A stretch of DNA of 64,000 bases from Hydrogenophilaceae bacterium (GTDB lineage: Bacteria; Pseudomonadota; Gammaproteobacteria; Burkholderiales; Thiobacillaceae), in NCBI GenBank assembly GCA_024709485.1, contig JANJWO010000033.1:1-64000 (forward strand), read 5' to 3'. This document shows, one piece after another, positions 1-64,000 of this stretch (position 1 is its first letter; each line of letters starts with the position of its first letter). The position numbers were made by a program, and so were the translations under genes. The notes beneath the pieces were generated by a model. It was not told the origin of the DNA. It made no database searches and saw nothing but the letters and a program-made list of their open reading frames with translations.

Positions 1-100
1 CACTTGTGGGGAGAGTTGGGGTGGGGAGGCTCGCAGGGCCTGGCCTGGTGCTGTCGCTTCCTCCTCCCAACCTCCCACGCAAGTGGGGGAGGGGATCGAT
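1..100. repeat. G/C-tract intergenic repeat, same family as 4060-4335
   Basis: GTTGGGGTGGGGAGGCT at 15-31 plus an inverted relative CCTCCCAACCTCCCACGCAAGTGGGGGAGGGG at about 63-95. Confidence 0.55.
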
Positions 101-111
101 TCGTTGTTTCC

Positions 112-528
112 CTAAGGCTTCCACAGCTCCGGATGCGCCCAGTATTTGGCATTGAGCCAGTCCGGCGCCGGCTTGTAGGTGTGCAGGTCGAAGAGATACA
201 GCAAATGCCCGTCGTCGGCCTCGGCCAGGCGCTGCATGCCGAAGGCGAGGAAGTCGTTGAAGACGAGCGGCCGGTGCTCGCGCGCGGCGATGAGCAGGGC
301 GGGGGCGCGCTGCTTGAGATCGCCGAGCAGGCCGAGCGCGGCCTCGCGTTCGCACTCGACTTCGATGAAAGCCAGGGCGAGGTCGGCCATGTCGTGGGCG
401 GCGACCAGCGCCCCCTCGCGAACGGAGAGGTAGTCCTGGGCCAGCGCCTGCGCGGCCATGCCTTCGGCGCGCAGCTTCATGGGCTTGCGCTGTTTCAGTT
501 CGGCGAGGATCAGGTCTTCGATGCGCAT
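112..528 (-). CDS. hypothetical protein (138 aa)
   Basis: Complete ORF starting MRIEDLILAELKQRKPMKL; coherent protein-like composition, family not recognised with certainty. Confidence 0.65.
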   Translation of the reverse strand: MRIEDLILAELKQRKPMKLRAEGMAAQALAQDYLSVREGALVAAHDMADLALAFIEVECEREAALGLLGDLKQRAPALLIAAREHRPLVFNDFLAFGMQRLAEADDGHLLYLFDLHTYKPAPDWLNAKYWAHPELWKP

Positions 529-566
529 ACCGCATTCTAGAACGGCGGCGTTACCATAAGCGGCTT

Positions 567-1367
567 ATGGAATTGTTCGCCGCCTGTCTCGCCGCCCTGA
601 ACGAAGCCGATCCGGCGCGAAAATGCGCGTTGGCGGATGCGCTTTTCCAGTCCTGGGCGGCGGGTGAGGTCGAGATCGACGAAGCGCTGCCAGCGCATCC
701 CATCGCCGAGCCCGGCCGCCCGGCGAAGCCGGAACTGGTGCCGCCGCTGGAAGTGCCGCGGCGCAAGATCACCTCGGCCAGCGGCCGCGCGGCGCTGTTG
801 CACGCCATCGCCCACATCGAGTTCAACGCCATCAACCTCGCACTGGACGCGGCCTGTCGATTCAGGAACATGCCGCGCGAGTTCTACGGCGACTGGCTCA
901 AGGTGGCGGCCGAAGAGGCGCTGCATTTTCGTCTGGTGCGCGATCACCTGCACAGCCTGGGCCATGCCTACGGCGACTTTCCCGCGCACAACGGCCTGTG
1001 GGAAATGGCGGTGAAGACCGCGCACGACCCGCTGGTGCGTATGGCCCTGGTGCCGCGCGTGCTGGAGGCCAGGGGGCTGGACGCGCAGCCGGCGATCGCC
1101 GGCAAGTTCCAGTCGGTCGGGGACGCGCGCGCGGTGGAAATCCTCGGCGTGATCGAGCGCGACGAGATCGGCCACGTCGCCATCGGCAGCCGCTGGTATC
1201 TGTATCTGTGCCATCAGCGCGGCCTGGAGCCGCTGGCGACTTTCCGGGCGCTGTTGAAGCAATACGACGCGCCGCCGCTGAAGCCGCCGTTCAATATCGC
1301 AGGCCGCAAGGCGGGGGGATTCAGCGAGGAAGAATTGTCCTGGCTAGAGTCCCAGGGTATGCGCTGA
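567..1367 (+). CDS. DUF455 family ferritin-like protein
   Basis: Motifs HAIAHIEFNAINLALDAACRF, AAEEALHFRLVRDHL, IERDEIGHVAIGSRWY typical of the DUF455 diiron-like family. Confidence 0.85.
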   Translation: MELFAACLAALNEADPARKCALADALFQSWAAGEVEIDEALPAHPIAEPGRPAKPELVPPLEVPRRKITSASGRAALLHAIAHIEFNAINLALDAACRFRNMPREFYGDWLKVAAEEALHFRLVRDHLHSLGHAYGDFPAHNGLWEMAVKTAHDPLVRMALVPRVLEARGLDAQPAIAGKFQSVGDARAVEILGVIERDEIGHVAIGSRWYLYLCHQRGLEPLATFRALLKQYDAPPLKPPFNIAGRKAGGFSEEELSWLESQGMR

Positions 1368-1817
1368 CACGCGCCGGCTGGCGCGGTCCCATTCGCCGTC
1401 GAAGCGAAGGGCGAGTTCGGCCGCGTCGCCGCGCGCGTCCCGGCGCATGAGGCCCCGGGTCTCGTCCTTGTCGTGGCGCTTGAGCACGCCCTTGTCGTCG
1501 GCCAGCACGAAGCTGTCGCGCGCCGGCGGCGGATCGGCGTCGCGCACGCGCACGTGCAGGGCGTGGCCCCACACCGACAAGAGGCGCATCATCTGGCCGG
1601 CATGCCGCCTGAGATAGGTGTCGTCGGCAAGCAGGATCTTGATGGTGCGTTTCTGCCGGCAGAATTCCTTGAGCAGTTCGATGCGCGCGGGCGATTCGTA
1701 GCCGCCGTCGGCAAGATCCCAGTCGTAGATGCGGATGAGGTGGGTCGCGCTTTGCAGCAGCGTGTCGAGCGCGCTGAGGTAATCGGACGGCGTTTCAAAA
1801 CGGATCGCGTCAGACAT
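1344..1817 (-). CDS. hypothetical protein, possible phospholipase D-like fold
   Basis: ORF MSDAIRFETPSDYLSALDTLLQSATHLIRIYDWDL; 3' end overlaps the convergent DUF455 gene by 24 nt. Confidence 0.65.
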   Translation of the reverse strand: MSDAIRFETPSDYLSALDTLLQSATHLIRIYDWDLADGGYESPARIELLKEFCRQKRTIKILLADDTYLRRHAGQMMRLLSVWGHALHVRVRDADPPPARDSFVLADDKGVLKRHDKDETRGLMRRDARGDAAELALRFDGEWDRASRRVSAHTLGL

Positions 1818-2919
1818 GGGCCCATCCTGCGGTGTACCAGTCGTGGAACAGTCCGGTCAGCGCCTCGCCGTAATCGGCCGGCGGCAGGGCGCGCGTGTCC
1901 GCCAGCTGCATCAGCGCGCGGCGCTCCGGCCCGGTGGCGCCGAAGTCCTCGCCGTTGACGAAGAACTGCGTGCCGGAAAACAAGAGCCGGGTCCTGCCGT
2001 CCAGCTTAAGCCCGTTTTTGGCGAGGCGCGCGGCGAAGGCCTTGGCGCCCAGCGCTTTGGCGGGCGGGCGGAAGAACACGTCGGGCTTGGGCTCGGAGAA
2101 ATAGCGGCCGACGAAGGCCTCGACCAGCTCGGCGTCCCAGCGCAGCTTCTCCAGCTGCTCGCCGATCTGCGCCAGCATGGCTTTGGGAATTTCCGCGCTG
2201 TGCTTTTGCGGGGCGAGCTCGGGGTCGGCGTAGCGACCCGGCAGTTCCAGTTCGTCGTGCAGGAAATCGAGGAAGCCTTCGCCCAGCTCCTGGAAGGCGG
2301 GGGCACGAAAGCCGATGGAGTAGGTCATGCATTCGTCCTCGGCGATGCCGTCGTGGGCATAGCGGGGCGGCAGGTAGAGCATGTCGCCGGGGCCGAGCAG
2401 GTATTCTTCCTCGACCTCGAAGTGCTTGAGGATCTTGAGCGGCAGGCCTTCGACCAGGTCGAGCTTGTCCTGCGCGGAGATGCGCCAGCGGCGGTGGCCC
2501 ATGCCCTGCAGCAGGAACACGTCGTAGGAGTCGAAATGCGGCCCCACGCCGCCGCCGGGCACGGCGTAGCTCACCATCAGGTCGTCGAGCCGCGCGCGCG
2601 GGATGAAGGTGAACTCTTCGATCAGCGCGGCGCCGCTGGCGAGGTGATGGTCCAATGATTGAACCAAAAGCGTCCAGTCGCGCCTCGGCAGCTTCTTGAA
2701 GTCGGCCGGCCGGAACGGGCCGTGGCCCAGCGACCAGTGCTTGCCGCCGCGCACCAGGCGCGCTTCCACGCCTTCGCTGCAGGCGAGGGCCTGCATTTCG
2801 GCGGGCGAGAGCAGGCCGGTGAAGCCGGGAATGGCATTGGGCACCAGCAGCGGCTTCTTGTGCCAGTAGTCGCGCAGGAATTCCTTGGCGGTCATGCCGC
2901 CCAATAGCTGCAATTTCAT
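1810..2919 (-). CDS. cupin/JmjC-type ribosomal oxygenase (RoxA/YcfD-like)
   Basis: Motifs FLRDYWHKKPLLVPNA, PHFDSYDVFLLQGMGHRRWRI (HxD), LYLPPRYAHDGIA. Confidence 0.88.
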   Translation of the reverse strand: MKLQLLGGMTAKEFLRDYWHKKPLLVPNAIPGFTGLLSPAEMQALACSEGVEARLVRGGKHWSLGHGPFRPADFKKLPRRDWTLLVQSLDHHLASGAALIEEFTFIPRARLDDLMVSYAVPGGGVGPHFDSYDVFLLQGMGHRRWRISAQDKLDLVEGLPLKILKHFEVEEEYLLGPGDMLYLPPRYAHDGIAEDECMTYSIGFRAPAFQELGEGFLDFLHDELELPGRYADPELAPQKHSAEIPKAMLAQIGEQLEKLRWDAELVEAFVGRYFSEPKPDVFFRPPAKALGAKAFAARLAKNGLKLDGRTRLLFSGTQFFVNGEDFGATGPERRALMQLADTRALPPADYGEALTGLFHDWYTAGWAHV

Positions 2920-2949
2920 AAACTCGAGAAACCCAGTAAATTCAATTTA

Positions 2950-3026
2950 CATAGAGGAAGCGGAGAGATCAGGGGAAGGCAAAATTTTTCCCGGTTTTCC
3001 GCTGTTACCTCAGCTCCCTCTGTGCA
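2950..3026. repeat. intergenic dyad repeat, CAGAGG family (degenerate copy)
   Basis: Left arm ACATAGAGGAAGCGGAGAGATCAGGGG; reverse complement of right arm GCACAGAGGGAGCTGAGGTAACAGCGG. Confidence 0.6.
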
Positions 3027-3103
3027 GTAAATTGATTATGCCAGTTTGCTTGTTTCCAATCCCGGAATAGAATCACCGAAAATACATGATTAGCGGAGCA
3101 AGC

Positions 3104-3571
3104 ATGCTTAACCCGGGTGACGTGGCGCCGGACATTTCCCTGCCGGACGCCGACATGAGTTTCGTCGAACTCAAGGATTTCAAGGGCAAGAAGAACGTCG
3201 TGCTGTATTTCTACGTGCGCGACAATACGCCCGGCTGCACCACGCAGGGCATCGAGTTTTCCGAGCTGGAAACCGATTTCGCCAAGCTCGACACCGTGGT
3301 GCTGGGGGTTTCGCGCGACGACTGCATCTCGCACGGCGTGTTCCGCGACAAGCACGGCATCAGCGTGCAGCTCCTGGCGGACAAGGAGGGCGAGGCCAGC
3401 CAGGCCTACGGGGTGTGGCAGGAAAAGGAGAAGGATGGCGTCAAGCGCATGGGCATCGTGCGCTCCACCTTCGTCATCGACAAGAAGGGCGTGGTTCGCC
3501 ACGCCCTCTACGGCGTGCAGAGCAAGGGCCACGCCGAGGAAATTCTCGAACTCATCAAGGAAATGCAATGA
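3104..3571 (+). CDS. bcp: peroxiredoxin, BCP/PrxQ type
   Basis: MLNPGDVAPDISLPDADMS...VVLYFYVRDNTPGCTTQG...STFVIDKKG. Confidence 0.9.
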   Translation: MLNPGDVAPDISLPDADMSFVELKDFKGKKNVVLYFYVRDNTPGCTTQGIEFSELETDFAKLDTVVLGVSRDDCISHGVFRDKHGISVQLLADKEGEASQAYGVWQEKEKDGVKRMGIVRSTFVIDKKGVVRHALYGVQSKGHAEEILELIKEMQ

Positions 3572-4053
3572 CCCAGGTCGCCAAGAACACCGTCGTCACC
3601 ATCACCTACACCCTCGCCGATTCCGACGGCGAAATCCTCGAACAGAGCGAACATCCGCACAGCTACCTGCACGGCGGCTACGGCAACGTCTTCGAGGTGG
3701 TGGAAAAGGCGCTCGAAGGCAGGCAGGCCGGGGATGTCGTCGACATCAAGATGCAGCCCGACGAGGCCTTTGGCGAATACGACGAGCAACTGGTGCGGAT
3801 TGAGGATCGCAGCGTCTTCCCGGAGAATATCGAAGTCGGCATGCAGTTCGAAGGCCACGGCGAATCTTCCGGCGAAGTGCACGTCTACACCGTGACCGAC
3901 ATCACCGACGACAAGGTGGTGGTGGACGGCAACCATCCGCTCGCCGGCCAGGCGCTGAATTTTCATTGCGCGATCACCGAAGTGCGCGCGGCCGACCCGC
4001 ACGAGATCGAGCACGGGCACGCGCATGGGGCGCATGGGCATCACCATCATTGA
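3568..4053 (+). CDS. slyD: FKBP-type peptidyl-prolyl isomerase SlyD
   Basis: MTQVAKNTVVTITYTLADSDGEILEQS...IFKBP-like insert and His-rich tail HGHAHGAHGHHHH; ATGA overlap with bcp stop. Confidence 0.92.
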   Translation: MTQVAKNTVVTITYTLADSDGEILEQSEHPHSYLHGGYGNVFEVVEKALEGRQAGDVVDIKMQPDEAFGEYDEQLVRIEDRSVFPENIEVGMQFEGHGESSGEVHVYTVTDITDDKVVVDGNHPLAGQALNFHCAITEVRAADPHEIEHGHAHGAHGHHHH

Positions 4054-4059
4054 ATGAAT

Positions 4060-4335
4060 GCGTCCTCTCCCTGGCGGGAGAGGGGGAGGGGGGTTCTTCG
4101 GAGTCCCCCTTTTTTGTTGCCGGCGCTGTCGTCGCGGGGCAACCGATGCAGGCCGGGCTTGTGTTCGATTGGCCATTTTCCGCGGCCAAAGACCGGCGGC
4201 CGGGCGGGAACGCCACCCCCCAACCATCCCCCTCCCGGCCTCTCCCACAAGGGGGGGGCTTTTCCCCCTCCCCGGCTTGCGGAGTTTTCCTCCCTCCCCG
4301 CTTGCGGGGAGGGTTGGGGTGGGGAGGCTTTGCTG
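4060..4335. repeat. G/C-tract intergenic repeat cluster (CTCTCCC...GGGAGAG-type stem-loops)
   Basis: CTCTCCCTGGCGGGAGAG at about 4064 and CCTCCCTCCCCGCTTGCGGGGAGGGTTGGGGTGGGGAGGCT at about 4289-4329; GTTGGGGTGGGGAGGCT is shared exactly with positions 15-31. Confidence 0.65.
4088..4116 (+). terminator. putative intrinsic terminator downstream of slyD
   Basis: GGGGGGTTCTTCGGAGTCCCCCTTTTTT hairpin plus T run. Confidence 0.6.
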
Positions 4336-4455
4336 TTCGCTCCCCTCCGGGCTGCCCAAATCGACGCCAGTCTCGGCAAAACCCCTTCCGCCCATCCCCT
4401 TGCTTTCCCCCCAACCCTGCTAAAATTACGCACCTCAAAAAATCGCCGTGTATTG

Positions 4456-5424
4456 ATGAAAACCACTTTTCTCGATTTCGAGCAGCCCATCGCGGAGCTG
4501 GAGTCCAAGATCGAAGAACTGCGCTTCGTGCAGGACGACTCCGCGCTGGACATTTCGGAAGAGATCAGGCGCCTGTCCAAGAAAAGCCAGAAGCTGACCG
4601 CGGACATCTACGCCAAGCTCTCGGCCTGGCAGATTTCCCAGGTGGCGCGCCACCCGCAGCGTCCCTACACCCTGGACTACATCAGCGGCCTGTTCGACGA
4701 CTTTCAGGAACTGCATGGCGACCGCGGCTTCGCCGACGATCACGCCATCGTCGGCGGCCTGGCCCGCTTCAACGGCGAGCCGGTGATGGTCATCGGCCAC
4801 CAGAAGGGGCGCGACGTCAAGGAGCGGCAGTTCCGCAATTTCGGCATGCCGCGCCCGGAGGGCTACCGCAAGGCGCTGCGCCTCATGCGCCTGGCGGAAA
4901 AATTCCAGATCCCCATCCTCACCTTCATCGACACCCCCGGCGCCTATCCCGGCATCGGCGCCGAGGAGCGCGGCCAGAGCGAGGCCATCGCGCGCAACCT
5001 GTACGCGATGTCGGAGCTGAAGACGCCCATCATCTGCACCATCATCGGCGAGGGCGGCTCCGGCGGCGCGCTGGCGATCGGCGTGGGCGACCGCACCCTG
5101 ATCCTGCAATATTCCACCTATTCCGTGATTTCGCCCGAAGGCTGCGCTTCCATCCTGTGGAAAAGCGCCGACAAGGCCTCGGTGGCAGCGGAAACCCTGG
5201 GCATCACCGCCGAGCGCCTGTTGTCGCTGGAACTGGTCGACAAGGTCGTGCCCGAGCCCCTGGGCGGCGCGCACCGCGACTGGGACGGCATGTACACCAA
5301 CATGCGCAAGGCGCTGGCCGACACGCTGGCCGAAGTGCGCCACCAGCCGCTGGACGCGCTGCTGAACGCGCGCTATCAGCGGCTCATGGCCTATGGCCGC
5401 TTCAAGGAAGAGAAGCAGTCCTGA
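4456..5424 (+). CDS. accA: acetyl-CoA carboxylase carboxyltransferase subunit alpha
   Basis: [22 protein letters not shown]...[30 protein letters not shown]...[27 protein letters not shown]. Confidence 0.97.
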
Positions 5425-6358
5425 TCCGGCCGGACAGGCCCGCGCCTGCCTCGCGCGCCATCTCAAGCCCGGTGCGCAGCTGCGCGCGGCGTTTTCCGGC
5501 GGCGTCGATTCCGTCGCGCTGCTGCACCTCCTGGCGCGCCTCGCGCCTGAATTTCCGTTCTCGCTTTCCGCCGTGCACGTGCACCATGGCCTCAATCCCG
5601 GGGCCGATGCCTGGGCCGCGTTCTGCCTGGCGTTCTGCGAGCGCCTCGGCGTTCCCTGCGAGGTGGCGCGCGTGAACGTGCCGAGAAAATCCGCGCAGGG
5701 CCTGGAGGCCGCCGCGCGCCGCGCGCGCTATGCGGCCTTGTGCCGCCCCGGCGCCGATGCCGTGGCGCTCGCGCCCCACCACCCCCACCTGGCCTCGTCT
5801 GTGTTTCCCCTGCTCGTGGGGGGCGGCGCCCCCCGCGCGCTGGCGGCGATGCCGGAGGCGCGCGCGCACGACGGCATGCTGTTGCTGCGCCCCTTGCTGA
5901 ACCTGCCCAAGGCCGAACTCGTCGCCTACGCCCGCCGCCACCGCCTGCAATGGGTGGAGGACGACAGCAATCTCGACACGGCGCTCGCGCGCAATGCCCT
6001 CAGGCAGGACATCCTGCCGCTGCTGGAGAAGCATTTTCCCGACTACCGCGAGCGCCTGGCCGGGGTGGCGCGGCGCATGGCCGAAGTGGCCGTCCTGCTG
6101 GAGCACATGGCGGGGCAGGATGGCGCGGCGCATTCGGAAAACGAGCTCGACTGCGCCGCATTGAAAGCCCTGCCGGAAACGCGTTCGCGCAATCTGCTGG
6201 CGCACTTCCTGCGCGCGCAGGGCGCGGCGTTGCCGCGGCCGGCGGCATTGCGCGAAATCCTGCGCCAGCTGACGGAAGCGCGCGGGCGCCTGAGCCTGCC
6301 GCTGCCGGACGGGCGCAGCCTGGTCCGCGTCCGCAACAAGGCCCGGATCGAGCCCTGA
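5393..6358 (+). CDS. tilS: tRNA(Ile)-lysidine synthase TilS, with an aberrant central motif
   Basis: [16 protein letters not shown]-loop, [26 protein letters not shown]; HxxDDQxET-type motif replaced (see findings). Start uncertain, overlaps accA. Confidence 0.85.
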
Positions 6359-6389
6359 TGCGCAGGCCTTGCTTTATACTGCGGGACAG

Positions 6390-7418
6390 ATGAAAACCCT
6401 GCCCTTCCTGCTCGCATTGCTCGCCGGGCTTGCGCTGTCGGCAGTGCAGGCCGCGGAGCCGATCGTCATCAAGTTCAGCCATGTGGTCGCGCCGGCGACG
6501 CCCAAGGGCAAGGCGGCGGACAGGTTCAAGGAACTGGCCGAGCGCTACACCCAGGGCGCGGTGAGAATCGAGGTCTATGCCAACGGCCAGCTCTATCGGG
6601 ACCGCGACGAAATGACCGCGCTGCGGCTGGGCGCGGTGCAGATGCTGGCGCCTTCGCTGTCGCAGTTCGGCTCGCTCGGCATGCGCGACTTCGAAGTGTT
6701 CGACCTGCCTTATCTTTTCCCCAACAAGGCCACGCTGTACCGCGTGATGGACGGCGACATCGGCAAGCGCCTGCTGGCCCGGCTCGAGGCCCGCAACATC
6801 AAGGGCCTGGCATACTGGGACAACGGCTTCAAGCAGGTGAGCGCCAACCGCCCGCTGGAAAGCGTCGAGGACTTCAAAGGCCTGAAAATGCGCATCCAGT
6901 CGTCCAAGGTGCTGGACGCGCAGATGCGCATGCTGAGAGCCATGCCGCAGGTGATCCAGGTCATGGACGTGCGCACCCGCCTGGCGGAAGGCGCGGTGGA
7001 CGGCACCGAGAACACGCTGTCGAATTTCTACAGCCAGCGGCTGCACGAGGTGCAGAAGCACCTGACTTTGTCGGACCACGGCTATCTCGGCTATGCCGTC
7101 ATCGTCAACAAGCCGTTCTGGGACGGGCTCAAGCCGGAGATCCGCGCGCAGCTGGAAAAGGCGCTGAAGGAAGCCACCGCCTACGAGCGCAGGATCACGC
7201 AGGAAGAGAACGACAACGCGCTCGCCGCGATCCGGGCGGCCGGCACCACGGAAATCCACGTGCTGCCCGACACCGGGCGGCGCGCGTGGCAGCAGGCCCT
7301 GCTGCCGGTGCACGAACAGCTGTCCGACCTGCTCGGCAAGGACACCATCCAGGCCATCTACAAAATCGCCGCCGAGGTGGCGCGGGAAGAGCGGCCGCAC
7401 AATGGCAAGCGGCAATAA
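6390..7418 (+). CDS. TRAP transporter substrate-binding protein DctP
   Basis: Signal peptide MKTLPFLLALLAGLALSAVQA; IVIKFSHVVAPATPKGKAADRFKELAERYT, KMRIQSSKVLDAQM, VDGTENTLSNFYSQ. Confidence 0.92.
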   Translation: MKTLPFLLALLAGLALSAVQAAEPIVIKFSHVVAPATPKGKAADRFKELAERYTQGAVRIEVYANGQLYRDRDEMTALRLGAVQMLAPSLSQFGSLGMRDFEVFDLPYLFPNKATLYRVMDGDIGKRLLARLEARNIKGLAYWDNGFKQVSANRPLESVEDFKGLKMRIQSSKVLDAQMRMLRAMPQVIQVMDVRTRLAEGAVDGTENTLSNFYSQRLHEVQKHLTLSDHGYLGYAVIVNKPFWDGLKPEIRAQLEKALKEATAYERRITQEENDNALAAIRAAGTTEIHVLPDTGRRAWQQALLPVHEQLSDLLGKDTIQAIYKIAAEVAREERPHNGKRQ

Positions 7419-7456
7419 AGGCGTTTAACCACGGGGCGCGCGGGGAAAAAAACTAA

Positions 7457-7516
7457 AACACCGAGGAAGCAGAGGACAATATGCTTGCCTCCGTTGCCTC
7501 TGTTATCTCTGTGTTC
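7457..7516. repeat. intergenic dyad repeat, CAGAGG family
   Basis: Left AACACCGAGGAAGCAGAGG; reverse complement of right AACACAGAGATAACAGAGGCAACGGAGG. Confidence 0.7.
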
Positions 7517-7554
7517 ATGGACTCCCCTGTGCTTGGCAGAAACTTTCCATCCGC

Positions 7555-9471
7555 ATGATTCGTTTTCAGTCCCTCACGCTCGCGCGCGGTACCAAGCCGC
7601 TGTTTGAAGCCGCCGACCTCACGCTCAATCCCGGCGAGAAGGCCGGCCTCATCGGCGCCAACGGTTCGGGCAAGTCCACGCTGTTTGCGCTCTTGCGCAA
7701 CGAACTGCACGCCGACGGCGGCGAGGCGGATTTCCCCGCATCCTGGCGCATCGCCCATGTCGCCCAGGAAACGCCGGCGCTCGAACGCGCCGCCATCGAT
7801 TACGCCATCGACGGCGACACCACGCTGAGAAGGCTGGAACGCGAGCTGGCGGAGGCGGAGGCGCGCCATGACGGGCATCGCATCGGCGAGCTGCACGCGG
7901 CGCTGCGGGACGCCGACGCCTACACCGCGCGCGCGCGCGCCGAAACCCTGCTCACCGGCCTGGGCTTTTCGCACGCGCAGATGAATGAGCCGGTGGCGAG
8001 CTTTTCCGGCGGCTGGCGCATGCGCCTCAATCTCGCCCAGGCGCTGATGTGCCCCTCCGACCTCCTGCTGCTGGACGAGCCCACCAACCACCTCGATCTC
8101 GACGCCATCATCTGGCTGGAGGACTGGCTCAAGCGCTATGCCGGCACCCTGATCGTGATTTCGCACGACCGCGATTTCCTCGATGGCATCGTCAACGTCA
8201 TCGTGCACATCGACGGCCGCAAACTCAAGCGCTACGCCGGCAACTATTCGGCCTTCGAAACGCAGCGCGCCGCCAATCTGGCGCTCTCCCAGGCGGCATA
8301 CGAGAAACAATCACGCGAACGCGCGCACCTGCAGTCCTTCATCGACCGCTTCAAGGCCAAGGCCACCAAGGCCAGGCAGGCGCAGTCGCGCATGAAGATG
8401 CTGGCGAAAATGGAGGAGCTGGCGCCGGTGCATGCGGCGGCGAGCTTCTCCTTCGAGTTTCGCGAACCCGAGCGCGCGCCCAACCCGCTGCTGGTGATGG
8501 AGGCGGTCGTCGCCGGCTACCGGGCGCAGGCGGGCGACAAGCCCGTGCTGGCCGACATCAATCTCAGTCTCGAAGCCGGCAGCCGCATCGGCTTGCTGGG
8601 CGTGAACGGCGCCGGCAAATCCACGCTGATCAAGACCCTGGTCGGCGAACTGCCGCCGCTGTCCGGCGAAGTGCGCCACGGCAAGGGGCTGGCCATCGGC
8701 TACTTTGCCCAGCACCAGCTGGAAATGCTGCGCCACGACCAGTCGCCGCTGTGGCATTTGAACAAGCTCGCACCGATGGAGCGCGAACAGGCGTTGCGCG
8801 ATTTCCTCGGCGGCTTCAACTTCGCCGGCGACATGGCCACCGCCCCGATCGCGCCGTTCTCCGGCGGCGAGAAGGCGCGCCTCGCGCTGGCCTTGATCGT
8901 GTGGCAGAAGCCGAACCTGCTCTTGCTGGACGAGCCCACCAACCACCTCGATCTGGAGACGCGCGAAGCGCTGACCGTGGCACTGGCGCAGTTCGAAGGC
9001 ACCCTGGTGCTGGTGTCGCACGACCGCCACTTGCTGCGCGCCGCCACCGACGAATTCATGATCGTGGCCGACGGCGGCATGCGGCCCTTCGACGGCGATC
9101 TCGACGACTACCGCGACTGGCTGTTCAAGACGCGGCTCGCCAAGCCGGAAGCCGAGGCGCCGAGCGAGAATCGCCTCGACCGCAAGGCCGAGCGCCGCCA
9201 GGAAGCCGAAGCGCGGCAGAGGCTGTCGGCGGCGAGGAAGCCGATCGAGAAACAGATCGCGCAGCTGGAAAAGCGCATGGAGGCCCTGAACGCGCGCAAG
9301 GTGGCGGTGGATGCGCGCCTCGCCGATCAGGGCATCTACGCCGAAGCCAGCAAGGAGGAACTGAAACGCCTGCTGCGGGAACAGGCCGAGCTCGCCGGGG
9401 AACTGGAAGGAGTCGAGGGCGAGTGGCTCATGCAGCAGGAAGCGCTGGAGGGATTAGGCAACTTAGCCTAA
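7555..9471 (+). CDS. ABC-F family ATP-binding protein (YheS/Uup-like)
   Basis: Two Walker A motifs (GANGSGKST, GVNGAGKST), signatures FSGGWRMRLNLAQAL and FSGGEKARLALALI, LLLDEPTNHLDL twice, C-terminal coiled coil. Confidence 0.92.
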   Translation: MIRFQSLTLARGTKPLFEAADLTLNPGEKAGLIGANGSGKSTLFALLRNELHADGGEADFPASWRIAHVAQETPALERAAIDYAIDGDTTLRRLERELAEAEARHDGHRIGELHAALRDADAYTARARAETLLTGLGFSHAQMNEPVASFSGGWRMRLNLAQALMCPSDLLLLDEPTNHLDLDAIIWLEDWLKRYAGTLIVISHDRDFLDGIVNVIVHIDGRKLKRYAGNYSAFETQRAANLALSQAAYEKQSRERAHLQSFIDRFKAKATKARQAQSRMKMLAKMEELAPVHAAASFSFEFREPERAPNPLLVMEAVVAGYRAQAGDKPVLADINLSLEAGSRIGLLGVNGAGKSTLIKTLVGELPPLSGEVRHGKGLAIGYFAQHQLEMLRHDQSPLWHLNKLAPMEREQALRDFLGGFNFAGDMATAPIAPFSGGEKARLALALIVWQKPNLLLLDEPTNHLDLETREALTVALAQFEGTLVLVSHDRHLLRAATDEFMIVADGGMRPFDGDLDDYRDWLFKTRLAKPEAEAPSENRLDRKAERRQEAEARQRLSAARKPIEKQIAQLEKRMEALNARKVAVDARLADQGIYAEASKEELKRLLREQAELAGELEGVEGEWLMQQEALEGLGNLA

Positions 9472-9472
9472 T

Positions 9473-9625
9473 CGTCATGGCGAGGAGTGCATTCAGCCTT
9501 TAGCCGCGAGCGCAGCGTGGCGGGACGCGGCAGTCCAGGGTTTTCCAGGCGCGAGTTACAAGATGCAGGTGAGTTGCTGGGCTTGGTTTGACTGGATCGC
9601 CACGCTGCGCTCGCGATGACGGTCA
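9473..9625. repeat. long imperfect inverted repeat between convergent genes
   Basis: CGCGAGCGCAGCGTGGCG at 9505-9522 is exactly inverted at 9598-9615; flanked by CGTCATGGCGAGG...CGATGACGG. Confidence 0.75.
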
Positions 9626-10252
9626 TTTCTGAATGACCGTCACCTTCTGCATCACCACCGGCTCCAGCGGCACGTCGTCATACGCCCCGTGGCTGCCGCG
9701 CGACGCGGCCACGATCGCGTCCACCACCTCCATGCCCTCGACCACCTGGCCGAACACCGCGTAGCCCCAGCCTTGCATGCTCTTGCCGCGATGGTTGAGG
9801 AAATAGTTGTCCGCCACGTTGATGAAGAACTGCGAGGTCGCCGAATGCGGCTCCATGGTGCGCGCCATGGCCAGAGTGCCGCGCAGGTTCTTGAGGCCGT
9901 TGTCGGCTTCGTTCTGGATCGGGGCGCCGTTCGGCTTTTCGGTCATGTCGGGCAGCAAGCCGCCGCCCTGGATCATGAAGCCGGGGATCACGCGGTGGAA
10001 GATGGTGCCGTCGTAGAAGCCGGATTGCACCTGCTTGAGGAAATTCTCCGTCGAAAGCGGGGCGTTGCGCGGGAACAGTTCCACGGTGATATTGCCCTTG
10101 CCGGTCTCGATGCGCACGCGGGGGTTGGCCGGCTGGCCGGGCGCGGGCGCGGTGGAGACCGTCTGCTTGCCGGGCTCCTTGGCGCTGCAGCCGCCGGCGG
10201 CCAGCGCCGCGCCGAGCAGGAGGGCGGACAGGAAAGCGGAAAAACGTGTCAT
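9623..10252 (-). CDS. cyclophilin-type peptidyl-prolyl isomerase with lipoprotein-like signal
   Basis: LLGAALAAGGCSAKE lipobox; FHRVIPGFMIQGGG, ATSQFFINVADN, YAVFGQVVEGMEVVDAI. Confidence 0.92.
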   Translation of the reverse strand: MTRFSAFLSALLLGAALAAGGCSAKEPGKQTVSTAPAPGQPANPRVRIETGKGNITVELFPRNAPLSTENFLKQVQSGFYDGTIFHRVIPGFMIQGGGLLPDMTEKPNGAPIQNEADNGLKNLRGTLAMARTMEPHSATSQFFINVADNYFLNHRGKSMQGWGYAVFGQVVEGMEVVDAIVAASRGSHGAYDDVPLEPVVMQKVTVIQK

Positions 10253-10378
10253 GCGATCGAACCCCCAACAATATGGAAAGCGGCAATGTTAGCAGTTGGC
10301 GGCCGCGGCCCGGCAGCGGAACGAAGATGGCCGGCGCCGATCGTATATAGTGTGAACAGTACCGGAAAGGAGAGCGGA

Positions 10379-10687
10379 ATGATGAACATGCGCTTCATGT
10401 TTGCCTGGCTGGTCTGCCTGGCCTTTGCGCCCTGGGCCCTGCCTGCCTTCGCCCAGGCCGGCGCTGCGCCAGCCGCCGCCACTGCCATGCCCGCGCCCGC
10501 GCAGCCGCTGGCGCGCTGTGCCCAGCCTGCCGCTGGAAAGCTCAAGACCGCGCAGGTCGCCACCGAATGCTGCAAGGACCACAAGGGCGTGTGCGGCTGC
10601 CGCGCCGGCAAGATCATCTGCTGCGACGGTTCCGCCAGCACTCAGCCCGGCTGCACCTGCCACGGCGACAACGGCTTCGTCGAATAG
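10379..10687 (+). CDS. small secreted cysteine-rich protein, unknown function
   Basis: Signal peptide then ECCKDHKGVCGCRAGKIICCDGSASTQPGCTCHGD; start chosen at MMNMRFMF, the longer ORF is antisense noise to the cyclophilin gene. Confidence 0.7.
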   Translation: MMNMRFMFAWLVCLAFAPWALPAFAQAGAAPAAATAMPAPAQPLARCAQPAAGKLKTAQVATECCKDHKGVCGCRAGKIICCDGSASTQPGCTCHGDNGFVE

Positions 10688-10689
10688 CC

Positions 10690-12414
10690 TTATTTCGAGG
10701 CCGCGACCCAGACCCCATCCCAGTCCGGCGGGGGCGGCGAATGCCTGAAGGCGGCGATGCGCGCCAGGAATACCTGGCTGGGGCGATCGTCCGGCGCCGC
10801 CGCCAGCCCGGTGCGGAAGGCGGTTTCGGCTGTTTCCCAGTCCTGCCGGCGATAGGCGGCGAGCCCCTGCGCGAAGGCCTCGATCAGCCGCCTTTGCGCA
10901 TCCGCAAGCTCCCGCGCCTCGCCCACCAGTTCGAATATCCGCGCCGGCTCGGCCTTGCCGGCCACGCGCAGGCTGTCGATTTCGCGGAAGACGAAAGCGT
11001 CGGCGGCCAGGCGCCGGGTGTCCTCGTTGACCAGGATGCGGGTACCGTAGAACTTGTTGGCCTGTTCCAGGCGCGAGGCCAGGTTGACGGTGTCGCCGAT
11101 CACGGTGTAGCCGCGCGCGGTTTCCGAGCCGATGTTGCCCACCGTCACTTCGCCGGTGGCGATGCCCATGCGCACGTCGACTGTCGGCAGCCCCTGGCGC
11201 ACGCCGATGATCTCCGGCAGCGCGGCGCGGAATTCGTCGAGCTTCGCCATCTGGTCGAGCGCTGCCGCGCAGCATAATTCGGCATGGCTTTTTTCGTCGG
11301 TGAAGGGCGGGCCCCAGAAGGCCATCACCGAGTCGCCGATGTACTTGTCGATGATGCCCTGGCGCGCGCGGATGACCTCGGCCATGAAGGAGAAATAGCG
11401 GTTGAGAAAGCGCACCGCGGTGTCCGGCGTCATGCCCTCGCACATCTGGGTGAAGCCGGCGAGATCGGAGAAGAACACCGTCATCGCGTGGCTTTCGCCG
11501 CCTTCCGCCGGCAGGCGCTTTTCCAGCAGGCCGCGCACCACGCGCGGGTCCACGTACTTGCCGAAGGTCTCGCGGATGTATTCCTTCTCCCGGAGCCCGA
11601 CCACCATGTGGTTGAAGGAATCGGCCAGGGCCGACATCTCGTCGCGGGTATTGACGTGGATCTCGACGTCCAGATCGCCTTTTTCCACGGCCTGGGTGCC
11701 GCCCAGCAGGCGCCGCACCGAATCCACCAGCGAGCGGCTCACCGCCCAGGCGAAGATCAGGCCCGCCAGGGTGGCGATGGCGGTGACGATCCAGTTCAGC
11801 TGGGTGGCGCGCAGCTCTTCCTTGCGGGCCTGTTCGACGGTGTCGCGGGTGAGCTTGTTGAGGATGTCGATGGTCTTGCCGATTTCGACATCGACGTTGT
11901 TCTTCGCTTCCAGCAGGGTGTCGTGCATGAGCTTCTGCGAGCGCCGGGTGCCTTCTGCGGCCTCGATCTGGAACATGCGGAAGGCCATGTGGAATTTCTG
12001 GCGCGCGCTCTGGATCGCCGGCAACTGTTCGCCCAGCACGGCCAGCGTGACCCGGTCGAGCGCGATGTCCTGCGCCGCGCTGGCTTCCTTGAGCATGCGC
12101 AGCGAGGAGTCGACGATCTGGTCGGCGTTGATGCCGCGGTTGTCGAAGTTGCCCGATTCCTTGGCGAGGTAGTCCTTGTCCGGGCGGGCGGCCTCCATGC
12201 CGGCCAAGAGGCGCTCCATGTGCACCATCTGCTGGCGGATGAGGATTTCCACGCTGGCGACCTGTTCCTGCAGCGGCAGGTAGTAGTCGGACAGCGCGCG
12301 TACCTGATTGTTGAGGTTGCGGAAATTGAGCACCGACGCCCAGGTGACGACCACCATCAGGCCCAGCAGGACGGCGATGATGCTGAAGATTTTCAGTCGG
12401 ATGGGGCGGCGCAT
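10690..12414 (-). CDS. HAMP-domain class III adenylate/guanylate cyclase
   Basis: N-terminal TM, sensory region, TM plus HAMP (GDLDVEIHVNTRDEMSALADSFN), cyclase FFSDLAGFT, DKYIGDSVMAFWG, YTVIGDTVNLASRLE. Confidence 0.9.
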   Translation of the reverse strand: MRRPIRLKIFSIIAVLLGLMVVVTWASVLNFRNLNNQVRALSDYYLPLQEQVASVEILIRQQMVHMERLLAGMEAARPDKDYLAKESGNFDNRGINADQIVDSSLRMLKEASAAQDIALDRVTLAVLGEQLPAIQSARQKFHMAFRMFQIEAAEGTRRSQKLMHDTLLEAKNNVDVEIGKTIDILNKLTRDTVEQARKEELRATQLNWIVTAIATLAGLIFAWAVSRSLVDSVRRLLGGTQAVEKGDLDVEIHVNTRDEMSALADSFNHMVVGLREKEYIRETFGKYVDPRVVRGLLEKRLPAEGGESHAMTVFFSDLAGFTQMCEGMTPDTAVRFLNRYFSFMAEVIRARQGIIDKYIGDSVMAFWGPPFTDEKSHAELCCAAALDQMAKLDEFRAALPEIIGVRQGLPTVDVRMGIATGEVTVGNIGSETARGYTVIGDTVNLASRLEQANKFYGTRILVNEDTRRLAADAFVFREIDSLRVAGKAEPARIFELVGEARELADAQRRLIEAFAQGLAAYRRQDWETAETAFRTGLAAAPDDRPSQVFLARIAAFRHSPPPPDWDGVWVAASK

Positions 12415-12454
12415 GGCTCCAGTCTAGTGGGATTGGCCGGCGGCATCCAGACGC

Positions 12455-12485
12455 AAAAACGGCCTCTTCCTCCGAAGAGGCCGTC
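12455..12485 (-). terminator. putative intrinsic terminator of the dsrC-like gene
   Basis: Minus strand ACGGCCTCTTCGGAGGAAGAGGCCGTTTTTG. Confidence 0.75.
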
Positions 12486-12517
12486 CGCATCGCCGCAGGC
12501 GGCGGCGAAGCGCCGCT

Positions 12518-12889
12518 TTAAGACACGCTGCCGAAACTGCGGTCGCTGGCCATGAAGGGGGCCTTCAGGCCGGCGATGCGGCAGCCCTGGGCTATGGGCC
12601 CGCCGGGGAACAGCAGGTAGAGGTGCTTGAGGCCGCCCTGCGGATGGAAATGTTCGTCGAGCGCGTCGTGCAGGTCGCGCGGGTTGATCTTGGCCGCGTC
12701 CTCGTGCTGGGCGTAATAGGTTTGCAGGGCGCGCACCGCTTCCCAGTGCGCTTCCGTCATTTCCAGCCCCTCGCCGCGCGCGATGTCCAGCGCCTGCTGG
12801 CGGTTCCAGTCGTCGGGGGCATGGGGAAAGGCGGGGTCCACTGTCCGCTCGCGGGTCAGTTTGTTGATGTCGGATGAGATGTGGATCAT
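12518..12889 (-). CDS. DsrC/TusE-family protein lacking the C-terminal cysteine
   Basis: DDWNRQQALDIARGEGLEMTEAHWEAVRALQTYY...HLYLLFPGGPIAQGCRIAGL; SD AGGAGG before MIHISS. Confidence 0.85.
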   Translation of the reverse strand: MIHISSDINKLTRERTVDPAFPHAPDDWNRQQALDIARGEGLEMTEAHWEAVRALQTYYAQHEDAAKINPRDLHDALDEHFHPQGGLKHLYLLFPGGPIAQGCRIAGLKAPFMASDRSFGSVS

Positions 12890-12963
12890 GGTCGATTCCT
12901 CCTGTTGAATCCGTGCCATTGGAGTAATCCCCAGCGTAGACGATGGCGGGCGAGATACAAGCA

Positions 12964-13950
12964 TTAGACCTGCAAGGGCGGCTCCTGCATCAGCGCCACC
13001 TGCTCGCGCAACTCCAGGATGCGATCCTGCCAGTAGTGCGGGGTGCCGAACCAGGGGAAGGCGGCGGGGAAGGCGGGGTCGTCCCAGCGCCGCGCCAGCC
13101 ACGCCGAATAGTGCAGGAGGCGCAGCGTGCGCAGCGCCTCGATGAGATGCAGCTCGCGGCGGTCGAATTCGCAGAAATCCTCGTAGCCCGCCAGCACGTC
13201 GCCCAGCTGGCGGGTCATGGCCTCGCGCTCGCCCGACAGCAGCATCCACAAATCCTGCACCGCTGGCCCCATGCGGCAGTCGTCGAAATCCACGAAGTGG
13301 GGGCCGCCGTCTTCAGGCCCTTCGGTCCACAGCACGTTGCCCATGTGGCAGTCGCCGTGCAGGCGCAGCGCCGCGACCGCGCCGGCGCGGTCGTAGCAGT
13401 GGCGCACGCCTTCCAGGGCCTGCGCCGACACGCTTTCCCACACGCTCAGCAGCTCCGGGGGGATCCAGTCGTTCTCCAGCAGGTAGGCGCGCGGCTCCAC
13501 GCCGAAAGTGTCGAGATCCAGGGCGGGGCGGTGCGCGAATGTCCGGGTGGCCCCTACCGCATGGATGCGCCCCAGAAAGCGCCCCATCCATTCCAGGGTG
13601 CCGGCGTCGTCGAGTTCCGGTGGCCGTCCGCTCTGGCGCGGATAGACGGCAAAGCCAAAGCCGGCGAACGCGTGCAGGGTTCTGCCCTGCAAGGCCAGCG
13701 GCGGCACCACCGGGATTTCATGATCGGCCAGTTCCCGGGTGAAGGCGTGTTCTTCCAGGATCGCGGCCGCGCTCCAGCGCTGCGGCCGGTAGAACTTGGC
13801 CACCAGCGGCGCGCCGTCCTCCTGGCCGACCTGGTAGACGCGGTTCTCGAAGCTGTTCAGCGCCAGCAGGCGCCCGTCGCAGCTGAGGCCCGCGCTTTCC
13901 AGGGCGTCCAGCACGAGGTCGGGGGTGAGAGTGGAAAAGGGATGGCTCAT
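12964..13950 (-). CDS. srkA: stress response serine/threonine protein kinase SrkA/YihE (RdoA family)
   Basis: MSHPFSTLTPDLVLDALESAGLSCDGRLLALNSFENRVYQVG...LHGDCHMGNVLW...HFVDFDDCRMGPAVQDLWML. Confidence 0.92.
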   Translation of the reverse strand: MSHPFSTLTPDLVLDALESAGLSCDGRLLALNSFENRVYQVGQEDGAPLVAKFYRPQRWSAAAILEEHAFTRELADHEIPVVPPLALQGRTLHAFAGFGFAVYPRQSGRPPELDDAGTLEWMGRFLGRIHAVGATRTFAHRPALDLDTFGVEPRAYLLENDWIPPELLSVWESVSAQALEGVRHCYDRAGAVAALRLHGDCHMGNVLWTEGPEDGGPHFVDFDDCRMGPAVQDLWMLLSGEREAMTRQLGDVLAGYEDFCEFDRRELHLIEALRTLRLLHYSAWLARRWDDPAFPAAFPWFGTPHYWQDRILELREQVALMQEPPLQV

Positions 13951-14014
13951 GGAACGAATATACTGAAAAGCGACTCTAAACCCGGCAAAAATTCGGCAAA
14001 AATTCGGAGACATC

Positions 14015-14518
14015 ATGATACTTCTGCGCGCTGTTCTGTTGTTGTTCCCCTGGCTGTTGATGGGTACGGCCCTCGCCGGTTCGCAGACCCTGGAGCGGCT
14101 TCTGGAAAGCCCCGCGGCGCCGGCCGGGGTGGTGTTCGAAATCGTCGACCGCGACCCGCAGGCGCTCGAACTTGCTCTGCCCTGGGTCAGGCAGGCGGCG
14201 GAAAGGCTGGAGGAGCGCTTTCCGGGCCTGCCCATGGCGCTGGTGACGCACGGCCAGGAGATGTTCGCGCTGCAGGAGAAGGACAAGGAACGCAACGCCG
14301 CGCTGCATGCCCAGGCGCAGCGCCTGAAGCAGGACAAGGGCATTCCGGTGCACGTGTGCGAGACCTTCGCCGGCTGGAAAGGCGTGGCGCCGGAAGCCTT
14401 TCCGTCCTATGTCGATGTCGCGCCCAGCGGGCCCGCGCAGGTCAACAATTACCTCGCGCTCGACTACCGGCACCTGGTGGTGCCGAAGGCCGCGGTGCTG
14501 CGTAAAATGGCCCAGTGA
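14015..14518 (+). CDS. DsrE-like secreted protein (putative)
   Basis: Signal peptide; VVFEIVDRDPQALELALPWVRQAAERL... VHVCETFAGWKGVAPEAFPSYVDVAPSGPAQVNNYLALDYRHLVVPK; weak resemblance to DsrE/F-like folds. Confidence 0.6.
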   Translation: MILLRAVLLLFPWLLMGTALAGSQTLERLLESPAAPAGVVFEIVDRDPQALELALPWVRQAAERLEERFPGLPMALVTHGQEMFALQEKDKERNAALHAQAQRLKQDKGIPVHVCETFAGWKGVAPEAFPSYVDVAPSGPAQVNNYLALDYRHLVVPKAAVLRKMAQ

Positions 14519-14538
14519 CAGCAGGCGGAGAGAACACC

Positions 14539-14853
14539 ATGCGTATCCTGATCGTGCTGGCCGGCGCGCTGGCCTTGTCCCTGAATGCATGGGCCGCCGG
14601 CAACGCCTGCATGAATGCCGCTGCGCAGAAAAAACTCGCCGGCGCGGCCGAGAGCGCCTTCGTCCACAAATGCGAGCGTGACAAGTGCGAAGCGGCTTCG
14701 AGCCGGAAGCAGCTCGCCGGCGCCGCGAAAACCGCCTTCATGAAGAAATGCATGGCCGACAGCCTGCAGCCGTTCTGCGAAGCCCGGGCGGATGGCAAGA
14801 AGCTCCATGGCGCGGCCAGGAACAGCTTTCTGAACAAGTGCCGCTCGGACTGA
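14539..14853 (+). CDS. PsiF-repeat periplasmic protein
   Basis: Signal peptide and three C..A...K.L.GAA...F..KC repeats. Confidence 0.8.
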   Translation: MRILIVLAGALALSLNAWAAGNACMNAAAQKKLAGAAESAFVHKCERDKCEAASSRKQLAGAAKTAFMKKCMADSLQPFCEARADGKKLHGAARNSFLNKCRSD

Positions 14854-14862
14854 GGCGAGGCG

Positions 14863-15117
14863 CTATCGTTTCAGGCCGGCCGCGATCAGAAAATCCCGCA
14901 CATGCCTGAGTTCGTCCTTGCTGCAGGTCGAACTGTTGTGCGGACGGTGGATGAAGCCCTCCACGCCGTTCAGCACCACGCGGAAGCTCGCGCCATGATG
15001 CGGTTCCACCGTGGCACCCAGGTGGATGAGCATGGACTCGACCTCGCGCCAGTGGACGTTGCCGCTCACCGGGCCGCGAAAAATCGAATTCAGCAGGAGT
15101 TCATGCTTGTGGCTCAT
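14863..15117 (-). CDS. HicA-like mRNA interferase family protein (solitary)
   Basis: MSHKHELLLNSIFRGPVSGNVHWREVESMLIHLGATVEPHHGASFRVVLNGVEGFIHRPH...VRDFLIAAGL. Confidence 0.75.
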   Translation of the reverse strand: MSHKHELLLNSIFRGPVSGNVHWREVESMLIHLGATVEPHHGASFRVVLNGVEGFIHRPHNSSTCSKDELRHVRDFLIAAGLKR

Positions 15118-15208
15118 GAGGCGCAGAAAGCGTTCGACACTTTTCAGCCTAGGGCCCGGCCGAGGCCGGCGGCTGGCGCGCCGTCAGCCGGCACGGCCGG
15201 CCGGAGGG

Positions 15209-15847
15209 TCAGTTCGGTTTGCCCAGCTTCTCATCCATGGCGGCGCATATTTTGGCGATCGGCTGCCAGCTGTTGCAGAGGTGATGTAGTTCGCCGCCCT
15301 GCTGCAGGATCAGCGCGGGCAGGCCCCGCACCCCCATCTGGCGGGTCTTGACGAACTGCGTCTGCGAGCGGGAGCGTGTGTCGTCCGATTCGAAGGCCTT
15401 GAGGAACGCATCGCGATCCAGGCCCTGTTCGACCGCGATGTCGGCCAGAGTGCCGGGCTTGGTCACGTCGCGCCCCTGGGCGAAAAACGCCGTCTGGATC
15501 GCCTTGATCATCGGAAACGCCAGGTCCCTGTCCAGGCTGGCGGCCGCCAGCACGGCGCGGCAGGGGGGGTCGGAGTTGCAGATGAAGCCCGCGGGCGCGG
15601 CATGTTCGAAATCGAATGGCTGGCCGCTGCGTTCATGCACCTGGCGCCAGTCATGGAAAATGTCATGACGCTCGATTTCCGTGATCGGCTCCGTCTCGCC
15701 CGGATGCAGGCCGGCCAGCACGAGTTCGAACGCCACCCGGGTATGGTAGTGTTCCCGCACGGCTTCGATCACCGGCGTGAATCCCCAGCACCAGGAGCAC
15801 ATGGGGTCGGTAAAATACCAGAGCGTGGCCTGTTTAGCACTTGCCAA
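15209..15847 (-). CDS. DsbA family protein (2-hydroxychromene-2-carboxylate isomerase/FrnE-like thioredoxin fold)
   Basis: LWYFTDPMCSWCWGFTPVIEAV, CSWC active site, MGVRGLPALILQQGG. Confidence 0.88.
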   Translation of the reverse strand: MASAKQATLWYFTDPMCSWCWGFTPVIEAVREHYHTRVAFELVLAGLHPGETEPITEIERHDIFHDWRQVHERSGQPFDFEHAAPAGFICNSDPPCRAVLAAASLDRDLAFPMIKAIQTAFFAQGRDVTKPGTLADIAVEQGLDRDAFLKAFESDDTRSRSQTQFVKTRQMGVRGLPALILQQGGELHHLCNSWQPIAKICAAMDEKLGKPN

Positions 15848-15942
15848 TTTGTCGTGTCCTCAGTTTTTGCGCGGCATCGCCGGTCGGTCATTGCCGTCCC
15901 GGTCGTGCCGCCATTTATTTATAGTAGCCTTGTCAAGGCTGG

Positions 15943-16449
15943 CTATTTGTTGCCTATGTAATCCTTCTTGCCCAGCTCCACGCCGTTATGGCGCAGGATG
16001 TCGTAGGCTGTGGTGATGTGGAAAAAGAAGTTCGGCAACACGCGATTGAGCAGGTATTCCTGCCCCTTGTAGTTGAGCGTGGTTTCGCCGCGCTTGAGGA
16101 CGATGTCCTTTTCTTCGCTGCCGTCTATTTGCTCGGGCTTGAAGCCATTCACGAAATCTATCGTCTTGCGCACGCGCTCGATCAACTCCGGAAAAGTCTG
16201 TTCGACATTCTCGGACTGGAAGGGTTCCGCCCCGGCCAGATTGGCGATGCCGTTCTTGGCGGCGTCCGCGGCGATCTGGATCTGTCTGGAAAAGGGGTAC
16301 ATGTCGGGGTAGAAGCGGTAGTTGAGCAGTGCGGCAGGGTCGATCCTTTTCTCTGCGCAGTGCGCCGCGGCCTTCTCGAGAATCGCCGCCAGGTTGTTCA
16401 GCATGCGCGTGAACACCGGCGCCGAAGCCTGATACATTGAAATGGACAT
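15943..16449 (-). CDS. DUF1993 family protein
   Basis: MSISMYQASAPVFTRMLNNLAAILEKAAAHC...YRFYPDMYPFSRQIQIAAD...FFFHITTAYDILRHNGVELGKKDYIG. Confidence 0.88.
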   Translation of the reverse strand: MSISMYQASAPVFTRMLNNLAAILEKAAAHCAEKRIDPAALLNYRFYPDMYPFSRQIQIAADAAKNGIANLAGAEPFQSENVEQTFPELIERVRKTIDFVNGFKPEQIDGSEEKDIVLKRGETTLNYKGQEYLLNRVLPNFFFHITTAYDILRHNGVELGKKDYIGNK

Positions 16450-16532
16450 GAGATTGCCCTCCGTTCGGCTTTAATGTGGAGCGTCAAGTAATAGCGCAAT
16501 GCCTAGCCTAACACAAGAAAGTTTCATTGCTG

Positions 16533-17429
16533 ATGACCCGTGTCGCGCACCGTTTCCTTGCCGCGTTTCTGACGGCGGCCGGCCTTGCCGCGGCGGCGGA
16601 CGAGCCGCCGCTGTCCAGCCGGGTCGTCGGCGGCGACAGTGTCTATGTCATCTGGCCCGGCGACTTTCTGAGCGGCATCGGCGCCCGCTTCGGCGTGGAT
16701 TACAGGCTGCTGGCCCGGCAAAACGGCATCGCCGACGAGAACCGCATCCATGCCGGGCGGCAACTGCGCATCCACAACCCCCATATCGTGCCGGCCGGAA
16801 TGGACGACGGCATCCTGATCAACATACCCCAGCGCATGCTGTTCCTGTTTCGGCGGGGCGAGCCGGTTGCCGCCTATCCCGTGGGCCTGGGCCGGCCCGA
16901 CTGGCCGACGCCGGCAGGCGAGTTCAGGATCGTCGCGCAGGAAACGCACAAGAGCTGGGTGGTGCCCAAGTCCATCCAGGAGGAAATGCGCCGCGAGCGC
17001 AAGATCGTGCGCCAGGAGGTCGCCGCGGGGCCGGACAATCCGCTCGGCGCGCATTGGCTGGGCCTGAGCCTGTGGGGGTACGGCATCCATGGCACCACCG
17101 CGCCTGCCAGCGTGTATGGCTTTCGCAGCCATGGCTGCATCCGCATGCACCCGGACGATGTCGCCGACCTTTACGACAAGGTCGAAATCGGCACGCGCGG
17201 CCGGCTGGTGTACCGGCCGCTGCTGCTGGCGCTTGCCGGGGATGGCCGCATACTGCTGGAAGCGCATCCCGACATCTACGCCCGGGCCTTGACCCCGCGC
17301 GCCTGGCGCACGCCATGGCCGAGGCCCATGGCCTGGACCAAGCCATCGACTGGCCGCTGGCCGAAGCCGTGGCCGCCGCCCAGGAGGGGGTCGCCGTGGA
17401 AGTCGGGCGCCTCGCGCAGCAGGGCGTGA
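16533..17429 (+). CDS. L,D-transpeptidase with LysM domain (apparent frameshift near the 3' end)
   Basis: YVIWPGDFLSGIGARFGVDYRLLARQNGI LysM; GIHGTTAPASVYGFRSHGCIRMHPDDV catalytic motif; last ~45 aa look out of frame. Confidence 0.85.
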   Translation: MTRVAHRFLAAFLTAAGLAAAADEPPLSSRVVGGDSVYVIWPGDFLSGIGARFGVDYRLLARQNGIADENRIHAGRQLRIHNPHIVPAGMDDGILINIPQRMLFLFRRGEPVAAYPVGLGRPDWPTPAGEFRIVAQETHKSWVVPKSIQEEMRRERKIVRQEVAAGPDNPLGAHWLGLSLWGYGIHGTTAPASVYGFRSHGCIRMHPDDVADLYDKVEIGTRGRLVYRPLLLALAGDGRILLEAHPDIYARALTPRAWRTPWPRPMAWTKPSTGRWPKPWPPPRRGSPWKSGASRSRA

Positions 17430-17588
17430 AATGAGTGTCCGCACGCATGGCTGCCCGCCCGCCGCGGCCGGCTTAATTTGCTATATATAAACGAGCAAGT
17501 CACTGCACCCAGACGGAAAAAAGCACAAGAACAAGCATGCAGGCCGGAGCGACCGGCTGCCGGAGAGTTTGTTTACCTTTATTTACGT

Positions 17589-17960
17589 ATGGAGAATGAG
17601 GCAATGGCAAGACAACCGCGTTTTATCGCAAGCGAACCGGAGATTCCCCACATTACCTGGCACGGCTTCCACAGCCTGGAAGAGCGCGAGACCTGGATAC
17701 GCGAGGCCGCCTATTACCGTTACCTGGAGCATGGCTGTGGCGACGGCCACGATGTCGAGGACTGGCTGGCGGCCGAGGCCGAAATCGATCATGGCGCACC
17801 CGTGTCCGCCGAGGCGCTGCCGGAGCAGCAGGCGCAGCAAAGCAGCGTGCGCGGCCCCGCGTCGGACGACAGGCTCAAGCGCGCGGTCAAGCGCAAGCCG
17901 CGCCGGGCCATCCCCCAGATAGAGAGCGTCGAGCCCGCCGAAGCCCCGGACAGGCAATAG
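17589..17960 (+). CDS. DUF2934-like protein
   Basis: WIREAAYYRYLEHGCGDGHDVEDWLAAEAEI motif; start chosen at MENEAMARQ or MARQ (17604). Confidence 0.7.
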   Translation: MENEAMARQPRFIASEPEIPHITWHGFHSLEERETWIREAAYYRYLEHGCGDGHDVEDWLAAEAEIDHGAPVSAEALPEQQAQQSSVRGPASDDRLKRAVKRKPRRAIPQIESVEPAEAPDRQ

Positions 17961-17995
17961 CGATTGGCGCCGCGCGGCGCAGCGGAAAGCGGCGA

Positions 17996-18268
17996 TTACT
18001 GCCGCGGCGGCTTCTCGGCGCAACGGATGATGGCCGCGTTGCCGTCCGATTCGAGACAATAGCGCAGGTCGCCGTGCGGGAAATGCCGCGCCTTCCGGGG
18101 CGAGGGCCGCTGCATGGCCCTGGCCTGCATTTGGGCCGGCATGGCCGTGGTCTGCGTCTGGGCGGGCGCGGTTTTTGCCGCGTCTGCGGGAATCGCGCCC
18201 GGCATGCCGTCCGCATGCGCGATTGCGGCGGCGCCCAGCAGGGTCAGGGTGATGGGCCAGGTTTTCAT
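17996..18268 (-). CDS. small exported hypothetical protein
   Basis: Signal peptide MKTWPITLTLLGAAAIAHA; C-terminus LRYCLESDGNAAIIRCAEKPPRQ. Confidence 0.55.
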   Translation of the reverse strand: MKTWPITLTLLGAAAIAHADGMPGAIPADAAKTAPAQTQTTAMPAQMQARAMQRPSPRKARHFPHGDLRYCLESDGNAAIIRCAEKPPRQ

Positions 18269-18507
18269 GCATGCGCCTCCGGTGCGGTAATTTCGAGTAT
18301 CCGATCACTTGTGTTCCATGACGGTCCGGCGCCGGCCGCGTTGGTGTGGGTGCCGCCGGCGCGCGCCGTTTGGTTTAATGCGTGCGGCCGATCTGCTGCC
18401 CGGCCGGCAAATCAGCGCGAATCCTGATCCGAGCGTAGTTGCTGGAACGCCAATGGCAAGCCCGGGCGTCCCTTTGCGGACCGTGATCGGCGCCCGGGTC
18501 GCGCCCC

Positions 18508-21183
18508 TCAAAACCGTTTCACGACCTTCTTGATCGTCGGCTCCTCGCCCTCGCCGATCACGAAGCCCAGGCTGCTCACCAGGCCCAGCATGTTGCGATT
18601 GCTGGTCAGCACGTCGCCTTCCATGGATTTCAGCCCCTTGTCGCGGGCGATGTCCATCAATGCCTCCATCATCTTGTAGCCGATGCCCTTTTGCTGCCAG
18701 GCATCGGCGATCGCCAGCGCGAATTCGCAGGATTCGCCGTCCGGATTGATGACATAGCGCGCCACGCCGATCTCGGTTTCGCTGCGGCCTTCCACCAGCA
18801 CGGCGATCAGCGCCATCTCGCGGTCGTAGTCGATCTGGGTGAAGCGCGCCAGCATGGCCGGGGAGAGTTCCTGCAATGCGCTGACGAAGCGGAAGTATTT
18901 CGATTCCTGCGACAGGCCGCGCACGAAGGCCTGCTCGATCTCGGCGTCCTCGGGACGGATGGGGCGAATGACGAGGTCGATGCCTTCCGGCAGCTGCATG
19001 CGGCTGACCAGGTGCGCGGGGTAGGGGTGGATCGCCATGTGCGCGTAGCGCTCGGCGCCGGCGGGCGGATACGCCACCTCGATGCGCGCATCCACCGCGA
19101 TGGCGCCGTTTTCGTCAACGATGAGCGGGTTGATGTCCATCTCGCGGATGTGCGGAATCTCGCACACCATCTCCGACACGCGCAGCAGCACGCGCTCCAG
19201 CATCTCCATGTCGACCGGCGGCAGGTGGCGGAACTGTTGCAGGAGGCGCGCGACATGCGTGCCCTGGATCATGTTGCCGGCAAGGTAGCTGTTCAAGGGC
19301 GGCAGCGCCACCGAGCGGTCGCCCAGCACCTCGACCATGATGCCGCCGGCGCCGAAGGTGATCACCGGCCCGAACACCGGGTCGCTGGTCACGCCCACCA
19401 TCAGCTCGCGGCCGTTGGGCTTCACCACCATGGGCTCGACCACGACGCCGTCGATGCGCGCATCGGGGCGGTTGGCCTGCACCGACTCGATGATTTCGCG
19501 CCAGGTGGCGCGCACCGCCTGGGCGTTGCCGAGATTGAGGCGGATGCCGCCGGCATCGGACTTGTGCGTGATGTCGGGCGAGTTGATCTTCATCGCCACC
19601 GGCAGGCCCAGCTCCTCGGCCAACAGCAGCGCCTCGTTGGGCGAGCGCGCCACCATCGAGCGCGCGATGGGAATGCGGAACGCCGCCAGCACCGCCTTCG
19701 ATTCCATTTCGCTCAGCACCTTGCGGCGCTCGGCGAGGGCATGCTCGATCACCAGGCGCGCGCCCTCGACATCCGGTTCCGACTGGTGCGACAGCGGCCC
19801 CGGCGCCTGCATCAGCAGCTTCTGGTTCTGGTAGTAGGCGGAAATGTAGGAGAACACCTCCACCGCCGGCTCGGGGGTGCGGAAGCCGGGGATGCCGGTT
19901 TTGGCGAAAGCCTCGCGGCTCGCGGCCACCTGGGTGTCGCCCATCCAGCAGGCCAGCAGCGGCTTGTTGAACTGCCCGGCCAGCTCGATCACGGCGCGCG
20001 CCGCGCCGAGCGGATCGGTCATCGCCTGCGGCGTCAGGATCACCATCACGCCGTCGACGCCGGGGTCCTGCATGCAGGCCGTCACCGCCTGGCGATAGCG
20101 CTCGGCGTCGGCGTCGCCGACGATGTCCACCGGGTTGGCGTGCGACCAGGTGGCGGGCAGCGCCGCGTCCAGCTTGCGCCGGGTGTCTTCGGAAAGCTCG
20201 GCCAGCGCGACGCCGAGGTCGGCGGCGCGGTCGCTCGCCATCACCGCCGGGCCGCCGGCGTTGGTGACGATGGCGAGGTGGTTGCCGGTGGGGCGAAAGC
20301 GCGCGGACAGGGCCTTGGCCGCGGCGAACAGCTGCACCACGCTGGAGACGCGCACCGCGCCGGCGCGGCGGATGGCGGCGTCGAACACGTCGTCCGCCCC
20401 GACCAGGGCGCCGGTATGCGACAGCGCGGCCTTCGAGCCCGCCTCGTGGCGGCCGACCTTGATCAGGAACACCGGCTTGGTGCGGGCGGCGGCGCGCAGC
20501 GCGCTCATGAAGCGGCGCGCCTGGCGAATGCCCTCGATGTAGAGCAGGATGCTCTCGGTCTGCGGGTCCGACACCAGGTAATCGAGGATTTCGCCGAAGT
20601 CCACGTCCGCGCTGGTGCCCATGGATACGATGCTGGAAAAGCCCACGTCGTTGGGCCGCGCCCAGTCGAGGATCGCCGTGCACAAGGCGCCCGACTGCGA
20701 CACCAGCGCCAGCTTGCCGGGCTTGGCGCCGCCCTTGCTGAAGGTGGCGTCGAGCCCGATGGAAGGCCGCATCACGCCCAGGCAGTTCGGGCCCACCAGC
20801 CGGATGCCGTGGCGCCGCGCGATATCCAGCACCTGGCGCTCCAGCGCGCGCCCGGCTGCGCCCGCCTCGCCGAAGCCGGCCGACAGGATCACCGCCGCCT
20901 TCACGCCATGCCGGCCGCAGGCCTCGATGATGTCCGGCACCGTGTGCGCGCGCGTGGCGACGACCGCCAGATCGATGGGCGCGCCGATCGCTTCGATGTC
21001 GGGATAGGCGCGCTGCCCCTGGATCGCGGCATGGCGCGGGTTTACCGCGAAGAGCCTGCCCTGGTAGCCGCCCTCCAGCATGTTCCTGAAAATCACCCCG
21101 CCCACCGACGCAGGGCGGTCGCTCGCGCCGATCACGGCCACCGAGCGCGGGGAGAAGAGGGGGGAGAGGTAATGCTGGCTCAT
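18508..21183 (-). CDS. acyl-CoA synthetase (NDP-forming)/GNAT fusion, Pat-like protein lysine acetyltransferase
   Basis: CoA-binding VAVIGASDRPASVGGVIFRNM, VALVSQSGALC-type motif, ATP-grasp GLPVAMKINSPDITHKSDAGGIRLN, C-terminal GNAT IADAWQQKGIGYKMMEALM. Confidence 0.92.
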   Translation of the reverse strand: MSQHYLSPLFSPRSVAVIGASDRPASVGGVIFRNMLEGGYQGRLFAVNPRHAAIQGQRAYPDIEAIGAPIDLAVVATRAHTVPDIIEACGRHGVKAAVILSAGFGEAGAAGRALERQVLDIARRHGIRLVGPNCLGVMRPSIGLDATFSKGGAKPGKLALVSQSGALCTAILDWARPNDVGFSSIVSMGTSADVDFGEILDYLVSDPQTESILLYIEGIRQARRFMSALRAAARTKPVFLIKVGRHEAGSKAALSHTGALVGADDVFDAAIRRAGAVRVSSVVQLFAAAKALSARFRPTGNHLAIVTNAGGPAVMASDRAADLGVALAELSEDTRRKLDAALPATWSHANPVDIVGDADAERYRQAVTACMQDPGVDGVMVILTPQAMTDPLGAARAVIELAGQFNKPLLACWMGDTQVAASREAFAKTGIPGFRTPEPAVEVFSYISAYYQNQKLLMQAPGPLSHQSEPDVEGARLVIEHALAERRKVLSEMESKAVLAAFRIPIARSMVARSPNEALLLAEELGLPVAMKINSPDITHKSDAGGIRLNLGNAQAVRATWREIIESVQANRPDARIDGVVVEPMVVKPNGRELMVGVTSDPVFGPVITFGAGGIMVEVLGDRSVALPPLNSYLAGNMIQGTHVARLLQQFRHLPPVDMEMLERVLLRVSEMVCEIPHIREMDINPLIVDENGAIAVDARIEVAYPPAGAERYAHMAIHPYPAHLVSRMQLPEGIDLVIRPIRPEDAEIEQAFVRGLSQESKYFRFVSALQELSPAMLARFTQIDYDREMALIAVLVEGRSETEIGVARYVINPDGESCEFALAIADAWQQKGIGYKMMEALMDIARDKGLKSMEGDVLTSNRNMLGLVSSLGFVIGEGEEPTIKKVVKRF

Positions 21184-21297
21184 GGCGGGGGCGGATGTGC
21201 TTAAATTCAGTATTGTTCGGACTGGCGCGGCAACGAGACCGGCCGCGCCTTTTCAGGATAGCCTAGCCGAAACCGGTCGTCTTTTGCCATCCGCGCC

Positions 21298-22221
21298 ATG
21301 CAAACCGCCTACATCAGCCACCCCGCCTGTCTGCTGCACGACATGGGGCGCGGCCATCCGGAATGCCCGGCGCGCATCCGCGCCATCGAAGACCAGCTCA
21401 TCGCCTCGCAGATTCTCCCCTTGCTGCAGCACCACGACGCGCCGCGCGCCACGCGCGAACAGCTCGAGCGCGTGCACAGCGCGGCCTACCTGAATGAAAT
21501 AGAAGCCGCCGCGCCGGGCGAGGGCCTCGCCATGCTCGACCCCGACACCTGGATGAACGCGCACAGCCGGGAGGCGGCCCTGCGCGCGGCCGGGGCGCTG
21601 GTGCTGGCGACCGATCTGGTCATGTCCGGCCGCGCCGAGAACGCCTTCTGCAACGTGCGCCCGCCCGGACACCACGCCAGCCGCGACCGCTCCATGGGCT
21701 TTTGCATCTTCAACAATGTCGCCGTCGGCGCGGCGCATGCGCTGGAACAGCACAAGCTTGCGCGCGTGGCCATCGTCGATTTCGACGTGCACCACGGCAA
21801 CGGCACCGAGGAGATATTCCGCGACGATCCGCGCGTCATGCTGTGCTCCAGCTTTCAGCACCCCTTCTACCCGTACTGCGGCGCCGACACCGTGAGCGAC
21901 CACATCATCCCCGCGCCGCTGCCGGCCTACACCGACGGCGCCGGCTTTCGCGCCGCGGTCACGGAAAAGTTCCTGCCGGCGCTGGCGCGCTTCAAGCCGC
22001 AGATGGTCTTCGTCAGCGCCGGCTTCGACGCCCACCGCGAGGACGACATGGCCAGCCTCAAGCTGGTGGAGGCGGATTACGCCTGGGTCACGCGGGAAAT
22101 CAAGAAAGTGGCGGCCGCCCACGCCGACAATCGCATCGTGTCGACGCTGGAAGGCGGCTACGAACTGCACGCCCTGGGCCGCAGCGCCATGGCGCATGTC
22201 AAGGTGCTGTGCGACATGTGA
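21298..22221 (+). CDS. histone deacetylase family protein
   Basis: HPECPARIRAIED, NVRPPGHHASRDRSMGFCIFNNVAVGA, VDFDVHHGNGTEEIF, FVSAGFDAHREDDM. Confidence 0.95.
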   Translation: MQTAYISHPACLLHDMGRGHPECPARIRAIEDQLIASQILPLLQHHDAPRATREQLERVHSAAYLNEIEAAAPGEGLAMLDPDTWMNAHSREAALRAAGALVLATDLVMSGRAENAFCNVRPPGHHASRDRSMGFCIFNNVAVGAAHALEQHKLARVAIVDFDVHHGNGTEEIFRDDPRVMLCSSFQHPFYPYCGADTVSDHIIPAPLPAYTDGAGFRAAVTEKFLPALARFKPQMVFVSAGFDAHREDDMASLKLVEADYAWVTREIKKVAAAHADNRIVSTLEGGYELHALGRSAMAHVKVLCDM

Positions 22222-22270
22222 GCCGGTCTTGCCGGGGGCGTGCCCTTGCCGTGCGGCGCGCCGCGCGCGT

Positions 22271-23251
22271 TCAGAGCGGGGCGTCCAGGGCTTCGATGCT
22301 GCCGTTCGCCCAGAAATCGGCGCCCTTGCCGAGGAATTCGTCCCAGGGAAGGTAGTGCGAACCGTCGCAGGAAAAGGTGAGGCCGACCACGCCGTTGAAA
22401 ATGTTGAGGGTGCCGCTCCTCAGGTAGAACATCTCGTCCATGAGGCGCAGGTCGCGCAGGTTGTCGAGGATGGGGCGGATCCTGTCCTTGGGCACCACGG
22501 CGTTGTCGGGATAAGGCTGATGCGGATAGATCAGGCAGGTGTCGGGATCGGTCAGCGCCTCGATGTCGAGCAGGCGGTAGCGGTAAGGGTCGTCGAACAG
22601 CCAGATCACGGCGCGGCTGCTGGAGAAGTGCAGGATGACATGGAACACGCCGTGGTCGACCATGAGTTCTTCCAGCACGCCCAGCACGGTATCGATGCTG
22701 TTGTCCATCATGCTGCTGATGCGGGTCTGGTGGAACACGGTGCCGCGGATGGCCGGATCGCCCTTGATCTGGCGCCAGTAGGTGGGCTCCTCGTAGAGCT
22801 TTCCCGTCAAGGGCAGGTTGCGCAGGTCGAAGTCGGCGCCGATGAAGCCCAGCACCTGGCCGGTTTGGCTGCGCACGATCTGGATGGCGGTGAGCGAGGG
22901 GCGCCGCGCGCGCAGGCTGATGTAGGCCTGCGAGAGCAGGAAGCCTTCGCTCGGCACGCGCTCGTTCATGTAAGGGCGCTCGGAACGGTCGCGCCCGAAA
23001 TCCTTTTCGACCAGGCCGTCGCGGCTGATGTTGTCGCTGATCTGCACGGCGTCGGTGTTCAGCGCGTACATGTATTTGCACATGGGCAGGCGCGCCAGGG
23101 CGGTGGTCAGGAGGTCGTCCAGCCTCTTGCGGTCGCCCCACACCTGGCTGCATGCCTCGGCGACCTGTTCGAGCGGTTCGCGCAGCAGTTCCTTGAGTGC
23201 CTCGCGCTGGCGGGCGATGCTTTCCTGCAGAGTGTTGAGCGGGTGTGTCAT
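22271..23251 (-). CDS. PDC/Cache-type sensor protein without an obvious output domain
   Basis: YMYALNTDAVQISDNISRDGLVEKDFGRDRSERPYMN...FLLSQAYISLRARRPSLTAIQIVRSQTGQVLGFIGADFDLRNLP. Confidence 0.75.
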   Translation of the reverse strand: MTHPLNTLQESIARQREALKELLREPLEQVAEACSQVWGDRKRLDDLLTTALARLPMCKYMYALNTDAVQISDNISRDGLVEKDFGRDRSERPYMNERVPSEGFLLSQAYISLRARRPSLTAIQIVRSQTGQVLGFIGADFDLRNLPLTGKLYEEPTYWRQIKGDPAIRGTVFHQTRISSMMDNSIDTVLGVLEELMVDHGVFHVILHFSSSRAVIWLFDDPYRYRLLDIEALTDPDTCLIYPHQPYPDNAVVPKDRIRPILDNLRDLRLMDEMFYLRSGTLNIFNGVVGLTFSCDGSHYLPWDEFLGKGADFWANGSIEALDAPL

Positions 23252-23377
23252 GTGCGCAGTATATCAACGGCGCGTGAAGGTTTTTTGTCTCCGGGTGCCG
23301 CCGGTATTGCCCCATGAGCGGGCGGCCGGGCGCCATGAACAATTGCGGCCACGCCGGCCTGCGTCTGCGCGCGGCAC

Positions 23378-23406
23378 AAAAAAACCCCGGCTTGCCGGGG
23401 TTTTTT
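23378..23406. terminator. bidirectional intrinsic terminator downstream of csp gene
   Basis: AAAAAAACCCCGGCTTGCCGGGGTTTTTT. Confidence 0.88.
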
Positions 23407-23421
23407 CGAAGCAACCAGTGC

Positions 23422-23625
23422 TTAGGCGGGCTGAATGTTGGCTGCCTGCTTGCCCTTGGGGCCGGTCGTCACTTCGAAGGACACGCGCTGGTTTTCCTTC
23501 AGGGACTTGAAGCCGCTGGTTTTGATTTCGGAGAAGTGGGCGAACAGGTCTTCGCCGCCGCCGTCGGGGGTGATGAAGCCGTAGCCTTTGGTGTCATTGA
23601 ACCATTTGACGATGCCAGTTTGCAT
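23422..23625 (-). CDS. cold-shock domain protein, CspA family
   Basis: [34 protein letters not shown]. Confidence 0.97.
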
Positions 23626-23999
23626 GTGTGTTTCCTTAAATTAAAGACTTGAATTCGGCGCCCCGGCTATGGGGCCCGGTGGGCGCTTGCCCGAATCTAT
23701 CGAAATCAAGGAAAAACTGATCAAACTGATGCCGCATTTACAACTTGAATCCCACAGATTGCCGCCACAGTACACGGCTTTCGCCAATTCTCCTAGCAAA
23801 ATTTTCGAGAGGTTTTGGCGGGGACGGGGGGCAAGACCGTGGGGGCGTCGACCGACAGGGTTTGCCGGGCGGGCCGTTGCGCCTTGATGCAGGCTTTTCC
23901 AAGACAGCCAAGGCTTTGCCGGGTTATACTAACGGGCTAATTTTCAAGACTTTTTCAGTTTTTATTAACCCGAGTTTCCGAACCTGACTGGAGCAAAGC

Positions 24000-24425
24000 A
24001 TGGCGATTGAACGCACCCTTTCCATTATCAAACCCGATGCCGTGGGCAAGAATGTCATCGGCAAAATCTATTCGCGCTTCGAGACCAACGGCCTGACCGT
24101 CGTGGCCGCCAAGATGAAGCACCTGTCGCGCCGCGAGGCCGAAGGCTTCTACGCCGTGCACAAGGAGCGCCCCTTCTTCAAGGATCTGGTCGAATTCATG
24201 ATCTCCGGCCCGGTGATGATCCAGGTGCTGGAAGGCGAGGCCGCCATCGCCAAGAACCGCGAGCTGATGGGCGCCACCGATCCCAAGAAGGCCGCGCCGG
24301 GAACCATCCGCGCCGATTTCGCGCAAAGCGTGGACGCCAACGCCGTGCACGGCTCCGATGCGCCGGAAACCGCCGCGGTGGAAATCGCCTATTTCTTCGC
24401 CGCCACCGAACTCTGCCCGCGTTGA
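24000..24425 (+). CDS. ndk: nucleoside diphosphate kinase
   Basis: [23 protein letters not shown]...[20 protein letters not shown]. Confidence 0.97.
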
Positions 24426-24429
24426 TTAA

Positions 24430-25553
<1,124 letters not shown>

Positions 25554-25557
<4 letters not shown>

Positions 25558-26333
25558 AAAAGCAGGCATGGCTGTTGGCGCTGGCGGTTGTGGCGGGCTG
25601 CGCCGACATGGGCGCCGGCCGCTCCGCGGACTCGACGATGAGCGCGCCGGGGGTGGAGTCCGAGGCGCGTTCGCGCGCCAAGATTTTCACCGAACTCGGC
25701 TTTGCCTATTTCAACCGCAGCCAGATGAAGGTGGCGCTGGACGAAGCGCGCAAGGCCATCGGCATCGACAACCGCTACGGGCCGGCCTATCACCTGCTTG
25801 GGCTGATCTACATGGATCTCGAGGAGGACCGGCTGGCGGAAGACAATTTCCGCAAGGCGCTGGACATCGACCGGGCGGATTCCGATGCGCACAACAGCTA
25901 CGGCTGGTTCATGTGCACGCGCGGACGCTACGACGCAGGCCTTGCCCAGTTTCAGGAGGCCATGCGCAACCCGCTGTATGACAAGCCCGAGCTGGCCATG
26001 ACCAATTCCGGGCTGTGCAGCGAGAAAAAGGGCGACTTGAAGCAGGCGGAGGCCTATTACAACAAGGCGTTGAAGCTGGCGCCGAACGCGCCGCTGCCCA
26101 TCATCAAGCTGGCCGGGCTCAATTTCCGCATGGGCAATCTCAACGAGGCGCAGCGCCTGCTTTCGCGCCATCAGCAAATCTCCCCACCCACGGCCGAGGC
26201 CCTGTGGCTGGGCTTGAAAATCGAACGCAAGCTGGGCGACAAGTCACAGGAAGCGGCATACAACCAGCAGCTGCGCCGCAACTTCCCTGAAGCGCCGGAA
26301 ACGCAATTGCTGCTGCGAGGACAATACGAATGA
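25554..26333 (+). CDS. pilF: type IV pilus biogenesis/stability protein PilW/PilF (TPR lipoprotein)
   Basis: Lipobox [12 protein letters not shown] repeats, synteny rlmN-pilF-rodZ. Confidence 0.9.
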
Positions 26334-27193
26334 GCGAGGAAGGACTCGGGATCGGCGCGCGGCTGCGCGCCGCACGCGAGGCGAAAGGCTGGAGCGCGCA
26401 GGAGGCGGGTAGCCGCCTGCGCCTGATGGCGCGCCAGATTCTGGCGATCGAGGCGGAAGATTTTTCCAGGCTGGGGCAGCCGGTATTCGCCCGCGGCTTC
26501 GTGCGCAATTACGCCAAGCTGCTGGGGCTGGACCCGGACGAACTGCTGGATCGAATGACCACCGTCAAGACGGTGCGGGTGCAGGAAGCCGAGAATTTGC
26601 CGTTTACCCCCGGCCAGGATTTCTGGCGCTCGCCCTGGGTGCTGGGGGGCATTTTCGCCGTGATCCTGGTCGTGGCCGTGCCGCTGGGCTTGTACTGGTG
26701 GCTGAGCAGCGGCGAGGAGGCGCCGCCCGTGCCGGCTGTGGAGAAGCCGCTGCCGCCGCCGCCGCCGCCCGCCCCGCAAGTCCAGATCGAAGAGCAGCAG
26801 GCGCCGGAAGCGCCCGCAGCCGAGGCCGAGCCGGCGGGCGCAGCGACACCCGAATCCGCGCCGCCGGCCGCTGCGCCGCCGCCCGCTGCGCCCGCGCCCT
26901 CCACCGCCGCACCCGCGCCGGCTGGGGCGCCGGCCGCCGTCGCCGAGGCGCCGAGCGCCGACCTGCGCCTGCAGTTTGACGAAGTCTCCTGGGTGCAGGT
27001 GCGCGACAGCAGCGGACGCATCGTGCAGTCGGGCCTGAACCCGGCGGGCGCGGCCGTCGATGTCGCCGGCAAGGCGCCTTTCTATCTGGTGGTGGGCAAT
27101 GCCGAGAAGGTGCGCGTGATCTACAAGGGCAAGACCATCGATCTCAAGCCCTTCACTTCCGTCGACGTGGCGCGGCTGACCTTGAACCCATGA
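26330..27193 (+). CDS. rodZ: RodZ-like HTH/TM protein
   Basis: [28 protein letters not shown], single TM, Pro/Ala-rich linker, C-terminal domain with [19 protein letters not shown]. Confidence 0.9.
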
Positions 27194-28437
27194 GCGCAAT
27201 ACCCGTGAGCCAGATCGGCTGTTCTTCCCGGCGCAGGCGCCAGGCGCGCATCGGCCATGTACTGGTGGGCGGCGGCGCGCCCATCGTCGTGCAGTCCATG
27301 ACCAATACCGACACCGCGGACGTGGCCGGCACGGTGGCGCAGGTGGCGGATCTGCACCGCGCCGGCTCGGAGCTGGTGCGCATCACCGTCAACACCCTGG
27401 AAGCCGCGCAGGCGGTGCCTGAAATCCGCAACAAGCTCGACGCCCTGGGCGTCGACGTGCCCCTGATCGGCGACTTCCATTTCAACGGCCACAAGCTGCT
27501 GACGCAGGTGCCGGCATGCGCCGCAGCGCTGGCCAAACTCAGGATCAACCCCGGCAACGTCGGGCGCGGCGAGCGGCGCGACGAGCAGTTCGCCACGCTG
27601 ATCGAAATCGCCTGCAAGTACGACAAGCCGGTGCGCATCGGTGTGAACTGGGGCAGCCTCGACCAGGAGCTGGCGGCGCGCATGATGGACGAGAACGCCA
27701 AGCTTGCCGAGCCCGCGGACGCCCGAGACGTGATGTTCCAGGCCATGATCGCCTCCGCGCTGCAGTCGGCGAAGCGCGCCGAGGAACTGGGCCTTGCCGG
27801 CGACAAGATCATCCTGTCGTGCAAGATGAGCGGGGTGCAGGATCTCATCACCGTGTACCGCGACCTCGCCGCGCAGTGCGACTACCCGCTGCACCTCGGC
27901 CTCACCGAAGCCGGCATGGGCAGCAAGGGCATCGTCGCCTCCACCGCGGCGCTGGCGGTGCTGCTGCAGGAAGGCATCGGCGACACGATCCGGGTTTCGC
28001 TGACGCCGGAGCCGGGCGAATCGCGCACCAAGGAGGTGCAGGTGGCGCAGGAGATTCTGCAGACCATGGGCCTCAGGGCGTTCACCCCGCTGGTGACGGC
28101 TTGCCCCGGCTGCGGCCGCACCACCTCCACCGTGTTCCAGGAGCTCGCGCTCAGGATCCAGACCTGGCTCAGGGGCCAGATGCCGGCCTGGCGCGGCGTG
28201 TATCCGGGCGTGGAGGAGATGAAAGTTGCGGTCATGGGCTGTGTGGTCAACGGTCCGGGCGAGTCCAAGCACGCCAACATCGGCATCTCGCTGCCCGGCA
28301 CCGGCGAAGTGCCGGTGGCGCCGGTGTACGTCGACGGCAGGAAGACCGTGACCCTGAAGGGCGACCGCATCGCCGAGGACTTCCAGGCGATCGTGGAAGA
28401 CTACGTGCGCAGCCATTACGGCGCGCAAGAACATTAA
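27190..28437 (+). CDS. ispG: 4-hydroxy-3-methylbut-2-enyl diphosphate synthase
   Basis: [67 protein letters not shown]. Confidence 0.97.
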
Positions 28438-28438
28438 T

Positions 28439-28517
28439 GACACAGAGGAAACAGAGGGAGCAGAGGAAATCTTTTTTGTCAGGGGTTGCCTCTGTTACCT
28501 CTGCTGCCTCTGTGTGA
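28439..28517. repeat. intergenic dyad repeat, CAGAGG family (best copy)
   Basis: Left ACACAGAGG/AAACAGAGG/GAGCAGAGG; reverse complement of right ACACAGAGG/CAGCAGAGG/TAACAGAGG. Confidence 0.85.
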
Positions 28518-28530
28518 AATATTTTTTGAT

Positions 28531-29790
28531 ATGAGCAATAACCTGCAAAGCGTCCGCGGCATGAACGACATGCTGCCGCAGGATGCCGACACCTGGCGGT
28601 TTTTCGAGGACACGGTGAAAGCCTGGCTGGCGAGCTACGGCTACCGCGAAATCCGTACGCCCATCCTGGAGCATACCGCGCTGTTCAAGCGCGCCATCGG
28701 CGAGGTGACCGACATCGTCGAGAAGGAAATGTACACCTTCGTCGACGAACTCAACGGCGAGTCGCTGACCCTGCGCCCCGAGGGCACGGCCTCGTGCGTG
28801 CGTTCCGCGATCCAGAACAATCTGCTGTACGACGGCGGCAAGCGCCTGTGGTACATGGGCCCGATGTTCCGCCACGAGCGCCCGCAGAAGGGCCGCTACC
28901 GCCAGTTCCATCAGGTCGGCGTGGAGGCGCTGGGTTTCGCCGGCCCCGACACCGACGCCGAGCACATCCTGATGAGCGCCGATCTGTGGCAGCGGCTGGG
29001 CGTGTCGCCGGTGCTGGAACTCAATACCCTGGGAGATTCTGAGGCGCGCCGCCGCCACCGCGAGCGCCTGATCAAGCACTTCGAGGCCAATCTCGACGTG
29101 CTCGACGAGGACGCCAGGCGCCGCCTGCACAGCAACCCGCTGCGCATCCTCGACACCAAGAACCCGGCGATGCAGGCGCTGGTCGAGGCCGCGCCCAAGC
29201 TCATGGACGACCTCGACGAGGAATCGCTCGCGCATTTCGAGGCGCTGCGGAAGCTTTTGCACGAGCTCGGCATCGCCTACCGCATCAACACCCGCCTGGT
29301 GCGCGGCCTGGACTATTACAATCGCACCGTGTTCGAATGGGTGACCGACAAGCTCGGCGCCCAGGGCACGGTGTGCGCGGGCGGGCGCTTCGACGGCCTG
29401 ATCGGGCAGCTGGGCGGCAAGCCGGCCCCGGCCTGCGGTTTCGCCATGGGCATCGAGCGCCTCTTGGCGCTGCTGGAGATCGAGGGCGTGCAGCCTGCGG
29501 CCTACGCGCCCGATGTCTATCTCGTGCATGCCGGCGAGGCGGCGGCAAGCTGGGCCTGGCAGGTGGCGCGCGGCCTGCGCGGTCGGGGCATCTCGGTCGC
29601 CATGCACGCGGGCGGCGGCAGCTTCAAGTCGCAGATGAAAAAGGCCGACGCCAGCGGCGCGCGCTATGCGGCGGTGATCGGCGACAACGAGGCGGCGACA
29701 AGCAGGCTGATGCTGAAACCGCTGCGCGAGGCCGCGGAACAGGCCAGCCTGGGGCTGGACGAGGCCGTGGATATTTTGTTGCATGGATGA
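28531..29790 (+). CDS. hisS: histidyl-tRNA synthetase
   Basis: [61 protein letters not shown]. Confidence 0.97.
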
Positions 29791-29796
29791 AACTCA

Positions 29797-29890
29797 GAAC
29801 AAGGAGGACAAGAGGACTGGAGTAAGGCGATGTGGAAACGATTCAGGCATGAATAAAAGTTTCCTCTTGTCCTCATGTCCTCTTTGTTCA
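29797..29890. repeat. intergenic dyad repeat, 8-nt GACAAGAG variant
   Basis: Left AACAAGGAGGACAAGAGGAC; reverse complement of right AACAAAGAGGACATGAGGACAAGAGG. Confidence 0.75.
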
Positions 29891-29919
29891 AATAGATAAA
29901 GTCAAACCAAGGAAGCAAG

Positions 29920-30561
29920 ATGGCGGCATTCGATCTGGAAGAACAGGAACAACTTGAAGCGCTGAAAGCGTGGTGGAAGCGCTGGGGCAATTACGTGATT
30001 TACGGCCTCTCCGCGCTGCTGATCGCCGTGGCCGGCTTCCAGTACTGGCGAAGCCATACGGCCGCGCAGTCGGCGGAAGCGGCGGTGCATTTCGAAAACC
30101 TGAACAACGCGCTGGAAGCTGGCGACAACCAGGCCGCCAAGGTGCAGGGCGCGCTGCTGATGGACAAGTACGGCAGCACGCCCTACGCCACGCGCGCCGC
30201 CATGCTGATCGCCAGCCTCAACGTCCAGGGCAAGGATGCGAAAAGCGCCAAGGCGCAGCTGGAATGGGTGATCGAGCGCACCAAGGAGGCCGCATTGCGC
30301 GACGTTTCGCGCCTGCGCCTGGCCGGCCTGCTGCTGGACGAGAAGAATTACGAGGGCGCGCTGAAGCAGTTGAGCGCATCGCACACCGATGCCTACGGGC
30401 CGCGCTTCGACGATCTCAGGGGCGATGTCTATCTGGCCCAGGGCAAGGCCGCCGAGGCGCGCGCAGCTTATTCGGCCGCCTATGCCAGGCTCAAGGAAAG
30501 CGACCCGCTGTACGGCGTGGTGGGAATGAAGCTCGATGCGCTTGGAGGTCCCGCCAAATGA
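29920..30561 (+). CDS. yfgM: YfgM-like tetratricopeptide protein
   Basis: MAAFDLEEQEQLEALKAWWKRWGNYVIYGLSALLIAVAGFQYW. Confidence 0.92.
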   Translation: MAAFDLEEQEQLEALKAWWKRWGNYVIYGLSALLIAVAGFQYWRSHTAAQSAEAAVHFENLNNALEAGDNQAAKVQGALLMDKYGSTPYATRAAMLIASLNVQGKDAKSAKAQLEWVIERTKEAALRDVSRLRLAGLLLDEKNYEGALKQLSASHTDAYGPRFDDLRGDVYLAQGKAAEARAAYSAAYARLKESDPLYGVVGMKLDALGGPAK

Positions 30562-31739
30562 AGAACACCGCGCTTCGCGTTGCGTTCGCCGCCTTGATGA
30601 CTGCCGGCCTGCTGGGCGGCTGCGGCATGCTCGGCAAGACCACCGACACCGTGGCGGGCTGGTTCAGCTTCGGCAAAAAGCGCCTGGCCGAGCCCGCGCC
30701 GCTGGTGCAGTTCGCGCAGCAGCGCGCGATGTCGCGCGCCTGGGCGGCGACGGCGGGCGAAGCCGGACGCGGCATGTTCGAGCCGGCCGTGGACGGCGGC
30801 GCGGTGTTCGCTGCGGGCGAATCCGGGCGCGTGGTGCGCATCAATCTGCAAAGCGGCGCCGAAACCTGGCGCGCCGATACCGGCAGGAAGCTTTCGGCCG
30901 GGGTGGGCGTGGGCTCCGGCCTGGTGCTGGTCGGCGGGCTCAAGGGCGAGCTCATTGCGCTTGACGCGGCGAGCGGCGCCAAGCGCTGGGAAGTCAGCCT
31001 GAGCGGCGTCGCGGTCGCGCCGCCCGCGGTGGACGGCGATCTGGTCGTCGTGCGCACCGGCAACGGCCAGGTGCATGGTCTCAACATCGCCGACGGCAGC
31101 CGCAAGTGGCTTTACTCGCGCCAGCTGCCGGCGTTGTCCCTGCAAGGCGTCTCCGCGCTGGCGATCAAGGACGGCGTGGCCTATGCCGGCTTCCCCGGCG
31201 GCAAGCTGGCGGCGATCCAGCTGTCCAGCGGCCTGCAGGCCTGGGAGGCTTCCGTCAGCATGCCGCGCGGCGCCACCGAGCTCGAGCGCGTGAACGATGT
31301 GGTGGGCACGCCCGCGCTGGACGGGCAGCGCGTGTGCGCCGTGACCTACCAGGGGCGCGTGGCCTGTTTCGACCGCGTCCGCGGCAGTCTGATCTGGGCG
31401 CGCGAAACCTCGAGCGACTCGGGCCTGTCGATGGATGCGCAGTACGTCTATGTCACCGACGACAAGGACGCCGTGACCGCCTATGACAAGGATACCGGCC
31501 GTGCGGCCTGGCGCCAGGACAAGCTCGCCAACCGCAAGCTGACCGCGCCGCTGTCGCTTGGCAAGTACGTGGTGGTTGCCGACCTCGAAGGCTATGTCCA
31601 TCTGATTTCCGCCGAGGACGGCAGCTTCGCCGCGCGCGCGCAGGCCGACGGCCTGGTGCGCGCCGCGCCCATCGACATCGGCCCCGGTTTCGCGGTGCAG
31701 AGCGTGAAAGGCGGCGTGACCGCGTTCAAGCTAAATTAA
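30558..31739 (+). CDS. bamB: outer membrane protein assembly factor BamB
   Basis: Lipobox AGLLGGC; PQQ-like beta-propeller repeats (GELIALDAASGAKRWEVSL etc.). Confidence 0.95.
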   Translation: MKNTALRVAFAALMTAGLLGGCGMLGKTTDTVAGWFSFGKKRLAEPAPLVQFAQQRAMSRAWAATAGEAGRGMFEPAVDGGAVFAAGESGRVVRINLQSGAETWRADTGRKLSAGVGVGSGLVLVGGLKGELIALDAASGAKRWEVSLSGVAVAPPAVDGDLVVVRTGNGQVHGLNIADGSRKWLYSRQLPALSLQGVSALAIKDGVAYAGFPGGKLAAIQLSSGLQAWEASVSMPRGATELERVNDVVGTPALDGQRVCAVTYQGRVACFDRVRGSLIWARETSSDSGLSMDAQYVYVTDDKDAVTAYDKDTGRAAWRQDKLANRKLTAPLSLGKYVVVADLEGYVHLISAEDGSFAARAQADGLVRAAPIDIGPGFAVQSVKGGVTAFKLN

Positions 31740-31766
31740 TGCCCGGCGACGCCATTTGAGATTCGA

Positions 31767-31843
31767 TTAACACAGAGGAAGCAGTGGGAGCAGAGGAAGG
31801 CATCATTTCTTCTAACCCTCTGTTTCCTCTGATAGCTCTGTGT
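31767..31843. repeat. intergenic dyad repeat, CAGAGG family
   Basis: Left ACACAGAGG/AAGCAGTGG/GAGCAGAGG; reverse complement of right ACACAGAGC/TATCAGAGG/AAACAGAGG. Confidence 0.8.
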
Positions 31844-31855
31844 AGATAGGCTTTT

Positions 31856-33277
31856 ATGCTGCCCACCCTCGTGCTTGTCGGCCGTCCCAATGTCGGCAAG
31901 TCCACTCTCTTCAACCGGCTGACCAAGAGCCGCGATGCCCTGGTGCACGACCAGCCGGGGCTGACGCGCGACCGCCACTACGGCCGCGGGCGGGTGGGCG
32001 ACAAGCCCTATGTGGTGGTGGACACCGGCGGCCTCGAGCCGGTGGCGAAGGACGGCATCCTGCACGAAATGGCGCGCCAGACCCTGCAGGCGATCGACGA
32101 GGCCGACGCGGTGGTGTTCCTGGTCGACGGCCGCCAGGGCCTGACGCCGCAGGACAAGGTCATTGCCGACCGGCTGCGCCGCGCGCGCTGCCCCGTGCAC
32201 CTGGTGGTGAACAAGAGCGAGGGCATGAACCACGCCGTCGTCATTGCGGAATTCCACGAACTGGGCCTGGGCGAGCCGCTGGCGATTTCCGGCGCGCACG
32301 GCGAGGGCGTCAACGATCTCATCGACATCGCGCTGGCGCCGTTCGCGCCCGGGGCCGAAGAAGAGGAAGCGGCGGGCGGCCCGCGCATCGCCATCGTCGG
32401 CCGCCCCAATGCCGGCAAGTCCACCCTGGTCAACGCGCTCTTGGGCGAGGAGCGGGTGATCGCCTTCGACCAGCCCGGCACCACGCGCGATTCCATCTAC
32501 ATCGACTTCGAGCGCGAGGGCAGGCACTACACCCTGATCGACACCGCCGGCGTCAGGAAGCGCGGCAAGGTGTTCGAGGCGGTGGAGAAGTTTTCCGTCA
32601 TCAAGACCCTGCAGGCCATCGAGGACGCCAACGTTGTGGTGCTGGTGCTCGATGCGCAGGCGGAAATCTCCGAGCAGGACGCGCACATCGCCGGCTACAT
32701 CCTGGAGGCCGGGCGTGCGCTGGTGGTGGCGGTCAACAAGTGGGACGGGCTCGACGAGTACACGCGCAGCGGCATCAAGCGCGACCTGGAAAGGAAGCTG
32801 GCCTTCCTGTCGTTCGCGCGCTTCCACTACATTTCCGCGTTGAAGGGCCAGGGCCTCGCCGCGCTGCTGAAAGACGTCGATGCCGCCTACGCCGCGGCCA
32901 TGGCCAAGCTGCCCACGCCGAAGCTGACCCGCGTGCTGCTCGCCGCCACCGCCCAGCATTCGCCGCCGAAATCCGGGCTGTTCCGGCCCAAGCTCAAGTT
33001 CGCGCACCAGGGCGGCAGCAATCCGCCCGTCATCGTCATCCACGGCAACGCCGTGGGCAACGTGCAGCGTGACTATCAGCGCTATCTGGAAAACACTTTC
33101 CGCGAGGCCTTCAAGTTGCAGGGCACGCCGCTCAGGATCGAGTTCAAGGACGGCAGCAATCCCTTCGAGGGGCGCAAGGCCAAGCCGCCCACCGAGCGCG
33201 AACTCAACAAGGCGCGGCGCGAGAAACGCTTCCGCCGCCGGAAATTCGGCGCGGACACCAAGGGCACGCGCAGCTGA
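31856..33277 (+). CDS. der: ribosome biogenesis GTPase Der
   Basis: Two G domains: [16 protein letters not shown] and [19 protein letters not shown]-terminal KH-like domain. Confidence 0.97.
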
Positions 33278-33379
33278 GCGCCGCTTGAATAAACCCGCTT
33301 GAATCGCGCATAAAGAGATTCAAGTCAGAAATTTCCGCGATCCCGCTATGCTCTGCGTTCTGTTGAAGAGTGACGAGCC

Positions 33380-34492
33380 ATGAGCGAAAAAGAAATCCGG
33401 GAAATCCGTTTGAACCCCATCGTGCCGACCGAGTCGGTGCTGGTGGCCACCGCGCGCTCCATGCGCCCCAAGAAGGCCGAGGACCTCGCCCCGCGCGACA
33501 CCCGCAAGCACGTGGAGACCTGCCCCTTCTGCCGCGGCAACGAGGACAAGACGCCGCCGGAAATCTTCCGCGTCGACGGCGAGGACGGCAACTGGGAACT
33601 GCGCCTGGTGCCCAATCTCTACCCGGTGCTGGGCGACGACCGCGAGAACGCCAATTTCACCTTCGGCCTGCAGCAGACCATCGACGGCTACGGGCGCCAC
33701 GAGGTGTTCGTCGACCACCCCGACCACGGCGCCGCCGTGCAGGACATGAGCGAGGCGCACATCGAGAAGATGTTCCGCGCCTACCGCCGGCGCATGGGCG
33801 AACTGTACGAATCCGACCCGCGCCTGAAATACGTGCTGGTGTTCAAGAACTTCGGCCCCGCCGCTGGCGCCTCGATTCCGCACACCCACAGCCAGATCAT
33901 CGCCATGCCGGTGGTGCCGGTCAACGTCGAAGCCGAGGTGAGGAACAGCGCCGAGTATTTCCGCAAGCACCACCGCTGCATCTTCTGCGCGCTGGTCGAT
34001 GAGGCGCTTACCTTCGAGGCCACCATCTACGACCGCGCCTCCGGCGAGATCAGGCGCAAGGTCGACGTCGGCCAGTACGTGATCGAGCGCGGCCAGCATT
34101 TCATCGCCGTGAAGCCCTTCGCCAGCCGCTTCGAGTGGGAAGTGCACATCCTGCCGCTGGTGCACTCCGCCGAGTTCCTCGACACCCCGGACGACTGGCT
34201 GCCCGACCTCGCCCGCGTCATGCGCCGCACCATGGCCAGGCTCGACGCCGTCATCGGCGGCGCGCAGTACAACTTCTTCCTGCACTCTGTGCCGCATGGC
34301 GGCACAGCATCCAGCCATGGCGCGCCGCATGGCGAAGAAACCGGCGCGCATGCGGCGAGCTACCACTGGCACCTGGAAATCTGCCCGCGCACCTCCATCC
34401 CCACCGGCTTCGAGCTGGGCTCGGGCCTGTTTGTCAACACCATCAGCCCCGAAGGCGCCGCGCAGAAGCTGCGGGAGGTGGATATAGATTGA
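33380..34492 (+). CDS. galT: galactose-1-phosphate uridylyltransferase-like protein
   Basis: CPFCRGNE, FKNFGPAAGASIPHTHSQIIAMP, SYHWHLEICPRTS. Confidence 0.88.
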   Translation: MSEKEIREIRLNPIVPTESVLVATARSMRPKKAEDLAPRDTRKHVETCPFCRGNEDKTPPEIFRVDGEDGNWELRLVPNLYPVLGDDRENANFTFGLQQTIDGYGRHEVFVDHPDHGAAVQDMSEAHIEKMFRAYRRRMGELYESDPRLKYVLVFKNFGPAAGASIPHTHSQIIAMPVVPVNVEAEVRNSAEYFRKHHRCIFCALVDEALTFEATIYDRASGEIRRKVDVGQYVIERGQHFIAVKPFASRFEWEVHILPLVHSAEFLDTPDDWLPDLARVMRRTMARLDAVIGGAQYNFFLHSVPHGGTASSHGAPHGEETGAHAASYHWHLEICPRTSIPTGFELGSGLFVNTISPEGAAQKLREVDID

Positions 34493-34569
34493 GACAATAG
34501 TGCGGGTTTTGCCGGGCGCGCTGTATTATCCAGGCAGGAGTTAGGGAGTTATAACAAGGAGCAGCGAGT

Positions 34570-36411
34570 ATGGCGACGCCCTCCAATTCGAATTCGCCAG
34601 CTACAGGCGAGGCTGGCAATAACCGGGTCAACCCGGAGCGGCTGTACACGCTGTGGGAGCTTGCCACCCGGCAGCATCCGGACGATGAATCGCGCATCCG
34701 GGCGATACTGGCCGAGTCCTGCCAGGCGATGGGGCTGGATATCGCCCTGGTGGGCGAAATCGGGAACGGCGAATACCGCATCCGCCACGCCTACGACGCG
34801 GCGCGGCGCTTTGATGTCGACATGGCGCTGCCGCTTGCCGACACGCCCTGCCAAAGCGTGGTGGAACGGGAGGAAACCGTGTTTCAGCCCGATCTTGCCG
34901 AGAATTCCGCGCTGGGCGCCCTGCCGGTTATTTCCCAACTTGGCTTGCAGGTCTACGTGGGCACGCCGATCCGCATCGATGGCAGGCTGTGGGGGGTGCT
35001 GACCTTTGCCGGCGCCGCCACGCAACACGTTTCGCTGCAGCAGGAAGACCTGGCCTTCATCGAGTTGATCGCCAGCTGGATCGGCATGCTGCAAAAACAG
35101 GCCATGCAGAACGCCAGCCTGCAAAAGCTTGCGCTGACCGATGAACTGACCGGCCTGCCCAACCGGCGCGCCGCGGAAGCGCGGCTGCAGGAGGAGATTG
35201 CCCGCGCCAGGCGTCACAACCAGACATTTGTGCTCGGCCTGGTCGATCTCGATCATTTCAAGCTCATCAACGACCGCTACGGCCATCGCGTCGGCGACGA
35301 GGCGCTGGCCAGCTTCGCCGGCTTTTTTCTGGAGCACCTGCGCGCGGAGGACTGGGTCGCGCGCTGGGGCGGCGAGGAATTCCTGGTGTGCCTGCACACC
35401 GCGGACATCGGAGAGGCGGAGTCGGTTTTCCAGCGGCTGCGCGAGGCGCTCAGGCATCGTCCCTTCGAGACTTCGGCCGGCGCCATTCACCTGACGCTGA
35501 GCGTCGGGCTGGCTCAATTCGATCTGGATAAAGACACCCAGGACATGCTGCTGGCCAGCCTGGACAGCAATCTGTACGAAGCCAAGTCGCGCGGGCGCGA
35601 CCGCATCATTAGCAGCACGCACGGGCTGGGCATGCTGCAGATGGCGACGCTGTTGAAGGCCGCGGCGGCCGAGGGCCGCATCCTGGCGGCATATCAGCCC
35701 ATCGTCGACCTGAGCACGCGCCAAGTGGTGGCGGACGAGGCCCTGGCCCGCCTGCAGACGCCGGGCGGTGAAATACTGCCTGCGGCGAGCTTCATCGATG
35801 CCGCGGAGGGCCTGAACCTGATGGCCGAGATCGACAGCATCGTCGCCGCTCTCACCATGGGGCGCTGCGCGCAAAATCTCGCCTCGGGGGCGTTGAGCCA
35901 GCAGTTTGCGCATTTCATCAACCTGTCGCCGCAGTTCCTGGCGAGGCGCGATCTGGTTCAAAAGCTTTTGGCGCGCGCGCATGAGTATTGCGGAAGCTGC
36001 GGCGTCGACATGGGGCCGGTCAAGCCCATCGTGTTCGAAATCACCGAGCGCCAGGCCATCATGAATCTGAACACGCTGGAGGAGGATCTCAAATACCTGC
36101 TCGATTTCGGCTTCCGGCTGGCGCTGGACGATTTCGGCAGCGGCTATTCTTCCTTTCTCTATCTCTCGCGCCTGCCGATCAGCTTTCTCAAGATCGAAGG
36201 CTGGATGATCCAGAACATGCAATACAACGCCAAGGCGCTCGACCTGATCAAGTCGCTGGTGGACTTTGCCCGCAACCAGGGGATCACCACCATCGCCGAG
36301 GGCGTGGAGGACGAGGGCACGGCGCGCAGACTGCAGGCAGTCGGGGTGGACTGGGCGCAGGGTTACCATTTTGGCCGCCCGGAGCTGCTCGAGGCCAAAC
36401 CGGCCCGATGA
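34570..36411 (+). CDS. GAF-GGDEF-EAL bifunctional c-di-GMP protein
   Basis: [27 protein letters not shown] (I-site RxxD plus GGEEF), ADEALARL (EAL), [18 protein letters not shown]. Confidence 0.93.
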
Positions 36412-36532
36412 GGCCGGCGTTTCGCGCACAATTTTCAGGCTTTCGTCTAGAATTGAACAAGTTGGTCGGGAAGGGCTTGAAAACACCGCAGGCCGACCCA
36501 ATAACACAAGAGACAACAACAGGAGAGCCATA

Positions 36533-36772
36533 ATGGCCGGCAAACCCCAACTGCTTCAAGACCCGTTTCTGAATGCCTTACGCAAGGAGCATGTTCCGGT
36601 ATCCATCTATCTGGTAAACGGCATCAAGCTGCAAGGGCAGGTGGATGCGTTCGACCAGTACGTGGTGCTGCTCAAGAATTCCGTCACCCAGATGGTATAC
36701 AAGCACGCGATCTCCACGGTGGTGCCGTCGCGCGCGATCAGCTGGCAGGGCGGCGAGGAAGACAATCCCTAG
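36533..36772 (+). CDS. hfq: RNA chaperone Hfq
   Basis: [59 protein letters not shown]. Confidence 0.98.
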
Positions 36773-36788
36773 CCTACGGTAATCAGCC

Positions 36789-37934
36789 CTGTTTGAACGC
36801 CCCACGGGCGGCGAACGCGCGCTGCTCGTCTCTCTCGATTTCGACACCCCGGATTACGCAGAAAGCACCGAGGAATTCCAGCGCCTGGCGGAGTCCGCCG
36901 GGCTGCAGCTCGGCGGATTGATCAAGGGCAGGCGCAGCCGCCCCGATCCGCGTTTCTTCGCCGGCAGCGGCAAGGCTGATGAAATCGCCGCGGCCGTGCG
37001 CGACAGCGGCGCCGAAGTGGTGCTGTTCAATCACGAACTGTCCCCCGCCCAGGAGCGCAATCTGGAGCGCCACGTCCAGGCGCGCGTGGTGGATCGGGTG
37101 ACTCTGATCCTGGACATTTTCGCCAGCCGCGCGCAGAGCGCGGAGGGCAAGCTGCAGGTGGAACTCGCGCAGTTGCAGCATCTGTCCACGCGCCTGGTCA
37201 GGGGCTGGACCCACCTGGAGCGGCAAAAGGGCGGCATCGGCCTGCGCGGCCCGGGCGAAACCCAGCTCGAAACCGACCGCCGCCTGCTGGGCGACCGCGT
37301 CAAGGCGCTGAAAACCCGCCTCGGCAAGCTTTCGAAACAACGCCAGACCCAGCGCCGCGCGCGCGGCCGCAACCGGGTCAAGACCCTGGCCCTGGTGGGC
37401 TACACCAACGCCGGCAAGTCCACGCTGTTCAACGCGCTGACGCGCGCCGGCGCCTATGCTGCCGACCAGCTGTTCGCCACCCTCGACACCACCAGCCGCA
37501 AGCTCTACCTGCAGGGGCTGGGGGAAGTGGTCGTTTCGGACACCGTCGACTTCATCAGCGACCTGCCGCACAGCCTGATCGCGGCTTTCCGCGCCACCCT
37601 GGAGGCCACCGCCGAGGCCGACCTGCTGCTGCACGTGGTGGACAGCGCCAGCCCCAACCGCGACCGCCAGATGTACGAGGTGGACAAGGTGCTGGCCGAG
37701 ATCGGCGCCGGCGGGGTGCCGCAACTGCTGGTCTACAACAAGATCGACCTGAGCGGCGCGGCGCCGGGGGCCGAGAAGGACGAATATGGTAAACTTCGGG
37801 CCGTTCGCGTTTCCGCCAGGACCGGCGCGGGTCTCGATGACTTGCGACGCGCGCTGGCGGAAATTTTGTTGATGGAGCGGCCGGATGGCGGCGCGGTTAT
37901 CGCCCGTGCCGACAGGAATGACCTGACTCTCTGA
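36789..37934 (+). CDS. hflX: GTPase HflX (probable CTG start)
   Basis: GLRGPGETQLETDRRLL, GYTNAGKSTLFNALT; N-terminal homologous sequence LFERPTGGERALLVSLDF begins at a CTG codon. Confidence 0.9.
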   Translation: MFERPTGGERALLVSLDFDTPDYAESTEEFQRLAESAGLQLGGLIKGRRSRPDPRFFAGSGKADEIAAAVRDSGAEVVLFNHELSPAQERNLERHVQARVVDRVTLILDIFASRAQSAEGKLQVELAQLQHLSTRLVRGWTHLERQKGGIGLRGPGETQLETDRRLLGDRVKALKTRLGKLSKQRQTQRRARGRNRVKTLALVGYTNAGKSTLFNALTRAGAYAADQLFATLDTTSRKLYLQGLGEVVVSDTVDFISDLPHSLIAAFRATLEATAEADLLLHVVDSASPNRDRQMYEVDKVLAEIGAGGVPQLLVYNKIDLSGAAPGAEKDEYGKLRAVRVSARTGAGLDDLRRALAEILLMERPDGGAVIARADRNDLTL

Positions 37935-37956
37935 AACCTCTGATTGCATAGACGAC

Positions 37957-39159
37957 ATGGCCTGGAACGATCCCCAATGGGGCAAGAAAGACAATGCGGG
38001 TCCGCCTGATCTCGACGAGCTCTGGAGGCGCTTCAACCAGCGCCTCTCCGGCATGTTCGGCGGCAAGGGCGGCGAACCCGGCAAGCCGGGCATGGGCGGC
38101 GCGGCGCCGCGCAGCCTGGTCGGCCTGCTGATCGGCCTGGCGTTTCTGGTCTGGCTGGCGACCGGCTTCTATATCGTCGATGCCGGCAGCCGCGGCGTGG
38201 TGCAGCGCTTCGGCCAATACACCGAGACCACCGGTCCGGGGGCGCACTGGCGCATGCCCTGGCCGATCGAATCGAGCCGGGTGGTGAACGTGGAAAGCGT
38301 GCGCACGATCGAGGTCGGCTATCGCGGCAAATCCAAGAACCTGCAGGAATCTTTGATGCTGACCGACGACGAGAACATCGTCGACCTGCAGTTCGCCGTG
38401 CAGTACAACCTCAAGAGCGCCGAGGATTTCGTTTTCATCAACCGTTACGAGGAGGCCGCCGACGGCTACGATGCCGTGCGCCAGGCGGCCGAAACGGCGA
38501 TGCGCGAGGTGGTGGGCAAGAACAAGATGGATTTCGTGCTGAACGTGGGCCGCAGCGAGGTCGCGGCGCATGCCAAGGAATTGATGCAGCAGATTCTCGA
38601 CCGCTACAAAACCGGGATCAACGTCAGCCAGGTGACCCTGCAGAACGTGCAGGCGCCGGAGCAGGTGCTGGCGGCGTTCGAGGACGTGCAGAAAGCCAAC
38701 CAGGATCGCGACCGCCTGAAGAACGAGGCCCAGGCCTACGCCAACGATGTCGTGCCGCGCGCGCGCGGCCAGGCGGCGCGCCTGCTGGAAGAAGCCGAGG
38801 GCTACAAGCAGCAGGTGAGCGCCAACGCCCAGGGTGAGGCCGCGCGCTTCACCCAGGTGCTCGCGGAATACCAGAAGGCGCCGGCCGTGACGCGCGAACG
38901 CCTGTACCTCGACACCATGCAGCAGGTCATGAACAACAGTTCCAAGGTGGTGGTGGATCAGAAGGGCAACGGCAGCCTGCTGTATCTGCCGCTCGACAAG
39001 CTGCAGCAGATCACGGCCCAGCCATATTCCGGCGCGCCGGAGACGCTGAGGCAGCCCGCGGCTGCGCCGCCGTCTTCATCCTCATCGACAACAGGCGGGC
39101 CGGCGGCCCTGGGCGGCGGGCGCGAACTGCTCGGACGTGAACGGGGAGAACGGCCATGA
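37957..39159 (+). CDS. hflK: FtsH protease modulator HflK
   Basis: MAWNDPQWGKKDNAGPPDLDELWRRF; SPFH domain. Confidence 0.96.
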   Translation: MAWNDPQWGKKDNAGPPDLDELWRRFNQRLSGMFGGKGGEPGKPGMGGAAPRSLVGLLIGLAFLVWLATGFYIVDAGSRGVVQRFGQYTETTGPGAHWRMPWPIESSRVVNVESVRTIEVGYRGKSKNLQESLMLTDDENIVDLQFAVQYNLKSAEDFVFINRYEEAADGYDAVRQAAETAMREVVGKNKMDFVLNVGRSEVAAHAKELMQQILDRYKTGINVSQVTLQNVQAPEQVLAAFEDVQKANQDRDRLKNEAQAYANDVVPRARGQAARLLEEAEGYKQQVSANAQGEAARFTQVLAEYQKAPAVTRERLYLDTMQQVMNNSSKVVVDQKGNGSLLYLPLDKLQQITAQPYSGAPETLRQPAAAPPSSSSSTTGGPAALGGGRELLGRERGERP

Positions 39160-40034
39160 ACCGCATCGCATCCATCGCAATCGGCATCCTCATCGGGCTG
39201 ACGATCCTGAATTCCGTGGCGTTCACCGTCGACCAGCGCCAGACCGCGCTGGTGCGCCAGTTCGGCGAAGTGGTCAGCGTGTACAAGGAGCCGGGACTCA
39301 AGTTCAAGCTGCCGCTGGTGCAGAACGTGCTGTATTTCGATACCCGCATTCTCACCGCGGACACCAAGCAGGCCGAGAGCTTCCTCACCGCCGAGAAAAA
39401 GAACGTGCTGGTCGACTCCTTCATCAAGTGGCGCGTGATCGACGCCAAGCAGTTCTACGTCGCCGTGGGCGGCGATGAGGACCGCGCCGCCACGCGCCTG
39501 CGCCAGACCGTGAACGACGGCCTGCGCGCCGAGTTCGGCAAGCGCACCGTGCATGACGTGGTGTCGGGCGAGCGCGACCAGATCATGCGCATCATCCAGC
39601 AGAAGGCCGACCAGGACGCGCGCAAGATCGGCGTCCAGGTGGTGGACGTGCGCTTGAAGCGCGTCGATCTGTCGGAGGATGTCAGCCAGTCCGTCTACGG
39701 GCGGATGGAGGCCGAGCGTAAGCGCGATGCCAACGAGGCGCGCGCGGCCGGCGCGGCCGAGGCGGAAAAGATCCGCGCCGATGCCGACCGCCAGAAGGCG
39801 ATCATCATCGCCGAAGCCTACCGCGACGCCCAGCGCATCAAGGGCGAAGGCGACGCCAAGGCCAGCGCCATCTACGCCACCGCCTACAACAAGAATCCCG
39901 AGTTCTACGCGTTCTACCGCTCCATGCAGGCCTACCGCGAGAGCTTCGCGAGCAAGAGCGACCTGATGGTGCTCGATCCCAGTTCGGATTTCTTCAAGTA
40001 CATGAAGAACCCGCGCGCCGCCGGGGGCAAGTGA
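39156..40034 (+). CDS. hflC: FtsH protease modulator HflC
   Basis: FTVDQRQTALVRQFGEVV, IIIAEAYRDAQRIKGEGDA; adjacent to hflK. Confidence 0.96.
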   Translation: MNRIASIAIGILIGLTILNSVAFTVDQRQTALVRQFGEVVSVYKEPGLKFKLPLVQNVLYFDTRILTADTKQAESFLTAEKKNVLVDSFIKWRVIDAKQFYVAVGGDEDRAATRLRQTVNDGLRAEFGKRTVHDVVSGERDQIMRIIQQKADQDARKIGVQVVDVRLKRVDLSEDVSQSVYGRMEAERKRDANEARAAGAAEAEKIRADADRQKAIIIAEAYRDAQRIKGEGDAKASAIYATAYNKNPEFYAFYRSMQAYRESFASKSDLMVLDPSSDFFKYMKNPRAAGGK

Positions 40035-40037
40035 GCG

Positions 40038-40226
40038 ATGGGTGCGGGCGAACTGGCGATGGCCTTCGGCCTGATGCTGATTCTCGAAGGCGTGATGCCT
40101 TTCGCGGCGCCGGCGATGTGGCGCGAGGCGTTCCGCCGCGCCGTCGAGCTGCATGACGGGCAGCTGCGCTTCATCGGCGCCGCCTCCATGCTGGGCGGGC
40201 TGGCGCTGATCCTGCTTGCGCGTTGA
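40038..40226 (+). CDS. DUF2065 family small membrane protein
   Basis: LMLILEGVMPFAAPAMWREAF...RFIGAASMLGGLALILL; position hflC-DUF2065-hisZ. Confidence 0.9.
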   Translation: MGAGELAMAFGLMLILEGVMPFAAPAMWREAFRRAVELHDGQLRFIGAASMLGGLALILLAR

Positions 40227-40231
40227 TCGTC

Positions 40232-41200
40232 ATGCGTGCCTGGCTGCTCCCCGAAAACATCGAAGACGTGCTGCCGCCCAAGGCCTGGAGGCTGGAGGGC
40301 GTGCGCCGCGCCATGCTCGACCTGTTCCGCAGCCGTGGCTACGAACTGGTGGTGCCGCCGCTCATCGAGTATGTTGATTCGCTGCTCACCGGCGCCGGCA
40401 CCGACCTCGATCTCAAGACCTTCAAGCTGGTCGACCAGCTTTCCGGCCGCATGATGGGCGTACGCGCCGACATGACCCCGCAGGCTGCGCGCATCGACGC
40501 GCACCTGCTCGGCCACAATCCGGTCAACCGCCTGTGCTATGCCGGCAGCGTGCTGCACACCGTGCCGGACGGCGTGTATCGCTCGCGCGAGCCGATGCAG
40601 CTCGGCGCCGAGCTGTACGGCGTGGCCGGCGTGGAAGGCGACCTGGAAATCCTCAGCCTGATGCTGGATGCGCTGCAGGCGGCCGGCCTCGGGAACATTC
40701 AGCTCGATGTCGGCCATGTCGGCATCTATCGCGCACTGGTCGAGCAGGCCGGACTTTCGGCCGAACTGGAAGACGCCCTGTTCAAGGCATTGCAATCCAA
40801 GGCCGCCGACGAAGTCGCTGCGCTGTGCGCAGGACTGGATACGGGTATCGGCAAGGCGCTGGTGGCGCTCACCCAGCTTTATGGCGGTGCCGAAACCCTG
40901 CAGGCGGCGCGGGCGGCCCTGCCGGACGATGCGCGCATCCGCGCCGCGCTGGACACGCTCGCGCATCTGATCGAATCCCTGCAGGGGCGAGGCATCGAGC
41001 TTGCACTGGATTTTGCGGAGCTGCGCGGCTACGGCTATCACAGCGGCGTGGTGTTCGCCGCCTATACCGGCGGCCACAGCCGCGCCATCGCCCTCGGCGG
41101 GCGCTACGACGAGGCCGGCAGGGCCTTCGGCCGCGCGCGTCCCGCCACCGGATTCAGTCTTGACCTGCGCGAGCTGGTGGAAGCCGCGCCGGGCGAATAA
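40232..41200 (+). CDS. hisZ: ATP phosphoribosyltransferase regulatory subunit
   Basis: MRAWLLPENIEDVLPPKAWRLEGVRRAMLDLFRSRGYELVVPPLIEYVDSLL. Confidence 0.95.
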   Translation: MRAWLLPENIEDVLPPKAWRLEGVRRAMLDLFRSRGYELVVPPLIEYVDSLLTGAGTDLDLKTFKLVDQLSGRMMGVRADMTPQAARIDAHLLGHNPVNRLCYAGSVLHTVPDGVYRSREPMQLGAELYGVAGVEGDLEILSLMLDALQAAGLGNIQLDVGHVGIYRALVEQAGLSAELEDALFKALQSKAADEVAALCAGLDTGIGKALVALTQLYGGAETLQAARAALPDDARIRAALDTLAHLIESLQGRGIELALDFAELRGYGYHSGVVFAAYTGGHSRAIALGGRYDEAGRAFGRARPATGFSLDLRELVEAAPGE

Positions 41201-41211
41201 TCAAACCTTAG

Positions 41212-42516
<1,305 letters not shown>

Positions 42517-42529
42517 GCGCGGTTCGCTG

Positions 42530-42572
42530 AAGCCAAGAAAAAGCCGGGCGCAAGCCCGGCTTTTTTCTTGGC
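42530..42572 (+). terminator. intrinsic terminator of purA
   Basis: GCCAAGAAAAAGCCGGGCGCAAGCCCGGCTTTTTTCTTGGC. Confidence 0.9.
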
Positions 42573-42697
42573 CGCGAGCAGGCTCGCTTCGGCGTCGGCG
42601 GGTGCTGCCGACCCCAGCCGCCCCGCCTTTCCGGGGTATTGTTCCGGATTTGGGGGAGTGCCGCATCGCGGCGTGGCATAATGCGGCTGCGGCACGA

Positions 42698-42727
42698 AAA
42701 AAAGGCAGCCTAAGCTGCCTTTTTCCA
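42698..42727. terminator. terminator downstream of tRNA-Leu (minus strand), potentially bidirectional
   Basis: AAAAAAAGGCAGCCTAAGCTGCCTTTTTCC. Confidence 0.82.
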
Positions 42728-42736
42728 CTATATAGA

Positions 42737-42821
<85 letters not shown>

Positions 42822-42861
42822 GCGGAAGCCGCGTATTTTAAGGAAAGCGCATAAATTGTCA

Positions 42862-45114
42862 ATGAAGAAATCTGGTCGCGGACGCGGCAAGGCATCAATA
42901 TTCAAGGGTCTGCGGGCCCAGGACCCTTATCTGGAGCGGGAAATGGCCAAATACGGCCAGCCGCTGCCCTCCCGTGAATTTATCATGCAGGTGCTGGAAG
43001 AGGAGGGCAGGCCGATGTCTTTCGGCGCCATCGCCGGCCTGCTGAGCATCCGCGAGGACGAACTGCCGCTGTTCCAGCGCCGCCTGGGCGCCATGGCGCG
43101 CGACGGCCAGCTGATGCAGAACCGCCGCGACGAGTGGTGTTTGCCGACAAAACTGGATTTGATCCGCGGCCGCATCGAGGGCCATCCCGACGGCTTCGGC
43201 TTCGTGGTGCCGGACGAGGGCGGCGAGGACGTGTTCCTGTCGCCCAAGGAAATGCATCAGGTGCTGCACGGCGACAAGGTGCTGGCGCGCATTTCCGGCG
43301 TGGACCGCCGCGGCCGCCCGGAGGGCAAGATCGTCGAAGTGCTGGAGCGCGGCCTGTCCAAGGTGGTGGGGCGCTATTACGAGGAGCACGGCGTCGGCTT
43401 CCTGGTCGCGGAAAACCGCCGCATCAACCAGGACATCCTGATTCCGCGCGAATATGCCGCCGATGCCCGCTCGGCGCAGGTGGTGACGGTGGAGATCGTG
43501 TCCTGGCCGACCAAGCATTCCGAGGCGATCGGGCGCGTGGTGGAAGTGCTGGGCGACTTCACGGACCCCGGCATGGAAATCGAGATCGCGCTCCGGAAGC
43601 ACGACCTGCCGCACCTTTTCCCGGACGAAGTCGAGGCCCAGTCGAAGAAGCTGCCGAAGAAGGTGCTGAAAAAGGACTGGGACGGGCGCGAGGACGTGAC
43701 CCAGATTCCGCTGGTTACCATCGACAGCGAGACGGCGCGCGATTTCGACGACGCCGTGTACTGCGAGAAGGCCGGGCGCGGCTGGCGCCTGGTGGTGGCG
43801 ATCGCCGATGTCTCGCACTACGTCAAAGCCGGCGACGCGCTGGACGGCGAAGCCTACGACCGCGGCAATTCGGTGTACTTTCCGCGCCGCGTCATCCCCA
43901 TGCTGCCGGAGGCCCTGTCCAACGGGCTGTGCTCGCTGAACCCGCAGGTCGAGCGCCTGTGCATGGTGTGCGACATGAAGATCAACGCGCGCGGCGATCT
44001 TGGCGACTACCGCTTCTATCCGGCGGTGATGTATTCGCACGCGCGGCTGACCTATACCCAGGTGTGGAACTGGCTGTCGGGCGAGGAACAGCCGGACAAG
44101 GAACACAAGGCGCTGCTGCCGCATCTGCAGAACCTGCAGCAGTTGTTCCACCTGCTGTTGAAAAACCGCCAGCAGCGCGGCGCCATCGACTTCGAAAGTG
44201 TGGAAACGCGCATGCTGTTCGACGACCAGGGCAAGATCACCCGCATCGAGCCGGTGCATCGCAACGACGCGCACCGGCTGATCGAGGAATGCATGCTCGC
44301 CGCCAACACCTGCGCCGCCGATTTCCTGATCCAGAACAAGCGCCCGGGGCTGTACCGCGTGCACGAGGGCCCCACCCCGGAGAAGCTGCAGGCGCTGCGC
44401 GGCTTTCTCGGCGAGTTCGGCCTGCAACTGGGCGGCGGCGACGAGCCCCAGGCCAAGGATTACGCCGCGCTCTTGGAAAAGATCAAGCCGCGCCCGGACG
44501 CGCAGCTTTTGCAGACGGTGATGCTGCGCTCGCTCAAGCAGGCCCTGTACAGCCCGGACAATGCCGGGCACTTCGGCCTCGCCTACGACCATTACACCCA
44601 CTTCACCTCGCCGATCCGGCGCTATCCCGATCTGATGGTGCACCGCGCCATCAAGGCGGGGCTCGCCAAGGAGAAGCCGGGCAAGCTGCCGCTGGCCGAG
44701 ATCGGCATGCACTGCTCCCTGACCGAGCGCCGCGCCGACGAGGCCACGCGCGACGTCGAGGCCTGGCTCAAGACCTATTACATGCGCGATCGCATCGGCA
44801 ACGTCTATACCGGCACGGTTTCGGCCGCCACCAGCTTCGGCATCTTCGTGGCGCTGGACGAGGTGTTCGTCGAGGGCCTGGTGCACGTCACCGAGCTGGG
44901 CCAGGATTATTTCCACTATGACCAGAGCAAGCACTGGCTGATCGGCGAGCGCATCGGCAAGCGTTTCCGCCTGGGCGACCGGGTCACGGTCAAAGTCGTG
45001 CGCGCCGACATCGAGACCAGCAAGATCGATTTCACCCTGGTCGCGGAGCCCGTGCGTATCGAGCCCGCGGAAACCGAAAAGCCGGCCAAAAAAAGAAAGT
45101 CGAAGGAATCATGA
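42862..45114 (+). CDS. rnr: ribonuclease R
   Basis: RNB domain VTIDSETARDFDDAVYCEK, YTHFTSPIRRYPDLMVHRAIK, C-terminal S1 domain. Confidence 0.97.
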   Translation: MKKSGRGRGKASIFKGLRAQDPYLEREMAKYGQPLPSREFIMQVLEEEGRPMSFGAIAGLLSIREDELPLFQRRLGAMARDGQLMQNRRDEWCLPTKLDLIRGRIEGHPDGFGFVVPDEGGEDVFLSPKEMHQVLHGDKVLARISGVDRRGRPEGKIVEVLERGLSKVVGRYYEEHGVGFLVAENRRINQDILIPREYAADARSAQVVTVEIVSWPTKHSEAIGRVVEVLGDFTDPGMEIEIALRKHDLPHLFPDEVEAQSKKLPKKVLKKDWDGREDVTQIPLVTIDSETARDFDDAVYCEKAGRGWRLVVAIADVSHYVKAGDALDGEAYDRGNSVYFPRRVIPMLPEALSNGLCSLNPQVERLCMVCDMKINARGDLGDYRFYPAVMYSHARLTYTQVWNWLSGEEQPDKEHKALLPHLQNLQQLFHLLLKNRQQRGAIDFESVETRMLFDDQGKITRIEPVHRNDAHRLIEECMLAANTCAADFLIQNKRPGLYRVHEGPTPEKLQALRGFLGEFGLQLGGGDEPQAKDYAALLEKIKPRPDAQLLQTVMLRSLKQALYSPDNAGHFGLAYDHYTHFTSPIRRYPDLMVHRAIKAGLAKEKPGKLPLAEIGMHCSLTERRADEATRDVEAWLKTYYMRDRIGNVYTGTVSAATSFGIFVALDEVFVEGLVHVTELGQDYFHYDQSKHWLIGERIGKRFRLGDRVTVKVVRADIETSKIDFTLVAEPVRIEPAETEKPAKKRKSKES

Positions 45115-45848
45115 AAGAGCGCTGGATCTACGGTTTTCACGCCATTCGCGCGCGCCTGCGTGCCGCGCCGGAGTCGGTGAAAGAGGTCTGGGCCGACGAG
45201 GGCCGCCACGACGCGCGCATGAAGGCTCTGCTCGCCCTGATGAGCGGTACCGGCGTCACCGTGCGCATGGCCGACGGCGGCCGGCTCGACAAAATGGTGG
45301 GCGGCGCGCGCCACCAGGGTGTGGTGGCCAAAGTCGAACCGGTCGCCATGGCGCGCACGCTGGATGAGGTGCTGGAGGCTATTGAAGGCGCGCCGCTCGT
45401 GGTGGTGCTGGACGGCGTCACCGACCCGCACAACCTCGGCGCCGTGCTGCGCTCGGCCGACGCCTTTGGCGCGCATGCGGTGATTGCGCCCAAGGACAAG
45501 TCGGTGGGGCTCAATGCCACGGTGGAAAAAGTCGCCTGCGGCGCCGCCGAGACCGTGCCCTATCTGATGGTGACCAATCTCGCGCGCAGCCTCGATGAAC
45601 TGAAGGAACACCGGGTGTGGACGGTGGCCGCGGATGCGGCGGCGGACAAGAGCATCGCCCAGATCGACGCCAAATCCGGCGTTGCCTGGGTGCTGGGTGC
45701 GGAAGGCGCCGGCCTGCGCCAGCTGACGAAGAGGACCTGCGACGAAACGGCGCGCATTCCCATCGGCGGTTCGGTGGAAAGTTTGAACGTTTCGGTGTCG
45801 GCGGCGATCTGCCTGTACGAGACGGCGCGACAGCGGGGGCAAGAATGA
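45111..45848 (+). CDS. rlmB: 23S rRNA (guanosine2251-2'-O)-methyltransferase RlmB
   Basis: YGFHAIRARL, LDGVTDPHNLGAVLRSADAFG, IPIGGSVESLNVSVSAAICLYE (SpoU). Confidence 0.96.
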   Translation: MKERWIYGFHAIRARLRAAPESVKEVWADEGRHDARMKALLALMSGTGVTVRMADGGRLDKMVGGARHQGVVAKVEPVAMARTLDEVLEAIEGAPLVVVLDGVTDPHNLGAVLRSADAFGAHAVIAPKDKSVGLNATVEKVACGAAETVPYLMVTNLARSLDELKEHRVWTVAADAAADKSIAQIDAKSGVAWVLGAEGAGLRQLTKRTCDETARIPIGGSVESLNVSVSAAICLYETARQRGQE

Positions 45849-45865
45849 ATCCGAAAAAACAGCCA

Positions 45866-45974
45866 GCCACAGAGAACACAGAGTTCACAGAGGAAAACCA
45901 AGGCCGCTGTGGCAGTGGTGACCCGCTCTCAGGCAATGCCTTCGTGCATCACGCGTGAGTCTTCTCTGTGTCTA
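45866..45974. repeat. intergenic dyad repeat, CAGAGG family (asymmetric copy)
   Basis: Left CCACAGAGA/ACACAGAGT/TCACAGAGG; right arm reverse complement only ACACAGAGAAGACTC. Confidence 0.65.
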
Positions 45975-45991
45975 GAAGCGAGGTTTTAACG

Positions 45992-46537
45992 ATGAACGAA
46001 TACGATGCGCGCGACATCCTGCTGGCCTCGGAGGAAGTCGCCGATGCCAAAACCGTGCAGGCCAGCCTGGACCGCCTCGGCCGCGAGATCAGCGACGTCC
46101 TGCACGAACGCTTCCCGCTGGTGCTGCCGGTGATGGGCGGCGCCATCGTGTTCGCCGGGCAGCTGCTGCCGCGTCTCACCTTTCCCATGGAATTCGATTA
46201 TCTGCATGTCAGCCGCTATCGCGGCAAGACCCAGGGCGGGGCCGTCGAGTGGCGCGTGCTGCCCGGCAAATCCGTCTCCGGGCGCACCGTGCTGGTCATC
46301 GACGACATCCTCGATGAGGGCGAGACGCTTTTTGCGGTCAGGCAGAAGCTCGTGGAAATGGGGGCGGCCCGTGTGCACACCGCGGTGCTCGCGGACAAGG
46401 AAATCCAGCGGGCGAAGCCGATACAGGCCGACTTCGTCGGGCTGAAAGTGCCCAATCGCTTCGTGTTCGGCTGCGGCATGGATGCCTACGGCCTGTGGCG
46501 CAACCTGCCCGAAATACGGGCGCTGAAAGAAGAATAG
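45992..46537 (+). CDS. hpt: hypoxanthine-guanine phosphoribosyltransferase
   Basis: VLVIDDILDEGETLFAV PRPP motif, FVGLKVPNRFVFGCGMDAYGLWRNLPEI. Confidence 0.93.
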   Translation: MNEYDARDILLASEEVADAKTVQASLDRLGREISDVLHERFPLVLPVMGGAIVFAGQLLPRLTFPMEFDYLHVSRYRGKTQGGAVEWRVLPGKSVSGRTVLVIDDILDEGETLFAVRQKLVEMGAARVHTAVLADKEIQRAKPIQADFVGLKVPNRFVFGCGMDAYGLWRNLPEIRALKEE

Positions 46538-46554
46538 AGGAAGGAAGCATCCAA

Positions 46555-47316
46555 ATGTTGGGAATCATCGGCGGCACCGGTCTGACCAAGCTGGCCAATC
46601 TGGAAATCACCCGCCGCCAGGTGGCGCGCACGCCCTACGGCGAGCCGTCCGGCGCGCTCACCGTAGGCCGCATCTGCGGCACGGAAGTCGTCTTCCTGGC
46701 CCGCCATGGCTATGGCCACACCATTCCGCCGCATGAGGTGAACTATCGCGCCAATCTCTGGGCGCTGAAGGATTTCGGCGTGGACCGCATCGTGTCGGTG
46801 GCGACGGTCGGCGGCATCAAGCCGGAACTGCCGGCCGGCAGCCTCGTGGTGCCGCATCAGCTGATCGACTACACCTGGGGGCGCCCCCATACCTTCGTGA
46901 TTTCGGGGGCGAAGCCCGTGACCCATCTGGATTTCACCGAACCCTACTGCAGCGCCATGCGGCAGGACATTCTCCGCGCCGCCGCGCACAAGCAGATCGG
47001 CATCCGCGACGGCGGCGTCTATGCGGTCGCCCAGGGCCCGCGCCTGGAAACCGCCGCCGAAATCGACCGCTTCGAGCGCGACGGCTGCGACATGGTCGGT
47101 ATGACCGGCATGCCGGAGGCCTATCTCGCGCGCGAGCTCGACATCTGCTATGCCGCGATCGGCGTGGTGGTGAACGACGCGGCGGGGCGCGGCGCGTCCA
47201 GGAACGGCATTCGCGAGGAGGACATCATGCGTGTGCTGGACAGCCTCATGAGCCGCGTGCGCATCCTGCTGGAGGAACTGGTCGTGCTGCAGCAGCCGGA
47301 CGCCTGCACCGTCTAA
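46555..47316 (+). CDS. S-methyl-5'-thioinosine (or thioadenosine) phosphorylase
   Basis: [61 protein letters not shown]; RHGxGHxIPPHxVNYRAN resembles the bacterial MTIP subgroup. Confidence 0.9.
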
Positions 47317-47321
47317 CCGCC

Positions 47322-47855
47322 ATGGCCGTGCGCGAAGTGCTCAGGATGGGCGACCCGCGCCTGCTGCGCGCCGCGCGCCCGGTTGAGGCGTTCTCCACCC
47401 CGGCATTGCACGGGCTGGTGCGCGACCTGACCGACACCATGCGCCATCTCAACGGCGCCGGTCTGGCGGCGCCGCAGATCGGGGTGGACCTGCAGCTGGT
47501 CATTTTCGAGGTGGAAAACAATCCGCGCTACCCGGATGCCGGCAAGGTGCCGTTCACCGTGCTGGCCAATCCGCGCCTGACGCCGCTGTCCGAGCGGATG
47601 GAAGAAGGCTGGGAGGGCTGCCTGTCGGTGCCCGGCCTGCGCGGCCTGGTGCCGCGTTACGTCAGCCTGCGCTATCAGGGCTTCGACGCCGACGGCAGAG
47701 CGATCGAGCGCACGGTGGAGGGTTTCCACGCGCGCGTGGTGCAGCATGAGGTCGATCATCTGCTGGGCATTCTCTACCCCATGCGCCTGCGCGATCTCCG
47801 CAATTTCGGCTTTACCGAGGTGCTGTTTCCGGGGCCGGACCGCAACGACGGCTGA
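47322..47855 (+). CDS. def: peptide deformylase
   Basis: [27 protein letters not shown]. Confidence 0.97.
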
Positions 47856-47966
47856 ACCTGCCGTTTTCAAATGACCAGCCGCCGATGAACGGCCTAAAGC
47901 CGGCCGGGATTTGGCCGCTAACACGCTTGCGCGGCAACTTTGTCTTACTTTTTTAATCGAGCAAGC

Positions 47967-48317
47967 GTGACTCCGGAGAACAACCGCCCCCCCTCGATCG
48001 ACATCAAGCGCCTGACCCATGCCGCGGCCCTGCTGATGGCGGTGAACCAGCGCTGGAATGCGCCCGGTCGCGACAAGCTCCTGGGCGAGGCGCTCGAAGC
48101 CAGCCGCCAGACCTGGAAGGACATCCAGCAGGCCTTGTCGGATGATAGTTCCGGCGTGCCGCTGGCGATACGCAACAACCTGCTGATCGTGAGCGTGTAT
48201 GCCGAGGGCAAGCTCGAGGAAATCGAGCAATCTCCGGATCAGGACAGGCTGGCCTCGCTGATCGAACTGACCCGCAGCCTTGCCATGAGCCTGCGCGAAT
48301 GGCGTTCGGCGGTATGA
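47967..48317 (+). CDS. hypothetical protein, faintly FlaF-like helical pattern
   Basis: MTPENNRPPSIDIKRLTHAAALLMAVNQRWNAPGRDKLLGEALEASRQTWKDIQQALSDDSSGVPLAIRNNLLIVSVYAEGKLEEI; GTG start proposed. Confidence 0.6.
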   Translation: MTPENNRPPSIDIKRLTHAAALLMAVNQRWNAPGRDKLLGEALEASRQTWKDIQQALSDDSSGVPLAIRNNLLIVSVYAEGKLEEIEQSPDQDRLASLIELTRSLAMSLREWRSAV

Positions 48318-48342
48318 ACAATAAAAATCTAGAGCGGAGAAA

Positions 48343-48561
48343 ATGGATCACATCGACATTGCGTATCGGGCAGCCGAAAAAACCGTAGACGGCATCGGAC
48401 GGGGCGGCGCCATCAAGCCCAAGCGATCGGACACCAAGCCGGTGCCGCAGGAAAAGCCCAAGCCGGAAGGCCGCAAGCCGGGCGGCAAGAAAACCGTGGT
48501 GCCGCGCCGCGCCCCCGCGCGCGGCAAATATATCGACGAGTACGCCAGCCCCCCCGGCTGA
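48343..48561 (+). CDS. small basic Lys/Pro-rich hypothetical protein
   Basis: MDHIDIAYRAAEKTVDGIGRGGAIKPKRSDTKPVPQEKPKPEGRKPGGKK...KYIDEYASPPG; preceded by a purine-rich GAGCGGAGAAA. Confidence 0.55.
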   Translation: MDHIDIAYRAAEKTVDGIGRGGAIKPKRSDTKPVPQEKPKPEGRKPGGKKTVVPRRAPARGKYIDEYASPPG

Positions 48562-51129
48562 TCAGGCCTGCTCCAGGACGCCGAGCAGGTCTCTTTCCAG
48601 TTCCAGCAAGGTTTTCGGATTTTCCAGCATGGGGCCGCGGATCAGGAAGCGGTCTTCCACGCGCTCGCCCAGGGTATGGATCTTGGCGCTGTACAGGCTG
48701 ACGTCGTGCTTTTGGAAAACCAGGGCGATGCGGTGCAAGAGGCCGGTGCGGTCGCCGCCGGTCAGCGACAGCACGTGGTAGCGCCCGCGCTCGTCGGGGC
48801 GTATCTCCACTTCGGGCGGAATCGGGAAATGCCTCAGGCGTCTGGAGGGGCGGCCGGCCGGGACCGCTTCGGGCCGCCGCTCGGGGTCCAGCGCCAGCGC
48901 CAGCTCATGCTCGATGAACTGCAGGAAATCCCGGTACTGGACTTCGCGCTGGCCGTCATCCAGAACCTGGAAGCTGTCGAGCGCGCGGCCATGCCCGCTG
49001 GTGTGGATTTTCGCTTCCACCACGCTGAACTGATTGCGCGCGAAGAATCCGCACACCCTGGCGAACAGGCCCGGCATGTCGGGGCTGTAGACCAGCACCT
49101 GGATGCCGTCGCCGCCGGGCGACAGCCGCGCGCGCACGATGGCGCGGTCGGGGACGGGGTTCCGCCACAGCATGCGCGCATGCCAGGCGATGTCCTGAGC
49201 GTCGAAACGCAGGAAATAGCTGTCGTCGAGCTGCTGCCACAATTGCGCGGCGGCATCCGGCGCGATGCCGTAGAGCGCCAGTTTCGCCTGCGCCTCTGCG
49301 CGCTTTTCGGCCAGCCCGCCGCCCGCCGGCGCCTGCCCGGCCAGGTGCGACTGCACGGCGTTGTAGAGGTTTTCCAGCAGCTTGCCTTTCCAGACGTTCC
49401 AGATCTTCGGGCTGGTGCCGCGGATGTCGGCGACGGTCAATATGTAGAGCGCGTCGAGGTGGCGCAAGTCGCCCATGCGCGCGGCGAATCCTTCGATCAC
49501 CGCGCTGTCGCCCAGATCCTCCTTTTGCGCGGTGCGCGACATGGAGAGGTGCTCCCGCACCAGCCAGGCGACCAGTTCCACGTCCTCGCGCGCCAGGCCG
49601 TGCGCCTTGCAGAAGCGGCGCGCATCCTGCATGCCCAGTTGCGAGTGGTCGCCGCTGCGGCCCTTGGCGATATCGTGAAACAGCGCGGCCAGGTACAGCA
49701 GTTCGGGCTTGTCGAATGCCTGCATCAGCCGCGAGGCGAGCGGATACTCGTGCGAGAACTCGGCGATGGCGAAACGCCGCACGTTGCGCAGCACTGCCAG
49801 GGTGTGCTCGTCGACGGTGTAGATATGGAAGCCGTCGTGCTGCATCTGCCCGGCGATGCGGCCGAACGCCGGCAGGTAGCGCCCGAGGATGCCGTAGCGC
49901 GACATGGCGGCAAACGCCCAGGTCACGCCGGACGGCTCGCGCAGGATGCCGAGGAATGCCTCGCGGTTCCTCGGGTCGTTGCGAAAGCGCCGGTCGATGC
50001 GGGTGCGCGCGCGCCACAAGGTGCGCAGCGTGGCGGGTTCGAAGGCGGTGACCGACTGCCGCATGGCGGCGCGGAATGCGCGGAAGATCGCGGACGGGTC
50101 GGACAGGAACAGATTCGCATCGCGCGCCGCCAGCAGCTTGCCGCGCAGCAAAAATTCCGCGTCCACGGCGGTTTCGGCCAGGGTTTCGCGCATGAAGCGG
50201 GCCTGCAGCACGGGCAGCAGCATTTCGTTGGCGAGCAGGGCCTGCTTGGCGGCGCGATAGTAGCGCTGCATCAGCAGTTCGCTCGGATGGCGGGTCGGCG
50301 TCGCCGCGATGCCGAGCGCGGCGGCGAGACGGCTTTGGTAGTCGAAGACCAGGCGGTCCTCGCGGCGGCGCGCAATCAGATGCAGATGGATGCGCAGCAG
50401 GTTGAGGGTTTGCCGGGTGCGGGAAAAACGCTGCGCTTCCTGGCGGGTAAGCCGCCCCGACTTCACCAGGTTGTCGCGGCCGCCTTGCGCGCCGGCGGCC
50501 CGCACCAGCCACTGGATCATGTGCAGGTCGCGCAAGCCGCCGGGGCTGTCCTTCAGATTGGGCTCCAGGCTGTATGCGCTGTCCCCGAAGCGGTTGTGCC
50601 GGTTTTTCTGTTCGAGCAGCTTGCCTTCGGCGAAGCGCCGCGCATCGAAACGCGCCTGAAATGCGCGCCTGAACGCCCCGAACAGCCGCGCGTTGCCCCA
50701 CAGCCTGCGCGCTTCCAGCAGCGCGGTCTCGATGGTGATGTCCCGGTCGGCCTCGCTCGCGCACTCCTGCGGCGTGCGGATGCTGTGGCCGATTTCCAGG
50801 CCGATGTCCCAGCAGGCCCGCACCCAGGCCTCCAGGCCGGCACGCATGGCCTCGTCCGGCTCGTGCGGGATGAGCAGGAGCAGGTCGACGTCGGAGGCGG
50901 GAAACAGCTCGCCGCGGCCATAGCCGCCCACCGCGGCCAGGCATGCCGTGTCCGGCAGCAGCGCCGCGCACAAGTCGCCCAGCACCCCGTCCACCAGGCG
51001 GGCGTGGCGTTGCAGATAGGTTTGCGGCCTGGGGCGGGCGAGGAATTCGGCGGCCAGCGATTCGCGGCCAAGTTTCAGACGCCGGCGCAGGCCAGGCAGG
51101 AGCGAGGCGCTCGCGGCCTCGGGCGCCAT
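48562..51129 (-). CDS. glnD: [protein-PII] uridylyltransferase GlnD
   Basis: AAVGGYGRGELFPASDVDLLLL nucleotidyltransferase, HD domain LAALFHDIAKGRSGDHS, two C-terminal ACT domains. Confidence 0.96.
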   Translation of the reverse strand: MAPEAASASLLPGLRRRLKLGRESLAAEFLARPRPQTYLQRHARLVDGVLGDLCAALLPDTACLAAVGGYGRGELFPASDVDLLLLIPHEPDEAMRAGLEAWVRACWDIGLEIGHSIRTPQECASEADRDITIETALLEARRLWGNARLFGAFRRAFQARFDARRFAEGKLLEQKNRHNRFGDSAYSLEPNLKDSPGGLRDLHMIQWLVRAAGAQGGRDNLVKSGRLTRQEAQRFSRTRQTLNLLRIHLHLIARRREDRLVFDYQSRLAAALGIAATPTRHPSELLMQRYYRAAKQALLANEMLLPVLQARFMRETLAETAVDAEFLLRGKLLAARDANLFLSDPSAIFRAFRAAMRQSVTAFEPATLRTLWRARTRIDRRFRNDPRNREAFLGILREPSGVTWAFAAMSRYGILGRYLPAFGRIAGQMQHDGFHIYTVDEHTLAVLRNVRRFAIAEFSHEYPLASRLMQAFDKPELLYLAALFHDIAKGRSGDHSQLGMQDARRFCKAHGLAREDVELVAWLVREHLSMSRTAQKEDLGDSAVIEGFAARMGDLRHLDALYILTVADIRGTSPKIWNVWKGKLLENLYNAVQSHLAGQAPAGGGLAEKRAEAQAKLALYGIAPDAAAQLWQQLDDSYFLRFDAQDIAWHARMLWRNPVPDRAIVRARLSPGGDGIQVLVYSPDMPGLFARVCGFFARNQFSVVEAKIHTSGHGRALDSFQVLDDGQREVQYRDFLQFIEHELALALDPERRPEAVPAGRPSRRLRHFPIPPEVEIRPDERGRYHVLSLTGGDRTGLLHRIALVFQKHDVSLYSAKIHTLGERVEDRFLIRGPMLENPKTLLELERDLLGVLEQA

Positions 51130-51938
51130 CAGGCCGCCTGGGCGATGAACGCCGGAGCGTCCGGGCTGCCGGCGGAAAGCGTCAGCACCTCGTAGCCGGC
51201 GTCGGTCACCAGCACCGTGTGCTCCCATTGCGCCGACAGGCTGTGGTCCTTGGTCACGATGGTCCAGCCGTCGCCCAGCTGGCGGATGTCCTTCTTGCCG
51301 GCGTTGATCATGGGCTCGATGGTGAAGATCATGCCGGGTTGCAGCTTGAGCCCGGTTCCCGGCTTGCCGTAATGCAGCACCTGCGGATCCTCGTGGAACT
51401 TGGCGCCGATGCCGTGGCCGCAGAATTCCCGCACCACGCTGAAGCCGTGGCTTTCCGCGTATTTCTGGATGGCATGGCCGATGTCGCCCAGGCTCGCGTC
51501 AGGCCTGACCTTGCTGATGCCCAGCCACATGGCCTCGAAGGTGATCTGCACCAGGCGCCTGGCCTGGATCGAGACCTCGCCCACCATGAACATGCGGCTG
51601 GTGTCGCCGTGCCAGCCGTCCTTGATGACGGTGATGTCGAGGTTGACCACGTCGCCGTTCTTCAGCACGCGGTCGCCCGGCACGCCGTGGCAGACCTGGT
51701 GGTTGACCGAGGTGCAGATGGACTTGGGGTAGGGCACGTGGCCGGGCGGGGCGTAATTGAGCGGCGCCGGCACCGTGCCCTGCACGTTGACCATGTAGTC
51801 GTGGCACAGGCGGTCGAGCTCGCCGGTGCTGACGCCGGGCTTGACGAAGGGCGTGATGTAATCCAGCACCTCGGCGCCGAGGCGGCCGGCAAGGCGCATT
51901 TTTTCGATTTCTTCGGGGGTCTTGAGGGTGACTGACAT
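51129..51938 (-). CDS. map: methionine aminopeptidase, type I
   Basis: MSVTLKTPEEIEKMRLAGRL, CTSVNHQVCHGVPGDRVLKNGDVVNLDITV, REFCGHGIGAKFHEDPQVLHY. Confidence 0.97.
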   Translation of the reverse strand: MSVTLKTPEEIEKMRLAGRLGAEVLDYITPFVKPGVSTGELDRLCHDYMVNVQGTVPAPLNYAPPGHVPYPKSICTSVNHQVCHGVPGDRVLKNGDVVNLDITVIKDGWHGDTSRMFMVGEVSIQARRLVQITFEAMWLGISKVRPDASLGDIGHAIQKYAESHGFSVVREFCGHGIGAKFHEDPQVLHYGKPGTGLKLQPGMIFTIEPMINAGKKDIRQLGDGWTIVTKDHSLSAQWEHTVLVTDAGYEVLTLSAGSPDAPAFIAQAA

Positions 51939-51982
51939 CGTCGGGAGCGTTTCCATAAAAACGCATTTTCCCTTGAAACAAG

Positions 51983-52075
51983 GCGGTTGTCAGTTGTTAG
52001 TCGTCGGTTGGCAGTTCACGGTAGCCGGTTCCGGGTTTTTGACTGAAAACCGGGAGCTGAAAACTGACGCCCGCC
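51983..52075. repeat. intergenic inverted repeat of ~7-nt ACTGAMA/AACTGAC-type units
   Basis: Right arm ACTGAAAACCGGGAGCTGAAAACTGACGCC against left reverse complement ACTGCCAACCGACGACTAACAACTGACAACCGCC. Confidence 0.65.
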
Positions 52076-52234
52076 GTTCTTGCTAAATTCCTGCCGAATC
52101 AATAGAATAGCGGTCTTCCTGCGGCCTGGGGCGGTCCCTGGCCGGGAAAATTCACACACCCGCTTCTCCAAGGTGTGCCGGTTGTCGAAGCCGGTGCTGC
52201 GCGGGTGGAGGCTCAACCTTCGAAAGGAATTAGT

Positions 52235-52981
52235 ATGTCCGTGACCATGCGTCAAATGCTGGAAGCCGGTGTGCATTTCGGCCACCAGACCCGCTACTGG
52301 AACCCCAAGATGGCCCCGTTCATTTTCGGCCATCGCAACAAGATCCACATCGTCAACCTGGAAAAGACCCTCCCGATGTTCGAGGAGGCGACCAAGTTCG
52401 TGCGCCAGCTGGCCTCCAACAAGGGCACCATCCTGTTCGTCGGCACCAAGCGCCAGGCGCGCGAGATCGTTGGCGAGGAAGCCACCCGCGCCGGCATGCC
52501 CTTCGTCAACCACCGCTGGCTGGGCGGCATGCTGACCAACTTCAAGACCGTCAAGCAGTCGGTCAAGCGCCTGAACGACATGGAGGCCGCGCTCGCCGAG
52601 GCCGGCAAGCTGTCCAAGAAGGAAGCCCTGCTGCTGCAGCGCGAGGCCGACAAGCTCAACCGCAGCCTCGGCGGCATCCGCGAAATGAACAACCTGCCCG
52701 ACGCCATCTTCATCATCGACGTCGGCTACCAGAAAGGCACCATCACCGAAGCCCGGAAACTCGGCATTCCCGTGATCGGCGTGGTCGACACCAACAACAG
52801 CCCGGACGGCGTGGATTACGTGATCCCCGGCAACGACGACTCCAGCCGCGCCATCCGCCTCTACGCCCGCGGCGTCGCCGATGCGGTGCTGGAAGGCCGC
52901 GCCCAGGTGATCCAGGAACTGATCGGCGAAGGCGACGAGGAATTCGTCGAGGAGAGCGCCGACGAAACGCCGGCGGCCTGA
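52235..52981 (+). CDS. rpsB: 30S ribosomal protein S2
   Basis: [45 protein letters not shown]. Confidence 0.98.
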
Positions 52982-52995
52982 TCGCCCTCGTGCAC

Positions 52996-53024
52996 AAGAG
53001 AGGGGCTCGATGCCCCTCTTTTCA
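52996..53024 (+). terminator. rpsB-tsf intergenic hairpin (attenuator-like)
   Basis: AAGAGAGGGGCTCGATGCCCCTCTTTTC. Confidence 0.7.
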
Positions 53025-53058
53025 TATCTGACAAGATGGATTTAGCTAGGAGCAAGAA

Positions 53059-53940
53059 ATGGCGGAAATTACCGCAAGCATGGTGAAAGATCTGCGCGAC
53101 AAGACCGACGCGCCCATGATGGACTGCAAGAAGGCGCTGACCGAAGCCGGCGGCGACATGGACAAGGCCGAGGAAATCCTGCGCGTGAAGTTCGGCAGCA
53201 AGGCCACCAAGGCCGCCGGCCGCATCGCCGCCGAGGGCGTGGTCGGCATCTACATCAGCCCCGACGCCAAGCTCGGCGCCATGATCGAAGTCAACTGCGA
53301 AACCGACTTCGTGGCCAAGAACGACGACTTCCTGGCCTTCACCAAGTCGCTGGCCGAGATGGTCGCCAAGCACAATCCCGCCGACGTGGCCGCGCTGTCC
53401 GCCATGGACATGGGCGGCAAGAGCGTCGAGGAAGTGCGCACCCAGCTGGTCGGCAAGATCGGCGAGAACATGAGCCTGCGCCGCTTCGTGCGCACCGAAG
53501 CCCAGGGCCGCCTGGCGAGCTACGTGCACGGCGGCTCCAAGATCGGCGTCATGGTCGACGTGGCCGGCGGCGACGAGCAGCTGGCCAAGGACATCGCCAT
53601 GCACATCGCCGCCTCCAAGCCGGTGTCGCTGTCGCGCGAGCAGGTGCCCGCGGAACTGATCGAGAAAGAGCGCGCTGTCGCGAGCCAGAAGGCCGCCGAA
53701 TCCGGCAAGCCCGCCGACATCGTGGCCAAGATGGTGGAAGGCTCGGTCGCCAAGTTCCTCAAGGAGGTGACCCTGCTCGGCCAGCCCTTCGTCAAGGACG
53801 ACAAGCAGACCATCGAGCAGCTGCTGAAGTCCAAGGGCGCCTCGGTCGCCGGCTTCACCCTCTACATCGTGGGCGAGGGCATCGAGAAGAAGAAGGACGA
53901 CTTCGTCGCCGAAGTCATGGCGCAGGCCGGCAAGGCTTGA
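53059..53940 (+). CDS. tsf: elongation factor Ts
   Basis: [42 protein letters not shown]. Confidence 0.98.
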
Positions 53941-53953
53941 GTCGTAACAGTCG

Positions 53954-54673
53954 ATGATGTCGCAGCCTCTTTGCAAGCGCATCCTGCTGAAGCTCTCCGG
54001 CGAAGCGCTCATGGGCCCGGAGGCCTTCGGTTACCATGCCGAGACCCTGGCGGGCATCGTCGCCCAGATCAGGGAAGTGCATGAACTGGGAATCGAGGTC
54101 GCCATCGTGGTCGGCGGCGGCAACCTGTTCCGCGGCGCCAGCGGCGCGCTCGCCGGCATGAACCGCGCCACCGCCGATTCCATGGGCATGCTCGCCACGG
54201 TGATGAACGCGCTGGCGCTGAAGGATGCGCTGGCAGCGGCCGGCGTCGAGACGCGGGTGCAGACCGCGGTCAGCATCGGCCACGTCGGCGAGCCGTTCGA
54301 GCGCGATGCCGCGGTGCGGCATTTGCAGGCCGGGCGCGTGGTGATCTTCGGCGGCGGCACCGGCAACCCCTTCTTCACCACCGACACCGCTTCAGCCCTG
54401 CGCGGCGCGGAAATCGGCGCCGATCTCATGCTCAAGGCAACCAAGGTGGACGGCGTCTACACCGCCGATCCGAAGAAGGACCCCAAGGCGACGCGCTTCG
54501 ATACGCTGAGCTTCGACGAGGCCATCGCCAGGAACCTCGGCGTGCTCGATACCGCCGCCTTCGCCCTGTGCCGCGAGCAAGGGCTGCCGCTCGCCGTGTT
54601 CAGCATCTTCAAGCCGGGCGCGCTGAAAAGAGTCGTCATGGGCGAGAACGAAGGCACGCGGGTAACGATCTAA
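53954..54673 (+). CDS. pyrH: UMP kinase
   Basis: [46 protein letters not shown]. Confidence 0.98.
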
Positions 54674-54711
54674 GTTAGCCGATCCAAGCAGTCAAATTCA
54701 AGGAGACAGTC

Positions 54712-55281
54712 ATGGCCGACCAGACCATCGCGGACGTGAAGAAATCCGCCGAGCAGAAAATGCACAAATCCGTCGAGGCATTGAAGACCGATCTCGGCAA
54801 GGTGCGCACCGGGCGCGCGCATACCGGCATCATGGACCATGTCATGGTCGACTACTACGGCAGCATGGTGCCGGTTCCCCAGGTCGCCAACGTCACCCTC
54901 ATCGACGCGCGCACCATCGGCGTGCAGCCGTGGGAGAAGAACATGGTGGGCAAGGTGGAAAAGGCCATCCGCGAATCCGACCTGGGCCTGAACCCCGCGA
55001 CTCAGGGCGACGTGATCCGCGTGCCGATGCCGCCGCTCACCGAGGAACGCCGCCGCGACCTCATCAAGGTGATCAAGGGCGAGGGCGAGAACGCGCGCGT
55101 GGCGGTGCGCAACGTGCGGCGCGACGCCAACACCGCGTTGAAGGACATGGTCAAGAACAAGACCGCCAGCGAGGACGAGGAACGCCGCGCGCAGGACGAG
55201 GTCCAGAAGCTGACCGACAAGCACATCGCCGAAATCGACAAGCTGCTGCAGGCCAAAGAAGCCGACCTGATGGCGATCTAG
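54712..55281 (+). CDS. frr: ribosome recycling factor
   Basis: [51 protein letters not shown]. Confidence 0.98.
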
Positions 55282-55309
55282 TGTGTTGCCCGGAATATGG
55301 CGCAAGGCC

Positions 55310-56095
55310 ATGACTTTCAAAAGCACCACCGCCGCGATTCCTGAAGTTCGGGCCATGCCGCGCCATATCGCCATCATCATGGATGGCAACGGCCGCTGGG
55401 CCAGGAAGCGCATGCTGCCGCGCGTGGCGGGGCACAAGCGCGGCGTGGAATCGGTGCGGGGCGCGGTGCGCGCCTGCATCGAGCGCGGCGTCGAGCACCT
55501 GACCCTGTTCGCCTTCAGTTCGGAAAACTGGCGCCGCCCCATGGCCGAGGTCGACACCCTGATGGAGCTGTTCGTGATCGCGCTGGAGCGCGAGGTCGGC
55601 AAGCTGCACCAGAACGGCGTGCGCCTGCGCATCGTCGGCGACCTGGAGCGTTTCGGGCCGCGCCTCAACCAGCTCATCGCCGACGGCGAGGCGCTCACCC
55701 GCGGCAACAGCCGCCTCACCCTCAACATCGCCGCCAACTACGGCGGGCGCTGGGACATTCTGCAGGCGGTGAACCGGCTGCTGGCGGAGCGCGGCGCCGG
55801 CGCGCCCGTGACCGAAGCCGATCTCGCCGACCGCCTGTGCCTGGCCGGCACGCCGGAGCCGGATCTGTTCATCCGCACCGGCGGCGAACAGCGCATCAGC
55901 AATTTCCTGCTCTGGCAGCTTGCCTATACCGAACTCTATTTCACCGACACGCTGTGGCCGGATTTCGACACCGCCGCGCTGGATGCGGCGATCGATTCCT
56001 ACCGCAGGCGCGAACGGCGCTTCGGCCGCACCAGCGAACAGGTGACCGAGGCCATGCAGGCGGCGGTTGCGGCGGCGAAACGAGTGCAGCCATGA
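55310..56095 (+). CDS. uppS: isoprenyl transferase (undecaprenyl diphosphate synthase)
   Basis: [56 protein letters not shown]. Confidence 0.97.
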
Positions 56096-56880
56096 GCCGG
56101 CTGATCACCGCCGCCGTGCTGCTGGCGGTTTTCATTCCCGCGCTCTTTTTCGCGCCCGCCTTGCTGTGGGCGCTGCTGATCGCGGGCGTCGCAGCCGTGG
56201 CCGCGTACGAATGGGCGCGCCTTTCCGCCTTCCCGGCCTTTTTGCCCAGGCTTTACGGCGCCGGCATGGGCGCCATGGCGATGATCGTCTATCTCATGCC
56301 CGGCCAGGCCGAGGCCATGCTGCTCCTGTTCGCCCTGGCGGCGGTTTTCTGGGTGCTGGCCGCGCCGCTGTGGCTGGCCGGACGCTGGCGCGGCGAGGGG
56401 GTTTTCGTGCGCGCGCTGGTGGGCACGCTGCTCATCCTGCCGACCTGGGCCGCGATCGTGGCGCTGCGCGAACGCAGCCAGTGGCTGCTGCTGGGCGTGA
56501 TGGCGCTGGTGTGGATCGCCGACAGCGCGGCCTATTTCGCCGGGCGCCGCTTCGGCCGCCACAAGCTGGCGCCCGAGATCAGCCCCGGCAAATCCTGGGA
56601 AGGCGTCGCGGGCGCGGCGCTGGCGCTGGTCTTGTATGCCTCGGCGATCAGCGCCGCGATCATCGGCTTGCGCATTCCCGGCGCGCTGATCCTGGCCGCG
56701 GCCCTGCTGTATTTCTCGATCCTGGGCGATCTCTTCGAATCCTGGATGAAACGCGTGGCGGGGGTGAAGGACAGCGGCGTCCTGCTGCCAGGCCACGGCG
56801 GGGTGCTCGACCGCATCGACGCGCTGTGCGCGGCCTTGCCGATCGCCGCGGGCATCCTGCATTTCGCAACCTGGATATGA
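56092..56880 (+). CDS. cdsA: phosphatidate cytidylyltransferase
   Basis: Multi-[61 protein letters not shown]. Confidence 0.97.
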
Positions 56881-58070
56881 AGACGCAAATCCTCACCATC
56901 CTCGGCGCGACCGGCACCATCGGGGTCAATACGCTGGATGTGGTGGCGCGCCACCCCGAGCGCTTCGAGGTGTTCGCGCTGACCGGAGCGACGCAGATCG
57001 ACAGGCTGTGTGAGCAGTGCCTGCAATTCCGCCCGCGCTATGCGGTGATGACCGAAGCCCCGGCCGCCCATGCGCTGCGCGAGAAGCTGCGCGCCGCCGG
57101 CAGCCCGACCGAGGTGCTGGAAGGCGGCGCGGCGCTCATCGCGGTGGCGACCGCGCCCGAGGTCACCACGCTGATGGCGGCCATCGTCGGCGCCGCGGGC
57201 CTGCCGGCGACGATCGCCGCGGCGCGCGCCGGCAAGCGCATCCTGCTCGCCAACAAGGAGACGCTGGTGGTGTCCGGCCAGCTGTTCATGGATGCCGTGC
57301 ACGAAAACGGCGCCGAGCTGTTTCCCATCGATTCCGAACACAGCGCCATCCATCAGTCGCTGCCCGCCGGCTTCGACGGCGATCTCGATGCGGCCGGGGT
57401 GAAGGCCCTGTGGCTCACGGCTTCCGGCGGGCCTTTCCGCACCTGGAGCCGCGAGCAGATGGAAGGCGTCACGCCGGAGCAGGCGGTGGCGCACCCGAAC
57501 TGGGTGATGGGCCGGAAAATCTCGGTCGACTCGGCCAGCATGATGAACAAGGGCCTGGAAGTGATCGAGGCGCGCTGGCTGTTCAATGCGCAGACCGAAC
57601 AGATCCGCGTGCTGGTGCATCCGCAGAGCATCATTCACTCCCTGGTCGAGTACCGCGACGGCTCGGTCATGGCGCAGCTGGGCACGCCCGACATGCGCAC
57701 CCCGATCGCCTACGCCCTGGGCTACCCGGAGCGCATCGAGGCCGGCGTGTCCGGGCTGGAACTGATGGGCAGCCAGTTGCAGTTCGAGGCCCCGGACATG
57801 CAGCGCTTTCCCTGCCTGCGGCTCGCCTTCGAGGCCTTGCGAGCGGGCGGCTACGCGCCGGCGGTATTGAATGCCGCCAATGAAGTGGCGGTCGACGCCT
57901 TCCTCAACCGGCGCTGCGGCTTCGCCGACATTCCGCGCGCCATCGAGCACGCGCTGGGGCATTTGCCGGCCTCGAGCCCTCGCGGGCTGGACGATCTGCT
58001 GGAGGCGGACCGCCGGGCCCGGGCGCTGACCGGCGAATTCCTGGCCGCCAGGGCGCTGCTGCGGGCATGA
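56877..58070 (+). CDS. dxr: 1-deoxy-D-xylulose-5-phosphate reductoisomerase
   Basis: [57 protein letters not shown]. Confidence 0.97.
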
Positions 58071-59404
58071 CGACCCTCCTGTCGTTCCTGGTGCTGATTT
58101 TCGTGCTGGTCATCGTGCACGAATACGGCCACTATCTTGCCGCCAGATTGTCCGGGGTGAAGGTGCTGAGGTTTTCCGTCGGCTTCGGCAGGCCGCTTTT
58201 CAGCAGGCGCCTCGGGCGCGACAACACCGAGTGGAGCATCGCCGCCCTGCCGCTGGGCGGCTACGTGAAAATGCTCGACGAGCGCGAAGGCGATGTCGAC
58301 GGCAGTGAAGCGCACCGCGCGTTCAACCGCGCCACGGTGTGGCGGCGCATCGCCATCGTCGCCGCCGGGCCGATGGCCAACTTCCTCCTCGCGATCGCCG
58401 TTTTCTGGGTCCTGCTGATGCATGGCATTCCCGCCATCAAGCCGGTGATCGGCGAACCCGGCGTGGGCACGCCGGCGGCGCTCGCCGGCCTGCGCGACGG
58501 CGACGAAGTGGCGCGGGTCGACGGCAATGAGATCAGGACATTTTCCGATCTGCGCCTGGCGCTGACGGAGGCTGCGGCGAAGAAAGCCCGGCCCGTGCTC
58601 GAACTCGCCAACGGCGAAGCGCGCGAACTGGATTTGAGCAATCTGCCCAAGGCCTACCTCGAAGGCGACGGCAAGGCGATCGGGGTGCAGCCCTATATGC
58701 CGCCGCTGGCGCCGGTGATCGGGCGCGTGGAGCCCGGCAGCGTGGCGGAGGCGGCAGGGCTCAAGCCCGGCGACCGCATCCTGGCGGTGGATGGCCTGGC
58801 GGCGACCCATTGGCGGGATTTCGCCGAGCGGGTGCGCGGCCGGCCCGGCATGGAGACCGAATTGCAGGTGGAAAGCGGCGGCGTGCGCCGCAGCCTGCGG
58901 CTGACCCCGGCCGCATTGAGCGAAGACGGCCAGCGCATCGGCCGGGTTGGCGTGGGCCCCGAGGTCGATCCGGCCCTGTTTGAAAGCCTGCAAACCGAGG
59001 AGCGCTATCCGCCGCTCACGGCGCTCGGGCAGGCCGCGGCAAAGACCTGGGGCATGTCGGTGCTGAGCCTGGAAATGCTGGGGCGCATGGTGCTGGGGCA
59101 GGTGTCCTGGCGCAACCTGTCAGGGCCGGTTTCGATCGCCGATTATGCCGGCCAGAGCGCCGAACAGGGCTGGCTGAGCTTCGCGGGGTTTCTCGCCATC
59201 GTCAGCATCGGTCTTGGCGTCATCAACCTGCTGCCCGTTCCACTGTTGGACGGCGGGCATCTAATGTATTATTTCGTCGAGGTTTTTCGGGGGAGACCCG
59301 TCTCCGAGCGGGTCATGGAGCTTGGCGCCCGGATCGGCATGGCCATCATCGGCGCCATGATCTTTCTGGCCTTGTATAACGATGTGCTCCGCTTGCTTGA
59401 ATGA
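58067..59404 (+). CDS. rseP: RIP metalloprotease RseP
   Basis: [30 protein letters not shown] (HExxH), PDZ domains, [18 protein letters not shown]. Confidence 0.97.
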
Positions 59405-61758
59405 GTGAATCAAAAATGAAAAAACGCATCACTTCGGCCGTCATCCTGGCACTGTTGTCGGCCTCGGCGCTGGCGGTCGAGCCTTTCACCATCCGCGACA
59501 TCCGCGTCGAGGGGCTGCAGCGCACGGAAGCCGGCTCCGTCTTCAGCTATCTGCCGGTCAAGGTCGGCGACACCTTCAACGACGAGAAGGCCGCCGCCGC
59601 GATCAAGGCGCTGTATGCCACCGGCGTCTTCAAGGACGTCAAGCTGGAAGCCCAGGACGGCGTGCTGATCGTGAACGTCGAAGAGCGCCCGTCCGTCGCC
59701 AAGCTGACGCTGTCCGGCATCAAGGAGTTTTCCGAGGAGGACCTCAAGACCGGGCTCAAGCAGACCGGCCTCGCCGAGGGCCGGGTGTTCGACAAGAGCC
59801 TGCTGGAGCGCGCCGAGCAGGAAATGAAGCGCGAGTACTTCAACCGCGGCCTCTATTCCGTGCAGGTGGTGACGACGGTGACGCCGCTCGAGCGCAACCG
59901 CGTGGCGGTGCAGTTCGACGTGGTCGAAGGCGACGCCGCCAGGATCAGGCAGATCAATATCGTCGGCAACAAGGCCTTCAGCGAAAAGAAGCTGCTTGAC
60001 CAGTTCAACTCGTCGACGCCCGGCTGGCTGTCCTGGTACACCAAGGATGACCAGTATTCCAAGACCAAACTGTCCGGCGACCTGGAAGCGCTGCGCTCCT
60101 TTTACCTGAACCGCGGCTATCTGGAGTTCAACATCGATTCCACCCAGGTTTCGATCAGCCCCGACAAGAAGGACATCTTCATCACGGTGAACGTCACCGA
60201 AGGCCCCAACTACACCGTCTCCGACATCAACCTGGCCGGACAGATGCTGGTGCCGGAGGAGGAGCTGAGGAAGCTGATCGCGATCAAGCCGGGCGAGGTG
60301 TTCTCGCGCGAGAGGCTGACCGAGTCCACCCGCAAGATCGGCGACCGCCTCGGCAACGAGGGCTATGCCTTCGCCAACGTCAACGCCGTGCCGGAACTGG
60401 ACAAGGAAAAGCACCAGGTGGCCTTCACCCTGTTCGTCGATCCGGGCCGCCGCGTCTACGTCAACCGCGTGAACGTGGCCGGCAACACCAGGACCCGCGA
60501 CGAGGTCATCCGCCGCGAGGTCCGCCAGATGGAGGGCGGCTGGTACAACGCGGAAAAAATCAATCTTTCGCGCAACCGCCTGAACCGCCTGGGCTACTTC
60601 AACGAAGTCAACATCGAGACCCCGGCCGTCTCCGGCACCACCGACCAGGTGGACGTGAACATCGGCGTTTCCGAAAGATCGACCGGCAACATCATGCTGG
60701 GCGCGGGCTTCTCCTCGTCCGAGGGCTTCATCCTGTCCGGCTCCATCAATCAGGCCAACGCCTTCGGCAGCGGCAACCGCCTCTCCGCGCAGATCAACAG
60801 CGGCAGCGTGAACACCGTGTATTCGCTGTCCTTCACCAATCCCTACTACACCATCGACGGCGTCAGCCTGGGCTACGATGCCTACCGCCGCGATGTCGAC
60901 GCCACCTCGCTCGACGGCGTGGGCGAGTACGAGTCCTCCACCATGGGGCTGGGCATGCGCTTCGGCCTGCCGCTCAACGAGAAGGACACCCTGTTCCTCG
61001 GCGCGGCCATCGAGCGGCTCAACATCAGCACCACAAATAGCAGCCCCTTGCAGTACCGGAATTTCGTGAACGGCAGATCATGCGGCACCGATCTGGCTTG
61101 TGGCGTAGGCGATGTCACGAACAACACCCTGCGGCTGGACGCCTCGCTCGCGCGCGACACCCGCAACGATTTCCTGTTCCCGACCAGCGGCATGATGCAG
61201 CGCGCGGCGCTCGAGTTCGGCGCGCCGCCCGGAGACATCCAGTATTACAAGCTGTCGCTGCAGCACCAGCAATATTTCCCGCTGACCAAGGATTTCACCC
61301 TGATGGTGAACGGCGAAGCCGGTTATGGCGGCGGCATCGGCGATAGCGAGCTGCCTTTCTACCGCAATTTCTTCGTCGGCGGCATCAGCTCGGTGCGCGG
61401 CTTCAAGTCCGGCTCGATCGGCCCGAAGGGTGACGACCCGAACAGCAATGATCCGGTCAGCCTGGGCGGCGACACCAAGCTCGTCGGCAACGTCGAACTG
61501 CTCTTCCCCATGCCGGGGGTCAAGGACCGGTCGGTGCGGCTGTCGACCTTCTTCGACGCCGGCGCGGCATTCGGAACCGGCACCGAGGAGTACGGGTCGA
61601 ACAAGCTCGGCTTCGACGATCTGCGTTTCTCGACCGGCGTCGGACTCGCCTGGAACTCGCCGATGGGGCCGCTTAAATTCAGCCTGGCATACCCGATCAA
61701 CAAGAAGGAAGGCGACAAGACTGAAGTGTTCCAATTCAGCATGGGCACAACCTTCTGA
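59401..61758 (+). CDS. bamA: outer membrane protein assembly factor BamA
   Basis: Five POTRA domains (FTIRDIRVEGLQRTE...), C-terminal beta-barrel with GISSVRGFKSGSIGP. Confidence 0.97.
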   Translation: MSESKMKKRITSAVILALLSASALAVEPFTIRDIRVEGLQRTEAGSVFSYLPVKVGDTFNDEKAAAAIKALYATGVFKDVKLEAQDGVLIVNVEERPSVAKLTLSGIKEFSEEDLKTGLKQTGLAEGRVFDKSLLERAEQEMKREYFNRGLYSVQVVTTVTPLERNRVAVQFDVVEGDAARIRQINIVGNKAFSEKKLLDQFNSSTPGWLSWYTKDDQYSKTKLSGDLEALRSFYLNRGYLEFNIDSTQVSISPDKKDIFITVNVTEGPNYTVSDINLAGQMLVPEEELRKLIAIKPGEVFSRERLTESTRKIGDRLGNEGYAFANVNAVPELDKEKHQVAFTLFVDPGRRVYVNRVNVAGNTRTRDEVIRREVRQMEGGWYNAEKINLSRNRLNRLGYFNEVNIETPAVSGTTDQVDVNIGVSERSTGNIMLGAGFSSSEGFILSGSINQANAFGSGNRLSAQINSGSVNTVYSLSFTNPYYTIDGVSLGYDAYRRDVDATSLDGVGEYESSTMGLGMRFGLPLNEKDTLFLGAAIERLNISTTNSSPLQYRNFVNGRSCGTDLACGVGDVTNNTLRLDASLARDTRNDFLFPTSGMMQRAALEFGAPPGDIQYYKLSLQHQQYFPLTKDFTLMVNGEAGYGGGIGDSELPFYRNFFVGGISSVRGFKSGSIGPKGDDPNSNDPVSLGGDTKLVGNVELLFPMPGVKDRSVRLSTFFDAGAAFGTGTEEYGSNKLGFDDLRFSTGVGLAWNSPMGPLKFSLAYPINKKEGDKTEVFQFSMGTTF

Positions 61759-61779
61759 GTGGAAGTGTTTGGAGTGGTA

Positions 61780-62277
61780 ATGAAGAAACTGCTTTTTTCC
61801 TTGTCCGCCATCATGTTGCCGATGCTGGCAATGAGCCCCGCGCAGGCGGACAAAATCGGCTTTGTGAACACCGAGCGCCTGCTGCGCGAGGCGCCGCTTT
61901 CGGTGAAGGCGCAAAAGAATCTGGAGAAGGAGTTCTCGCCCAGGGAACAGGAACTGCAGAAAATGGCCAAGCAGGCGAGGGACTTGCAGGCCCAGCTGGA
62001 CCGGGACGGCGTGACCATGTCCGAAACCGAGCGCCGCAACAAGGAGCGCGAGCTGGCCAACCTGAACCGCGAGTTCCAGAAGCAAAGCCGCGAGTTCCGC
62101 GAGGACCTCAACCTGCGCCGCAACCAGGAGTTGGGCGTGATCCAGGAAAAGGCGCGCAAGGCCATTCTCGACATCGCCAAGACCGACAAGTTCGACCTGA
62201 TCGTGGAGCAGGCGGTGTATTTCAATCCCAGAATCGACATCACCGACCGCGTGATGAAGGCCTTGGGCGACAAGTAA
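61780..62277 (+). CDS. skp: OmpH/Skp family periplasmic chaperone
   Basis: Signal peptide, [15 protein letters not shown], coiled-coil region, synteny bamA-skp-lpxD. Confidence 0.93.
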
Positions 62278-62284
62278 TTCCAGG

Positions 62285-63316
62285 ATGCCATATTCGCTGT
62301 CGGAGATTGTCTCGCGCTTCGGCGGCGAACTGCTTGACGACAACGGCGTGGCGGTGGCCGCCGTGGCACCGCTCGACCGCGCCGGACCGCGGGAAATCGC
62401 CTTCGTGTCGCAGCCGAAATATCTGCGCGATGTCGAAGCCTCGCAGGCGGGCGCGCTGATCCTGCCGCCGGAAGGGCGCGACAGCAGCCGGCGCCCGCGC
62501 ATCGTCACCCCCAATCCCTATCTCTACTTTGCGCGCGTGTCCGCCCTGCTCAATCCGGCGCCGCAGCCGGCGCCCGGAATCCATCCGGCCGCCTCGGTGC
62601 ATCCCGGGGCAAGGGTGGCGGCGAGCGCCGCTGTCGCCGCCGGCGCGGTCATCGGCGAAGGCGCCGACATCGGCGAGCGCAGCATCGTCGGCCCGAACTG
62701 CGTGGTCGGCGCGCACGCGACGCTGGGCGACGATTGCCTGCTGCACGCGAATGTCACGATTTACCATCATTGCGCACTGGGCAACCGCGTGATCCTGCAC
62801 AGCGGCTGCGTCATCGGCTCGGACGGCTTCGGCCTCGCCAACGAGCAGGGGCGCTGGGTGAAGATCCCCCAGGTGGGCCGCGTGCTGATCGGCGACGATG
62901 TCGAGGTCGGCGCCTGCACCACCATCGATCGCGGCGCGCTCGACGACACCGTGATCGAGGAGGGCGTCAAGCTCGACAACCTGATCCAGGTGGCGCACAA
63001 CGTGAGAATCGGCGCGCATACCGCGATCGCCGCCTGTACCGGCATCGCCGGCAGCGCGAAAATCGGCAGGCATTGCATGATCGGCGGCGCGGCGATGATC
63101 CACGGCCATATCGAGATCGCTGACCGGGTGCGCATCTCCACCAATACGCTGATCACGAAATCATTGACCAAGCCGGGCACCTACACCTCGGCATTGCCGT
63201 TTTCGGAACACGGCGAATGGCTGCGCAACGCCGCGCATTTGCGCAAGCTTGATAAACTGGCCGGGCGCATCAAGGAACTGGAAAAACGAATCTCGGAACT
63301 GGAAGGGAAGAAATAA
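62285..63316 (+). CDS. lpxD: UDP-3-O-(3-hydroxymyristoyl)glucosamine N-acyltransferase
   Basis: Hexapeptide repeats; [41 protein letters not shown]. Confidence 0.97.
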
Positions 63317-63318
63317 TC

Positions 63319-63762
63319 ATGGCATTCATGGACATTCAGGAAATCATGCGGCATTTGCCGCACCGCTATCCGTTTCTGCTGGTGGACCGCGTGCTCGAAT
63401 GCGAGCCCGGCAAGCACATCGTCGCGCTCAAGAACGTGACCATGAACGAGCCGCATTTCCCCGGCCATTTCCCGCATCACCCGGTGATGCCGGGGGTGCT
63501 GATCCTGGAAGCGCTGGCGCAGGCGGCGGCGGTGCTGTCCTATGTGACCGAGAACAAGGTGCCGGATGAGGATTCCGTGGTGTATTTCGCCGGCATCGAC
63601 GGCGCCCGCTTCAAGAAGCCGGTGATGCCGGGCGATCAGTTGATCCTCAAGGCCGAAATCCTGCGCAACATGCGCGGCATCTGGAAGTACGCCACGCGCG
63701 CCGAGGTCGACGGCGAGGTGGCGGCCGAAGCGGAAATGATGGCCGCGCTCAGGAACATGTAA
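63319..63762 (+). CDS. fabZ: 3-hydroxyacyl-ACP dehydratase FabZ
   Basis: [42 protein letters not shown]. Confidence 0.98.
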
Positions 63763-64000
63763 TGCCGCAGGTTCATCCCACTGCAATCGTCGAGCCGGGC
63801 GCCAGGCTCGCCAAGGATGTGACAGTCGGCCCCTACGCCGTCATCGGCCCGCACGTCGAAATCGGCGAAGGCACGACGGTGGGCGCGCATGCCGTCATTA
63901 CCGGGCGTACGCGCATCGGCAAGGGCAACCGCATTTTCCAGTTCGTCTCGCTGGGCGAAATCCCGCAGGACAAGAAGTATGCCGGCGAGCCGACGCGCCT
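63762..64000 (+). CDS. lpxA: UDP-N-acetylglucosamine acyltransferase (partial, truncated by window end)
   Basis: [80 protein letters not shown]. Confidence 0.96.

Follow-up and report, generated by a model that had tools for sequence, protein, structure and literature searches.

REPINs are pairs of inverted short repeats that form a hairpin and occur in many intergenic copies, and the gene of the associated RAYT enzyme, a chromosomal gene of low copy number, is flanked by the same repeats (PMC3116915). The enzyme lineage matches the repeat family, and phages and plasmids carry the system rarely or not at all (PMC3116915). All of these features are shared by the dyads studied here, which were found in a 64,000-nucleotide stretch of a Hydrogenophilaceae genome (the window), and by the gene associated with them elsewhere in that genome. 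However, the RAYT enzyme is a Y1 HUH transposase, whereas the protein encoded here belongs to the GxxExxY family and has a predicted PD-(D/E)XK fold. Furthermore, the arms are arrays of 7–9-nt units with no GTAG/CGTC tag in the arms and flanks that were read, the loop of each site is unique, and orthologous sites hold different families.

The nearest description of the repeats themselves, as given in the accessible part of the report, is that of classes 1–3 of the 'predicted global regulator binding sites' of Geobacter metallireducens, which are opposite-strand pairs, at variable distance, of 3–5 tandem 7–9-nt repeats (PMC2700814). Several site families occur in that genome, and IHF/HU binding was proposed (PMC2700814). 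The pairing of tandem arrays on opposite strands with variable spacing is the same as here, and the class 2 unit TCTCCGTS[Y] resembles the CTCTGTG units found in this study. In contrast, the accessible text links no nuclease to the sites. Heptamer repeats GGGNATC in Xanthomonas and Nostoc (PMC4692102) and TAACTGA in Beggiatoaceae (PMC4679880) are described, in the available parts of those papers, as tandem G-quadruplex or translational elements. These are also 7-nt tandem units that are intergenic and sporadic across phyla, but neither inverted arms nor a link to a nuclease is reported in those parts. In the literature that was accessible, the GxxExxY family (TIGR04256 / PF13366 PDDEXK_3) is known as a sequence family only and is mentioned in passing. 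No literature link between the repeats and GxxExxY, PF13366 or TIGR04256 was found in a search that scarcely covered subscription papers.

The ispG-hisS dyad and related families

The gap between ispG and hisS includes a dyad with arms of three 9-nt units (Table 1), as reported in the preliminary description except that its ends were off by 1–2 bases. The reverse complement of the right arm is ACACAGAGG CAGCAGAGG TAACAGAGG. From reading of the copies, the unit of this family (F1) is the 9-nt NARCAGAGG in inverted arms, and the consensus is ACACAGAGG-(NARCAGAGG)n-AA-loop-TT-(CCTCTGYTN)n-CCTCTGTGT, where n = 1–4. Four further sites in the window had been listed as related copies. Those at 2950, 7458 and 31770 belong to F1, while that at 45866 is a member of the sister family F5 (AGCCACAGAGAACACAGAG).

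Table 1. Repeat features of the window and units of the sister families.
Feature	Position	Strand	Description
Left arm, best F1 dyad	28440..28466	+	9-nt units ACACAGAGG/AAACAGAGG/GAGCAGAGG; ispG stop codon 2 bp upstream
Loop, best F1 dyad	28467..28488	.	T-containing; resembles the loop of no other inspected copy
Right arm, best F1 dyad	28489..28515	-	Three inverted 9-nt units; hisS start 15 bp downstream
Outer flank of ispG-hisS dyad	28516..28530	.	GAAATATTTTTTGAT; nAA..TTTT signature
Decayed F1 dyad	2950..3024	.	Sole family dyad seen between divergent genes
F1 dyad, partly decayed	7458..7514	.	Within remains of an outer F4-like dyad; orthologue in G002 is F1
F1 dyad	31770..31843	.	F2 dyad at the orthologous G002 site
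F2-family dyad	29797..29889	.	GAACAAGGAGGACAAGAGGACTGGAG...CTCTTGTCCTCATGTCCTCTTTGTTC; just 3' of hisS
F5-type relic	45865..45972	.	AGCCACAGAGAACACAGAGTTCACAGAGG ... CTCTGTGTC; poor right arm
F2			Unit ACAAGGAGG-ACAAGAGG-ACAGGAG
F3			Unit ACAGGGAGG-TANGGGAGG
F4			Unit ACCGCGGAGTTCGCGGAGGACGCGGAG
F5			Unit GCCACAGAGGACACAGAG

At least five families of this common design, inverted arms of iterated units, occur in the genus, F1 among them, and a scan of stretches of the own genome (G000) and of the congener G002 revealed rarer kinds of 7–8-nt unit besides F1–F5. Outside the arms, all five families have a common signature, roughly nAA and then TTTT. Elements can be nested, as seen for F4 within an F2 loop and F1 within F4.

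Abundance and location of F1

The doubled unit CAGAGGNNNCAGAGG, with no more than one mismatch, occurs 14 times in the window against 0.25 expected from shuffles (56x), and genome-wide it gave 240 matches compared with 10 for the reversed control pattern. The dyad pattern CAGAGG-N20-50-CCTCTG was found 106 times per strand in the genome and 0 times for the control. The 2.5-Mb genome is estimated to have roughly 50–100 F1 elements, nearly all intergenic, a number below 106 because overlapping pattern matches were counted more than once. Hence, copies beyond those first noticed occur far above chance, and the intergenic preference that had been proposed for them is strong. In a generic inverted-repeat scan, dyads of any kind had a density of 1529/Mb between genes and 292/Mb inside them (~5x), with gene boundaries taken from gene calls made in the present analysis. 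Both the dyads and their intergenic location are direct observations.

The gene-context and arm-pair analyses covered ~0.45–0.47 Mb of the own genome and 1.2 Mb of G002. Family dyads were located in 72 tandem, 11 convergent and 1 divergent gaps, as compared with 492, 84 and 145, respectively, for background gaps. By inspection, the loops of the F1 copies are all different. Recent copying of a whole element within the genome was not seen, since no two inspected copies have a common loop.

Folding and conservation of the units

An RNA hairpin, a multi-site protein-binding array and a MITE-like element had been proposed in the preliminary description as possible identities of the repeat. Folding of the ispG-hisS dyad gave -45 kcal/mol (z -6.7), and the predicted hairpin is therefore strong, but the arms lack covariation. 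At the NNN positions of 17 F1 copies, identity of left and right arms was 24% observed versus 23% shuffled for N1 and 29% versus 45% for N3, and the compensatory changes between the arms that the preliminary description named as a check are absent from these copies. The missing covariation argues against a conserved RNA helix. Statistical independence of the arm spacers indicates that selection acts on each unit. Thus, the conserved feature is the repeated unit rather than continuous pairing, and this suits a protein that reads single units, not an RNA helix. The RNA-element reading, which also found no match in Rfam, was rejected. A pure terminator was likewise rejected on the symmetry of the T-tracts, as a T4 run flanks the dyads of tandem genes downstream in 49% and upstream in 53% of cases (p=0.74).

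The ideas of a protein-binding array and of a MITE-like element both fit and are united by the observations, in that arms composed of unit arrays bracket a GxxExxY gene elsewhere in the genome and the window copies are without the gene. The differing loops are unlike those of MITEs.

The GxxExxY gene between the arms

Reading of the flanks revealed that a GxxExxY gene (PF13366/TIGR04256, predicted PD-(D/E)XK fold, ~120 aa) stands between two dyad arms. The gene of the own genome (G000:C59:8543-8890) has F1 arms, with AACACAGAGGTAACAGAGGGAGCAGAGG upstream, and the right arm at the gene end is read in frame and encodes the C-terminus of the protein. At two trpD-trpC loci (L375 and L376) the C-terminal residues are repeat-encoded, because the GxxExxY reading frame crosses the right arm, and at L373 it is the left arm that encodes the N-terminus.

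The own-genome protein scored 141 bits with the PF13366 profile (cut-off 22), and a relative from G004 scored 149.7 bits with TIGR04256 (cut-off 35). Residues E22, D62, E72, K74, Q86 and Y90 are invariant across 14 GxxExxY sequences and match the E, D, ExK and QxxxY set of PD-(D/E)XK nucleases, in which QxxxY is reminiscent of the RecB and Cas4 types. A low-confidence AlphaFold model (pLDDT 58) suggests the order helix-strand-strand-strand-helix-strand. Sequence searches of the PDB gave only non-significant matches, with best E values of 0.59 for the single protein and 0.17 for a profile.

For 45 PF13366 loci of the phylum, the median score for inverted arms upstream and downstream of the gene was 21, while the median was 10 both for 637 ordinary genes and for swapped flanks. 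A score of at least 15 was reached by 41 of the 45 loci, compared with 5% of ordinary genes and 14% of swapped flanks. A further 28 PF13366 loci, which include Bacteroides, Cylindrospermum, Lacipirellula, Oscillochloris and Methanosarcinales, had a median of 25 versus 12 (p=1.6e-13). Arms were also found around PF13366 genes of B. finegoldii, Sphingomonas, Bernardetia, Gemmatirosa and an archaeon; the PF13366 genes at L425, L473 and L483 are without clear arms. The more similar two nucleases are, the more similar their arms tend to be (Mantel rho 0.44, 0/5000 permutations), and CACGAAT, CACGGAATA and CAGAT arms are each found mostly in their own nuclease clade. The presence of arms around the nuclease in most loci tested and the agreement between nuclease and arm similarity were thus observed directly.

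In 1.65 Mb of the own genome and G002, GxxExxY was the only gene seen between such arms, and in 239 repeat-bearing loci it was the sole recurrent one. Other genes as cargo were rejected, as none is recurrent in either set.

Distribution and copy number

PF13366 matches were found in 7 of 9 species of the genus, though that of G005 is only a frameshifted gene. It had been supposed that similar spacers may occur in other environmental genomes, and they are present in many phyla and in archaea, beyond that expectation. Among the matches listed, the F4/F5-type motif occurs in Chloroflexota, Planctomycetota, Verrucomicrobiota, Acidobacteriota, Bacteroidota, Cyanobacteria, Nitrospirota-like bacteria, Treponema, Methanosarcinales and others, and a GxxExxY gene adjoins the repeat in some of the loci listed. 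When genomes were chosen solely for a related repeat, 40 of 47 encoded PF13366 and 7 had no match, compared with 18 of 120 in a phylum sample of Pseudomonadota only (Fisher p=1.6e-17, which overstates the certainty because the two sets differ in taxonomy). Co-occurrence of repeat and nuclease across phyla is hence a direct observation.

F1 is commonest in G000, with 109 matches versus 69 in the next genome. F2 is commonest in G003, the nuclease of which has F2 arms (140 matches, compared with 83 in G005 and no more than 28 in the others). In G001 and G006, where no nuclease was detected, there were 3 repeat matches and none, respectively. Thus, copy number follows the resident nuclease in G003 (F2), G000 (F1) and, roughly, G002 (F4). 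However, it does not do so in G008, which has a nuclease with F3 arms but 3 F3 matches, in G002 in so far as F1 is more numerous there than F4, or in G005, which is rich in F2 and has only the frameshifted PF13366 match.

The nuclease gene is almost never found on phages, plasmids or viral contigs. This near-absence and the low copy number recall, by analogy, the RAYTs. RAYTs are regarded as domesticated. More than 100 contigs classed as viral (L253-L332) had F4/F5-type motifs, but the nuclease gene was found in one viral contig only.

Occupation of orthologous sites by different families

The own genome and G002 share ~87% nucleotide identity. At the sites of F1 copies in the own genome, the orthologous G002 gaps hold F1 in 9 cases, a different family in 14 and no element in 4, and the gap corresponding to that of the ispG-hisS dyad holds an F2 dyad. 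In the sister species, too, a given site often holds another family. Orthologous gaps were occupied in both genomes in 37 cases, in one only in 18 (12 + 6) and in neither in 50 (p=7e-12). The correlation was retained without same-family pairs (p=1.5e-8) and with both gaps at least 50 bp and non-divergent (p=9e-6), gap length being incompletely controlled in this test because a dyad lengthens its own gap.

The trpD-trpC junction carries a nuclease with F1 arms in G000, F4 arms in G002, F2 arms in G003 and F3 arms in G008, and these four nucleases form one supported clade (96/93). The arms at these loci therefore change faster than the nuclease gene. At the radA junction of Bacteroides, the nuclease of B. 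fragilis has CAGAT arms and those of B. nordii and B. finegoldii have CAGAG arms; the latter two are 82% identical to each other and 55–57% identical to that of B. fragilis. The patterns at the two junctions indicate that sites are reused or rewritten, and the occupation of one site by more than one family was observed directly. Judging from the sequences, a family change apparently involves a switch of gene lineage in some cases and the arms alone in others. No target-site duplication was evident at trpD-trpC, where the empty junctions (G001, G006, G007 and G013) are too diverged to delimit one.

Proposed origin of the dyads

The window dyads look like element copies without the nuclease, since their design equals that of the arms bracketing the GxxExxY gene. 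We consider it likely that the CAGAGG dyads are copies, non-autonomous and REPIN-like, of a repeat element that is linked to a nuclease and whose mobility and nuclease action we infer. The parent element is probably mobile DNA of a kind not described previously. Its complete form would consist of an inverted array of 7–9-nt units, the ~120-aa GxxExxY gene and a matching inverted array. The putative nuclease would bind its own arms by recognising their units one by one and would cut dyads of this kind; the arms would then be moved or copied into intergenic gaps, usually without the gene, through repair or strand transfer. Incoming elements may be directed preferentially to resident dyads, either inserting into these or taking their place, so that a site would stay occupied while its family changes; we infer that replacement is the route of this change. 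No recent transposition was detected in the genomes compared. A broader proposal, which is possible but on balance doubtful, is that of selfish DNA of bacteria and archaea in which a single PD-(D/E)XK nuclease would cut and replace dyads genome-wide by cassette-like conversion, with populations switching family along with nuclease specificity while the sites remain fixed.

Alternatively, the dyads could be transcription terminators or stabilisers of mRNA 3'-ends that retain the hairpin while their sequence drifts, and the association with the nuclease gene could be incidental. This is unlikely: the strong hairpin, the bias in gap type, the conserved occupancy of sites despite sequence change and the T-tracts outside the arms agree with such a role, but the T-tracts are equally common upstream of the dyads in tandem genes and the arm spacers do not covary. 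Nor does it explain the use of one 9-nt unit at ~100 sites, the bracketing of a nuclease gene by the same design or the co-occurrence of repeat and nuclease. The lack of covariation and the conservation per unit would be accounted for if the arms were binding arrays for a host nucleoid protein or global regulator, with GxxExxY genes as inserting passengers, and the accessible part of the G. metallireducens report interprets very similar paired arrays in this way (IHF/HU; PMC2700814). A passenger role is, however, difficult to reconcile with a nuclease phylogeny that tracks the unit sequence, with GxxExxY being the sole gene found between arms in the 1.65 Mb and the sole recurrent one in the 239 loci, and with the strong enrichment of the nuclease in repeat-bearing genomes, and we regard this explanation as quite unlikely.

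It is highly improbable that the dyads are ordinary MITEs of a classical insertion sequence, or REP/REPIN sequences moved by a Y1 (RAYT) transposase. They do have a non-autonomous inverted-repeat design and an intergenic spread, and the genome includes one Y1_Tnp gene (G000:C71:64777-65097, L486). Yet the 3-kb locus of this sole Y1 gene is without any CAGAGG or CCTCTG, on which ground RAYT/REP was rejected. Moreover, no other gene in the stretches examined has matching arms, no target-site duplication was seen, and the loops are unrelated between copies, unlike those of MITEs.

If the dyads are copies of a nuclease-linked element, a partner and a mechanism would be offered for an intergenic repeat superfamily (CACAGAGGACACAGAG, CGCAAAGG, CACAGATGA and CACGAAT types) that extends across phyla and archaea, and the uncharacterised GxxExxY family would gain a likely substrate, namely its own flanking arms. 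Should the enzyme move or rewrite the arms, it would represent a REPIN-like system on a different nuclease fold, with site-preserving replacement of families, that is apparently undescribed.

Additional observations

A convergent gap of the window (9505-9615) holds an 18-bp inverted repeat without mismatches, CGCGAGCGCAGCGTGGCG, which encloses a 75-nt loop and is not of the iterated-unit type. A dyad of another iterated unit (GGCGGTTGTCAGTTGTTAGTCGTCGG ... AACTGAC) is located in a divergent gap at 51982-52075 and resembles the TAACTGA-type repeats of the literature. In an Omnitrophota contig (L155:1408-3366), two GxxExxY genes that are 84% identical, both with CACAGAG arms, flank a hisA-like gene. 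The two copies have ~20 bp past the right arm in common, and the arrangement suggests that the whole element was duplicated locally.
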